Assembly (NCBI GenBank): GCA_024220505.1
Contig: JAKZZE010000005.1
Span: 518,501-582,500, forward strand
Source of the DNA: Rhizopus arrhizus
Lineage: Eukaryota > Mucoromycota > Mucoromycetes > Mucorales > Rhizopodaceae
DNA length: 64,000 bases
Direction of reading: 5' to 3'
Positions 1 to 64,000 of the stretch are shown piece after piece. A model generated the notes under the pieces. The model did no database searches. It had not been told where the DNA came from and saw only the letters and a program-made list of their open reading frames with translations. A program made the position numbers and the translations under genes. Within the stretch, counting starts at the first letter, position 1. Every line of letters starts with the position of its first letter.

Positions 1-1000
1 CTCAAAATTCATACAAGAATTTCAAAAATGATAATATAATGTTTACCCATTTAGGTTGTATGGAGGGTTTCACCCTTGATAGGGGTCAACATCAAAAGAA
101 CAGAGAAGTAGAACAGTGAAGCAGCTCAGGACCCTGCAAACAGCTTCTATAGTAAGATCGTGTGTAACAGCGCCAGATCTATGGTAGCGACTAAAACGAG
201 TAGCCGCGCTGCGAGAGCATACTCACGAATTCAAATTTATGACGAATAAGTATATTTAAAAGAGTTAGTACGATGGCATATTATTTTGATTACATATAGA
301 GTCCTTACGTTGTATTGAGCTAATTATACTTATACTTATATAATAAGAAGCAGAACAGTGAATCAATCCGAGCTCGGCAAACACCTTTAATGAGGCAGCA
401 CAGCCAAAACTAAGCAGCTTCAGAAAAGTCAACTCATTTATTTCCATGCAAATTGCGTCGAGAATTGGGACTCCACCAAGACAAGTCAAAATAATATTCT
501 AAGTTCTAAACCCATTAAGCCCATCGGTCACGAGAAGGCTAATCCCCACGTGGTGGTATCTTCATTGTTTGCCCTTCTTCCGCATCATCATGTAGATCTC
601 AATGAACACCTCTAACGTCAAGCGACTTAGTCAGAGGCTATTTTTTTAACAAGAGTGAACTCTATATCCTTTAGACTTGTAGTTGCGTCGAGAATTAGGG
701 TTCTCCCAAGCCCACAGAGATCTTTACACAAAAAAGACAAGCACATACGATATACCAATTCCCAAACCTGTAAGGTCGGCCGGTTGCGAAGATGTTACTC
801 TCTGTGTAACTGTGTTTGGTCCATGGAGATGTAGAGTGATGAGAAAAAAAGAATTTTTTAGGGTAATACTACGCGCACTGTGAATGTGCACGATATTTTG
901 CCTTTCGCGACGTCACAAAGCACTTTGCACTGCAAACTCTTCCAACTTCGCACTGTGGAAATCCCGAATTTTAAATTGAAATGATTGATTGGGCCATTTA
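1..1000. repeat. degenerate repeat-rich DNA
   Basis: I see no convincing gene here. Two diverged copies of a roughly 40-nt segment around the core AGAACAGTGAA lie at about 108-151 and 348-390. Two copies of a roughly 30-nt segment beginning TTGCGTCGAGAATT lie at about 456-480 and 684-712. The small open frame at 683-883 begins inside one of these copies and shows no known domain. The sequence ATCCCGAATTTT at 961-972 is the reverse complement of the repeat that flanks the insert at 29315-29659. This is probably old transposon debris next to the helicase fragment that follows. Confidence 0.4.
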
Positions 1001-1210
1001 GTAATTGGAAATGAAGCATAATAAAGAAGCGGTTTTCTGATTTTCTTAAGCATTATATGCATGCTTGTTAGCACTTCTTTGACATATTATATGTATAGAT
1101 TTTTAGTCAATGGAAAAAGAGCTAACACACAACTTGGTGTGTATGAAAAAGCGTAATTTAACCATTTTTATAAGTTTGTAGAAGTTGTATCTTGTTTCGA
1201 TAAATGAACA

Positions 1211-1591
1211 TTGTTCTGTTTTCGATCCGAGCTAATAATATGTGCTATTTCATATCACCCATTTATAAAGAAGTCTCTTGGTATAGGTATTATTGAAGCA
1301 ACCATTGCCACCGGCCCAAATATAGGTGAAATTGTGTATATTCCTAGAATCAAGTTCATTTGTACTGCTACAGAAGGAAAGTCACCAGATGATTTTAGAA
1401 GAATACAGCTTCCAGTAAGATTGGCTTTTTCTATGACAGATAACAAAGCTCAAGGTCAAACTCTTGGCTTAATTGGTATATATTTACCTTGCCATGTATT
1501 TGGTCATGGACAGCTATATGTCGCATTATCAAGAGTGAGGACTCCAACATCTGTAAAAATAATGATTGACACTCCAATTTCCAAAATATGA
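1211..1591 (+). pseudogene. Helitron/PIF1-type helicase fragment
   Basis: The translation carries the end of a PIF1-family helicase as found in Helitron transposons. The stretch PVRLAFSMTDNKAQGQTL is helicase motif V, and HGQLYVALSRVRT is motif VI, in the right order and spacing. Walker A and B, the Rep/HUH endonuclease and the N-terminal part are absent, and the nearest start codon has no family relevance. A full Helitron protein exceeds 1200 residues; only about the last 120 remain. This is therefore a truncated, inactive copy. I did not identify the CTRR end or terminal hairpin that would fix the element's 3' border. Confidence 0.8.
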
Positions 1592-1879
1592 TCGAGATGG
1601 ACATTACACACATAACATCGTTTTCAAAGAAGTCTTTTTATCTCGATAATAATAAAAACTTCTTTATTTTTCTGCAAAACATTTATTCAATTCAATAGAG
1701 AGGCATTTGGGTACTCATGGAGGGCCCGCTGCAGGTGCGAGATGCATTTCGCCTTAGTGCAGGTTGAATTTTGACCTACGCTGCGCTCTGGTAAATTCAA
1801 CCGAAGCGGGACGGAGTTGTGCAGCTTGTATAAAATAAAAAAAAACAAATACGTCAAGAATTCCTTTTGCAAAAGTATA

Positions 1880-2520
1880 GTGATGAACTATCTTATCATG
1901 GGATAATATTTCAGATCAGATTGAGAAGCTAATTATTAGCCGTGGGAATGGATTCGCATATATCTTCCAGGAGCTCGATTATTTCTCATATTAATATAAA
2001 ACCCGGCCTCATCAATGAAAATACAATTTTTTGTAAAATCCAGATTAGAATCTTTCCATTCCATAAACCACCCGAATCTCATCTGTAGATTTCCCACTGA
2101 GTTTCTGACATCAGGTTCAAATATCGATTTTTTTTCACAATGATGAGCATTGTGTTTCGTAAATGGTTATTAAGTTGCAACTTTGATATAGTAAAGTCTT
2201 CAAATCGCTTAGCCAAACTATTTATTATTTCGTCTGAATACAACTGAAGGGTCATTATCAAGTAGTTCTTTTATATACTCGTTATGCTCGGTTGTAAATG
2301 AGCTTTTCGGACCACTGTTTTAGTCATACTTTTTATACGCAACCTCTTCTGCCCTTTCGTAATACTTCCGCCATCTGAACGCAGTGCGATAATTAATATT
2401 TAAGTCTCTTGCAACCTTGGCCACTAGTCCATGCTCTTGAGGATTTTCGAGCATACGGTTTATAAATGTTTCTCTGGTGAAGTCGCTGTAACTGTTGTAT
2501 AACTTCATTGGTGGCTTCAA
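1880..2520 (-). pseudogene. Tc1/IS630-type DDE transposase, broken
   Basis: Read on the minus strand, 2520-2323 encodes a helix-turn-helix segment (VARDLNINYRTAFRWRKYY) typical of Tc1/mariner/IS630 transposases. Around 2050-1985 the frame reads NCIFIDEAGFYINMR, the region holding the first catalytic Asp of the DDE triad. Between these two blocks the coding sequence jumps frame several times and contains stops, for example just after KKYD near 2323. The rest of the catalytic domain is not visible. It is a decayed element lying antisense and next to the Helitron fragment. Weaker coding-like frames between 2079 and 2261 belong to the same relic. Confidence 0.75.
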
Positions 2521-3051
2521 CTTACTAGGTTTCGGTTGCTTTCTAATTAAAGATCCTTCAGCAATTTTTTTGGGGACGCTTAATACTCAAGTAAGTTTGT
2601 TGACTAGTTATTGTTTCAAGAACTATGTTGGGATCATCGACATGTGTTAAAGCATACTCTATCGGATCGTAAACTTTTTCTCCTTCTTCATTAAGAATGT
2701 TTTCATGTCCATCTTCATATAAAAAAGGGTAATTATCATTATGTTATATTTGTATTAAGAAGAGAGAGAGGGACAAACAGATTCAGAAGATATGCGACAA
2801 TGAGGTGTAATCTTTCTGACAATTGTTTTCAATCGAAGTGACAAAAACAATTTAAACTCATGACATTGATTTTTCCAAATCCGATATTTTTTTTTGACTT
2901 TCCGTCATTTATTTTTGAGAAAACGCCAAATTCCATAGGTTGGACTGTACATAAACATAGGAAAAAGATTTTTATATGAAAATAAAGAGAAACTATACAG
3001 AAAAGAGGAATTGCACTATTTCTCTTTTACACATAAAGTATTAATATTAGA
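2521..3051. other. no gene seen; downstream flank of the Sds3-like gene
   Basis: This AT-rich stretch separates the transposase relic from the 3' end of the Sds3-like gene. It includes a short purine run (AGAGAGAGAGG near 2761). I see no open frame with family character and no RNA gene. Confidence 0.5.
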
Positions 3052-4074
3052 CTACCAATCTTGTTGCTGTTGCTGTTGTTGTTGTTGTTGTCTATCATGA
3101 TTAAAATGAGAAGAATAGAGATAGAATTCATTCCTTGAGCTGCGTTCATTGTGTGAAATTGAGATATCCACTTCATCTATCGGAGTATCTGTTGTGCTCC
3201 TTGATTCATAATCAGAATAAACAAGATTAGGTGTATTATTTCCCTTGTAGGGTTGCTTGGCTATTGTAAGGTCGCGATCAATTTCTTCATTGGTTGCGCC
3301 ATCTACAAAAGAGCGTAAATCAATGTTAAGGATAACAAATGTAATGATGATATATAAAATTAATATTAAAAAAGGATATCAATTGTATGAAGTCTCTCAG
3401 GTGGTACCCAACCACTGTAATCATATTCTTGATATTGTGTTTTGGCTATCAAAATCATGATTAATTTTTATGTGAAAGAAAAAAAAAAATAGAGAGTCAA
3501 CTTCTTGTTTACATTTCATATTGAGTTGACTTAATTCTTGTCTTATTCTCAACATTTTAGTATGTACTTGTTCTATAAGCATCGTTCTTGCCTTCTTTCG
3601 ATCAAACTTTGTAGGGGGGGATGTTATAAAATAGACTGTGTATGTGTGTTGTAATAAACTTACATAAAAATCATTCCAAGCTTGCTTCTTTTGTGAAGCA
3701 AACCAGTCAAAGATCAGACGATGTTCATGATCTTTCCACATTTTAATCTTTTTCAACTTTTTTTGTTTTGATTCTTCAAGTTTATTCATTAGACGAGTGT
3801 AATCTGGGTGCTCTGAGGGATCAATTTGGGTGGTTATATCAAGCGCTTCTAATTTTTGTTGCTGTGACCTATTGTGATGTTCATATTTTATTCTTTAAAT
3901 AAACATACATAATACATACTGTAATCGATCAGGATCCACTGAAATATTGGTTTTTGAACGTAATTGTTTCTTCTTTTTATTTATCGATTTTGATTTGTTT
4001 ACATCACCACCAATGGCATTATTTAATATAGGTTTCTTTGTACGACTACTACGAGTATTAGAAGAAGAGGTCAT
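3052..4074 (-). CDS. Sds3/BRMS1-like subunit of the Sin3 histone deacetylase complex
   Basis: The spliced protein is 260 residues from five exons: 4074-3920, 3868-3664, 3606-3513, 3445-3380 and 3314-3052. The exon sum is 783 nt, an exact number of codons. A basic, Ser-rich N-terminus is followed by a charged coiled coil of about 110 residues beginning near HPDYTRLMNKLEESK and continuing through KKQAWNDFYFDRKKAR. That pattern is the core of Sds3/BRMS1/Dep1 proteins, which scaffold Sin3-Rpd3 deacetylase complexes in the nucleus. The C-terminal half is Ser/Asp-rich and ends in a run of ten Gln followed by Asp-Trp. The fourth intron (3379-3315) is a U12-type AT-AC intron; the other three are GT-AG. 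The family call rests on the coiled-coil pattern alone and is tentative; the gene model is firm. Confidence 0.65.
3315..3379 (-). other. U12-type AT-AC intron
   Basis: Reading the minus strand, the intron begins ATATCCTTTTTT immediately after exon base 3380, contains TTATCCTTAAC at 3335-3325, and ends TTTAC at 3315. These match the U12 consensus (5' ATATCCTT, branch TTCCTTAAC, AC end roughly 10-15 nt past the branch point). Splicing at these sites joins ...HTI to GSFVDGATNEE in frame and makes the whole CDS a multiple of three. The only GT-AG alternative would use the TTTTGTAG acceptor at 3303, but no suitable GT donor lies in the upstream exon. Confidence 0.88.
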
Positions 4075-4887
4075 GGTTTGAACAATAAGGAAAGAGAGAA
4101 AGAAAGAGAGAGAGAGAAAAAAAAAAGGAAAGACATAAAGTTGAGTTAGAAATATGAATGTTATGATGTGTCACAAGCACCCAAAATTAGGTGAAGATAA
4201 ATCTTGTTCTCCTTGTTCACTTTTAATTTTCTTTTTCTGTATTTTATGGATGATCCTCTTTGTTTGTAAGCAATCATTTATGTGCATTAATACTTTATGG
4301 ATTTTTAATTAGTTTCTCACATAATAATGGATACTGACACTAAACCAGTCATTACAAATAAAAAAAACATTTTTCTTTCTCAGGGCAAGAAAAAAAAAAG
4401 AAAATCAGATACTTTTTTTTTATTATGCATTTGGTCTACTCTAAAGGGATTCCCCTTAAATGTATTTACTTTAAAAAGAAAAAAAACAAGTCTCTTTTAA
4501 TTCAATGCCTTGTTTTTTATAATGCAAAAATCATTAAAAGCTATTTTTAGTAACAATAAGCAGCTTTTTTATTTCCCCTTTAAAGATCAAGTATATATAA
4601 CATCTTTTATAGCTTGCATCAGTAACAAAAGGAATTTATTAATATATCCCCTTATATCACTTTAAGCAGTAAGTTACCTTTTCAATTCTATTTTAAATAA
4701 AGCAACAGGATTCATTCACGCCTCTTTACACACAGATGCACAGTATTTTCCTCATTTAGCCAACTGTACTCGAGAAGGGTACAGTGGGGGAGATTGTCCG
4801 GTTCGGAATAAGCCACATACATGCGAAAGTGGCAATACCCTCCATTTTACTTTTTTTTTTTTTCTTTGCTTGTCCCTGGAATAGAAA
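4075..4887. promoter_or_regulatory. shared upstream region of the divergent Sds3-like and ATP12 genes
   Basis: This 813-nt head-to-head intergenic region is AT-rich with several short poly-A/T runs. A less AT-rich patch at about 4765-4850 (containing GGGGGAGATTGTCCGGTTCGG) lies just upstream of the ATP12 start and is the likeliest promoter core on that side. No open frame or RNA gene was recognised. Confidence 0.4.
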
Positions 4888-5923
4888 ATGAGAACCTTTT
4901 TACGACCATTCAACCACATTAGCCGTCGCTTTATTCACCGTACATCTTGTTTACAAGACGCAGAAGCTGCTGCACAACGTAAGGAAATACGCTTCGTATA
5001 CAATCACAGTTAATTAACTATAATAAAAGGCGCTGAGCGTACAATGACTCGTTTTTGGAAACAGGCTGGCATAAAAGATGATGAACGTAAAATAATCAAC
5101 AAGAAAGGAAGAGGGTTAACTAAATGTATTTAAATTAGACAAGGTTACAGTTGTTCTCGATCAACGTAATTTACGTACACCCAGTAAACACATTGTTCAA
5201 TTCCCTAAACAACAAAGAGAGTTGGCATTGTTGACAGCTGCTGAATGGGATGCACAAACTAAAAATTTGAAACCACATTCATTACCTTTGGTAAATTGCA
5301 AAGTGATTATTCATAATTATACCAACATTTTACGTTAGACTTCAATCATTGCACGTTCGTTCGATGCTTTTGATCCTGTCTTGGCTGAAGACCCAACAAT
5401 AAGAGACGCAGTAATTGACAAGCTCATGTCCTATTTTGACACAGATTCTATTTGCTATCATGAAGAACTTCCTGAAGCTCTTGTTCGACTTCAAGATGCT
5501 TATTGGAAACCTATCATTGAATGGACAGAAAAAACATATGATGTCAAGATCAATACAACCAACAATATCTTTGCTATTTCTCAACCCAACGAAACCAAGG
5601 AAAAATTAAGAACGATTATTGAACAAATGGATGCCTTGGAATTGGCAGCATTTGAAAAGGCAGTGATGAGCTCAAAGAGTTTCTTGATTGGATTCGCTCT
5701 AGTTAAGAATGGTGTCTCGGTTGAGAATGCGGCAAGGGCTGCTCATGTTGAAATGACTCATCAAATGGAAAGATGGGGAGAAGTAGAAGATAGTAAATAT
5801 AAAATACATCAATTCATATACACTGACCACTTTTTTTATTTAATAGGTCATGACGTAGAAAGAGAATACATTAGACAAACACTTGGTTCAGTAGCAGTTG
5901 CTTTAATGCATAAACATCAATAA
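4888..5923 (+). CDS. ATP12: ATP synthase F1 assembly chaperone ATP12 (ATPAF2)
   Basis: Five exons (4888-4978, 5030-5086, 5139-5290, 5339-5792, 5847-5923) give 276 residues, and the frame closes exactly. ATP12 binds the free F1 alpha subunit in the mitochondrial matrix and is needed to build the F1 part of ATP synthase. The first 30 or so residues are rich in Arg, Phe and Ser with few acids, as in a mitochondrial presequence. Family landmarks follow: TRFWKQAG, LDQRNLRTPSK, TAAEWDAQ, LKPHSLPLTS, and in the C-terminal half IIEWTEKTY, MDALELAAFE and SKSFLIGFALV. Length is normal for fungi. The stop codon is only 10 bp from the stop of the convergent CBS gene. Confidence 0.95.
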
Positions 5924-5933
5924 AATACATGTT

Positions 5934-6964
5934 TTAAAAAATAGAAGTTTGATGATGACATAAAAGTGCTATAATATCAGACATTGTAATAACACCTTTT
6001 ACTTTTTTGGAATCTTTTGAATCCAATATCCATACTCTGTGGGTATCATGTTGTATCATTAAATTCAAGATTGTTTTCAATTGAGTTTGAGGTGTTGCAA
6101 CTACAGAAGATATATGGTTTGATGATTTCTATAAAATACATGAGTTATTTTATATTCTCTCTTTATCCTCCTTACCTTCACATAGTCTTTACAAGGCAGA
6201 ACTAATTGATCTATCGTCTCTAAATTAGCATTTGGTAAATCTTCCACACAGATATCAGATACAAATTCACCATTTCTATATTTCATGTAAGTTAAGAAAA
6301 ATATAGAAAATATAATGACTTACTTGTCAACAATAGGTAATCCACCAAAGTTTTTATCTGCCATAAATTGATATACATTTAATGCAGTTTCATGATCAGA
6401 CGCAGTGACAAGTGTTTGCTTTGAAAGCAGCGTGAGATTATTGACAGGCATTTCCAAATCGAGTAAACCGGTGACTGATTCTGGATGGTTTACAATATGT
6501 CGGATGATGTCTGTCTGGGATAATAACCAGCATTTATCCAAAGGATCATTAAAATTAACTACAAGTGAGCGATGTTTTCCAGAAGCAAATACACGTAAAG
6601 TCTAATGAAAATAAGTTGCTGAATCAGGCCATTTATTTATTACCTCAGCAAGCTTGTCTGTGCGATCTGTTTTATGCATTCGATAGCTTTCTCTGTCATT
6701 GTCAAGACCCAAAATATTTTCGACTGGATCATGTAGCTTCAATTGCTTGTCTTGAACTAAATAAAGTAAAATGTCGAGCAAGTTGATGATACTCACAATA
6801 TCAGTATCCCGGTGAGAATAGATCGGAAGTGATGTGATTTTATTATTTGACATCAAGTTTAAGGCTGTCTGTATAGAAACAGTAGGACTAACAGCTATTA
6901 AAGCCCTTTTTGTCTCTGCAAGACTTAAATCAATAGGCCTTAATTCCGTAATAAGTTTACTCAT
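5934..6964 (-). CDS. protein with four CBS domains (SNF4/Sds23-like)
   Basis: Exons 6964-6644, 6601-6324, 6275-6176 and 6128-5934 give 297 residues in closed frame. Four tandem CBS repeats can be traced: about residues 20-80 (ALIAVSPTVSIQTAL), 90-150, 165-230 (KQTLVTASDHETALNVYQFM) and 235-295 (VVATPQTQLKTILNLM, ending GVITMSDIIALL). Paired CBS domains form Bateman modules that bind adenine nucleotides, as in the AMPK gamma subunit Snf4 and in Sds23. No other domain is fused. The exact orthology (AMPK gamma, Sds23 or an independent CBS protein) cannot be settled by eye. It is tail to tail with ATP12. Confidence 0.85.
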
Positions 6965-7529
6965 AATAAAAAAAAAAAGATGAAAGAAAATAAAGAATAA
7001 AATTAAAAAATGCTAGAACCAAAGAAATACAGTGTTCTTTATTTGTCCAATCATATTAATTCGGACATTTTTCACGGGTTTACTTGTGCTCAGAGTCAAA
7101 AAAGGAAAATGCTTCTCCCCCAAACTTTTTAAATCATTTTTGGACCTTTCTGTTTGAATCAAAGGTGACAGTAATGCAGATGAATTTTTATGCATCTATG
7201 CCCACTTGAGTGGTTAATACTCATTTAATGAAATATAAAGATAAAATATAATGTCAATTGATATTATTTTATTGGTAAATATCAATTATACTTTTTATAG
7301 TGTATTTTTATATATCGAGTAACAAACGAAATTTTGATTTGTTGTATTAAAAAAAAAAAAAACTCCCCTAAGCCTTAAAAAACCATTATTTTTATATATT
7401 TTTACCCAAAAAATGGTGATACTGACTTTATATAAAATCATTTAATTTTTTCTTTTTTAATTTTTTTTTTTTTTTTTATTCTTCTTAAATAGAATAGAAT
7501 CATTACAGAATCAAGACATATAAAAAAAG
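6965..7529. promoter_or_regulatory. divergent promoter region, CBS gene and PAQR gene
   Basis: This is very AT-rich, with several poly-A and poly-T runs, notably at about 7349-7361 and 7461-7477 just upstream of the PAQR start. Such T-rich tracts are common in fungal promoters. No gene or RNA was recognised. A small minus-strand frame at 7013-7195 lacks any family resemblance. Confidence 0.4.
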
Positions 7530-8944
7530 ATGGAAAATTTACTATCCATTCGATCTCGTACTGTACTTCATCATGACGATTCTTTAGATTTTGAAGTCTT
7601 TTTTAAAGATAAAGTTGAACCATTAATGAAAAAATTTAAATATCGTCTATCACAATTTGAAAGTGCAGTTGTCAGCAGTGAAAATTATACTTTGACAAAG
7701 ATCAATGAAGCTTACCAACTATTAGAAAACTTTGTACAAGAATGGGAGCAGGCGCTAGAAGATACACATAAAAGAATATCTTTAGAAAAGGACAATGATT
7801 TAATGAGCGCTGTAACAGAATTATCTAAAAAATACCACGAATTGGATAATCTGAATAACAGCGATATGTTGGATAATACCATTGATGCTTTTATGATCAA
7901 AATGGAGGAGCTGGATGGAAAGATATCGGATGCTCTTGGACGTGCTGATAAGATGCGGGAAAGAGTAGAAGAAAAGTTGTATGAAGTAGCAGAAGTAGCC
8001 AATGAACAGATTGATAAATTAAAAGATGCTATGAGTTATGGTACCAAACGATTATTAATGTATGACGAACTTCCCGCACCATGGCAAAATAACAAGGTAA
8101 AAGCTACCTTATCTATTTTCATCTTAATAGCATGCTGAGTTTCCAAAAACAATAGTACATCTTGAGTGGCTATCGTTTCTTGAACACCGCTGCAGACTGT
8201 TGGTATTCTCTATTTTATGTTCATAACGAGACTGGTAATATCTGGACACACCTCTTGGGATTCATCATTTTACTTTCTGTCGGAATTTATGAATTCTTTT
8301 ATTCAAAGTTGATGTCAAATATACCAATCAAGGATCGTATTGTCTTTTTGATCTTTTTATTGGCTGCTTGTAAATGTTTGGTGTGTTCGACTGTGTGGCA
8401 TACACTCTCTGGTATCAACAACTTGAAGATATACAAACAAGTTGCTTGCTTAGATTACGTGGGTATCTCTGTTCTCATCTGTGCTAGTATCATACTTTGT
8501 GAATATTATGCATTTTATTGTGATGATGCGATTCGTAATGCTTATATGATCGCTACTTCTTCTTTAGCTATCATGGGTGTCAGCATGCCATTTCAAGCTT
8601 GGTTTGATAATCATGAAAGAAGGTGGCTTCGAATTGCTTTCTTTATCGCTCTTGCTTCTTCAGGTGCCATCATCATCGTTCACTTATCCTTTGTTCGTGG
8701 TATTTTTCAAACATTTGGTTGGTTAACTCCTGTCTTCAAATCATTGGCTTGCTATGTCGCTGGTGTTGTTATCTATGGTAATCAATTCCCTGAAAAATTC
8801 TGGCCTGGCAAATTTGACAAACTCGGTCATTCTCATCAATTCTGGCACTTGTTTGTTTGCGGTGGTATTTGGTATCATTATCAAGCTGCCCTTCAATTTG
8901 CTTTTTCTCGTGAAGATTTTGCTCAGTGTACACTCAAGCAGTAA
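7530..8944 (+). CDS. PAQR/haemolysin III family membrane receptor (IZH3-like)
   Basis: Two exons (7530-8096, 8156-8944) encode 451 residues. The first about 190 residues are soluble and predicted coiled coil, rich in Glu and Lys; this resembles the long N-terminal extension of yeast Izh3. The second exon starts YILSGYRFLN and carries the seven-helix PAQR domain. Signature residues are NIWTHLLGF, CSTVWHTLSG and GHSHQFWHLFVCGG; their His residues (with an upstream Asp) form the family's zinc site. Adiponectin-receptor relatives act as ceramidases or influence zinc and sterol metabolism in yeast. Membrane location, probably ER or plasma membrane, is inferred. Confidence 0.92.
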
Positions 8945-9047
8945 GAGCTTGTTCATTGTACATTTCATTATATCCTCTTTAACAAGAAATATCAATTATT
9001 TATTTTATATATAATGTTTGCATTTCTCTTTCATAATAAATCATTTC

Positions 9048-10184
9048 TTATATTAACGATATTCGTGTCTTTGTTAAACCACCACCAAAGTTTTTTAAAG
9101 GCTGTGGTATCTGTTGAAGTCTTCGGAAGGCTTCATGAATATATTCTGGTAGCAAAGGTGTCTGTTCAGATTTTGACGGTGTAAACAAACCCTGAGAATC
9201 AAAAGTAGATGAATTTTCTGATTCAAGCGATTGATCTTCAACTGTTCCGTCCACTGATGTCACTGTGATCATCAGTGAATCATTAAGCCATTCTCTTCGT
9301 TTTGTATCTTTTTTGTTTTCTTGTTCAACTTTTATCCTCTTGTGCCCCAATCCTTTAGGTTCATCCTCTTGTTCACCTGCTGCTTCCATCACATCTCGTT
9401 TTATTTTGATCGCCGTCAAAGTTATTTTAGATACTATTTCGTACGCCAAGAATCCCAAACAATCTATAATATCATCATTAGGCTTTATGTCTACAATAGA
9501 GCTCATGTTGACCCAGTCACGAAACTTTTTGCTTTTGCGATAAGTAAATGATGCTTGTCTACATTCAGAATAGTGAACGTATTCCTCCTTTGTCATGACA
9601 CGCGTTACTTCATCAGCGTCCTTGAGTTGCTGAATAGATTCCTTATAAGCTTCTGTTTCATCATCATCCTCTGAATCTTCTTCTCCATTGATTGATTTGG
9701 CAATAACATCAGAGAATTGATTGACGAGTTCCCAAGGTAACTTGATAATACTCCGGTGTAGTTTCCCTTTATTTATTTTTCTAAATTTACTCTTTTTCTC
9801 TTCTTCTTTTCATTACCTGTGTTTGATTCTCCTACAACATCGTCTATTTGATCCCCAGAAGCATCTTTTGCATTTTTACGGACGTCTTTCCAACTCAAAA
9901 AAGAACGTAACCGATTGACTTTGGCACGATCATGTCGCATCAAAAAGATCAAATCTTCACCACTCAGATGTCTGGAATTCCTACGACTTGCTTGTGCTGC
10001 AGCTTGTATAATCTAATAAAATGCTTCAACAAGAAAACAAGAATAAATAACAAGTATAAAATACAATTTCAATGATCTGAGAACGAACGATATCTTCTAC
10101 AAGCAGAGTAGTTTCTTGTAAAGGATCTGATACTTCGCCAAAAACAAACATCATTTGTTGGATTTCTCCTTGAAAGCAATACAT
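9048..10184 (-). CDS. SPT3: SAGA/SLIK transcription subunit Spt3
   Basis: Exons 10184-10065, 10012-9817 and 9766-9048 give 344 residues, close to the size of yeast Spt3. The N-terminus reads MYCFQGEIQQMMFVFGE, the start of the first histone fold, followed by VEDIVRSQIIEI and HLSGEDLIFLMRHD. The second, C-terminal fold contains ECRQASFTYRKSKKF, a near-invariant Spt3 signature. Spt3 sits in the SAGA coactivator and helps deliver TBP to promoters. An in-frame stop directly upstream supports the chosen start. The basic linker around 9750-9820 could be spliced differently; the 50-nt intron used here keeps the frame open. Confidence 0.93.
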
Positions 10185-10360
10185 GAACTAAGCAAACTTG
10201 TTATCAAAAGACCTATTCCAACTTTCTTTTCTTACTTTCTTACTTTCAGTTGTGGTCATTATAAGAATACAAGAAAAAGGAATACACCAAAGTACACAAA
10301 AAAAAAAGAGATTTTTATATGCATTTTTTTTATTTACATACACAACACACATGGCTACAA

Positions 10361-12280
10361 TCATGCAGCTACGGATTGTCCTTCTTCATTGGTATTTGGT
10401 AACAACTTTTGCTCCAATTTATCTACTATAGAGGAAGCATCCACAGGCCCAAACTCTGTTTCGACAGCCATATACACCGTGTCATCTTCTGCTTTTTCTT
10501 CTTTTTTCTTTATCAGGTTCTCATTTTTTCTTTCCAATACTTGCTTCACTACACTCCATGCTCCTCTTGTCAAATAATTTGATTTGTTTTCCACAATGTC
10601 AATCAGTTCTTTATCATCTTGCTCCAAATCCAAAAACTGCCATAAACTCTTCATGTAAGCCTCGCCTCGATCGTCCCCAAATAAAGGATAGATGTAAGAA
10701 GCATCCTGCGCAGTATAAAATGCGCCTGGAGGCTGATGCCCCAAGGTCGTAAAGGGTCCATAATCTAAAAAGTGAGCAGAGTGGACTTGGTGTTTGTTAC
10801 GAAAGAAGTCATCTGCAGATTGACGATTTAAGTAAAACGCTGATGGAAGCGCGCCAGGATTACTAGTGATCAGTTGAGGTGGTTCACAAAAGGGATTTTC
10901 AACAGGTAACAATGCGGCAATATCGGATACTGAAAACATAAGTACCCCTCTCTCTTACATGATCATTATTTTTCTTACCTCCACCCACGGCATGCAATGA
11001 ACCATCGGGTCCATAGACAGTGCCTGTTTCTGTCACCTTCTTCTTCTTCTTTTTATTGTAAGTTGATTTCGTTGGAGTTAATACACGAGAGCTGGCAATG
11101 TCAATGCTAGTTGTTTCAGAACCTTGTCTACTGTGTTTACGCAGAGAAAAAGTATTTGTGTCAATCCCCATAATGTCTACATCCTCTTCCTTAATAAGGG
11201 AGTCTTTGCGTCCTATAGGAAGAGATGGCTTTCTTCCATCTTGCACTTCTCCTGCCATGGCTGATTCTGCTGCTGCCAAAGCCATCTCTTCCTCATACTG
11301 CTTTTCTGCTTTATCAATCAATTTTGAACCTACTTCATACAACTTGTCGGCACTTTTCCAATAGATGGTATCTATCGCATTGTATAGCTTTGCGTTGCTC
11401 ACAATCAAGTTGAAGTCTTGTCGAAAATCCTCTACGTTTGTATAGGCTCCTCTTTCCAACTTTTTAGACATGGTTAAGAAATCCATAGGTGATTTGATCA
11501 CTTTTAAATAGTCTGGTACAAAATTAGGATCCACAGGTTCTAAAAAGAAGCCATACATGTCACGCCTATAGATAAAGGTCAACTTTCACTTTTTCCAGCA
11601 ATCATCCTATAAATAATGCTTGCTTACTTTTGCAAATTGTCTAATAATTTAGATAGGATGGTCTTCAAGTCTCTTTTTGGGTTTTCGGGGATTTTGGGAG
11701 GAAGTTGGGCGAGTAATGCGGCTGCCTTGGCTTTATTTGTAGGTCGACCTCTCTTTTTAGGCTTTTCTGTTGCACTTGCATTTGATTTTGTTGAAGAAGA
11801 GCGTCTTGTCTTTTGCTTTGGTGGTCTTCCCAGCCTAGGACCCTGAGGTTGAGCAGGTGGGATGAATACTGGTTGTTTAGATGAATAATATTCTTCTTCT
11901 TCTTCACTTTCAAAAGATTCGCGTTTTGATCTCTTCACATCTGTCGGATGATAAATTTCAGAATCGTCATCATCATTATCTTCAATGTCTTCTGAATTTT
12001 GCTGATACTGTTTGTGCTGTTGAATTAAAGCATAAGGTCTTTTTCCGCCTGCAGTCGGATGAACAGCAGACTCCTCGACGTAATCATCTTCCTCTTCTGA
12101 TTCAATTTTTCTGTGCTTTTTTTTATGTTTCTTTTTATGTTTTTGCTTTTTTTCAGTTGAAGCTGTAGAAGGGGAAGGGTTTAGTTTTAATTTTAATTTA
12201 ATTGTTGGTGTTGAAACTGGTTGTATTGTTTTTTCTTCCTCTTCGGAATAATAATCAGAAAGTTCTGGTGAGTAGGACAT
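10361..12280 (-). CDS. BRD7/BRD9-type bromodomain protein
   Basis: Exons 12280-11628, 11565-10979 and 10929-10361 give 602 residues. The first about 210 residues are low-complexity: acidic runs, a Lys/His-rich block (KKQKHKKKHKKKHRK) and AT-hook-like motifs (RLGRPPK, KKRGRPTNK). A bromodomain spans roughly residues 215-320, with FVPDYLKVIKSPMDF and the conserved Asn in VSNAKLYN, the acetyl-lysine contact. The C-terminal 250 residues, including LDYGPFTTLGHQPPGAFY, match the DUF3512 region typical of BRD7/9. Animal BRD7/9 are SWI/SNF (PBAF or ncBAF) subunits; a chromatin-remodelling role here is inferred. The start could instead be the Met at 12352; I prefer MSYSPEL at 12280. It lies 176 bp upstream of SPT3 on the same strand. 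Confidence 0.88.
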
Positions 12281-13476
12281 TTGCTTTTTTTTTAAAAGGG
12301 AGCGTTCACACACAATACCCACTTCAAGTTTGGGGTTTCTCCAACTAGCCAATGAAAAAAATTGTAGTTAGTCACAGTCACAAAATGTGATGTCTTCTAC
12401 AACCACCCAATTTGGCAATTTATCATATTTCCTGTTTTGTCATTTTCGAAGTAAAATACAGCTTCAACTTATGACAGTTAGCAGGAAAGATGAAATATAT
12501 CAAGTATCAACCTTAATGTGCTTTAACTTGAAGCAAGAGACTATTATAAGGCTAAAAATAGGATCTTAAATCAAAGTTATTATAAGCAGCTACATATTAT
12601 GATTTACACTCATTTATCATTACAAACTAATAGCTATTAATGTAAAGTGTGAGAGGGGGGTTAATTAAACAGTCATTTTCAAAGAGAAAGTTAAGTGCTT
12701 CAGGAATAAATCATAGAATGCTAAATTTAGACTTATCCTCTTAATGTTTGTGTGCGATTTTTCTGCTATTCTACACCAATAAACTCTTTCTTGTATACAT
12801 TGTATATACGATATAAGGTTGTTTTATTGATATTGTTAATTATAGCAGACTTTATGATAGAAAGGCTTCCATTGACAGCATTACTTTAAAATTGCTTTAC
12901 AAGAGAGTATCTTTGCTTTTTGTATGGATCCTAGTTTTTGTTGGTATCTCTTTGAGCAGAAGTAATTTTGGTTTTTACTGTTGCCTTTATCAATATTCTT
13001 GTTAAAGACTTCGAAAACATTTTCAGAAAGAAAAAAAGGACATGCCAATAATAAACTCTTCCCCTGAGTTTTGAAGCACGGTTTTCCATTATCATTTCAT
13101 TCTAGTTAGCGCATTTAAATCAAAACATTTGCGACTCTGGTGAAAAATCGACTTGAAGTCTCAAATAACAAAAAAAAATGGTACTGCCGAAAAAAGCATC
13201 CCAATCATAAAACCAAATTTAGCATCAAATTTTATCATCATCAACACGAATAAAAGCTTTTACTATGTTTCAAAGAGAAGTTATATCAAAAGAACTTAGT
13301 TCATTTTATACTAAAAGATAGAAAGATGCAAAAAAGAAGACTTATAAAATGCCCAGCCAAGTTCCCTTCACTATTGACGGTCCAAATATGGAAATCACAT
13401 AGTGAAAATCGATAAGATAATCTGTCAAATTATTTAGCTCTTTGTTTTCTTTTGGCTATCTTTTCTGAAGGTTTTA
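12281..13476. other. intergenic, no gene recognised
   Basis: About 1.2 kb of AT-rich DNA between the divergently transcribed BRD7/9-like and Zn2Cys6 genes. No open frame with family character, tRNA or repeat was recognised. It presumably contains both promoters. Confidence 0.4.
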
Positions 13477-15582
13477 ATGCAAAGCAAATCTGGGTTAAGA
13501 AAGAAGAAAACACCATGTGAATGTAATCCTCATAGATTCTATTGAAAATGCTTGTTATTTATATTTACTTTTAAAAAAAGGCTGTAGAGAAAGAAAAAAG
13601 AAATGCTCTGAAGGTTTACCCTGTGAAAGGTACTTGGTTAAAAATAGTTGAAAAAAGCATGTGAGATATTTATTTTTGTTATTGGAATTAGATGCAAGCG
13701 ACTGAACATTCAGTGTTACTACTTGGAACCTATACCTGCTCCAAATCTGCACGAAAATGAATTTGACAACTGTTGTGAATTACAACTTCAAGTGGAATGC
13801 TTAAAAAATATGATACAAGACATGGAGCAGAATTTACAAAGCTTACAACCCGAGAAACGACCCGAGAAAAAATACAAGAAAAGTGCTTCTACAACCCGAG
13901 TAACAGCAGCAACAAATTGGCAACTTACACTCAATAAAAACGGAACTATATCCATCCACACTGATATTACAACCCATACCGAATTATTACGACACCTTGA
14001 ATCCCTATCGAACAATCACTTTTCCCTGTCAAAGCAAGCGATGCTAAATGCCTGTACTGCTTATATTCACCGACAGAAGTTTGAAAAAAAACTTCGAAAA
14101 GGTCTCTTTGACGCAATCATAAAATGCATAGAATACAATGAGAATGAATCGCATTTTATTATCAGGGATACAGTATCTACATTCAGTAGCAATCAACCAC
14201 TGGCCATTCTCATGACAAACCTTCTCCAAGTTTTCTTTTCCTGTCAATTCTTGGATCGAGTCTCCTTTCATCAACAGACGTTTTGGAAACTGTTTATCAA
14301 AGACAGAGCGGAACCGTCACCGGTGGTGTATGCTCTTTGTGCAGCCATATTAACAGATCGTTGTAGGCATATCGCTCAATTGGTATCTTACAAGGAAATG
14401 GATAGCTTGAGTAAACTATTCTTCGAGAAAGCGCGAGATTTGATTGAAAATAGGTTTGATGATGCAAGCTTAGAAACAATGATGGCTTTTGTCTACATGG
14501 CCACTTACAAAGCAAACACATTATATCCTCGAGAAGCGTCCATGTATCTTGAGTTGGCCTTGAGGATACGACATATACTAGTGCAAGACAGGTACAAGGA
14601 GCCGATAACGTGTGAGATAGGAGAATATGAAACGTTGAAAAGACAGGGTACTGCCTTTCAGTATATCATATCTGTTATTCAGTATGTCAATAACTGGCGT
14701 GGGATACCTGTTCAGCACAAGCCATATTATAATGATACTGTAAGAAACGAAGCTCGAAAGATGCATGCGACCATCAATCTTATCAAATGCGATATGACAC
14801 CAATGCCTGATGAATCGCAATCTGTTGTCCAGTCAATAATAGGCAAACGTTATATTGATATGATATCAGCTGTAGTTCATCCATACTATATTCGCGTTCG
14901 ACATGGAGCAGACGATGATATACCTCTTCCTTTTATATTAAATATTGAACAACAGCTGAGGCAGATTTATTATCAAAAAATACCATCTGATTACCGTCTA
15001 CCTGCATCAATATTTGAAGATGGACTAAATGATTTGGAATTCAGAAAAAGGCTAAGCGAGTGTGACCAATGTCATCCTACTTCTGTCAAACTGGCTGCTA
15101 CTTTTTATCAATCCTTTGTGGGACTCTATGAACCATTTTTGCCTGCAATACAGAAACGACGACTGGCGGGTAAAATTGAATGTGATCCGTTTGAGTTACA
15201 AGCTCAAAAGATATGCTATAAATCATCCATCATTGTCGTTCGATTGCTAGAATATCTGTGTACCAAATTAGGATCATGCAACACTAACCTTGGTTTGTTA
15301 TCAAGCGTCTGGGAGATGCACGGAAGGAATGCATGTTTGGACATGACAAAAAAGGAGCTGATTGAAAATGGCGTATATGAATATCTAAGTGCTGAAGAGA
15401 TTGAAACTTCTCGAGAATACATGATTCGATGCATAGGAGTGCTTAAACAAGGTTACTTGTTTAATGGAGCAGAAAAAGGTGCCTGGGAATATTTTAATGA
15501 CTTTGAACAAAAGCTGATAAAGACCCTCTACAACTCTCCTCTGCAGACAACCGAATACTGGGGACCTGTACATGGATGCTAA
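13477..15582 (+). CDS. Zn2Cys6 fungal transcription factor
   Basis: Exons 13477-13522, 13581-13629 and 13692-15582 encode 661 residues in closed frame. The zinc cluster is spread over all three exons and reads PCECCRERKKKCSEG, then LPCERCKRLNIQCYYLEP. This gives the canonical spacing C-x2-C-x6-C-x6-C-x2-C-x6-C. A coiled coil (MIQDMEQNLQSL) follows, as expected for a dimer. The rest corresponds to the fungal-specific middle homology region, with LELALRIRHI and many helical segments. It is likely a nuclear, DNA-binding regulator with CGG-type half sites. Target genes cannot be inferred; neighbours are unrelated. The large ORF alone would miss the DNA-binding domain. Confidence 0.9.
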
Positions 15583-15598
15583 AATGGCTTTATTACTT

Positions 15599-16484
15599 TT
15601 ATCTTGAATAGTTTGCGAATTGGTAGTGAGATATCTTATTATCATTAGTATATGCTTCTATATACAACTGGCGCGGTTCACGAACAAAGAGAGGAATAGA
15701 AGCAGGCAGTTTAACAGCCAACTTACAAGATAGCTTGGCTGCATAGTTACCGTCTCCTTCAAAAAATTCACCACCATAATTATCTGTGGCACGAACAAAT
15801 GCCCAATACAAGGGAAAGTCCATTGTTTCTGTTACTTTTTTTTTTTTTTGTGAAAAGATGAATATCCCTTGTCGAGTAAGACTTCAATATGTGTTTCTTT
15901 ACCTTCAATAAAAATGGCTTGTGCTCGAACCTCACTACTTCGGAACATCCAATAATGTCCATTGTTTTCTTGTGTTAAGCAGGTTTTACAAGGAAGGTTG
16001 ACATGATATCCAAGAACTTTTCCACTAAAATTCAAATTTATTATTGTTATCTTGCTCTTCTTTTTTTTGTTTTTCTTATTTACCAAACTAAGCATCCTAT
16101 ATCTCTCACTCTACATGCACAGTAAGAAGCTGAATAATCACCATTAACAAATCCTACACTGTATAATGCTGTAAGGAAAAAGAAGTTTGCTTGCTTACAG
16201 TGACACAGTTACCTATTTGGAAATAAATCTGTAGAATACAAGTCAACAGTTCTATCTGACAATAATACAGCCTAATAAAATAATAAGGATGAGATCATGT
16301 GCTATTTTTAATTACTTGTTCAATTTACACGCATGCAGCGATCACTTAGTACAGAATAACAACCACTGCACTCTACTCTGTAAACAATCTTTCGGTCGTA
16401 TTCTGTTGATCCTCCTCCATTAACACGTTGATATTCAATGATTAATCTGCGAACATCTGTCGATAAACCATTTCTAGACGTCAT
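15599..16484 (-). CDS. FAM72 family protein
   Basis: Five exons (16484-16329, 16271-16213, 16158-16084, 16024-15903, 15834-15599) give 215 residues in exact frame. The central 110 residues match FAM72 closely. They include CSGCYSVLSDRCMRAVLLSD, YCACRVRDIGCLVCGKVLGYH and CKTCLTQENNGHYWMF. The paired Cys-x2-Cys motifs look like a zinc-binding fold. FAM72 is a small cysteine-rich protein known mainly from animals, where it is linked to proliferating cells and, for FAM72A, to regulation of UNG2. This copy has a roughly 75-residue C-terminal extension after the conserved core (WAFVRATDNYGGEFFEGDG). The last intron ends in a run of 13 A before its AG. Confidence 0.9.
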
Positions 16485-16613
16485 TTTATTGAAAAAAAAA
16501 AAAATACAAATGAAAGAGTGATAGATGAATAGAGTTGAGACATCCCATACTCTATTCTTTTTTATTATTTGACCCTCGGAAAATATTAATTACGACCAAA
16601 CAAGATTCTATTT

Positions 16614-17108
16614 TTAGTATTTACTCATTGTCCATGGAGGTGTCGGTCCTCTCCAGATTTGACCAACACTGACTTGAAAAGGAATAGATTTTCGATGACT
16701 ATGGCCACTTATACGGGATATGATAGAAGCTGGGGTTTTTGGTCTACCAGAGTAATCTTCTAATGGAGGAGATAAAGAGAATAATTTGCCCTGTCCTGTC
16801 CTTGGCTGATCTAAATTGGATGGAGTAAAGAGGTCTTTTCTTTGATGCTTCGGAGGGGAAAGTGCCGTTTGTACTGCGTTTAATTGCTGTTCGTCAACTG
16901 TAAAGTTTGTAGAGTCGGTTTTTTTATCAAAATTTTTATTTTTCTCGACTGTCACTATTTCATCAATTGAGGACTGTGCATCTCTTTTGTTTTTTGACAG
17001 ATTCCTTTTTCTACGGTAGATCATCCATGATATTGTCAGGATTAAAATTAAAACTAATCCAATTGCCAATCCAATCAACCCCATCTCCCACGTCTTGAGA
17101 AAAACCAT
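16614..17108 (-). CDS. small single-pass membrane protein, unknown
   Basis: This intronless frame of 164 residues begins MVFLKTWEMG. One hydrophobic helix follows at about residues 9-31 (LIGLAIGLVLILILTISWMI) and then a basic stop-transfer stretch (YRRKRNLSKNKR). The remaining 120 residues are polar and proline/serine-rich with possible phosphosites (SPPKHQRK, RPKTPAS). The layout suggests a type III or signal-anchor protein with a cytosolic tail. I recognise no family. It reads like a real gene because of its consistent composition and its clear start. Confidence 0.6.
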   Translation of the reverse strand: MVFLKTWEMGLIGLAIGLVLILILTISWMIYRRKRNLSKNKRDAQSSIDEIVTVEKNKNFDKKTDSTNFTVDEQQLNAVQTALSPPKHQRKDLFTPSNLDQPRTGQGKLFSLSPPLEDYSGRPKTPASIISRISGHSHRKSIPFQVSVGQIWRGPTPPWTMSKY

Positions 17109-18104
17109 AATTAAATAAAAAGAGAGAGAGGGGAGGAGAACAAGAAGGCTCTGATTTTTTTTTCTTTTGTTTTATACTTTTAAATTTTAATAAAGCAACT
17201 TGCTTTATATAGCATTCTTGTTTATATGTGGATTAATTTAACCACAAGACTTTTTGTACATACTTAAATTGTTTACTATAATAAAGAGTTAAACTAAATG
17301 TGTTTCTTCACAAATCAATTTTATTTGTTATATTGCTACAATTGTGATTTACTTTGGTTTGTTCTTTTTGTTTCAATAACGATCTGTTTCATCACATGTT
17401 GAAGAGAGGGTCTATTTCACATATAATAATACACTAGACCCTTTAAGATCTATAACTGGTTTATATGTCATTCAACAAGATAAATAGCATAATTTCTCAA
17501 CGTTTACGTGTAATGCCCACATTTTTTTTTATTAAAAAAAATCTAAATCAACACCAAAAACTGCTAAAATAAACATCAAAAGTCAATAAAACTATTATTG
17601 AAGTCGCAAATGAATAAAGCTTCTATGTTTTCATAATTTTTAAAACTAAGACTGTAAAATTTCTGTCATATTCTTTGGTAAATGAAAGGATGGTGCTTTA
17701 AAATATTGTACTGATCGAACAGTAAAATAATCAATTCAAAATAAGGACAAGAAAGAAAGGATGTAAATGACATGAGTTAAAATGAGCCAAACTAACATTA
17801 GAAAACTAGCTTTTTTTTTTAAAAAAAAAGCTACCTTGCAATTTATTGTTATTTCAAATCCTATAGTTACCTGAGCCTTGTGATGGTTATTAAAGGTAAT
17901 TACAATTGATTCGACCATCATTGGCAATTAATAATGTAACAAATGTTAAATGTGATCAATTTAGCGTACAATAGTTGCATGATTCATTGTATACCAGATG
18001 TCTCTTGACTGTTTAGCAAAGGAAGGGGCATTCAATTAAATATATACTATCATTACCTATTTCACCAATTCAAGCATACTTTGAAGAACTCCCTCCCCTC
18101 CTCT

Positions 18105-18143
<39 letters not shown>

Positions 18144-18728
18144 GGGGTTCTCCAAACATATAGATATTCATTCGATAAAATTCCAAGTCAAGATAACCTG
18201 TGTGAGCTCAAGACAAAGAAGGAAAAGCAAAGTAGACGTTACTAAGATTTTGATATTGAATTTACTCGTATATTTGACTTCTACAATATTTTTTTTTTAT
18301 TAATATATAACTAAATCGCTCAGCTGCATCAATATACAGTATGTCCAAGAGATTTATGCATGGAAACTCATGAAATTGTTGATAAGCTACAATAAAAGCT
18401 ATTTTTATTTATAAGAAATTCTTTTTTAAAAAAATCGGCAAAGTGCAATCAATATAACCTACAAAGGGACACCGAATTTAGTACGATCAAAAGCAAAATT
18501 AGATCGATAACGTTGTATTTAAAAGGGCTCTTTGGATTAGGACCTGTTGCCTGGTACTTTGGTTATGAGATGACAAAAATACCCAAGTTTGCTTTACATT
18601 AAAAGCAAACAGAACTGTTTATACAATTGCAAATTTCCATTACAAATACAACTGATTATGTATTAGAGTTACAAATAAATAACAAGGGTTTATTAAAATA
18701 GACAAGCTGTTGAAGTAAAGAGGATGCT
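17109..18728. other. intergenic; possible short coding remnant at 18430-18602
   Basis: About 1.6 kb of AT-rich DNA with a 30-nt poly-T at 18108-18137. On the plus strand near the end, a frame without its own ATG reads TLYLKGLFGLGPVAWYFGYE and stops at 18602. It looks like the end of a small membrane protein or of a decayed gene. Upstream, the coding-like frame shifts at about 18500, so I cannot build a complete gene. I see nothing else here. Confidence 0.3.
18108..18137 (+). repeat. 30-nt poly-T tract
   Basis: An uninterrupted T run preceded by a C/T-rich stretch (CCCTCCCCTCCTCTCCC), giving a long polypyrimidine tract of about 47 nt in intergenic DNA. Confidence 0.9.
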
Positions 18729-19750
18729 TTAGGGACAATAAAAGCCTCCTGTAGCAGGAACTACAGTTATTGTAGGAGTGTATCCAAGCCGGTCCAACAT
18801 GAAAATATACAAGGTGAGTGAGAAATGAATTGAAAGGGCGTCATGGCTGCTATTGCTGCCAGTGTTATTACAAGCCTTCACTAAATTCATCAGAGTCGTG
18901 TCAAATGGATCCGAAGCTTGATAGTTGACATACAATGGCAACTCAACAGTGGATATTGTATTTCCTGGTAAATAAACAGGCTGCTCATGTCCCTTTCCAA
19001 TCATGCGCTCCGTTAATGCATCTTTTGCCATGATTTGCATTTTATTAAACCGTGTTGTCATATAATTCTGTCGGTTGTCCATTGTTAGTTTCAACAACCA
19101 AGAAGTCTCATATACTATATCACTCGTCATTCCATGATGTGTTTCTGTTGTCTTTACAGGCGATAATAGCCTGGCTCCATCAATGCGAACCAGTGGTATA
19201 CGTGGCCAGAGTAAGAAGGTAGCAATAGCAAGCATGATGATCAACGTAAATGAAACAATAGCGCACAAAGGTCTTTTGCTACAAACCAATCTACTTTTCG
19301 TGTTTTTTTCGGCATAGTATTCGTTATTACCAATTGCTTTAATTGGTGTTTCTGTATCCTTCATTTCTTCTTTTTCCATAGATATCTGTACATCCTTAGC
19401 TTCTTTTTTTATTCTTTTATTCTTGTAATGGTTGCATGCACTGCAATTCTTTTCTTCTCGGAAATCACAACAACTCTCTTCTTTTATTTCATCGTCTGTC
19501 ACAGAACACATACTATTGTCTATTATTGTAGTTTAAGTACATATTCTGTATAAATATACATTAGATATTAAGAAGTATCTTTACGCGATGATCTAGAATA
19601 GAGCGAGCATGAGGAGGGTAGGCTTATGTCAAGATCTTCTGATGAATATTCACTCTGGTGACTATAATAGTTGGTAGATAGAAAACGCTCTGCAATAGAA
19701 AGACGTATAGGATTTTCATTCAATGAACAATGGTTGGTAGACTGTATCAT
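18729..19750 (-). CDS. single-pass membrane protein with LEA2-like extracytosolic domain
   Basis: Exons 19750-19585 and 19519-18729 give 318 residues in closed frame. The N-terminal about 130 residues are Ser- and acid-rich and cytosolic in character. They include a small Cys/His cluster (CCDFREEKNCSACNHYK). One transmembrane helix follows (LCAIVSFTLIIMLAIATFLL). The C-terminal 180 residues form a beta-rich domain resembling the LEA2/NDR1-HIN1-like fold common in fungal membrane proteins (RIPLVRIDGARLLSP, then VYLPGNTISTVELPLYVNY). Function is unknown. Splicing adds 55 residues to the main open frame. Confidence 0.75.
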
Positions 19751-22767
<3,017 letters not shown>

Positions 22768-22867
22768 AAACCATCCCATTTTATAAATTAAAATTCGTAA
22801 AAAAAATAGATTTACTTTTAAAATGGGGGAGGGAGCTATTTGTTTATGTTGTCAAAATAACAAGTGT

Positions 22868-25128
22868 CTAAGGATAATTGTTTATTATTCCATTGTAGCC
22901 GTTTTGTAAGTAAGTATTTAGCTTGTTATTATCAATCGATTGTCTTTCAGTATCATTGTTATCATCATCATTGGGCCATCTTCCGTATACACCATCTTGA
23001 ACTCTATTTAATTGACTAGGAACTGTCACTTCTGGATTCATTGTGGGTAAGATTGGCTTTGGTAATGACCATAAATCATTTTGTATAAATTGTGAAGGCT
23101 GATGGTATTGAAACAAAGGTATTCTCTGTTCTGTGTTATAATTTGTAAATGACTTCTGACGAGAGTCGTTGTTGTTGTAAATAGAAGAAGGCTTTTGTCT
23201 TTTTGTAGATGGTTCATTCGGATCAAAATCAGACAAGTCCATGCCATAGACATGATAGACTTGTTGTAAAAACTTATGGCAGTTTGGAATGACTACGTAT
23301 TTGACGAGTTGCTGCATACAATAAATGGATCTATAAAACAAGAGCCAGGCCTGTTCTGCTACAGAGATGTCATCATCTTCCAAGTAAAGCATGTGTATTT
23401 TGATAGCGTTAATGAGTGCGTGTGCAATGTAGTCCAGTTTGAGAATGTATGAGGGTTCTTGACATAAGTAATATGATATCTGTGTGATGGCTGTCGCAGC
23501 TATCCTTAATTGAGGTCTATTTACATCTGTAGCCGGTATCTTTGTTAATAGATCTATTAAGAGGATATGAAAGAACATATGTAAATGTGCAACTATCGGT
23601 GTTGGCTTTGAAAGCTGTAGTATGTCTTTGATTGTTGTAGCTGTACGTGGGATCCATTGCATGTCGGTTGGTATTGAATAAAAAAAGTCAATGCACTTGT
23701 TAAAGTGATCTGTAAAGAGAGAGCAAATATCCTGTTGTGTTGTATTTTCTTCCGAATAACGACTTAGACTTGATCTATTCTTGTTTTTTAATTCCAAGTC
23801 TTGCTCTATAATAATAGTGAATTTAATATGTTGTACAAATACTTTTATGTTGAATTGCTCTTGTTTGTTCTCTTCAGGTAAAGGGGAAGGTAAATGTACC
23901 CTAACGAATGTATGCCGCAACATCCAAGGTCGTTCCCATCCTGTGCTTTGGAGTTTATCCAAACAATAACATGACCAAAACACACGTCTTCGTAATTCTT
24001 TCTCCACAAGAGACAAATTCGGATCCACATTATTCTCATCATAAAGTCCTAATTCAAGGCACATACGAAAGGCCATACCAGAAAAAAGCCACTGTCTACA
24101 ATGATGAGATCCAGGACGATAGATGTCAGCAGGAGGCTCATAAAGACTGAGCAAATAAGCAGCAATAGTGGTGCTAAGACGTGGTACGTCCATAAAATCC
24201 TCGATTAACCGCTTAGCTCTGTGAAAAAATATGTCTGGCTTGGGACAATTGGGTATATTTGCAAATCGAGCCGAAAGTGCATAGATGGAATTCAACAGTA
24301 ATGGAGTGATAAACAGCCCTTTTACTTTAAGCTGCTCATAAAAATACGATGGTATCATGCATTGAAGCACTTGATGTCGTGTCTGAAAGAAACTGTCGAT
24401 CAGGGCCATCTGAATCTCCGCTGACGGCATTTCGATCGAACCAGAGTATCTGCTTGGTAAAGGTGGTTCAGCTGTCCATACAATAAAGTTGCCAAATGAA
24501 CCTGCAGGTGGCCAAAGTTTTTCAGACAGTTTCGTTCCATCCGTAGAGGGGGTCTTTTTTAATACGTCTCCTAAACAGGCAAGCATATTGCTCACCCTTG
24601 ATTCCAACATGGGTCCTTTTCTTTTTAACTTTGCGTGATTCTCGTCTATTTGTTCTGAAAAGAAAATGGCTTGTTCTGATGGAAGGCTGTTGTGTTTTAT
24701 TGGTTCTTTTATCATCTTTTCGTTGAATTTCTGGTGCATTGTTCCATCCATGTCAGTTTCTAGTGAGCCATCTTTATAAAATGAGCAATCTATTCCACGG
24801 GCTATGTAATGTTAAGTTGTTGTTGTCTTGATTTATCTTCAACCCTATTATTTCTCTTTCTTTTTTAATACCTTTGCACTATTATTATTATTGTTAGTTA
24901 ACAAACAGAATACTTGTACATGTACCAAAAAAAAGGAGTAAGAGTATTCACTATTCATTACCTGCATGCATGGTCGTAATCCATCACACTGAGGGGGAAT
25001 ATTTAATGTCTTTTGCTTTGTTTGCTTTTATTAAATACCTTTATCTTTTTTGCTCTGCAGGTATAACAAGCTCTTCCAACCTTGAGTCTGTTTCCATTAT
25101 CTGCCCTTTTTCTCTTTCTTGTATCCAT
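22868..25128 (-). CDS. Zn2Cys6 transcription factor with Fungal_trans domain
   Basis: Four exons (25128-25039, 24988-24962, 24878-24872, 24801-22868) give 685 residues; the total of 2058 nt is exact. The zinc cluster is ACYTCRAKKIKCDG, LRPCMQCKARGIDCSF, with spacing C-x2-C-x6-C-x5-C-x2-C-x6-C. The third exon is only 7 nt and supplies the fifth cysteine. A central Fungal_trans domain (about residues 150-420) contains LELGLYDENN and RRVFWSCYCLDKLQSTGW, typical of XlnR/Gal4-like regulators. The tail is Asn/Gln/Pro-rich, a likely activation region. The start at 25128 is followed by a basic stretch (MDTRKRKRADNGNR). Its targets are unknown; MET3 and phosphoglycerate dehydrogenase flank it. Confidence 0.93.
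24872..24878 (-). other. 7-nt microexon encoding the fifth zinc-cluster cysteine
   Basis: On the minus strand the 7 nt TGCAAAG are bounded by TAATAATAATAG before and GTATTAAAAAAG after, a good acceptor and donor. Including it gives CMQ-C-K-ARGIDC, restoring both the frame and the sixth-cysteine spacing. Skipping it leaves the CDS out of frame and the zinc cluster one cysteine short. Confidence 0.88.
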
Positions 25129-25965
25129 TACTGCACATTGAAACCAAAAAAAGAAAATGAAAATGCATCAATTTCAATTGTAAAAAAAATGAAACACCGG
25201 CCATTTACTAAAATAACAATATTTCATTTGATTGAAACATGGAAATGTTTCATTTTTATTCAAGAGCTTTAAAGAAAACTCTAATAGATTTTTATGTATG
25301 CTAATGTTATCAGAAAATAACATGACAAAAAAGATTTTACAAAGGAAAAGCAGTTGCTTTTTTAAACAATCATTTTCTGGGACAGATACAAAAATAAAAA
25401 GAAAGCAAGCAGTAATAATAAAAAATATATAAAAAAGACTTTTTGAATTGTATTACAAAATACAACAGAATATGTCCCTATAAAGGCTTACTACGTGTTT
25501 AAATGACAATGCTTTGGTTTGTGTCATACAAGATGGTGCTTCTTCTGCCATTTGCTAGTAGAAATCAAATTATAGATCTTAATAACCAATGAAAATACAT
25601 TTAAATAACTCCTTTAGTATGACTTCATCTCTTCTAATCTCGCTGATGAGGAAATAAGACGACATTTATCAGCCCCATTTTATCTCAACATTTCATCAAT
25701 GAGGAAATAAGATAGCATATCTTGATTTCAAAGATAACTTTTCTCTATTCAATTTGAAAAAAAAAACCCAAATTTCAAAAAATGACTCATTTGGAGCAGA
25801 AAGGGAAACTCCGTTAAAGATAATCCTTTAATGATATCTGAGATATTGCGCAATTGAGCGAAATACATCTAAAAGAAAGAAAATCATATATAAAATGCAA
25901 GATAAATCAGCTTCCTCCCTCTCTCTTCCTTTTTCTTTATTACTTTAAATACAAAGAAAATAAAA
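25129..25965. promoter_or_regulatory. divergent promoter region
   Basis: About 840 nt between the divergent Zn2Cys6 and phosphoglycerate dehydrogenase genes. It contains a near-repeat of ATGAGGAAATAAGA at about 25646 and 25698. No gene is seen; small frames at 24970-25432 are low-complexity and overlap the zinc-cluster exons. Confidence 0.4.
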
Positions 25966-27450
25966 ATGGTTACAGCTACTACTATTGTCAAGGAAGTTCC
26001 TGTTCAAGAAACAAAGCGTACTCGTTCTAGTTCATTTACTCAAACAAAGCCAAAAGTACTTCGTCCATTTAATACAAATGAAGTCAAGATTTTATTATTA
26101 GAAAATATTAATGAAACAGCTATAAAAGCATTCAAGAAACAAGGTTATCAGGTAAATAAATATAATGATTTTATTATAAAAGAAACTAATGTATTGAACA
26201 GGTTGAAACATATTCAAAAGCTTTAGCTGGCGAAGAATTATTAGAAAAGATTCGGGATGTGCACATCATTGGCATCCGCTCAAAGACTAAATTGACAAAG
26301 CAAGTGATTGAACAAGCCAAGAACCTTTTAGCTATTGGATGCTTTTGTATTGGTACAAATCAAGTAGATCTTCAGGCAGCTGCTAATCAAGGGGTAAAGC
26401 ATTATATTTGCATTAATAACAAGTTGTATTAATGATTATAACAGATTGCTGTCTTTAACTCACCTTTCAGTAATTCTCGCTCTGTGGCTGAACTTGTGAT
26501 TGGAGAGATCATTACATTAGCTCGTCAACTAGGAGATCGAAACAACGAAATGCATCAAGGAATCTGGAATAAGTTATCAAAGAACTGTTTTGAAATCCGC
26601 TGCAAAGTGCTGGGTATTGTTGGTTACGGACATATTGGCTCTCAATTATCTGTATTGGCTGAAGCGATGGGAATGACTGTTTACTTTTATGATATTCTTC
26701 AAATCATGCCTATTGGACAAGCAAAGCCTGTAGATAGCTTGGATGAACTCTTGGCTATTTCTGACTTTGTTTCTTTGCATGTACCAGAGACAGAAGAAAC
26801 AAAGAATATGATTGGCGATCATGAAATCAAAAAAATGAAAAAGGGTTCTTACCTTATTAATAACGCTCGTGGCACTGTTGTTCAAATCCCTGCTCTCATC
26901 AAATACCTTCAATCTGGTCATCTTGCTGGTGCTGCTGTGGATGTGTTTCCTCAAGAGCCGGCCTCAAATGGACCTTACTTTGATTATTATCCAGAGTTAC
27001 TTCAATGTCCTAATGTGATAATGACGCCCCATATTGGTGGATCTACAGAAGAAGCACAAAGAATGATTGGAATTGAAGTTTCTCAAGCATTAACCAAATA
27101 TACAAATGACGGTACTTCACTTAATGCAGTCAATTTTCCAGAAATTGACCTAAGAGCTATTCGAGAAGACGACAAGAATATTGTTCGTGTGTTGCATATT
27201 CATCAAAATATACCCGGTGTTCTCAAGGTATGATTTATTGTAGATTCGTTTAAATCATATAAACTAAATGCACTTTTTATAGGAGCTTAATGAAATATTT
27301 GCTGACCACAATGTAGAAAAGCAATATTCAGATTCAAAAGGAAACATAGCTTATGTTATGGCAGATATAGCTAATGTAACAGATCTTAAAGGCCTTTATG
27401 ATGCTTTAATTGCCACTCGTGCAAATATTCAGACACGTATCCTTTATTAA
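25966..27450 (+). CDS. SER33: D-3-phosphoglycerate dehydrogenase
   Basis: Exons 25966-26151, 26202-26393, 26445-27227 and 27283-27450 give 442 residues. The enzyme oxidises 3-phosphoglycerate to 3-phosphohydroxypyruvate with NAD+, the first step of serine synthesis. The Rossmann motif is LGIVGYGHIGSQL. Active-site residues are the Arg in NNARGTVV, the Glu in DVFPQEPASN and the His in TPHIGGSTEEA. The last exon encodes an ACT domain (SKGNIAYVMADIANV) that usually binds serine for feedback inhibition. It is about 27 residues shorter than yeast Ser33, mostly at the N-terminus. The gene symbol follows the yeast orthologue and could equally be SER3. Confidence 0.95.
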
Positions 27451-27670
27451 AAAAGCACACGCACAACCAAGAACATGATGTAGCATACAATTTCTCCCGC
27501 ATTTAAATAAAAATTTGAATATTTTGATTGGTCAATTTGATCTATTTGATATTTCCCCATTTAGCTTTTACCTTTTTTGTGTGTATTGCTTTACCCTTGT
27601 CCCACTATAAAAATTTGTTCAGTTTTTTTATTTTATTTTTGTTTTTTTTTTTTTCTTTTAATATCAAGCC

Positions 27671-28882
27671 ATGAAAAGGTTCACTAATGAAACAGAAAAA
27701 CATTTACCTGTGGAACTTCAAATCAATGATTCTCCAGTTTATTTTATTGGCCCAGCCAGCCGAGATAATCCAATGTCACAAATTCGAACCAAGTTGATGG
27801 GCACAGTTTATTTTCACGATCGAAAAATAAAGTGGAATCGAGTGACGCTTCAGTTTGTAGGCAAAGCTGGTATTGATATCGAAGTACCAAGATCATCTCT
27901 CCCTTTTGCGTTTACAGGGGACATGGATGATTCAGCTAGTATGAGAATAAACACAGTTGTACCCATTTGTGAAGTTGAAAAAGAATTGATATTTTCAGGT
28001 GAAGAATCGATTGATTTTGGTCTTCATTTGCCATCCCATTTACCAGCAAGCAATAGAACCAATCATGCATTTGTAGAATATACTCTTATTGCAAACTTTT
28101 CAGCTGGTGCTTTCTTCAAAAAATATAAAACTCACAAGATGGTGACAATCTGTAGACATTATCTTCCTAATCCTAGTGCAATGATTCCCACAATAAAATA
28201 TTCTGGTATAAAAGAATGGTTTGAGTGGTCAGTTGAGTTGCCCAAGGCGGCTGCTATTCAATCAGGTGAAATAGTGGCTGCTTTTCGATGTAGTGTAGAA
28301 AAAGAACGAGTAGAGGTAGATCGAGTTGAATTGGCTGTAGAAGAAATAGAAAGTTACAGGTAAAAGAAAAAGAAAGAGATGTGAGATTATTAAATAATTA
28401 TTACTAGATTTTGTACAAAACAAGGTGTTCAGAATTTACCACCCATCATCATAAAGTTTCCTTCTGCTGTATATCATATGCCTTCATTATCAGATTATTC
28501 AGATACTCACTTTATTCGAGTTCCTCTATCCACTAATGACAGTCATCCCAAAACACCAGCCATACGCACGCATCAATTTGATCCGTTTCTTGAAATAAGT
28601 CATCGTTGTCGATTAACTGTTCATTTTCAAAAGTTATCCAATATGAATGCTGAACCAGTCATAATTCATTTTCCTGTGATTATTACAAATTATCCCTCAA
28701 CTGTTACATCTGATATGTCATCATCTAATAGCTTTATAGAAACAGAAGCAGAAACATCCAATGGCCGTCATATTATTGTAGGAAGTGGAGGAGATGATGC
28801 GGTGAATGTAGACCTGGAATTACCTGAATATACACCAAGATATGAAGAGTTTACATCTACTCCTACTACAAGTGTAATATAA
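27671..28882 (+). CDS. arrestin-like (alpha-arrestin) protein
   Basis: Two exons (27671-28359, 28408-28882) encode 387 residues. The N-terminal half has the arrestin N fold: MGTVYFHDRKIKWNRVTLQF, then FGLHLPSHLPASNRTNHAFVEY, the region where the arrestin fold of fungal proteins is best conserved. The second exon carries the arrestin C fold. Alpha-arrestins act as adaptors that bring Rsp5-type ubiquitin ligases to plasma-membrane transporters. The motif LELPEYTPRYEEF near the C-terminus contains a PEYTPRY stretch, close to the PPxY or PxY signals these adaptors use. Its substrate is unknown. Confidence 0.8.
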
Positions 28883-30106
28883 TTTTCTTATTGTTTATCA
28901 TTATTTATAATAAATATTGTATATATCCAAGACTACCAATTCATTTTTTTTTCTTATTGACACTATGCATGTCAATAGATCAAACTACAGTAACAGATCA
29001 AGACAAATTAATTAATGTAAACTATGAGGGAAAAAAAAATAGTCCGGCTGATGGAGATTATGAAACTTGTCCATTAATTGTAAAGTATACAATATCTTTA
29101 AGAACAATAAAAAACAAATCATCTACTTATAATCACACATGTAGTTAATTAAAGACAGCTTAAAGAAAGATCTGACTGGATCGATTTTTGCATAGAATTT
29201 AAATTGAAGTGTTTCCTAATTATGAAAAAAACTTGACTGATTTTCCTTGAAGTTTAAGGAATCAAATGGATGCGCTGAAAAATGTCTCACTTCTTCCATT
29301 TTAGAATGTGCGCTAAAATTCGGGATCATACAGTGTACAGTGATTTGCGGTTGAAAATAGAATTTTTCTGTCATCAATAGAAAAATATTGTAAACAGTAC
29401 TTTAAAATAGAGAATTTTGATTTATTCAGGATGTACTGACTTTGAATTGACTAACGAAATTTAAGCAGAAGAATGGATAGCTTCTTTTATATTTTGATTT
29501 ACAGTAATCCTACCGTTTACAATATTTTTCTATTGATGACAGAAAAATCCTATTGGTCGAAAAAATTCTCTTGCGCAGACTAAAAATTCTATTTTCAAAC
29601 GCGTCTAAAAGCGGCACTTCAATAAAATCCTCATACAAAAAAAAAAAATTCGGGATCATTTTTATGATAAGCAGTACATGGTAAGAATGATTGAAAATCG
29701 CTTTATTATTCTACATGAAGGCTGCGCTCTTTTTTTTTTTTTTTTACGAGTGAATCACAACACTGTGTATGTAGTAAAAATTAATATTAGAACAGCCATG
29801 CTCCATCTCTTAATTATTATTCGGTATTGTTTGCCATATGTTTTCACTAATATTCGTGTTACAATTACAGTAAAGTACTCTGATTCGTTATTGAATTGAC
29901 AGGCCATAATACACAATATGGAATCTAATAGATATCTTTGATAACACAAAGAACATAAAAATCATGTTTTTGGTGTTTCTGCCTATTTAAGGAAAGGCCT
30001 CGTTCCAGGATCTGTTCTGATGCAAGCCACCTAGTTACTCAAAGGATAAAAATGTGCTATTTTTTTTTTTGTTTCTTCTCTTTCTATTCTTCAACAATAA
30101 TTCGTT
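28883..30106. other. intergenic containing a retroposon-like insert
   Basis: 1.2 kb without a recognised gene. It holds the insert at 29315-29659 (separate entry) and, downstream, the promoter of the MFS gene with a run of T at 30060-30070. The frame at 28891-29148 lacks coding character. Confidence 0.4.
29315..29659 (+). mobile_element. short retroposon-like insert with flanking direct repeats and A-tail
   Basis: The 15-nt sequence AAAATTCGGGATCAT occurs at 29315-29329 and again at 29645-29659 in the same orientation. The segment between ends in a run of A (29637-29648) that merges with the right copy. Direct repeats plus a 3' A-tail are the marks of target-primed retroposition (SINE or processed RNA). 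Inside lies a large inverted repeat: GTCATCAATAGAAAAATA at about 29373 pairs with its complement near 29524, and outer arms around TAGAATTTTT near 29357 match near 29585. No tRNA-like A or B box is evident. It could alternatively be a MITE whose ends carry this motif. Confidence 0.5.
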
Positions 30107-31633
30107 ATGAGTACCAAGATAAGCAACGAAATCAAAGATTTAGATCAAGAATCTCTACATACTCTACATGAAATCCGCAGAGGTGGACGTAAATCGCTTT
30201 ATATGGCTGGTATCATTGCTGCCGGTGGTGGATTTGTTGTAGGTTTTGATACGGGTGCTATTTCGGGAACAATGGTTCTTGAATCATTTGTGAATAGATT
30301 TTTGAATGTGGATACTGAATATAGAAATGCACTACTTGTAGCAATGATGCTCTTAACGGCTACTATTGGTGGCTTAATATCTGGCAATGTTTGTGGTAAT
30401 TTTTTTTTTTTTTTGCGTTTGTGTGGTCATTAAAAACAAATTCTTCTAGATTATATTGGTCGAAAGTACACTATTTTACTTGGAACATGGGTTTTTGCTA
30501 TTGGCGCTCTATTTGAAACAATTGGTTACAACTTTGGACTATTAATGGCTGGCCGTTTACTAGTTGGTTTTGGTGAAGGATTTTTGACAAACGCTATTCC
30601 TCTTTACCATACAGAAATTGCTCCTCCTGATATCCGAGGTCGTTTGATTACTCTTTTTAGTGCTACAGCTTCTATTGGTACCATTGCGGGATTTTTTGTC
30701 AATTTTGGAACATCCTATCTTACCACTGACTGGTCATGGCGTGTTCCTTTTTTGATTCAGCTCATTACCTGTGTGTTGCTCTCTATTGTTTACTGGTTAC
30801 CATTTTCTCCTCGTTGGCTAATTGACAAGGGTCGTGAAGAAGAAGCCTTGGAGGTCTTGGCCAAGTTACACGAATCAACCATTGACGATCCTGAAGTAAA
30901 GAACGAATTTAGAAGTATTTGTGAAGAAATCGAAGTTGAGCGATCATTTGGTAACCGTACCTTTGCTGAATGCTTCCGAGGTAGCAATTTGAAGCGTACT
31001 ATGTATGCCTTGTTTACTGGTAACGGCGCTGCTTTCACGGGAACTTATTCCATTAGTTATTATACACCACAAATCTTTCAACAGGCTGGTTTGAACGACG
31101 TGGCAATTTCTTTGGTAACAAGTGGTGCAAGCAACATCTTGGTCTTGATTTTTACCATGCTTACTTTATTTTTTATTGACAAGCTTGGACGTCAAGGTGT
31201 GTTTGCTTCAGGTGCTTTTATCATGGGGGCTTCCATGTATGTGGTAGGAGGCATTTTTCAAGGCTTCAACACTGTAGACAATGAAGGTAATCTAAGTCTA
31301 TCTAATGATCATGCTCGAAACTGTGTCATTGCGTTCGTCTTTATCTTTCAAGCCGCCTATGCCTATAGTTGGGGACCTGTTGCTTATATATACCCTGCTG
31401 AAATATCAAATATGCGAACTCGTGCAAAGACCATCGCTCTTGCTTATGGTTTGAATTGGGCTATTGGTATCTTTATGACCTTTATCATGCCTATCTTTAT
31501 GACAAATACAATCTATGGTGGTTATTATTTCTTTGGTGGTTGTTGTACTCTCTTATTCTTTGGAAGTTTCTTCCTTCCTGAAACAAAAGGCAAGACGCTC
31601 GAAGAGATTGACCGTATCTTTAATCCAATGTAA
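30107..31633 (+). CDS. MFS sugar-porter-family transporter, substrate site unlike hexose carriers
   Basis: Two exons (30107-30395, 30450-31633) give 490 residues with about 12 membrane helices. Family signatures are present: GFDTGAISGTM in TM1, DYIGRKYTI in loop 2-3, GRLLVGFGEG, PRWLIDKGREEEA in the central loop and FFLPETKGKTLEEID at the end. In TM7, hexose carriers have QQxxGxN before the YYxPxIF motif; here the aligned residues are AAFTGTY before YYTPQIF. Loss of the glutamine pair and asparagine argues against glucose as the substrate. A TPP riboswitch aptamer starts 210 nt after the stop codon on the same strand. I infer uptake of thiamine or a precursor; a divergent polyol or inositol carrier remains possible. 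Confidence 0.9.
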
Positions 31634-31661
31634 CAGCAAAAATCAGGCCCTAGAAGAAGAA

Positions 31662-31667
31662 AATAAA
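31662..31667 (+). terminator. proximal polyadenylation signal AATAAA
   Basis: A canonical AATAAA lies 29 nt after the transporter stop codon and upstream of the riboswitch. Further AATAAA copies lie downstream (about 32190 and 32232). A choice between proximal and distal 3' ends would decide whether the aptamer is part of the mRNA. Confidence 0.45.
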
Positions 31668-31842
31668 TCTATATATTGTTCATATCGCCTCTGGTTTTTC
31701 TTCAGGTACAAAAAAAAAGAGAAGAAAAGGTAAATCAAACAGATCTATGGCTTCTTCTCTATTCAATAGGTTACCTCACCTGAAGAAAACTATGCGTAAG
31801 GGCAAGTATTTTTATTAACTAATGTTGTACATAAAAAGAACA

Positions 31843-31921
31843 ACCGAGGGGTGCCAACTTGTTAATCAGTTTGGCTGAGATCATACCCTTAAGAGCGGAT
31901 CATGGTAATGCATGCGTCGCA
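31843..31921 (+). promoter_or_regulatory. TPP (THI-box) riboswitch aptamer
   Basis: The conserved blocks appear in order: GGGGTGCC at 31848-31855, a P3 hairpin (AACT...AGTT), GGCTGAGA at 31873-31880, ATACCC at 31883-31888 pairing back to GGGGT, and GGATCATGGTAATGCATGCG at 31897-31916. The CTGAGA box binds the pyrimidine of thiamine pyrophosphate; the GATC..GGTAAT..GCG region forms P4/P5 that holds the pyrophosphate. P1 is weak by eye. In fungi such aptamers usually sit in 5'-UTR introns of thiamine genes and control splicing. This one lies 3' of an MFS gene and about 560 nt before the next start codon. A strong acceptor (TTCTCTTTTCACAG, ending 32067) lies downstream and several GT donors lie upstream (31705, 31729, 31795). 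Confidence 0.88.
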
Positions 31922-32478
31922 ATGTGTTTTCTTTTTTCGTACAAACACATACTTTAGATACAGCCACCAACCTAATCTTCATGGTCCCTTGCATGATATT
32001 TGCATATGTATAAATTACATGTTTAGTCAGATTCAGGTTTGTATCAGTTTACGTTCTCTTTTCACAGGGTTGGTGGATTTTGTATATTTCAAACGAATGG
32101 GTAAATCTTTCTTCCTCGGTATGTTTTTTTTTTTTTTTGTTTTTTTATGTGGTAATTGTGAGTATGGGATGTGTTGCTTTTATTTTTACAATAAAGATTT
32201 TTTTTATAAAACTTTTTTTTTTCTTTTCTAATAAACCATTGATATACAAAATAAAAGGAGAAAGGGAATGCCAGTTATTTTTTTCTATTCATGATAATAA
32301 ACCATTTTTAGGCGTTGTATCCTTTTGAGTAACACCAAGTTTTTTATAGAATGTCAATTAGTTGATTGTTTCTGTTAAGTTTAAAGGGAGTGAGAATAAA
32401 GTGACTTTCTAAGAGTTCTTGCTATCAAGTTTTTTTTTTTGTTCCTCTTCAATCTCTATCTTATTTACATTTTTCAAC
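31922..32478. other. intergenic downstream of the riboswitch
   Basis: AT-rich with several poly-T runs (about 32126-32147 and 32430-32440). It contains the candidate 3' splice acceptor ending at 32067, distal AATAAA signals near 32190 and 32232, and the promoter of the next gene. The small frames here are poly-Phe translations of T runs and are not believable proteins. Confidence 0.4.
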
Positions 32479-35400
32479 ATGGACACTACCAAAATCATTT
32501 TCTTGATCGACATTCAGTGCATCTTAAAAGATCATTTATCAACCAAACAGCTAAAATTAGCTCTTCAACGCATTTGTCTTTACTACCATTTGCAAGATCA
32601 ATCGAAGATAATTGTTTGGAGTTATCGATTATTTGATACTCTAGCAAATTACATGCTTTCCAACACACCAGAACTTTATGAGCTTGAGGATCTTGTCGAT
32701 GTCAAAGATCTAATTGAAAAAGATTGTGAACGATACAGCTCTTCCTCTTCTAGCTCAAGTGACGCGCCTTTCACGCGTCTTAAACAAGTCATGAAAGAAC
32801 TTTTTGGTGACTTCTCGTGGGAAGTTGACCACAATGTTGTCAAAAGCAGAGATAGTAGCAAAAAACATCCTCCACAACAAAAGCATCATGTCTATGCATT
32901 CATGCCTCTACCGCACACTTTTCCTGACTTGACCCACTTCTTTACAAATGTGAAAGGTGATAAGAAAAGTTACCATGCTGGTTTTCCTGAGGCCAGTGAA
33001 CTATTCATTAACATGAAGCGTGAACTGGTCAGTACCTTTTCTGAAAGCTTCAGACAAAGACATATTGGCTTTAATTTAGTAGATACTGATTTTAAGTTTG
33101 ATCGAGTTATGGTACAGCAAAAGTTATATGATGACTTTATCGGTCGCGGCTTTCAATTGTCACTTCAAGAGTTCAATGGACGTTACATCTTATTCAACTC
33201 ACTTATACAGAATTACAATAGATATGGTTATCATTTTTTTCCTGAACTTCAAGAACTTTTGACACCAAGAAGAATGATGCTACCTTCACATCATCCTGAG
33301 AGCCGCCCAATAAAAAAGAGGCATTTGATAAATACACAGCAAGACAGTCAATTGTCTACCCAAGGATCTTATTCTTCTCAATTTGATACAAAACGAGATT
33401 TTGATAAATCGTTACTTGCCCAAAACACCTCTGTTGTCCGTAGCAATGCTTATCCGCTCTGGAAAGGCCCACTCAAGACGTGGAAGGGACGAAGCGTTGG
33501 TAAGGCGCACATTCACCCATTTTACAAATCAAACACAAACTACAATCCGTACATTTTCTCTTTATGCTCTACTATTGAGCTCCATCCTGCTATTGACCGT
33601 GTCCAATTTGACCTTTCCTGGCTTCGTTATACCCGATTGGATCAGCAAGACAATGATTTCATTATGATTCCTGATTTTGATAATGGTCCTTGTACTCTTT
33701 TTATGGATTTTATGGATGGCCTCTATACAAATGGACAGATAGGAATGGCTCAATTAGTCCCTTTTAAGAAAGCAAACGTGACCAACCAAGTGATGTGCAT
33801 CTTGCCAATGACCAAAGGCTGTGCTGTTGTTCGTTTTCTGAATATTACGCAGATACCTTCAGTCGAATCACTTTCTTACCATTCTGCGGAGACCTTGAAC
33901 ATCTTTTTTCACAAGCAATCCATATCTACCCTGCATGAGATTTATCATGATGTGAAAGCAGATAAAAGAGAAAGAATGCCGTTAAATGTGACTCCTTCAG
34001 ATGAGTTGAAGCAGATTGTATTGGAGCATAAAAAGCAGATGGACGAAGAAAAGAATAACAAGTCTGGAAATAAAAAGGCAAATGATGGTGGCACTCAGAA
34101 AGAAGAGGAAGAGGAAATGGTCATCAAGTTGCCTCAGAATACTGATGGATTTAAAGAAGCAATTGAAGGCTTATACTTTGAAACTCTATATGAAAGAAAG
34201 GTAATGGATTTCTTATTCATAATAAAAGTTGAGTTGACATACTTTATATATAGAATGACATTGATATGTTTACATATATGGTTGATCACTTTGTTAAACA
34301 CATGGTTGAAAAGAAAATGAGCTCTGCTCAAGAGGTTATTGAAGTATTAAAGAACATTGCACAAGAATGTCATAAGCTGGATGATAAGCATCAACTTAAA
34401 ATTAAAGTGAATAGAATAGCAGAAAAGCCCGTTACGAATGAAAAGGAAGATGGCTACATATACGACTGGTGGCAAAAAATCAAAGAGCAAGAGCTTGATG
34501 ATGAAACGGAAGAAGAGAATTTAATATTATTGAGAGTAACAGAGTAAGTTTATTACAAAGCCAAAATGATCAAGCCTTCTTATTATTCGACAATAATTAG
34601 TGCAAGAATCAATACTATTTTATATTGTTTCTTGGCACAGTTAACGAGGAAACATCTATCAGAGAATAGTCAATCAACAGAACAGGAAGTAAAAAGTTTT
34701 ATAAAGCAAGCTTCTGGCAATTACGAAACAACTGCCATTTTGCCACCCACTATGGAAATTGCTCTAAAAGTAGATAGTGAGCTTGATGAAGTAGATAAAG
34801 ATGTATATAATTTTCTTTATTTATTAGAAAATTGGTAAGTGTTTGCGTTAAAACATAAAAAGACATTTCCTTTACCATCTTTTAACAGGTTCAAAAAGGA
34901 CATACCGGAATTTACAGACGAATTAAGAGAGAATTATTATGATGAGTTAGTTCCTACAACTTACTTAGATGGTGCTAATATTCCTCTTCTCCTTCGCGAT
35001 TATATGAGTAAGCCATTTACATAGCCAACCTGCACTTGGTCTTTAATTTCTTTTGGTTTATTAGGCCAAGAATTGGAGAAGCCTAAAACAAATGAAAAGA
35101 CGTTATTAGAATTATTGGCAGAGGAAAAAGCATCAAAGACAACAAGGCAAAGCTCACTTGATAACATGTTTAAAACGGTTGAGGTGATCCGAAGCAAGCA
35201 GCATGAGAAAGATCGCGTGGGTGAAGCTACAAAGCAAGCGATTGATAAAGTCAATCGGTCTATAGTAGATGGTAAGCCAACCATGAGACGAGCTGGCGGA
35301 TTCCTTGTGAGCGCTGTTAGCCCTGAAAGAAGAGCATCAGAGCCATCCACGAGAAAGAAAGAATTTGATCCTTCTTTGACGCCAAGGTCATCTTTAAATC

Positions 35401-35620
35401 GTTTCTTAGGCACTGATGTGTTTAAACAGTTCACAGAAGATTTTCCTGTGAGTATAATCGAACTCATTCTATTTTTAGTTGCTTAATTTATACTTTATCA
35501 TAGTCCCCATCGGTCCTAAATACCAACCCTAATAAAAGATACCCTGACGACGATGAAGAAGAAGAAGACGAAGATGAGTTTGGGTTGGATGATCTTAGTA
35601 TTTATACTGTTGAAAAATAA
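32479..35620 (+). CDS. tentative Sld3/Treslin (TICRR)-like replication initiation protein
   Basis: Six exons (32479-34200, 34254-34543, 34601-34834, 34889-35007, 35065-35447, 35504-35620) give 954 residues in exact frame. The N-terminus (TKIIFLIDIQCILKDHLS, then LQRICLYYHL) recalls the start of Treslin. A middle helical region (about 640-800, with ILPPTMEIALKVDSELDEVD) would be the Sld3-Treslin domain that recruits Cdc45. The C-terminal tail is basic and Ser/Pro-rich with CDK-like sites (VSPERR, LTPRSS) and ends in a long acidic stretch. Sld3/Treslin is the CDK-controlled loader of Cdc45 at replication origins. Sequence similarity is weak, so the family call is a guess from layout; that it is a real gene is certain. 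Confidence 0.45.
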
Positions 35621-35636
35621 AATGTTTTATTAAAAC

Positions 35637-35638
<2 letters not shown>

Positions 35639-35678
<40 letters not shown>
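35639..35678 (+). repeat. 40-nt poly-T tract
   Basis: An uninterrupted run of T lies 18 nt after the stop of the Treslin-like gene and 70 nt before the stop of the convergent RasGAP gene. It may be a terminator-like tract or a replication-slippage product. Confidence 0.95.
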
Positions 35679-35681
<3 letters not shown>

Positions 35682-35748
35682 TTTGTACATGTATATTAAA
35701 AAGGATGTGAAAATTTGCTTTATTCGCGGTAAATTCATGTGTCTGCTC

Positions 35749-38700
35749 TCAATCAGTAATAGTGCCAAGCAACATACTTGCCAGTTTAGCGTTTGCAATT
35801 ATATTTGTTTTTACAGCACCAAATGTAGGGTCGGCTAGAGCAAGGAATCTTAAATTTTCAAGTCCTGATTGCTGTGTGTGTTTCTGTTTTGTATCGGGAA
35901 GAAATGCTTGTCCAGAGCATGTAGTCAATAATATGTTCTTTACTGCATCAATCACTTCGCTGTTTTTACTATTGAGTACTATTTGATTCATTTTAGGGAG
36001 TAAGGTCTCATAGCTATATATCATTCAGAGTGAGATGTTAGAATCATATCTTTCTTATTAAAGAATATCTTACACTAAGGCGAAGGCTTCTTGAACAGAG
36101 GTAGCAGCATCTGCAAGCAAGTTGTACAAGAAAAGCCTGTCTGATTCAGTTTCTGAAGCGTTCAATAATGTAACTAACATTGAGACCAAGAGCAGAGCTG
36201 TATTGTTATCGGGAATTTCTAAAAAGTCAAAGAGACCAGCATTTGACAAGCCCAAATCAATGTTTTCCATATCTATCTCCTTAAATCCAGCTAGTTTCAG
36301 CAGTTTATCCAAGGAATTATCTTTTGACGCAAAAGGAAGTAAGCCAGCCAAGTACCCTAACGTGCGTGCTTCTATAAATCCACTTTCAGTAGATTGCCTG
36401 GAGTCTATCTCAAGAAATGCGCAGAGACATTGATAAACAGTATCTTTTGTTTCACATTGTTTCAAGCCCTTCAATAGAATAACAGCAACAGCAAAGGAAA
36501 AATAATCATTAAAGTTTACACCGCATGCATTATCTATATCAAGTGCAAACATTTCTAAACCACTTCTAGCTTCCAACAGTACTTTTTCGACTGACCTATT
36601 CTCAAACATTTTCCTTGAATCAAGCGCACGAAGCACAGAGTGCAGGAACCCTACAGCAGTTTGAAAGATAGAAGGATGGCCTATCTGAATAAGAGCAATT
36701 GCCAGCCAAAAAAGATGCAGAACATAACGAGAATCTGCAGGGAGATTGTCGATGATGTTGGTTAAACACATCGTGATACTTATAATCAAGTTGGGCTCTG
36801 TTTCGATAAAGATGGATAATGCACCTTTAAGAGCAACCAGCATTTGATACAAGAGATCATCATCCACCTCATCTTGAGAAAGGCAACCTAACGTAACAAA
36901 GGCTCTTGGTTGAATAGCTGGATTAAAATAAAATGCAGTACTGGTAACCAAACTCATCCATCTGGCTCTCCACATATTTGCAATTTCAGAGGTAGCTGCG
37001 CCATAGGTCAAAGTACTCAATAAGAGTCTAACAATGTTTTGTAAAGACGGGAGGTTAATAGAGTCAGCGAAGTCCGTTGTTGTTTCTTTTGTTATAGTAA
37101 ATGCATTGGCTGTTTGCTTTGTAAGACCAAAAAGAACGCGATTTTTGCTATCACAGACATCATTCAAAACATACTGGAGTTTTTTCATATTTTCTTCAGG
37201 TAGTGTGGTATTCATTGTACAAAGATTGTGAATGGTATTTACAACAAGTTCGTGTACGGAGGATCGAATGAAGGTAGGGCCAGTCACGACCAGAATGGAC
37301 ACAATATGATATATCTCTGGTACATGGGATATCATGGGCTCCTCGTTGTTGAATGAAAGCATTAATATAAACCGAAGAATGACCGCAATTTCATTCCAAG
37401 ATGGGTGATCAACTAGCTGTCTACATGGCTGCCTGGATGTACCTTCTATGAGTCGTCTCATTCTGCTGATCACTTTACTTCGAATTTGCATGCTGGACAT
37501 AGTTACCAAAGCATCTGTAACCATCTCTGCTTGAATAGATCCTGGCCCTTTTTCAACAGAATACTGTATAAAGCAATCAAGCACCATATCAATAATCTCG
37601 TTGACTTCTGCCAATGTTTTCCAAACTTTAGCTTGAATTTGTTTATAGAGCTAAAAATAAACGATATAAAACATTTAGACATGTTATAAAGGATAAATCT
37701 GTTTTCAGGTATACATACCCTCGTGTCTTTTATCATCAGGTCAATTAATCGCATGATAATCTCCTGCGTTTTTGCCACACTCAAGCTATGGTCCTCAGGT
37801 TTACGTTCCATAAATCTTCCTATATTTTGAAGCCAAGGTATTATATAGTCTAAGCACAGCTCTTGCATGAGTTCTGATGACTTTGATAATCCAACTAGAG
37901 CTTCATCCAAAAATTCCAACGTCAAGTGCGACTCAGTCTGTGCTAATCTCTTACTTGTAGATACTATAAAGCTGGTACTATTGGATGGTATACATAAGTC
38001 TAGCAATTATACTATGTTAATTACCAATGAAATAAAAACCGTATGTGCGGCTTTATGTCTTACCTCTCGCATTCAATAACTGATTACCGATATTAAACTT
38101 GAATGAATGGCTCAAAGAATACAGCAGGTTATAAGCAGCCAAGCGGAGACTGTGATCAGTGCTCCCCATATTTAAAAATGCCATATTCAGCAATCGTCCT
38201 GGGACATCATTAGGTCGTATTGTGCGTTCATTCATGTTACTAGGCTTGGATGCTTCATATTGCTGCTTATTACCATTAAGATGCTAAATGAAGCATTGTT
38301 TTAGTTGTTTTTATAGCCTTATTATTTTAACATATTCACTTACGGAAATTATGATATCTCGATGAGGAGACGATAAAACTACAGTAGACTTTCCTTTATC
38401 ATACTTGATTAATAGCTTCTTTCCGCTTTCTGATCTTGTGGATGGCAAGGCTGCTATCTCTTCACATTCAGATATATGGTAAACATCCCTAAAAACGGTG
38501 TAAAGGCCATCAATTAATTTCTGTTTTTTCACCTATTGAATAAATTAAATTAGTGTCTTATATTTTCCAAGGAGACAGTAAGTTATGAATTTACTGTAAT
38601 AAGCTGAACTTCTTCCGAGCTAATCTTCATAGTGACTGGTATGGAACTATTTGCTTTATCAAACCTCATTACAGACTGTATTACTACATTACTATTTCTT

Positions 38701-41700
38701 TCCAAATCCACTGTATGAAAAAGGTCAATTACTAGTTATTAACTTTTATCATGAATATATGATACTTTACTTGTTGTTTTTGATAACCGCATCTCTGAAA
38801 GCGATATATTTTGAGAGAGTTCAGCCAAACTTGAATACAAATAAGTTTTTTTGGTAATTCTATCTTTGATGGCATTAGGTAATTTATTGAAATGCTGCTG
38901 AAACTGAGTATTTGGATTAAGTATGTGAAAAGCTGTCAGATGATCTTTCGCCCCCATAAAAACCATTTGAAACAATTGAGATAACCAGGGAATAGGTATG
39001 GCATTAGAAAGAGTAAACCCTGTACAATCGAATAAAAGCTCAAATGAGTCATTCAAATAAGGCTCCACTACCTATTTAAAAAGTACATTTAGAATCATTA
39101 AGTTGATTGCTTTAACCTTTTTACCCTAAGTAAATAATAAATAAATAGTTCAAAATCCATATCTTCATTATCTATTGCTCTCATAAACATATAGAACACT
39201 GGCTTTCCTTCCTTTGATTTTCCGCCTAAATAGAACACGTTTGTTGTACTAATAGGAGATAAATCTCGGTGTGTATTTCTTCGTATAAACTCGGTAAAAT
39301 ACGGATTGTTAATAACCACAGTATAATTTCGTGCAAAGAGCAAGCCCATGTTAGGTACTTCTGAAGGCCTTCCCAATTGAGCCAAGATGGTGGAAAAGCT
39401 ATCAAGAGCCTTTTGAAAATGAAGTACGCTTTGAGTATTTGAACCATTTGCCAGATGTCTACCTGTCAGTTCTTTAGACATACGCTCTATGTTTTCTGAA
39501 AGGTACTTGTGGAGTCGAAGATAGCCTGTTTGATCCATTAATAAACTGCCTGTAGGTTCTTCATAGTCGGTGGGTATAGTAGAAGCTTCTCTTAAAAATG
39601 ACATCACACGGTAAACATTTGTTGTTAAGAAATCATTCAGCTTAATCAAGTGTGTTTCCGTGGCGCCAAAGATGACATTACTGGCTAAGTTTTGTATGAT
39701 TCTTGTTGCTTGAAGCAAAATTTTGCGAACATTTGTGCTTTTTGGTATTTCCTTTTTTGCAAACCTTGCGTTCTCTGGTGATACAATGACCGGACCAAAC
39801 AGTCTTAAGAACACAAAGCTACCAACAGCAGTGTATTTAGATTCTGGAAAACGCGAGCCTACGGATTTACAAATTATTTCGAGTTCTTGACGAAAACGGC
39901 TATAAATACAAATTAGAAAATGAGAAAATCATGCCTGCTTGTTTTGCTTCTTACACAGGAATATCATTCACAGAAGACAAGATTGTTTCCAAAAGTGTTT
40001 CAGTAACATGGATGACATTTTGTATATTTTTTGAAATATTTTCAGTAGGCTTTATCTTTTGTGGATCTAGCTCCCATGTTAACTGATCATCGGGCAAAGA
40101 ATTTATGTATTCCATTGCAGGTGAAAGTGTATTGCAGATGTAATTGATACAAGTAAATCTGGCATAAATGGATAGTATACGCGTCGCTATAGTTGTTCCT
40201 CTAAATAAAGTGGCCTCTTGATCTTTATAAAAAAAATTGAATTAGCTATTTACCCCTATCCTGTTCATTTGATTACTTGTTTGTGCAACTTCTCTATCCA
40301 CTATGGCTTTAAGTAGTGGAGTGATTTTATTACGAGATTCGAAGCAAATTAAAAGTACTTCAGCTAAGCCTGAGCTGTCAGAAGTTGGACAAGCATCACA
40401 TAAAGCCATTATTACTTCCATATCAACTTCTACTAGCAACTAAATAAAGAGGTGTTGAATTTTTTTTTAAAGAAAAATAAAATATAAAGAGTTACATCAA
40501 TCAATTTTTCATATCTGTCGGTCGTTGCACTTTCGGACAACATCTCAAATCCAGTACCATGTTCAAGGATATTTTTTAAAACCTGCATAAAAGAAGTACG
40601 CGTCTTTTCATCATCGTCATAACCCATAGACAGTGAATATTTGAGCCCTGCTTCTACATTCGCACTCAATAAATGAGACATGGCCAAAATCGTGAGCTCT
40701 TTCATTTGTGAAACATATTGATAAGAACCAGCTGTTGAATTGCTTATGGAATCTCTGCTGTCTACTGTCGATCTATTAGCTGCAATATTTCGCTCAGTGC
40801 GTTTATATCTGTCTAAAACTGTTCTAAAAAAATTAAAGTATTTCAAGAATAATCTGTTTTTGGCCATTGTACAATCGTGAACCCTAACACTGTCCAGCAG
40901 TTGAAGTGGGAGCTCATGTAGTACTTTGACGATAGTTTTAAGACATGCAAGATCTAAATCGAGTTGAAGTCTTTCTACTTGTGGTCCTCCTTCCAGAGGC
41001 TTCCGAAGCTAAACAACATATTAATATACTTTATATTTTATACATGCGTTGTAATATATCCAAAGTGCTTACCAGAGCAACGTCACTAGTCCATTCAACA
41101 AGAATTTCCAATATTCTGTTACGTAACGCAATGCCGTCTTGGATAATGATACGTTCCTTTTTTTGCATAAGAACTTCAACAAGCATACACATTTTGATCT
41201 TGATACGTAATGTAATAATCGTATTAGGTACACCATCAAGGTAGTTTATGAACTGACGCATCAGTGTGCTAAAATCTATATTAAGTAAGCAATCACTGGG
41301 GTTTCCCAAACGATCCAAGATGAGCCTTAACACAAGAATGGATTGTTCAACGAAAAGCTTATTTTGTGGATTACGGATCGCCTTTCCGTTAAAATCAAAG
41401 CATTTGTTCATTTGGTGCTCTAAATGACGAAATAGGATTGCAAGGAGAGCAGGAGATAAATCGTTACCTAATATATCTTTAATACCCTCACGAACGTAGA
41501 CGTTATCTGAGACTAACATCTTCGTCATTTTGGCAATGAATCCCTCTATCATAACTAATGGCCGGTTATTTGTTCGCTTTGAATTGTCTGATGAAAGGCT
41601 GACAACTTCATCTAATTCTCTCTCTCGCGTCAAGCAACAACCACCTAGAGCAGCTAAAAATCCAGTGAAATTGTGCCATTCTACCGATCTTTCTTCGTAG

Positions 41701-44423
41701 TTATCTTGATTTTGCTGAGATTTGCTAGAGACGGGTGTCATAGGAGTTATGTTGTTTTTTGGTTTGTCATTCTTTCCAACCAGTGGGAACTTTTTGTTGC
41801 TTCCATTTACGCCTAACAAGAGAAACAATTTGAGCTTCTGTTTTATACAAGTAATGCTAACTATATAATTTTTAGTATTATACCTTCATTTATGTTTTCT
41901 TCATTGTCTTCTTGCACTTTATTCACAAATGGTGTGAGCATTTCCCATCGCATCCAGGCCACTTCCCATGCAGCGAAACAACTAGGTGTATGGTGAAATA
42001 AGGTCTGTAGGCATTTGCGAAACCGTTTTTGCTGCGCTTTTCGTCCAACAAATTGATAGTTTTCTGCTGAAAAACTCTCATAAACTTCTAAATCGGATGC
42101 GATAGACAGATTGTTAAGTCCTTCATCCCAGACGTCAATGATTTTAGATTCTTGACATAATGCTGCAATACAAGCTGATGCTTCATCACATACTGATTTA
42201 TGAGCAGAACACGAGGAGATCAGCAAAGCAATTTCAAGTGAAACGTGAGCTTGTAGCCTTTCCCTAGTGTTACACGATTCCGAGGTGAACAAAACCTACA
42301 AAACATAAAAGATGAGTTGGGATACATTAATTATTACACAATTGTCTTACCTGTTTATGTTTCAAAAAAACACTTCTTGTTTTTAACAACTTGATGGTGG
42401 TATCAAGTAGAAATTTTTGCATTTCTTCATTTAAACTTGTATCTAATATTCGCTGAGATATAACGGCTATTGTAGGAGAGGACACTTTCCAAAAGTCATG
42501 CATATTATTTGGGTCTGGTGTCCAGTGTGAAACATATTCTAATCGATGAAGCTTGATCAGCAATTCCGCAGCAGACTGACGAATTACTTGAACTGGGTGA
42601 ACCAACGAAATAGCTAGTCCATTCATAAGTAAGCCATTTTGTTCAACTCGATTTCCTTCCCCAAGAAGGGCGAAGAGCGGATCTATTCTATATAATCGAA
42701 ACATATCTACAAGTAGTTCTACTCTGCTTGTATGATTGGTGATGGTGTCTTCTTTCTTTTTGGAGTCCATTTCTATTTGGATTGTTTGCAGCATCAGCGT
42801 TCGAAGTGGTGCACAAAGGCCATCATAGAGTGATTCCAGTGTAGGGTTCCAAGGCAAATGGTTTTCTTCTAGTAAAATCGCAAGACAAGATTTTACAAGT
42901 GCTAGTTTTGCAGTAATTGGAGAGTTTAAATCTATACAAGATGGAACAAGTGCTTTGATTGTGTTATTCTTGTCGAGTCTAATGCGTGACAATAAGAAGT
43001 CGGCTACTAGAGTTTGCTGATCAATTGTATACCCAAGTGTGCTCACTGTTGATTCTATATTGATTAGTTGTGTGAAATCCCATACTTTATCTCTCAAGTC
43101 TTTCTCAACATCAGCAGCTATCATTCGCAAGATAGACTCTGTCTCTGGTGGAACATATGTTGCTGCCTTACAAATATCAACATAACAGACGGATATCAGA
43201 TCAATATTTTTTGCATTCTTAAGCGATTTTTTAAGCAAGCCCAGAAAACTAGCACGTCGATTAGAGGATTGACCATTAAAGGCTTGCATTAGAGACTCGG
43301 GTGAAAGAACAAGAAGAATGGTTTGTAATGGCCAAAGGACTGATCTGTTTTTGGAGCTGTCTGCTGTTGAGTTACACATGTCGAACAGTTGTTCGGAATC
43401 CAACAAAGGTGCCGTTGTAAACACTTGAGCAAACTCATTTGGATAACTCTCTATCCATCTCCAAATTGCTTTTCTGATCAGCTTTGAAAACAGTAACCTT
43501 CCTTGCTGTCTCATATGTAAATAATAGGGATTTAACTCTTTACATGTATAAAGGAGAGTGTTAATTTAAACAGACGAATAATTTTACTGTTATTTTATCT
43601 TGTCTTACCTTTGAACACAAGTTGCAACCTTTCCTTATTTAAACAAATGCACTCGAGCATTCGGATTTCAGGAGGAATATCATCCAATATTTTTTTGATT
43701 GAACCTAGACTAAGAACAGCATGCTTTATCTTTGCGTAACATTCGTTCCAGTTACTCGAGCTAACATAATGTAATATTTTGGCCGAAGCTTTGTAAATTT
43801 CTGTAATTAAACTGAGTTTTATCTGTTCATAGCTGTATTTCGTATTGTCATAGTCATATATTTGTTGTGGTGTACTTTCAGAATTGCTTTCTTCTATAAG
43901 ATGATATTGTGTGATATATCGACTCATTAATACAAGTACAAATGTAACCAAAGGTGCATCTAATGGAGGTAATTGTAAAATAAGCTCATTCGATGGTATC
44001 TCTGGACGTTTTCTTCTTTCTTGTTCACAATAGTAATGCCGATGGTGTTGCATACATGCGGATAATAAACGAAGTACAAATAGCTTTGATTGCATGGTGG
44101 CTATTGGGACATTTTTTTCGTATATTTGATGTGTCTAAGTTTGTTCAACTAATATTAACGTGCTGTTTAAGTATAGCATGAATAAAATATGGACCTTTGA
44201 CACGCCTTCCAATACATAGCATAAGGTGTTTGCTACTGTAGGTAGTCTATACTTTGATACTTCAATGAGCGCTGCAACTGTTAAAAAAAGAATCGTTAGT
44301 CTTTTTTAAATTGTCGCATGAAGCAACCGACCTGTTTGCTTAACAATAGGGTCTTGTTCAACAAGCTCTATTGGTTGCCCACTTTTGTATGGTAACTTTT
44401 AATTCATTAGTGAAAGTGGTTGG

Positions 44424-44475
<52 letters not shown>

Positions 44476-44531
44476 ACTCGAATTGCAACTCGATGAACGA
44501 GATTGCCAATGAGCTGTGCGCTTGTTCCCAT
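35749..44531 (-). CDS. neurofibromin-type Ras GTPase-activating protein (NF1/IRA)
   Basis: A multi-exon gene of 8.8 kb, by eye about 2500 residues. It starts MGTSAQLIGNLVHRVAIR at 44531, splices to LPYKSGQPIELVEQDP near 44390, and stops at 35749. The N-terminal third is helical HEAT-like repeat. The RasGAP domain has its arginine finger in TLFRGTTIATRIL (Arg codon at 40202-40200) and the FLR motif in FLRLFGPVIVSPE (about 39810). A Sec14-PH-like module follows (HLTAFHILNPNTQF, about 38950). The last about 900 residues are again helical repeats. The protein switches Ras off by speeding GTP hydrolysis; fungal IRA proteins thereby restrain cAMP signalling. Intron 1 holds a 49-nt homopolymer. Confidence 0.93.
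44424..44472 (+). repeat. 49-nt poly-A tract in RasGAP intron 1
   Basis: An uninterrupted run of A on the plus strand, read as poly-T in the gene. It follows directly after the GTAGG at the 5' splice site and probably acts as, or disrupts, a pyrimidine tract. Confidence 0.95.
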
Positions 44532-47500
44532 TCCTAATTAGCGGTCTATATAGAACAGCAAGCTGAAAGAAAATAAGGAAAGAAGAAGGAAAATAAAATT
44601 ATTTCTTTAGTAGTAGTAAATAAAAAGAAGGGTAAAGAACAGAAGAGAACACAGAAAAAACCAGATGCGTGGGCAAGAGAGGACTTTGTGGAATCACAAA
44701 GATATTTGCCTTATTCTGCTTTACGCCGAAATTGAAAAGCAGGTATCACCATTGTACGGCATTGCGCGGATCATTTAACACATGCCCAACTAAGAAAGCG
44801 AAAAAAAATTAATGAGTGTTCATTTGATATCTTTTTGATAAAACCACGTAAAATAAGATGCATTGATTCACATTGTGGTTGGTGTAAATTTCTCCAATGG
44901 ATAAAAGAAAAAATGGAAAGGACAAGTACAATATAAATAGAGTTTGAAGTTTAATTCTTGAATGTTTGTCATGGAGAACAAAGTTGACATGTTACACAAA
45001 GCACTTTGTCTCTTAAAGGAAACAAGAAACTGAAAGTCTTGCGCATTAAATACGATGTAACTTGTTTTTTCTTTTCCTTTTTAAATTATCTAGTTTATTA
45101 TTTCATTCAAATGGATTTAATATGATTATTATTCTTAAACTAATCTCACTTTCTCTTTTTTTTTTTTAAAAAAAAATCGAGAATCATCGATCGTCAGTAT
45201 GTTTCAAATTTGTGTACCCATATAACTCAATCTATCTCTTTCTATGAGAAACATAATTGCCACGATAAATATGAATCTAATATTCTTTTTTTCTACGTTA
45301 CGTGGAATAATTCAAATATTTCTACCGAAACACAACTAATGGGAATGTTCGTATGACAAAAGAGGTAAGTAACTATATAAAAGCACACTTATAGCTGTAT
45401 ATTTTTACACTTGGTTACATAATCTGTTCAATTGTTACTAAAATATTTGGTTTGTTATACTCTGTTGTGTACAACGCATCTTAAGAACCCGCGCTATAAT
45501 ATTTTGTGATTCCGATGATCATGCTAACCAAAAAGTCAATAGCGAGAAACTGAAACTGAAGCCAAGTGACATCGTTGTCAAATTATAGTAGCACATTGAA
45601 AGAAATTCTATACAAAGTGTTTTAATGTTACTAAAGGTCTTTTATATTATTTGGAGATGAAGTTATTAAGTTTGATTGTAAACATTTCTTAAGCTTTAAT
45701 TTAAAACAGGAGTCTAACCTCAGTATATGATCCAGTCTTTCATTTTGGCTATCTTTTTCTATGAATTGTAGTAACTTGAGCACTTTAATGGAATAATAAA
45801 GCAATTTTCTAATTTAATAAAACTCACTGACTTAAGAATAACAATATAACCAATCTCTACTGATCACAAGACTTTTGCTTCTTAAAATATATTAAGACGC
45901 CTTTTGTGTAGTGCACAGCCGCGCTATAAAACCAAATACGATGTTTATTTTGTTTAATGCTCTGTAATAACAGTACGACTGGTAAAAAATGTTTAATATG
46001 GTAAATACCATTGTAGGTGGACTAAAGTCTACAAAAAAAGATCTATGTTTACCCTTTTAATCGAAGGTTTAAAAAAGCAATACAGAAAAACTACGTTACT
46101 AAACCATGTCCTTTTAAAATAAGAAAAGTAAATATAATTATACTTAAGGTTAAAGTGATTGATCAAGACTCATAAATTATCACAGTAATTTTTTACTTGA
46201 TGAAATTTCGTCTGAAACTAACGCCGTTAGACTAATGTCTCCGAGCTTTTCCAAAAAATGTTTTATTAACGAGATTACATTTTTAATAAATAGCAAGGAC
46301 TCAGCTAGCTATGTAGCTAAATGCTATGAAGATAACCCCATTATTTTGAAATTGTTCTTACAATAAACAATGAATGGATATGTAGAAATTTAATCACGGT
46401 GTAAGTACATTGGTGCTTTTATGTTTAGATTGTAGGGCTTAATGTAGAGGTTAGCATTGGAAATGGGGCTTATATATGCTAAGTAAAATTAATTCAAAAG
46501 AAAGCTTCAATTACATACCCGACTCTGACAATGACACCATACTCTTATTAATAAAATGTGATATTTTTACGATTTATAAACAAAGCCATGATTTAACCTG
46601 ACATTTGACCTAATGATTCCATACCAATTCATTATGAAAATAATATAGCGACAATGGATAGGTCCATAGATAATCAAGTAAATATAATAAAGCAGAGTTT
46701 TATTATCTTGTTCTTTTTCTTTTAGACACGTCGCATGGAGTAGGTATGATTATCTTTATTATCTATGATTTACTTGTTGTATTTACACGAGATAATGTGT
46801 TTTTGTATACTATTTCTACTAATATAAGCAATTGATCTCCCTCTTTCACATTTTAATGATTTTTCCTCTTTGATAAAAAGAAAAATTATTCAAGGTAAAA
46901 CTGTATGACAAGTACCCTGAATGTACTCTTTTTGGCAATCTCACAAACTCATATACTATCATGACTTGAATTACACAAAGCACATAATGAACAGTAAGTA
47001 GCCTGTCAGAAACAGATTATAGTTTCAAATATACTATCCTAGCAATAGATTTTTGTCTTTACCATTTTGTTACACTAACACAACAAAGAAAAACATTTTT
47101 TTCAGTCTAGATTACAAAAAAAAGTGGCATGCTTTTCTTTAATCCTTAATTAGAAGAAGATATTAATAATCCTAATCGTTCAATATATTTGTTGTCACAT
47201 TGCAATTAACGATTCCTATATGTGCAATGTGTACTAAAACTCCATTTTTTCCGATCTAGAAAAGGAAAATAAAAACAGTTGGCTATGTAAACATGTAAAT
47301 ATAATATACTGTAAGCTTTTATTTTAATACAATCTTTAGAAATTTAGAGTATATCCTTATTTGTATCTTTATTACAATCATAAATATCCATGCCAATTGA
47401 TCAGCCACATGATTTTGGTAAGACACTAGCAACTTTATTAATTCAATTTCAGCGAACCCTGCAGTCAACTGAACAACAAAACAACAGAATAAAAGTATAT

Positions 47501-47884
47501 AAGAAATATAGGAACAGTTGATAAATATAAATCTAATTGTAAATAAGATAAAACAGATTATGTCTGCCATTGAAATTCTATTATTCATAGCAGCCAGCTA
47601 TTACCGCAAATATCATTATTCTAGTAAGCTAGAGCAATAATGCCCTTTATTTTTATTTTATTTTTTACCACTTAAAATATTCTTTCGAATAAATAGCCAT
47701 CTTCCACCAACATGATGGTAGTATTCCAAAAGATTGTGCAAATTAATATAAAAGAATAGCTTAGATAGACAGCTAGTACAATTTTCACTGACAGTAAAGG
47801 TAATTTTTGCATTTTTACTTTCTAAGGTTGGCATTGACAGTCTACTGTATAAGAGCAAAAAAGATGGTGTTATGTTTATTTATT
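44532..47884. other. 3.3-kb gene-poor region
   Basis: Between the RasGAP start and the mL43 stop I recognise no gene. It is strongly AT-rich with many stops in all frames. The 10-mer CGCGCTATAA occurs twice (about 45490 and 45920), unusual for its GC-rich half in this background. Two minus-strand frames near the right edge, 47319-47588 and 47658-47858 (66 residues, MLLYSRLSMPTLESKN at its start), could be exons of a small gene. I could not join them in frame, so I do not claim a protein. Confidence 0.4.
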
Positions 47885-48416
47885 TTAAATAGTATGGGGG
47901 TTGGAATTGAATGGTGACCAAATGCCACGCACACTTTCAGTTGTAGAAATCACCGGCTTTTTAGTTAAATTTCTCATTTTTTCACCGCTGGAATCTCTAA
48001 GAAGCTGTACTTTTTTATTGATCTCTGCAGGTGTCAAATTGCGTGTACAAATAACTTTATCTCGACCATTTACTATGCAAAAAGTAGATTTAGTTTCAGT
48101 GGATCAACTATTAGAATAAAACAATCATTTACAGTAATAGCCACGCACAATAGGATGGTGAGCAGGTCTGGGTTGAACAACGATTTCAATTTGAGGATTC
48201 TCTGCTGCGAATTTGGTCAGATCTTTTTTAATATAATCACTATGATTTTGATGTGAATTTTAAAACTTTTTAAATAAAAACAGTATTGTCTTACACCATG
48301 CCCTTGTTACTTCCCCACTTTTCACAATAGTTAAAGACCATTTTACGACACTGAAGAACAAATGCGCCTGCACCATTGTTTGTTCTGGGTAATGCTCTAG
48401 CTGCAACTGTTGACAT
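47885..48416 (-). CDS. MRPL51: mitochondrial large ribosomal subunit protein mL43
   Basis: Exons 48416-48295, 48239-48133 and 48072-47885 encode 138 residues, typical of the family. The L51/S25/CI-B8 fold is evident: FNYCEKWGSNKGMVDYIKK, then FAAENPQIEIVVQPRPAHHP and IVRGYYLNGRDKVICTRNL. mL43 (yeast Mrpl51) is a structural protein of the mitochondrial large ribosomal subunit. The coding sequence is invisible without splicing because no exon exceeds 190 nt. The chosen start MSTVAARALPRTNNG fits family N-termini, which are short and basic. Confidence 0.93.
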
Positions 48417-48979
48417 TTCGATGCAATTGACAATGAAAAATAGGTGTAAGGGGTAATAAAGTTGGACCAGCCCAAATACTTGTGGCTTTGATTAAGACAC
48501 CGATTTAATGACTGCTTCTTCTTGTAAGTTGAGCATTTCAAAATAAAGCTTAAAATATTTGAAAAGCTGCTTTCTCATTTGCAAGCAGAATACCTGAAGA
48601 AAGTGTTTCTTTTCATTTGCTTTATGAAAAGAAGACACATAAATCTAAAAAAATTTCAAATTTCCTAGACGTCATTAACTGCAATTCTTGAAAGTACTTT
48701 ATTTCTGTGTTTTATATAATGCAATTTAACATTAATTTCAGATTAAAAATACAATTCAGTTATTTGTAAAACTTAGAATTGTAAATAAGTTGATAAGATG
48801 TGTTTCATGTACTTAAATCATATGTTTAGCTTGTAATCGTTCATTAGTTCCTAGAAGTACAAAAAGGAAATAAAGTTGACATGCATTTAAAAACTTGTTT
48901 TATTATAATCAATTGTTAAAAAACTACTAATACATATGTGCTTTGACCGGCAAAATACAGCAAAGGTTCTTATGCTTTA
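48417..48979. other. intergenic, no gene recognised
   Basis: Between the mL43 start and the 3' end of the arrestin-like gene. AT-rich. It contains the mL43 promoter, and no further open frame or RNA is recognised. Confidence 0.4.
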
Positions 48980-50629
48980 TTATACATCGATTTTATTTTC
49001 ATATCCGGAACATCCAATGACAATCGGTAAAGGATTTAATTCCATACGGTATGTCTTGCGAGCTTTCTGACTTTGTTTTCTTCCTGTATAACTTGCTGAA
49101 AGTGTGGATGCGCTTTCTTGACTAGGAGAATAGACAACTTCGGTCATATCGATTTTGGGGGTATAGTGATTGGTTTTTGTAACTAGAGAACCTTCTATTT
49201 CCAATCTTACATTGATGTCATGAGTCAAATAAAAAACGTCTCGTGTTGATACAGATGGTATAGAGTACACACAATCGGATGGGACCTTCATTAATTTGGA
49301 TAGATCAAAGCACATCCTTGGACTATCAAATGATATATAATTACTGTTGGAACCAGAGGAAATAGCTGTATGTCCATCATTACTTCTGAATAAAATCTTC
49401 TTTGCTGCAATTAACTTCTGCTCTGTAGTTTCACCAAAACTGCAAGTCATAATAATTTGTTGTGCTAATTGAACTTCGATTTTAAGGGTATGTATCTTAA
49501 AATTGGAGCATGTATTTAACAAATTGATCTTCAATGGAATTGATTCCGAGCGTTCGAATGCCTGCTTTGGTAGTTCAAGATAGCCCCGAAGTTGTGGAGA
49601 AGCGCAAAGAAGAGTATTGATTGATGATGCACTTGATTTTGAGATTGATTTAATAAAAAAGGAATTCATTACTGATGAAGATGATAAAAGACAGCTGTAG
49701 AAACCTCTAAAGATGCTACCACTTCCAGGAACTAGAACCTTGACTGGTGATGATTGAATATGCGAACTGAACTTAGGTGATTGAACGTCAATGTATGGTT
49801 CTAAACACACCTTGGTTGTGGAATAGCATAGTATTTCATTTTGATCATTGTCTGAGCATTTCATGATAGCCACTAAGCGATATGTAACTGGGTAGTGCTT
49901 ATGATCAAATGTGCCCGGTAGTGTCTTGGATATTGGAACAGTAATAGAAAAACCAACATGGCAAGTGTTTGCATCCAAATTAAAAGTTTGGTTTTCTTCA
50001 CTAGGTAATTCATGTACAAAATCTTCATTTACAAAGGCTCCATGGCTTGTGTCTTTGTCAAAGTCAATATCTGCTATTTGTTTAACTAAGTTTTGAACAT
50101 ATTTCTCTTCATCAACTTGCTTTTGTTTTTTTGATTTATTTGCTTTCTCTTTCGGCTTAGAATGTAATGTCCAGCGTCTTTGTCTTGTAGCTTCATTTCT
50201 TGGTGGTGAGGGTTCATCATTATTGTTTGCATTGGTATTATTACAATGATCATCTGTTTCTAGGTTTTGCAACTGCATAGTACTACTATGTATGTGATTT
50301 GTTGGGCGTTTAATGATACGCAATCCTTTACTGATTAACTGTATGTTCTTTTGATAGTCAAATAACCCGTTGCTCAGTGGTGTGTTTCGTTGTGTACCAT
50401 ATACCTGGACATTTCCGTAAAGAACAACTCGTAAATGAGACACTTTAACTGGTGTGCTCAATTGGACTCGAAGCTTGCCATTGATAGATTGTCCGGGCCA
50501 ATATGTTGGTAGATAATCTGCATATGATGGTAAATCAAGAGAGATTCCTAGATTCGGCGTTTCAGGAGATGTTTGATCACGACTAGCATGATATGATGGT
50601 AAAGAAGGCATTTCAAAATAGCAACTCAT
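48980..50629 (-). CDS. arrestin-like (alpha-arrestin) protein, intronless
   Basis: One open frame of 549 residues from MSCYFEMPSLPSYH. The arrestin N-terminal fold begins at about residue 30: YWPGQSINGKLRVQLSTPVK, then SHLRVVLYGNVQVYG. Its C-terminal part (CHVGFSITVPISKTLPGTF, KHYPVTYRLVAIM) follows a low-complexity insert of about 90 residues rich in Asn and Lys (THSKPKEKANKSKKQKQ-like). An arrestin C fold follows around 330-500 (GYLELPKQAFERSESIPLK). Proteins of this type link transporters to ubiquitin-driven endocytosis. Lack of introns is unusual in this window and may point to a retroposed origin or simple intron loss. Confidence 0.82.
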   Translation of the reverse strand: MSCYFEMPSLPSYHASRDQTSPETPNLGISLDLPSYADYLPTYWPGQSINGKLRVQLSTPVKVSHLRVVLYGNVQVYGTQRNTPLSNGLFDYQKNIQLISKGLRIIKRPTNHIHSSTMQLQNLETDDHCNNTNANNNDEPSPPRNEATRQRRWTLHSKPKEKANKSKKQKQVDEEKYVQNLVKQIADIDFDKDTSHGAFVNEDFVHELPSEENQTFNLDANTCHVGFSITVPISKTLPGTFDHKHYPVTYRLVAIMKCSDNDQNEILCYSTTKVCLEPYIDVQSPKFSSHIQSSPVKVLVPGSGSIFRGFYSCLLSSSSVMNSFFIKSISKSSASSINTLLCASPQLRGYLELPKQAFERSESIPLKINLLNTCSNFKIHTLKIEVQLAQQIIMTCSFGETTEQKLIAAKKILFRSNDGHTAISSGSNSNYISFDSPRMCFDLSKLMKVPSDCVYSIPSVSTRDVFYLTHDINVRLEIEGSLVTKTNHYTPKIDMTEVVYSPSQESASTLSASYTGRKQSQKARKTYRMELNPLPIVIGCSGYENKIDV

Positions 50630-50965
50630 TGTTTAATATAAAAATAAAATAAATATTTTTTAAGCGAAGCCATTTATATATACATATACATAAATAGGAG
50701 GAAGATATCGATTAGAGATTAGAGATGCCCTTACGCCTTGAGGCAGCAAGGAGTCCCCTGGTTTAGCCTGTGGGGGCGTTTTAATATTATGTCAAGAAAA
50801 CACAACTCTAATTGACACCTGTATATTATACGCTTTTCATAAAAAAAAAAAGTAAACATAATTATTTAATCAATTGTATTAAAGATTATAAGGTAATAAA
50901 TAAATGAGGATGAGAACAAAGAAAGAACACAAGATGGAAAATATCTATGAATTAAGGAGAGGGGT
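50630..50965. promoter_or_regulatory. arrestin gene promoter with a GC-rich patch
   Basis: The segment 50725-50780 is GC-rich in otherwise AT-rich DNA. It contains the near-palindrome GCCTTGAGGC and, on the minus strand, CCCCCACAGG and CAGGGGACT. AGGGG/CCCCT elements are stress-response (STRE/Msn2-type) sites in fungi. It lies about 100-150 bp upstream of the arrestin-like start codon. Confidence 0.35.
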
Positions 50966-52688
50966 TTATGAAGCAGTCTTTGATTTTGCACGGATTTTGG
51001 CACCCCATCTATAAAAGGCAAATGGGATGGGCACAATGGCTAATGAAATGAAAGCAAGTAGCGTGCTTGCCCATTGGTTACCCAAATTATGATACATTTG
51101 CGTAATAAAAAGAGGAAACGCTGCACCTGAACCGGAACGGATAAGAACCTTTGCTGCCAAAGCAGATGTAACATAGCGAGAGAAGCAGTCGATAAGATAG
51201 TTATTTGCAGAGTAGTAGAGTAGCACCATGCCAAATCCAAAAGGAATACCAGAAATGATTGGGGCTATCCAATGAACCCATGCAAAAGATGTCCAAGCAA
51301 ATATGAAGAGCGATATAGGCACAAAGGGAGCAGCATACATCATACACACCAGACGATCTTCGGGAGTTGCTTTTCCATTTTTTTCGATCGTTCTTCCGTA
51401 TAGCTTTTCAAAGTAAGGAGTAGCCAAGAGAGCAAAGCCAGCACCAACGAGGATACCAATGAATGTTAAACCAATCAAGCCATCATTCATATGATAGAGC
51501 TCTCCAAAAACGATAGGGTAAGCAAAGAAGAATGCATACAACAACGCATAAATAACAGCAATATACAATGACATCAAAATTAAGATGGGTTCAGTCAAAA
51601 GCATGATAAATGGTCGAATTAAATTTGCTTGAACAAGTTCAGAGATAGGAATAGGAATTTCTTCTTCAACAGTAATGTAAGTAGGGTCACCAGTTTCCTG
51701 TCTCAATTTTTTGGCACGTTTAGCTAAAAGAGTAGGATGGTAGGTTTCTGGTAATATACAGGCAATAATCCAAGTAACTCCAGCAAATATCATATTGACC
51801 TATAAAGGTATATTTGTTAGAAATAATGATTTTTTTAGTTTTTACTTCTTTTTTAAAATATATTACCCAGTATAACCATCTCCAGTTTTGAGTACCAACA
51901 GATATCCAACCACCAACAAGAGGGCCCAGAACAGGACCTGCGTATGGAGCAGCAGCAAAATAAGCTACGGCATAACCACGAGTTTCTGTAGGAAAAAGGT
52001 CAGATATAGACCCACCAGCAAGAGTTAAAGAGACTGAAGCAAAGAAACCAGAAAAGAATCGGCAAACAAGTACAGTCTCAATATTTTTTGCTACAGCACA
52101 GGGAATATTGAAAACAGTGTAAAGACCAAGGGCAATAATGTATACGGGCTTACGACCACAAATTTCAGAAACAGGAGACCAAAGCAAGGGACCAATCATA
52201 AAACCAAAAACCATAAGTGAAACTTGGAGAATAGCGACTTCTTCGGAACATCCAAAGCTTTCTACGACACCGTTCAATCTGCCTGTGATAACAGATGAAC
52301 CAAACGCAGCAGACACCACTAATAAAGCAACACACATAGTATGTACATAACGATAAAAGGTACTCCAATTGTATGGACATTCGGGATCGTCCTTCTCCCA
52401 ATTAACATAATGCATTACAGAATGTTTTTCTGAATGATGACTCATGATACGAGAAGCGACAGCTTCAAGATCACGATCTTTTGATGGATAGGGCTCTAAG
52501 GACAATGTTCTAGTTGCAAGAACACCTGGAGGTAATTGTTCTCGGATTCTTTCTCTGTAGGATGCAACTTCTTGTAAAGGTATAGGCTCTTGAACAACAT
52601 ATGTGTCTTGTATTGTACTAGCACTGCTATGTGCTGATCCTCTACGTTTTTCGTGTGAGACCATACTGTTTACCGCAGTATCAGACAT
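50966..52688 (-). CDS. MFS drug/polyamine:H+ antiporter (DHA1, TPO1-like)
   Basis: Exons 52688-51867 and 51799-50966 give 551 residues. About 130 hydrophilic N-terminal residues precede 12 helices, as in TPO-type exporters. Signatures are DDPECPYNWSTFYRY before TM1, FMIGPLLWSPVSEICGRKP (MFS loop 2-3) and AAPYAGPVLGPLVGGWI in TM5, the antiporter motif C of DHA1 carriers. The second half has a long central loop and QATG-free standard helices. Relatives export polyamines or toxic drugs at the plasma membrane; the true substrate is unknown. The Ser-rich N-terminus may be phosphorylated. Confidence 0.9.
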
Positions 52689-53736
52689 AATCAATAAAAA
52701 ATATAGAGAAAAAAAGATAAACTTTGATTTACAAAATAAGAAAGAAAAAGTGTTATATATTTATATACTTTTTTCTTTTGGCTATCTTTTAGGCGAACTG
52801 AATATGCTAATATTGTGATTTGCCGGATCAGGGTTTATCCCAGTTCAGGATTTGCACAATTGAATATCCGTTAAAGGAAACTCATCCGATGAGAGCTGTT
52901 ATCAGATTACACATCGCCTATACCTTTTAACGCTAATTATTTAAAGATAATGTCTAGGATAGGAGCCGAGTTACACATTGACAATGTCAAATCAAGGATA
53001 TATATATATATATGTATCAATATGAAATCTTAAAGTGTAATAAAGCGAACTATGCTTTAGTGTGTAATTAATTGCGTATTGATTTCTTTATGTACAAAAA
53101 CATCAAAAGACTGGAAACGACTAATATGACTATGAAATTCTAAAAAGTCTTGATTATGTATTCATGCTCTTAATAATTGTAACTCTTCACGATAATCATA
53201 AAACAATGCAGAGCTACACAATATAAATTATTTAAAAAATGTCAACTATCATTGATCGCTAATTTAATAATGAAATCAAGTTAGGCTATTCACTGCGTTC
53301 ATTTCAGCAAACTTCACCAATGATATCGGTCATTAAAGTATAGCCACCTGTATAATCCACAGCAAGCGCTTTGTTCCGAAATGACAAATTTCATCCGGTG
53401 AACGGAGTTATAATATATGTGTGGCTTATCAAAGTAAATACGTCTTGAAATAAGTTTACTGTCAGTGCCTGTGGAAGCTTGATCCCTCTCTTCTTTACAA
53501 CAGGTAATATATCCATCCATCTAGTCATCCATCGATTGTCCATCCATTCAACAAATACACTTCTATCCTTTTTGGCGTAAATAATTTGTTATTAAAGCAA
53601 ATTATGGTATGCTACTGCTAAAAAGAGCAAAAAGGAGCCTAGATGAATCTTGATAAAAAAAATTGGACACATTGTGGATGCATAATTTATTGTAGCTTTA
53701 TCTCTTATTAACTGCTAACTTTATAGATTATATAAC
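52689..53736. promoter_or_regulatory. divergent promoter region, MFS exporter and uS8
   Basis: About 1 kb, AT-rich, including an AT dinucleotide run at about 52998-53013. A minus-strand frame at 53314-53520 shows no family character. I see no RNA gene. Confidence 0.4.
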
Positions 53737-54396
53737 ATGGTCAGAGTCTCCGTCTTGAACGATTGTTTGAACAACATCAACAACGCCGAACGCCGTGGTA
53801 AGAGACAAGTTCTCATCCGTCCTTCTTCCAAGGTCATCATTAAGTTCTTGTCCGTCATGCAAAAGCACGGTAAGTTTTGAAAAAAGCAGAAAGTTTCTTT
53901 TGCAGCCAAAAAAGGGAAATTCCGTAGTATAACTAGTTAAGGTTTTATCTTTCTCACAAACTTTGACCTTTAAATCTGCGGTAGAATAATTCCAGTCTAT
54001 AACGTTTGCTTGACTACTATTTACGTTGAGCATTGTTTATATAGAATGGATACATTAGTTATTCATTGGTTACAAAAGAAATTTTATTGCTGAACTCAGT
54101 ATTTCTTGTGTACTCATTCAATTTCACGTTATTTAGGTTACATTGGTGAATTTGAGGAGATCGATGACCACCGTTCCGGTAAGATCGTCATTCAACTCAA
54201 CGGTCGTCTTAACAAGTGTGGTGTTATCTCTCCCCGTTTCAACATCAAGCTTACCGAACTCGAAAAGTGGACCGCCAACTTGTTGCCTGCCCGTCAATTC
54301 GGTTACCTTATCTTGACCACCTCTGCTGGTATCATGGATCACGAAGAAGCTCGTCAAAAGCACGCTGGTGGTAAGATTCTTGGTTTCTTCTACTAA
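53737..54396 (+). CDS. RPS22: cytosolic small ribosomal subunit protein uS8 (S15a/Rps22)
   Basis: Exons 53737-53869 and 54137-54396 encode 130 residues, exactly the family length. [20 protein letters not shown] at the start and the [19 protein letters not shown] region near the end are nearly invariant in eukaryotes. uS8 binds 18S rRNA in the small subunit platform. The codons are strongly biased toward C-ending forms in exon 2, as expected for high expression. The single intron is 267 nt, about five times the usual intron here. It sits after the codon for His-44. Confidence 0.98.
53870..54136 (+). other. long intron of the uS8 gene, possible host of a small RNA
   Basis: At 267 nt it is much longer than the 37-70 nt introns around it. 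Ribosomal-protein introns often carry snoRNAs. I see a CTGA near 54081 but no convincing C box (RTGATGA) or H/ACA hairpin pair, so a guest RNA is only a possibility. The minus-strand open frame across exon 1 and this intron is a shadow. Confidence 0.3.
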
Positions 54397-54543
54397 GTCT
54401 GTGTCATACGCTTTTTTATAAATTAATAAAAAGATGTAATCAAGCTTAATTATATATGTTTTTTAAGTGTTTGTGAATCCTACTTTTAGTGTATCAAAGC
54501 TTTTTTGTTTATTTACAAATGGCATATTTTTAAATTAATAAGC

Positions 54544-56192
54544 TTAAAGCTTGTTTCTCAGAAGTTTAACAACCTTCACTTGTGTATATTCCTGAAGAGC
54601 ATATTTACCAAGTTCTTTTCCAAACCCAGATTGTTTGTATCCACCAAAGGGAGTAGATTGGTCAAAGACATCATAACAATTAATCCACATAGTACCGGCC
54701 CTGACTTCATTAGTTACCTTAGTTGCAATGTCAATGTCTTTGGTATAGACGCCTCCAGCCAAACCATAATCGGAGTCGTTGGCAAGTTCAATAGCTTCCT
54801 CGACTGTTTTGAATGTACCAATGGCAACAACAGGACCAAAAATTTCTTCACGCATAACACGCATACCATTATGACAATTGACGAATACAGTAGGCTCAAT
54901 ATAATAGCCAATATTGCCCCATCTCTTCCCACCATAGGCCAATTTGGCACCTTCCTTTTTACCAATTTCGATATAACCTAAGATCTTTTCAAATTGAGAC
55001 TTATTAATTTGTGGCCCTTGGAAAGTATCCTCTTCAAATGGGTCACCGATTTTAATTTTCTTGGCTTCTGCAATAAAGAGTTGGACAAATTTGTCATGGA
55101 CGGATTCGTGAACAAAGATACGAGAGCCAGCGTTACAGCTTTGTCCGTGGTTGTTGAAGATACCACCACAAGCCCAATAAGCAGCGCTTTCAAGGTCGGC
55201 ATCAGCACAGACGATTTGTGCGGATTTACCACCTAATTCAAGTTGAAGTTTCTTGATGTTACTGCTAGCACTGGATTCCATGATTTTGCGACCAGTGAAG
55301 GTAGAGCCAGTGAATGCCATCTTACTCACTTTAGGATGAGTAGATAAATAACTACCTGTAGTGTGACCAAAGCCTGTGATCACATTTACAACACCCTAAA
55401 GCAATAAAAATGAACAATGTGTTCAATAAATAGCATGTATCTAGCTTACTGCAGGGAATCCAGCTTCTTTAACAAGTTCAGCAAATTTGAGAGTAGATAA
55501 AGGTGTTACCTCAGATGATTTCATAACAACTAGAATAATGTGTTAACCAACATATCAACAAGTATATCTTTGAATACTCACTGCAGTTACCAGTAGCTAA
55601 AGCAGGAGCAAATTTCCATGCAGCCATCATGGTAGGATAATTCCATGGGATTACAGCGCCAACAACACCAAGTGATTCGTGAAGAGTATAGCACAATTTA
55701 TCATAAGTGGTATCAATTGTCTTTCCGTGTATCTTGTCAGCCCAGCCTGCAAAATAACGATAGCAGTTGATTGAATCCGTAACATCAACATCACGAGCAA
55801 TAACAAAGGATTTCCCATTGTCAACAGCATCCAGAGTAGCAAGCTCGTCTATATCACGCTCCATCAAGTCTGCAAGTTTATTTAAAAGACGACCTCGGTC
55901 AGCAGGGGCAACTTTACGCCAAGTTGTATAATAGCAATTATATGCAGCATCAACTGCAAGGTTGACATCACTTTCATCAGCAGAATGGACTTTACAGATA
56001 ACTTGCTCGTTAGCAGGGTTAATGGTATCAATTAAAGGGCCATGGCCGGGGATGAATTCATTATTGATAAACAGCTGTGTGTGTACTTTATAACATTTTC
56101 AATTATTTTATGCGCTCTTGATCTGATTTCTTTTTACCTTGAATGCTTTTGTTGTTTGATAAGTGAATGGTTTGTATGTCGTCTTGGATCAT
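54544..56192 (-). CDS. NAD(P)-dependent aldehyde dehydrogenase
   Basis: Five exons, the last and largest ending at 54544; the start is MIQDDIQTIHLSN at 56192. The protein is about 490 residues. It oxidises aldehydes to acids using NAD(P)+. Catalytic and cofactor residues are seen in order: the Asn in VIPWNYPTMM, the Lys in VVMKSSE, the glycine-rich FTGSTFTGRKI, the Glu in LELGGKSAQIV and the nucleophile Cys in NHGQSCNAGSR. EEIFGPVVAI near the C-terminus is the usual family motif. No mitochondrial presequence is evident, so a cytosolic, class 1/2-like enzyme is likely. It is convergent with uS8, 148 bp away. Confidence 0.94.
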
Positions 56193-57925
56193 TTTTTTTA
56201 GGAACAAGAAGAAAATGACTTAAAAGGCATTGAGTTAAATCTTTTTTATGCTATTTGATTGCTGTTTCACATGGATCTAGTCACATCACCTTGAGATGAG
56301 ACTCTCTTACTATATAGGCAAAAATAATTAGTAATGCTTGATTGAAACTCTTGAAGAACTAATTTCATTTTCTTTTTAACGTATCTTATTTCAAATTTTC
56401 TTGTTGAATTACATATTTTAGCTTGATACATTGCATTTTACATGAATATCTTATCACTAGCTATTTTTTTCTGACTAATTTAATAACCGACAATCACTCA
56501 AATTACCCTGTTTTTTCGTGGGAAGACTAGAGTATGACAAATAAATGTCACACAGTTTATCATATTACACCAATTTAGGAATGAGCTTGTTTACGCCTCC
56601 TACTATAGTTTCCCAAACATCCACATTTAGGTGTCGTGTAGAGAACTAAGCTCTTATATTTCAATGCAGTATTATAAATAAAGTTATAATACCGAAGCCA
56701 TAATAAGAACAATCATTTTGAATTTAGAAAACTTCAAATTTTTTTCAGACAAAATAAAACTAAATTCTTAAAATCTAGCTTTCATTACACATTCTAAGGA
56801 GAGGGTTTCATTAGGCCATTTTTTTTTATCTCATGAAATAGGGTGCTTTTTGCGCCTTTTTATATATTTAATGCACAGTTTTTCACAAAAGTATATTTAT
56901 TGCATTTGCTGAAACAAGCATAAATGAAGCTAATGACAATGAAGCTACAACTTTATTCAAAAGATAGTTGGGTACAAGCATATGAAAATATTAACTCAGT
57001 AATATAGAACTGACTTCATTTCCTGTTATCCCAATGCTTACTTTTCTTCTCAATTCAAATGTCAGCCTTTTTTTAAAAAAAATTCTGAGACTTGTTTTAA
57101 GCATCTTTGATCGTTCAATCTACTTAGTAAACACTGAAAGCTAAAAAAAAACATGACGTGGTGTGTGTATATTCCCTGAATAACAGTTTTGGAAAACGGT
57201 CAATAGGATTTGCAGGTATTCATCTAAATGCGCTTTAAGATTTGAGAGGTCATAAGTGTAATCAATCGCCTTTTTTATTATTAAGTCATACTAATACCTT
57301 TTTACAACCCTAAAGCCTTATCCCTCAAAAAAAGAAATTTCTACTAGTGCTAAACGACATGAATAAAATAAGAAGAAAATGATCCTTTTTCTTGAACAGA
57401 TATTATTTTTCACAATACATACTTATATATTAAAGCTTCTTGCTAAAAAAAAGTTTATAGAGTATCAGTGCATGATAAAGAAAATCTATTAATCTACTAA
57501 TTCTTTCAGTTCAATTCATAACTTTTTTTTTATTGAATGATAGCGTCACAAATTTATATCAAACGAGACAAAAATAAGAAGCGTTTTATTGTTTGTGAGT
57601 GTTGCCCATGAATATACTAATCTAATTGTTTGGAATAAAAAGAGACAAACTTTTTTTTTCTTCTGGAAAAGCACGATTCGGTAAATAATTCAATAAAACA
57701 CACAGTTTAATATATTAAGGCAAGATTCATATACACCTTTAATATTGATCTGTTAGTACGGGAATTATATTAAATGAAAAGAGCCCGACATAAAGTTGTG
57801 ATACAACGAGCCTCACTGTAACCAAAATGCATAGAGAGCAAATGTGATACAAACACTAGAATACAATAGGACATAATTTCATAAAATTTTCCTTTCTTTC
57901 TCTTTTTCTCTTTTATTGAAACAAA
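56193..57925. other. intergenic, no gene recognised
   Basis: 1.7 kb of AT-rich DNA between the divergent aldehyde dehydrogenase and TVP15-like genes. No frame of note, tRNA or repeat family was recognised. Confidence 0.4.
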
Positions 57926-58853
57926 ATGACATCTGTCACATTCGATGCTTACAAAGCCCTTAACTTCCTTGCTATAATAGGATTATTACTTAATTTCATT
58001 CAAAACTTTTTTTTCATTGGTATAACTACAAGCCATGTTTTATTTTTATTTTTTTTGATCTATTAACTTATTTTTGTAAAAGCTTGGTCTTCAATTTTGA
58101 ATGGTATATTTAAGATGTATGACTTGTAATAAAAAAAAATGAAGATATGAACCATGATATATTATAATAGTGTTCTTCTTATATTCCTCGTTACGGTCGA
58201 GTTTAATCAAAGCCCTGCGTTTGTTAAATACTGGTCGTTTATGTATACGTTCCTTGGTCGATCAATCTGTAAGTTGATACATAAGCTTTACTATATAATT
58301 ATTTTCTCATTAATTTGATGATAATAGTTTATATGCTGTAAAATAGTAGAATAATATATAGTTTATTAAGTGAATTCATATTTTCTTTTGTTTAATATAG
58401 CCTTTCTCTTATTACCATGACTCTCTTTGTTATAGGTTTAGTTGGTAGTCTGGTGGTAAGTTGAGATATAAAATGTATTTAGTCTTTTAAACGTTTTATG
58501 TGTAGATGCTTGTTGTTGGTATTGCTTACTTGATACTTCACTTTGCCATGCCAGGAAAGGAGCCCTCTCATATGTCGTACGCTACATACCAATCTATCAT
58601 TGTTCGAGGTAATATACCCATCATAGGCTCTCAACCAGTGCAAATGAAACAGCAACAGCAGCATCCCCCATTGCCTCCTCATGGTCAAAAGTATCCTTTT
58701 ACCCATCAAAAGCCTTTACCTGAACACCAAGTTGTGAATGTCGCACCAAGCCCTGCTAGTCAACATGAACAACAACAACAACAAACTATTCAGCCCACTC
58801 CATTGGAGGCATCACCTACAAACGAAACTAAAGAAAAGATTGAGGTCCCTTAA
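57926..58853 (+). CDS. TVP15/COPI-associated family Golgi membrane protein
   Basis: Five exons (57926-58019, 58083-58116, 58171-58268, 58436-58455, 58506-58853) give 197 residues in exact frame. Four hydrophobic segments can be placed: LNFLAIIGLLLNFIQNFFFI, GIFKIVLLIFLVTVEF, a WSFMYTFLGRSICLVG region and SLVMLVVGIAYLILHF. This layout and the VEF...FLGRSI pattern match the COPI-associated/TVP15 family of Golgi vesicle proteins. The C-terminal 100 residues are Gln/Pro-rich and cytosolic. Exons of 34 and 20 nt make the gene easy to miss. The 167-nt third intron contains an alternative acceptor at 58400 that would add a stop. Confidence 0.72.
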
Positions 58854-59340
58854 TATGGAAGTGACAAAGTATATAAATATATACAAATACAAGCATTATT
58901 ATTATATCATTATCATCTATTTTTCTTATAATTTTACCTGTAAAATAAAATGTAAAAAGTGGCTGAATATGTGCGAACTAGATTTCAGTATGTTACACCA
59001 TGTTGAATCACTTTATGACATAGTTCAGGATAAATAAACCATCTTTTAATTAATACAATTACTTGGCATGCATACGCTTTATTTGGAAATTATTGGTATA
59101 CTTTTGAGAAAAAATGGTGCAAAAGTAAAAATAAATTTAGCTTAAAAGCTGGAAGAAAAATCGGTGCAAAGATAGAATAAGAATAATAACAATAATGAGC
59201 ACATATAATAAAATAAAAAAAATTAATAAGTAGAAAATAGATAATACATCAATAACATGAAACTTATCAATAACTCGAACCTACATTCAATGTTAAAAGG
59301 TGCAACAACTGAATGTTAATAAACAAAGCATCTAGCTATT

Positions 59341-60000
59341 TAAGTTCAAACTTACCAAAGCGCATCTGATCGGCACAATAATAACTGTGTTGGAAATTAG
59401 AGGGTTCTAGGTAAAACTCGTCGTTCTGCATTCTCTTCAGATCTTCTTCTATTTGGGTCTCTTCTTTCATCCCTAGCACGCTGAAACCTCTCTGGTATTT
59501 CACCATTTAAGCGAAGGTTGCGAACAGTATGAATCATATTTAGACATTCCATAAATGTTTACGAATTTCTTCAGCACCTGAAATGCTTTGACAGTCAATT
59601 TGCAATTTTGATTCGTACATCTGTGACAAAAAAACAAGTCAGTGAACAATATTAATAACTATTGATCAGAATATTTGATTACCTAAGTGAATTATGACAA
59701 ATAACTTTACTATTATTTTGTCTTTGATATAATCATGTATTAGATATTCTCTTGAAAGTCGTAAGACCAAGATGTTCACAAGAGGAGCAGTATTGATTTG
59801 TTCGAAGTCATTAACCAAATACACTAAAGCTCCATGTTTCTTCGACAGCCTTCTAAATCCGATATCTCTCACAGGCTCTTCATACCCGGCATTTATTGTT
59901 TTCAGCTTCCATGTAGTTTCTTTTGAGCTGATCCGGGCGAAAACGATGAGAGCTAAACCATCATGCACCCATTTGGATTTTAATTTTATTTGTAAACAAA
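59341..60000 (-). pseudogene. degraded gene of unknown family
   Basis: On the minus strand 59968-59700 reads as a convincing open segment (RDIGFRRLSKKHGALVYLVN, APLVNILVLRLSREYLIHDY). After an AG at 59622, MYESKLQIDCQSISGAEEIR runs to a stop near 59545. A different frame then reads MQNDEFYLEPSNFQHSYYC and ends at 59339-59341. The coding signal thus continues but switches frame, which points to indels in a once-intact gene or to an incomplete splice model. I recognise no family. Confidence 0.4.
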
Positions 60001-60127
60001 GTAAACGTTTAAATGTATAACAGATGAAAAGTGGCCAATCTCTTTTTTTTTTTTAAAAAAAAAAAAAAAAGTAGTATATGCTTTAATATAAAAAGATACT
60101 GTACAAAAAAGAAAACTTTTATACATG

Positions 60128-62289
60128 TCATCGACTGCGTATTTTGAGTTTAATGCGATTCATTTGAGAATCAATAGACTCTAAACGAGAATCTAGTTCT
60201 TCTCTTCTTTTGTGCAATAATACAGTACCACCACTTGATTTGTTATACTCTGCTTGAAGCTAAAAAATTATTGGCATATGTTTAATTAAATATAAAATAT
60301 TTGAAGCTTACAGTTTCCTTTTCCTTTAACAATTCACGAAGCTGTAAATCCAAGTCACTCATTTTTTCTTTTTTCTCAATTAGCTTTTTCTGCGCTGGTT
60401 TCTTTTCAGTCAATTTCTTTTCAATCGGCTTTTTTTCGTTTAATCTTTTCTCTGTTGACTTTTTTATTTCTTCTTCGTTCAACTTTTTAGCCGTTAATTT
60501 GGAGCTAGTAAGTAAAGGCTGACGTGCCTGTTGTTTGATCTTTGGTTCAGATATCGTCGTTTCTACTGAACTATTATACCAAAAAAGAAATTAATTATAT
60601 TACATTCCTTTATCTTCACCTAATGGTTTATGTTTTACGTTGTAGAAGCTTCTGAAGAAGTGTTTGATTCTTCATGAAATACGCCCATACGCAAAAACTG
60701 TTCCATAGTTGATTTTAGCAGACGTACTTGATCTTGTGAATGACGAAGTTGTTCAGCCAATGACTTATCGTTTTTACTTTCAAGCTTTTTTATCTCTTTA
60801 TCCTTTACATCTCTTTCTGATGCTAGCTGGTCATTTTGACTTTTCAATTGCCTATATAGTATTCACATTTTAGAATTTCTCTTTGTTTTAATGTGTTTAC
60901 CTGATGTTTTCTGCAGCCTCATTTAAGTCTTTCTTGGCTAAAGATAGATCAAACTGTAATTTTTCTTTTGTTATCTTTTTTGGTTTTTTACTACCGAAAT
61001 CAATAAAAACCGCATGGAATTTCATATTTTTCCTTCTTACCTTTTCATGTTCTAATTTTTTCTTTAATTCCATGTTTTCCACAGTCAGCTCTTCTACGCT
61101 TCGACCAACCAGTCCAATATCTTTATTATAAGCTACCAAACAAATTATTTTATATTTAAACACTTGTGCTCTTTTTCATTTTGTACCTTCTCTCTGCTTT
61201 TGAAGTGTCTTTGCTGAGCTCTGTTCCTTTTTCATAGAGCTTTTGAGATTTTGATGCTTTGTATCATTGAGGATAGGACTATCTGCGAATGTTACTTTAT
61301 GGCGAACACCGCTATTTTGACCTGAACTAAGACAGCTATTTGTATCTTTCTTCTTCTTCTGTTGCTGTTGATGTTGTTGTTGTTGCTGCTGCTGCTGCTG
61401 CTGTTGTTGTTGTTGTTGTTGTTGTTGTTGCTTTTGTATCAAACGTTCTTGACAAAACAGTAGGAGATGCTCATCTAGTGATAAAGCAAGTATGCTTGAC
61501 AAATCATTTGGAGACGTCTCATGTTCTGATAGTCTTTTATGTATTTGATGGTTCACCATTTTTCGCAATAAGAGCAAGTTGAAGGGATCTGATAGATCGT
61601 CATCGTCTGTGCAAGACGCATAGCTATCTACACATGACAGGGGCCTTTTTTGTTTTACTTGAATACGATGGTTTGTTATTGCAGCATCAGGGGATATAGG
61701 ATTTGATTGTTGTTTTTCATCATCATTGTCTTCATGAATCGCTGGTGTGGTAGGTGGTGAAGGCAAAATATCCTTTAGTTGGTACTCTACTATTGGTGTT
61801 TTCTTGCTTAAAGCCTCACTTTTTTCTTCCGCTAGGGAGTCTTGATCTGTTTCAAGCGAGTGGCAATTTTCTACTATTGCTTTATTTGGTAAAAGGGATT
61901 CGCATTCACTGCTAGTATCTCTTTTTAGCTCCAAAATCTCTTGTTCTATTAAGAATTGAGTATATACATATCTATTACAAAGGAAACACTTTATTTACCT
62001 TGTCGACGAGTAGTAAGCAGTGCACTTTATAAAAAAAATATTTTCAATCTTTTCTGTTTTATTTTTCATTCTTCTTACCTTAATCGTTTATTTATCGGCT
62101 TCCTTTGGTAATCATTATCTAAAACAGCTGATTTCAGTATGGATCAATAGTAAAAAAAGAGTTATTTTGCTTACCTTTCATTTGATCACTGTGCTGAGTT
62201 TTATCAAGATTTAAATGAAACTTTCTTAAAAGTTTTTGAGTTGTAGAAGATGACGAGGATTTATCCTTTGATTTTGAAGTAGTCAGCAT
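60128..62289 (-). CDS. coiled-coil protein with long polyglutamine tract
   Basis: A multi-exon gene starting MLTTSKSKDKSSSSS at 62289 and ending KLKIRSR at 60128. Order of parts: Ser/Lys-rich N-terminus; acidic disordered region (61930-61500); a Gln run of about 20 with one His (61364-61431); Glu/Lys coiled coils (ENMELKKKLEHEK, QLASERDVKDKEIKKLESK); a Lys-Glu repeat of the type EKKLTEKKPAQKK (60480-60360); and a final coiled coil (LQAEYNKSSGG, KRREELDSRLES). The composition suggests a cytoskeletal or scaffold protein. The final segment is vaguely like the enkurin C-terminus, too weak to name. Exact internal splice sites were not all resolved. Confidence 0.65.
61360..61432 (+). repeat. CAG/CAA trinucleotide tract (polyQ)
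   Basis: About 24 mixed CAA and CAG codons on the minus strand, interrupted by one CAT. The mixed codons limit slippage, but length variation between strains is likely. Confidence 0.9.
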
Positions 62290-62413
62290 AACCAAAAAAA
62301 AAGTGGACTGTAATAAGAACAAGTCAACGATATGTTTTATTTGTTGTAGAAAAAACTTAAGGAGATGTTATTATTACTCCTTAAATGAGAAATAGAGGCA
62401 ACTTTTTCTTTTA

Positions 62414-63607
62414 TTAGTCACTGTCTGAATCATGATCATTATCTTGAATATGTTCAAATTTTCCTTCTCTCTTTGCTTTAGTAATTGGATTTTCAACATC
62501 AACAACACCAGTCTTTTTTAGCCTTTCAAACAGTACAAATAACTTTTCGGCTTCTCGTTCCTTTTCCTCATCTGTCATGTCGGCTAAGGATGGTCCTGCA
62601 TCTTCTGCGGATATATACTGGCCAGTGATAGGATTGATATTTTCATCTGCTTGTTGTTGTTCATCATTTGGTAGTTCCACTGGGATACCTTTATTTACTA
62701 AATATCCAATAGCGTTACCATAACCTACTTGTTTTGTAAAGTTGTTTGCTACATGTCACATTAGCCCCTCTTCTTTATCTCCCTTTATTTTTTTATTTTA
62801 TTTTATTTGCTTTTTCGGTTACCATCTTCATCACATAATATAAAATATGTTTCACAAACAGCAGCTTGTGTTTGTGGTAGCATTGTACTTGTCATAAGTT
62901 TGATTAAATGTGCAGACAAACTGTGGCCTTGGTTGACTGGCTGGAGGCGATCTCTATATGTTCCCCTCAATATGTGAGTCTAAAACGTTACAAAACTACA
63001 ACTCCTTACTCTTCACTTGGCAACATGCGTACAGCCCATCGTTCTCTTAAAGGAAGACTACCCTCTGCTAATGTTCTAATCACTAACAAGAGTGGGGAAA
63101 GTGTAGCATCAATCTGTTGATGATCCATATGTCCATCCTCATCTGGGTTTCCTGAAGGAATCAGGGCATGGACCGATTTATCTAGCATGTCCATAAATGT
63201 ATTCGCGACTACATCTGTCTCTTCTTCCAAATCTTTGTATAAACTGTCCAACCACTCTATTTGTGAACGCCAGACACTGAGAATAGTTTCATAAGGGTAC
63301 TGCATCAGTGCATGAATGGCTTGTGAGTGAGGGGGTACCATAGGTTGTGGTTCTGCATAAGGTACTTCAAATAGGATATAAAATATGGGAATAAGGCAGT
63401 TTTTGAAATAGGTAGAGGTTTGTGAGTTATCCTCTTGGTGTCGTGAAACCACTAGCATAAGATTAAAAAGGAGCTTAAGAGCTTCACTACTAACAGTGGC
63501 AGGATTGATGAGTGTATTTTGATCAATAGGCTGACTATTCTTGTCTTTCAGGATTGATACGTTTTCTAGCAATACCTATATCAGATAATTATTTGTCTTT
63601 AACAACG

Positions 63608-63675
<68 letters not shown>

Positions 63676-64000
63676 TCTATGCCTTTTGCAATGTCAAGTT
63701 TCATTACTTGTTTAACCAAATCAATTCGGTTGACTGTCATCAAAAACAGGATTCTGCAAGTTAAAAATTGTGTTTCTTGACTGGTATCATTGCATAACAA
63801 GTTTTGAAGTGATTCAATTGTGGGTTCCAAGTATTTCTTTAATTCGGATTTTAAATAAATAGAGTTGACTATACATTTGAGTGCTTCTCTTGAAGTAAGT
63901 GTGTCTAATATCTCCTTTTGTTGTTGTAATCCAGCAAGTTCCGATAAAAGGTTCATTGCCTATAAAGTAAGCATTAGAAGAAGAAAAAGTTATAGTTCAC
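62414..64000 (-). CDS. RIC8: RIC8 (synembryn), 3' part, cut by the window edge
   Basis: Partial gene; at least the first exons lie beyond 64000. Visible pieces are MNLLSELAGLQQQKEILDTL from 63956, VSSEALKLLFNLMLVVSRHQ in the next exon, and LPPREL-type region SLPLRERWAVRMLPSEE near 63010. Then come TQAAVCETYFILCDED and FTKQVGYGNAIGYLVNKG, ending NDHDSDSD at 62414. The armadillo-like helical repeats and the C-terminal EREAEKLFVLFERLKKTGVV block are diagnostic of RIC8. RIC8 is a chaperone and guanine nucleotide exchange factor for G-alpha subunits. The acidic C-terminus may be CK2-phosphorylated as in animals. One intron holds a 60-nt homopolymer. Confidence 0.9.
63610..63669 (+). repeat. 60-nt poly-T tract in a RIC8 intron
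   Basis: An uninterrupted run of T on the plus strand, read as poly-A in the gene, directly after the GTAAAAA of the 5' splice site. It is the longest homopolymer in the window. Confidence 0.95.

Follow-up and report, generated by a model that had tools for sequence, protein, structure and literature searches.

Sequence comparison points to a genuine TPP riboswitch in the 3′ UTR of a sugar-porter gene in the 64-kb window (the whole stretch of DNA that was analyzed), one of four found in this fungus, all of which lie behind their genes. The aptamer belongs to a known class; new in fungi, as far as we have seen, are the 3′ rule and the accompanying platform with a candidate anti-aptamer strand. 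A 3′-UTR riboswitch that acts on 3′-end formation or mRNA fate is the best explanation of the element, a tentative preference that falls slightly short of even confidence.

The aptamer and its host gene

The element was located with cmscan and Rfam at window positions 31837-31939 on the plus strand, where it matches positions 1-105 of the TPP model (RF00059) at 53.5 bits, with an E-value of 1.6e-9 for 901 nt and of 2.1e-8 for the 50.26-Mb genome (41 contigs). The gathering score is 54.3, which this match misses by 0.8 bit, and therefore a scan of the whole 64-kb window, run at the gathering threshold only, came back empty. The covariance-model check that the earlier note had proposed thus has a divided outcome: by the letter it goes against the element, while the E-value and a duplicate copy that reaches 57.4 bits, over the cutoff, go in its favor. 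Despite the sub-threshold score, we judge the element to be a real TPP aptamer because of its E-value, its intact conserved blocks, and that duplicate. The conserved letters and the P2, P4, and P5 stems of the class are all present, and the overall architecture is P1-P5 with a short P3 and no P3a. Of the five P1 pairs, two are non-standard in each transporter copy, as aligned to the Rfam model. The THI-box blocks lie where the earlier note had placed them, and the distance from the stop codon at 31633 to 31843 is indeed 210 nt.

The gene in front of the aptamer encodes a sugar-porter (MFS) transporter and occupies 30107-31633 on the plus strand, with exons at 30107-30395 and 30450-31633 whose ends were read by eye. 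The aptamer match begins 203 nt past its stop. Pfam Sugar_tr scores 321 bits on P0001, a protein 99% identical to the window transporter. The closest relative is a Rhizopus delemar protein (99% identical), and the four proteins listed after it, which belong to Rhizopus species and Sporodiniella, are 84-88% identical. The closest relatives are thus in Mucorales, and by protein identity the genome most probably belongs to the R. delemar group.

The genome-wide set and known TPP riboswitches

A genome search with RF00059 returned four TPP aptamers with E-values from 2.4e-9 to 7.3e-6; it scored 49 of 1334 first-look candidates, and unusual aptamers may have been missed. The highest score, 57.4 bits, belongs to the aptamer behind a duplicate of the transporter gene (C1; 161 nt from stop to match) and is the only one over the cutoff. 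After the window copy come an aptamer behind THI4 (C23; 49.6 bits) and another behind NMT1/THI5 (C3; 43.2 bits), each 91 nt past the stop. A position 3′ of the coding region is therefore common to all four aptamers detected in this one genome, which upholds the earlier placement of the window aptamer behind its MFS transporter gene. No further TPP elements were found at E 0.001 in the 10-kb loci of the duplicate transporter, THI4, and NMT1, and a comparison of two aptamer patterns and the transporter alignment with viral contigs gave no matches. The conserved CUGAGA and GCG letters are invariant in all four aptamers. P4 and P5 are built from different letters in the THI4 and NMT1 copies, with one mismatch in P4 of NMT1, and P3 mismatches across the four number 1, 0, 2, and 3 in a register set by hand.

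One strong Thi4-family match (333 bits) was found in the genome, plus two weaker matches elsewhere that are close to the cutoff. NMT1 is a single gene of two exons, and beyond two close copies of the transporter (99 and 89% over exon 2) the nearest match is at 44%. The THI4 protein is matched better by PDB chain 1rp0 (434 bits; Arabidopsis) than by 3jsk (356 bits) and 3fpz (304 bits), both ascomycete.

Among the closest known systems is plant THIC, which carries a TPP riboswitch in its 3′ UTR. What the fungal loci share with it is a thiamine gene followed by a TPP aptamer and flanking poly(A) signals. They differ in their targets (a sugar porter, THI4, and NMT1), in the long-range candidate anti-aptamer strand downstream, and in that the intron parts of the window copy are not conserved in the duplicate.

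TPP switches linked to sugar transporters in Mucoromycota (TPPsw-SUGAR) have been described, in the portion of the 2024 paper available to us, as consistently located in the 5′ UTR and mainly of type I (PMC11683625). The present transporter element shares with them a short-P3 aptamer tied to a sugar transporter (Pfam Sugar_tr) in this phylum, but departs from the 5′-UTR position stated there, as both copies here have the aptamer 3′ of the gene. According to the accessible text of a 2018 paper, TPP switches of fungi sit in the 5′ UTR or inside introns, and NMT1 of a Mucor is mentioned (PMC5882874). Both surveys, in the text consulted, present splicing as the main mode of action. The types that it describes are like ours in the aptamer, in having NMT1 and THI4 as targets and, for one type, in long-distance base pairing; they differ in location, being in the 5′ UTR or an internal intron and not 3′ of the gene. 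One fungal 3′-UTR case does appear in that text, an eIF5B gene pair in Postia, and it is described as unvalidated (PMC5882874). Outside fungi, prasinophytes and diatoms carry 3′-UTR TPP aptamers, according to the parts of two papers that we could consult (PMC9544697, PMC4260697). The putative diatom aptamers are all in 3′ UTRs, and one that was tested showed no thiamine response (PMC9544697, same part). These aptamers share the 3′-UTR position with ours in an unrelated lineage with mostly other targets. P1 of a diatom THIC overlaps a predicted poly(A) motif (PMC9544697, PMC4260697, as far as the same parts go), much as P1 of THI4 and NMT1 in the present genome lies near an AAUAAA. Among the literature matches listed, no paper presents a 3′-UTR position as normal for the TPP switches of any fungus.

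With four of four detected aptamers 3′ of genes in one genome, it becomes a question to which gene an aptamer belongs in each case, and how frequently surveys searching upstream have assigned it to the wrong one. The four loci are also compact, naturally occurring cases in which riboswitch control from behind the gene can be studied.

The conserved downstream platform and its predicted folding

The two transporter copies sit in a duplicated block, since a neighbor gene is common to both loci (window 36073-37614 on the minus strand and L005 2527-4068, 71% identical). In L005, a frame with a RasGAP domain lies on the same strand, further upstream. Comparison of the copies provides a measure of what has been retained. 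Over 393 codons of exon 2, identity is found at 95 of 164 fourfold sites (58%) and at 221 of 393 third positions. The aptamers agree at 77 of 78 aligned letters, and the gaps (9 of 87 columns) fall in P3. Counted from the aptamer start, the stretch from +90 to +330 has an alignment score 12.9 SD above 200 shuffled alignments, compared with 5.9 SD for the 60 nt preceding the aptamer, 3.5 SD from the stop to -60, 0.8 SD from +330 to +700, and 1.9 SD for the 400 nt upstream of the gene. The two downstream stretches also have 17, 10, and 5 exact words of 7, 8, and 9 letters in common, against shuffle means of 5.8, 1.9, and 0.7 and shuffle maxima of 16, 11, and 9. The counts of 8- and 9-letter words exceed the shuffle mean and not the shuffle maximum (10 versus 11 and 5 versus 9), and the count left out words with fewer than three different letters, including both arms of the helix described below. 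This shared-word control is weaker than the shuffled-alignment control. By this comparison of sequences, about 240 nt downstream of the aptamer is conserved between the copies.

Within this platform, a 9-bp helix is predicted between CCACCAACC (31964-31972) and GGTTGGTGG (32068-32076). Both arms are identical in the duplicate, the pair probability is 0.99-1.0 in both copies (unconstrained folding at 30 C), and a comparable stem occurs in 0.2% of shuffles. Beyond it, 46 nt from GGTTGGTGG in both copies, lies CCTCGGT (32114-32120), a candidate anti-aptamer strand. It is the exact complement of ACCGAGG (31843-31849), the P1/P2 5′ strand of the aptamer and the strand that would switch; CCTCGGT itself turns up in 0.5-0.8% of shuffles. 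In the same unconstrained folding the two strands pair with a probability of 0.96-1.0 in the window copy and 0.76-1.0 in the duplicate. Canonical P2 then has a probability of 0, and the P3 and P4-P5 stems are retained in the drawn folds. The free fold of the window copy also has the P2 3′ strand bound to ATGGGTAAA (32097-32105), a conserved, donor-like 9-mer that both copies contain and whose accessibility, with the aptamer forced, shifts in opposite directions in the two. Past the anti-aptamer strand comes a T tract (32124-32138), part of which would pair, in the free fold, with an A-rich segment immediately before the aptamer.

The real folds are 3.4 (window) and 4.3 SD (duplicate) more stable than shuffles. 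With the downstream sequence shuffled, the aptamer strand was paired as fully in 4 of 200 (window) and 9 of 200 (duplicate) cases, and it was at least 0.9 paired in 8 and 20 of 200, with means of 0.36 and 0.53. Forcing P2-P5 costs 12.9 kcal/mol in the window copy and 11.5 kcal/mol in the duplicate, a price that, in our judgment, TPP and the order of folding during transcription could pay. Neither strand of the anti-aptamer helix differs between the copies, which leaves no compensatory change, and therefore covariation speaks neither for nor against the helices. On these predictions, the conserved platform with its anti-aptamer strand is a plausible switch beside the aptamer.

Modes of action

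We propose that, without TPP, the P1/P2 5′ strand of the aptamer would pair with the anti-aptamer strand about 270 nt downstream, across the constant 9-bp helix. TPP bound during RNA synthesis would lock P1/P2 and free the anti-aptamer strand. The switch would in turn alter the making of the 3′ end or the fate of the message, and expression would presumably fall when TPP is plentiful. In THI4, P1 is predicted to run up to the first AAUAAA past the stop, so that a formed P1 would partly cover the signal. Action on 3′-end formation or mRNA fate is the mode that we infer to be most likely, and our judgment ranks ligand control of this kind first and control of splicing second. Several results count against the preferred explanation. 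The aptamer strand already finds considerable downstream pairing in shuffles (the means given above), its helix with the anti-aptamer strand shows no compensatory change, and the shared 8- and 9-letter words stay within the shuffle maximum. Forcing the aptamer has little effect on AAUAAA exposure in NMT1 and the transporters, the effect in THI4 depends on P1 being forced, and the diatom element that was tested gave no thiamine response.

The poly(A) signals themselves give uneven evidence. AATAAA does occur around the window aptamer as the earlier note had described, at 31662-31667, at 32190-32195 (the first distal one), and elsewhere, and the proximal signal is not above chance. An AATAAA between stop and aptamer was rejected as evidence because 44% (window gene) and 33% (duplicate) of shuffles have one; the corresponding values for the 130 nt from +300 are 14% and 4%. 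When the aptamer is forced in the transporter copies, exposure of the distal AAUAAA is unchanged, and that of the proximal one goes from 0.54 to 0.46 and from 0.80 to 0.80. In NMT1, an AATAAA at +134 lies 8 letters past a strong P1, and its exposure goes from 0.79 to 0.67. The larger effect is in THI4, where the P1 stem reaches the first AATAAA past the stop (+105; others are at +311 and +496) and predicted exposure falls from 0.80 in the free RNA to 0.22 with P1, P2, and P4 forced. In a series of six sequence spans at three temperatures, this drop requires P1: forcing P2 and P4 alone gave no drop in 18 of 18 settings, and forcing P1 gave one in 12 of 18, the 6 exceptions being those with short upstream context. 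Folding also suggests an upstream anti-P1 strand in THI4 (GUUGGUUGG). A bolder form of the proposal is that this lineage has its whole TPP set behind genes and dispenses with splicing, with TPP gating 3′-end formation through a P1 that covers the poly(A) signal in THI4 and NMT1 and through anti-aptamer release in the transporters. We consider this possible, if on the unlikely side, and we know of no eukaryotic riboswitch shown to gate 3′-end formation in that way.

The strongest competitor, which we regard as rather unlikely, is that TPP switches the splicing of a 3′-UTR intron holding the aptamer and a poly(A) site, as in plant THIC. Several donor-like sites in the window transporter copy favor it, as do a donor-like AAG|GTATAA directly past the NMT1 stop (by eye) and, in both transporter copies, a branch-point-like ACTAAY before the aptamer (AACTAATG at 31817-31824, TACTAACG in the duplicate) with an acceptor-like TTTAG after it (ACTTTAGATA at 31951-31960, identical in the duplicate). 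The plant-like list of parts drawn up in the earlier note fares less well. Its donors and its acceptor ending at 32067 exist in the window copy, but the upstream donors and this acceptor are not conserved: the donor-like GTs at 31730 and 31770 lie inside a stretch (31724-31775) that the duplicate is without, the GT at 31706 aligns with no GT in the duplicate, and TTTG stands at the place of the acceptor. We therefore rejected this donor and acceptor set as a conserved system. Additionally, the stop-to-aptamer stretches of the duplicate and THI4 have zero donors by the patterns used, and the best-conserved flank is the one downstream of the aptamer. An intron around the aptamer, with an upstream donor and a downstream acceptor, was by these patterns not found in the duplicate or THI4; NMT1 has a candidate donor. 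On whether forcing the aptamer exposes the conserved donor-like GGGTAAA, the copies disagree (0.17 to 0.58 versus 0.39 to 0.09). Two minor features belong to these stretches. In the THI4 locus (L007), about 45 nt past the stop and before the aptamer, 12 T followed by CCACAG make a tract that strongly resembles an acceptor, with no donor of the patterns used between the stop and the tract. At window 31707-31770 on the minus strand there is a weak match to mir-9201, 22 bits against a cutoff of 95.5, which we take as chance; its inverted repeat falls mostly in the stretch absent from the duplicate.

Less likely again is an aptamer that is retained in the 3′ UTR of the finished mRNA and alters stability, export, or translation while 3′ ends and splicing are unchanged. 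The first AATAAA past the stop in THI4 and NMT1 is just 3′ of the aptamer (+105 and +134), which would keep the aptamer within the mature mRNA. On the other side, the sequence names no effector for such a role and, to our knowledge, action of this type has no precedent among characterized eukaryotic TPP riboswitches. A conserved TPP binder without thiamine-responsive regulation seems improbable. Such a case is reported in the accessible part of a diatom study, where a THIC 3′-UTR aptamer gave no response although it is conserved (PMC9544697), but the conserved platform with its anti-aptamer strand argues otherwise here, and so does the presence of aptamers on THI4 and NMT1, genes that begin the pathway according to the part consulted of PMC5882874.

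It is very improbable that the transporter gene runs on to an alternative last exon, with the aptamer inside one of its introns. One type of fungal TPP riboswitch does act from an internal intron (PMC5882874, in the same part), but the coding regions appear from protein comparison to end where expected. Among 22 transporter relatives aligned of 120 listed, 17 end no more than 5 residues past the same C-terminal motif, and in the other five, among which P0035 has a divergent motif, the tail is about 18-33 residues long. The THI4 protein matches solved relatives through residue 287 of 305. In the second exon of NMT1, residues 1-109 or 1-110 of 144 align with THI5 proteins of solved structure, and about the last 30 residues of this exon and of the THI5 proteins are unmatched on both sides.

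We give next to no credence to the aptamer as 5′-leader sequence of the gene that begins at 32479, an option that the earlier note had raised against its own reading and that the other loci largely contradict: this gene is co-oriented with the window aptamer and begins 540 nt past it, but the duplicate retains aptamer and platform with a convergent next gene, and no co-oriented open frame of at least 150 codons starts within 2 kb 3′ at the duplicate, THI4, or NMT1 loci (a gene of short exons could escape detection), which speaks against a leader. A long co-oriented gene thus follows the aptamer in the window copy only. Aptamer-strand frames behind the duplicate have at most 106 codons and are mostly opposite the convergent gene, and the first co-oriented frame of at least 70 codons behind THI4 is at +2160 (stop-to-stop frames). 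The first 2 kb behind NMT1 contain short co-oriented frames of 72 codons at +328 and of 90 codons at +1205, and we take both as chance. Farther out, about 2.5 and 4.3 kb 3′ of NMT1, two open frames in opposite orientation (L008 7498-8058 on the plus strand and 9243-9803 on the minus strand) are identical in their first 60 residues, and the one at 7498-8058 matches a DDE_3 transposase at 70.5 bits.
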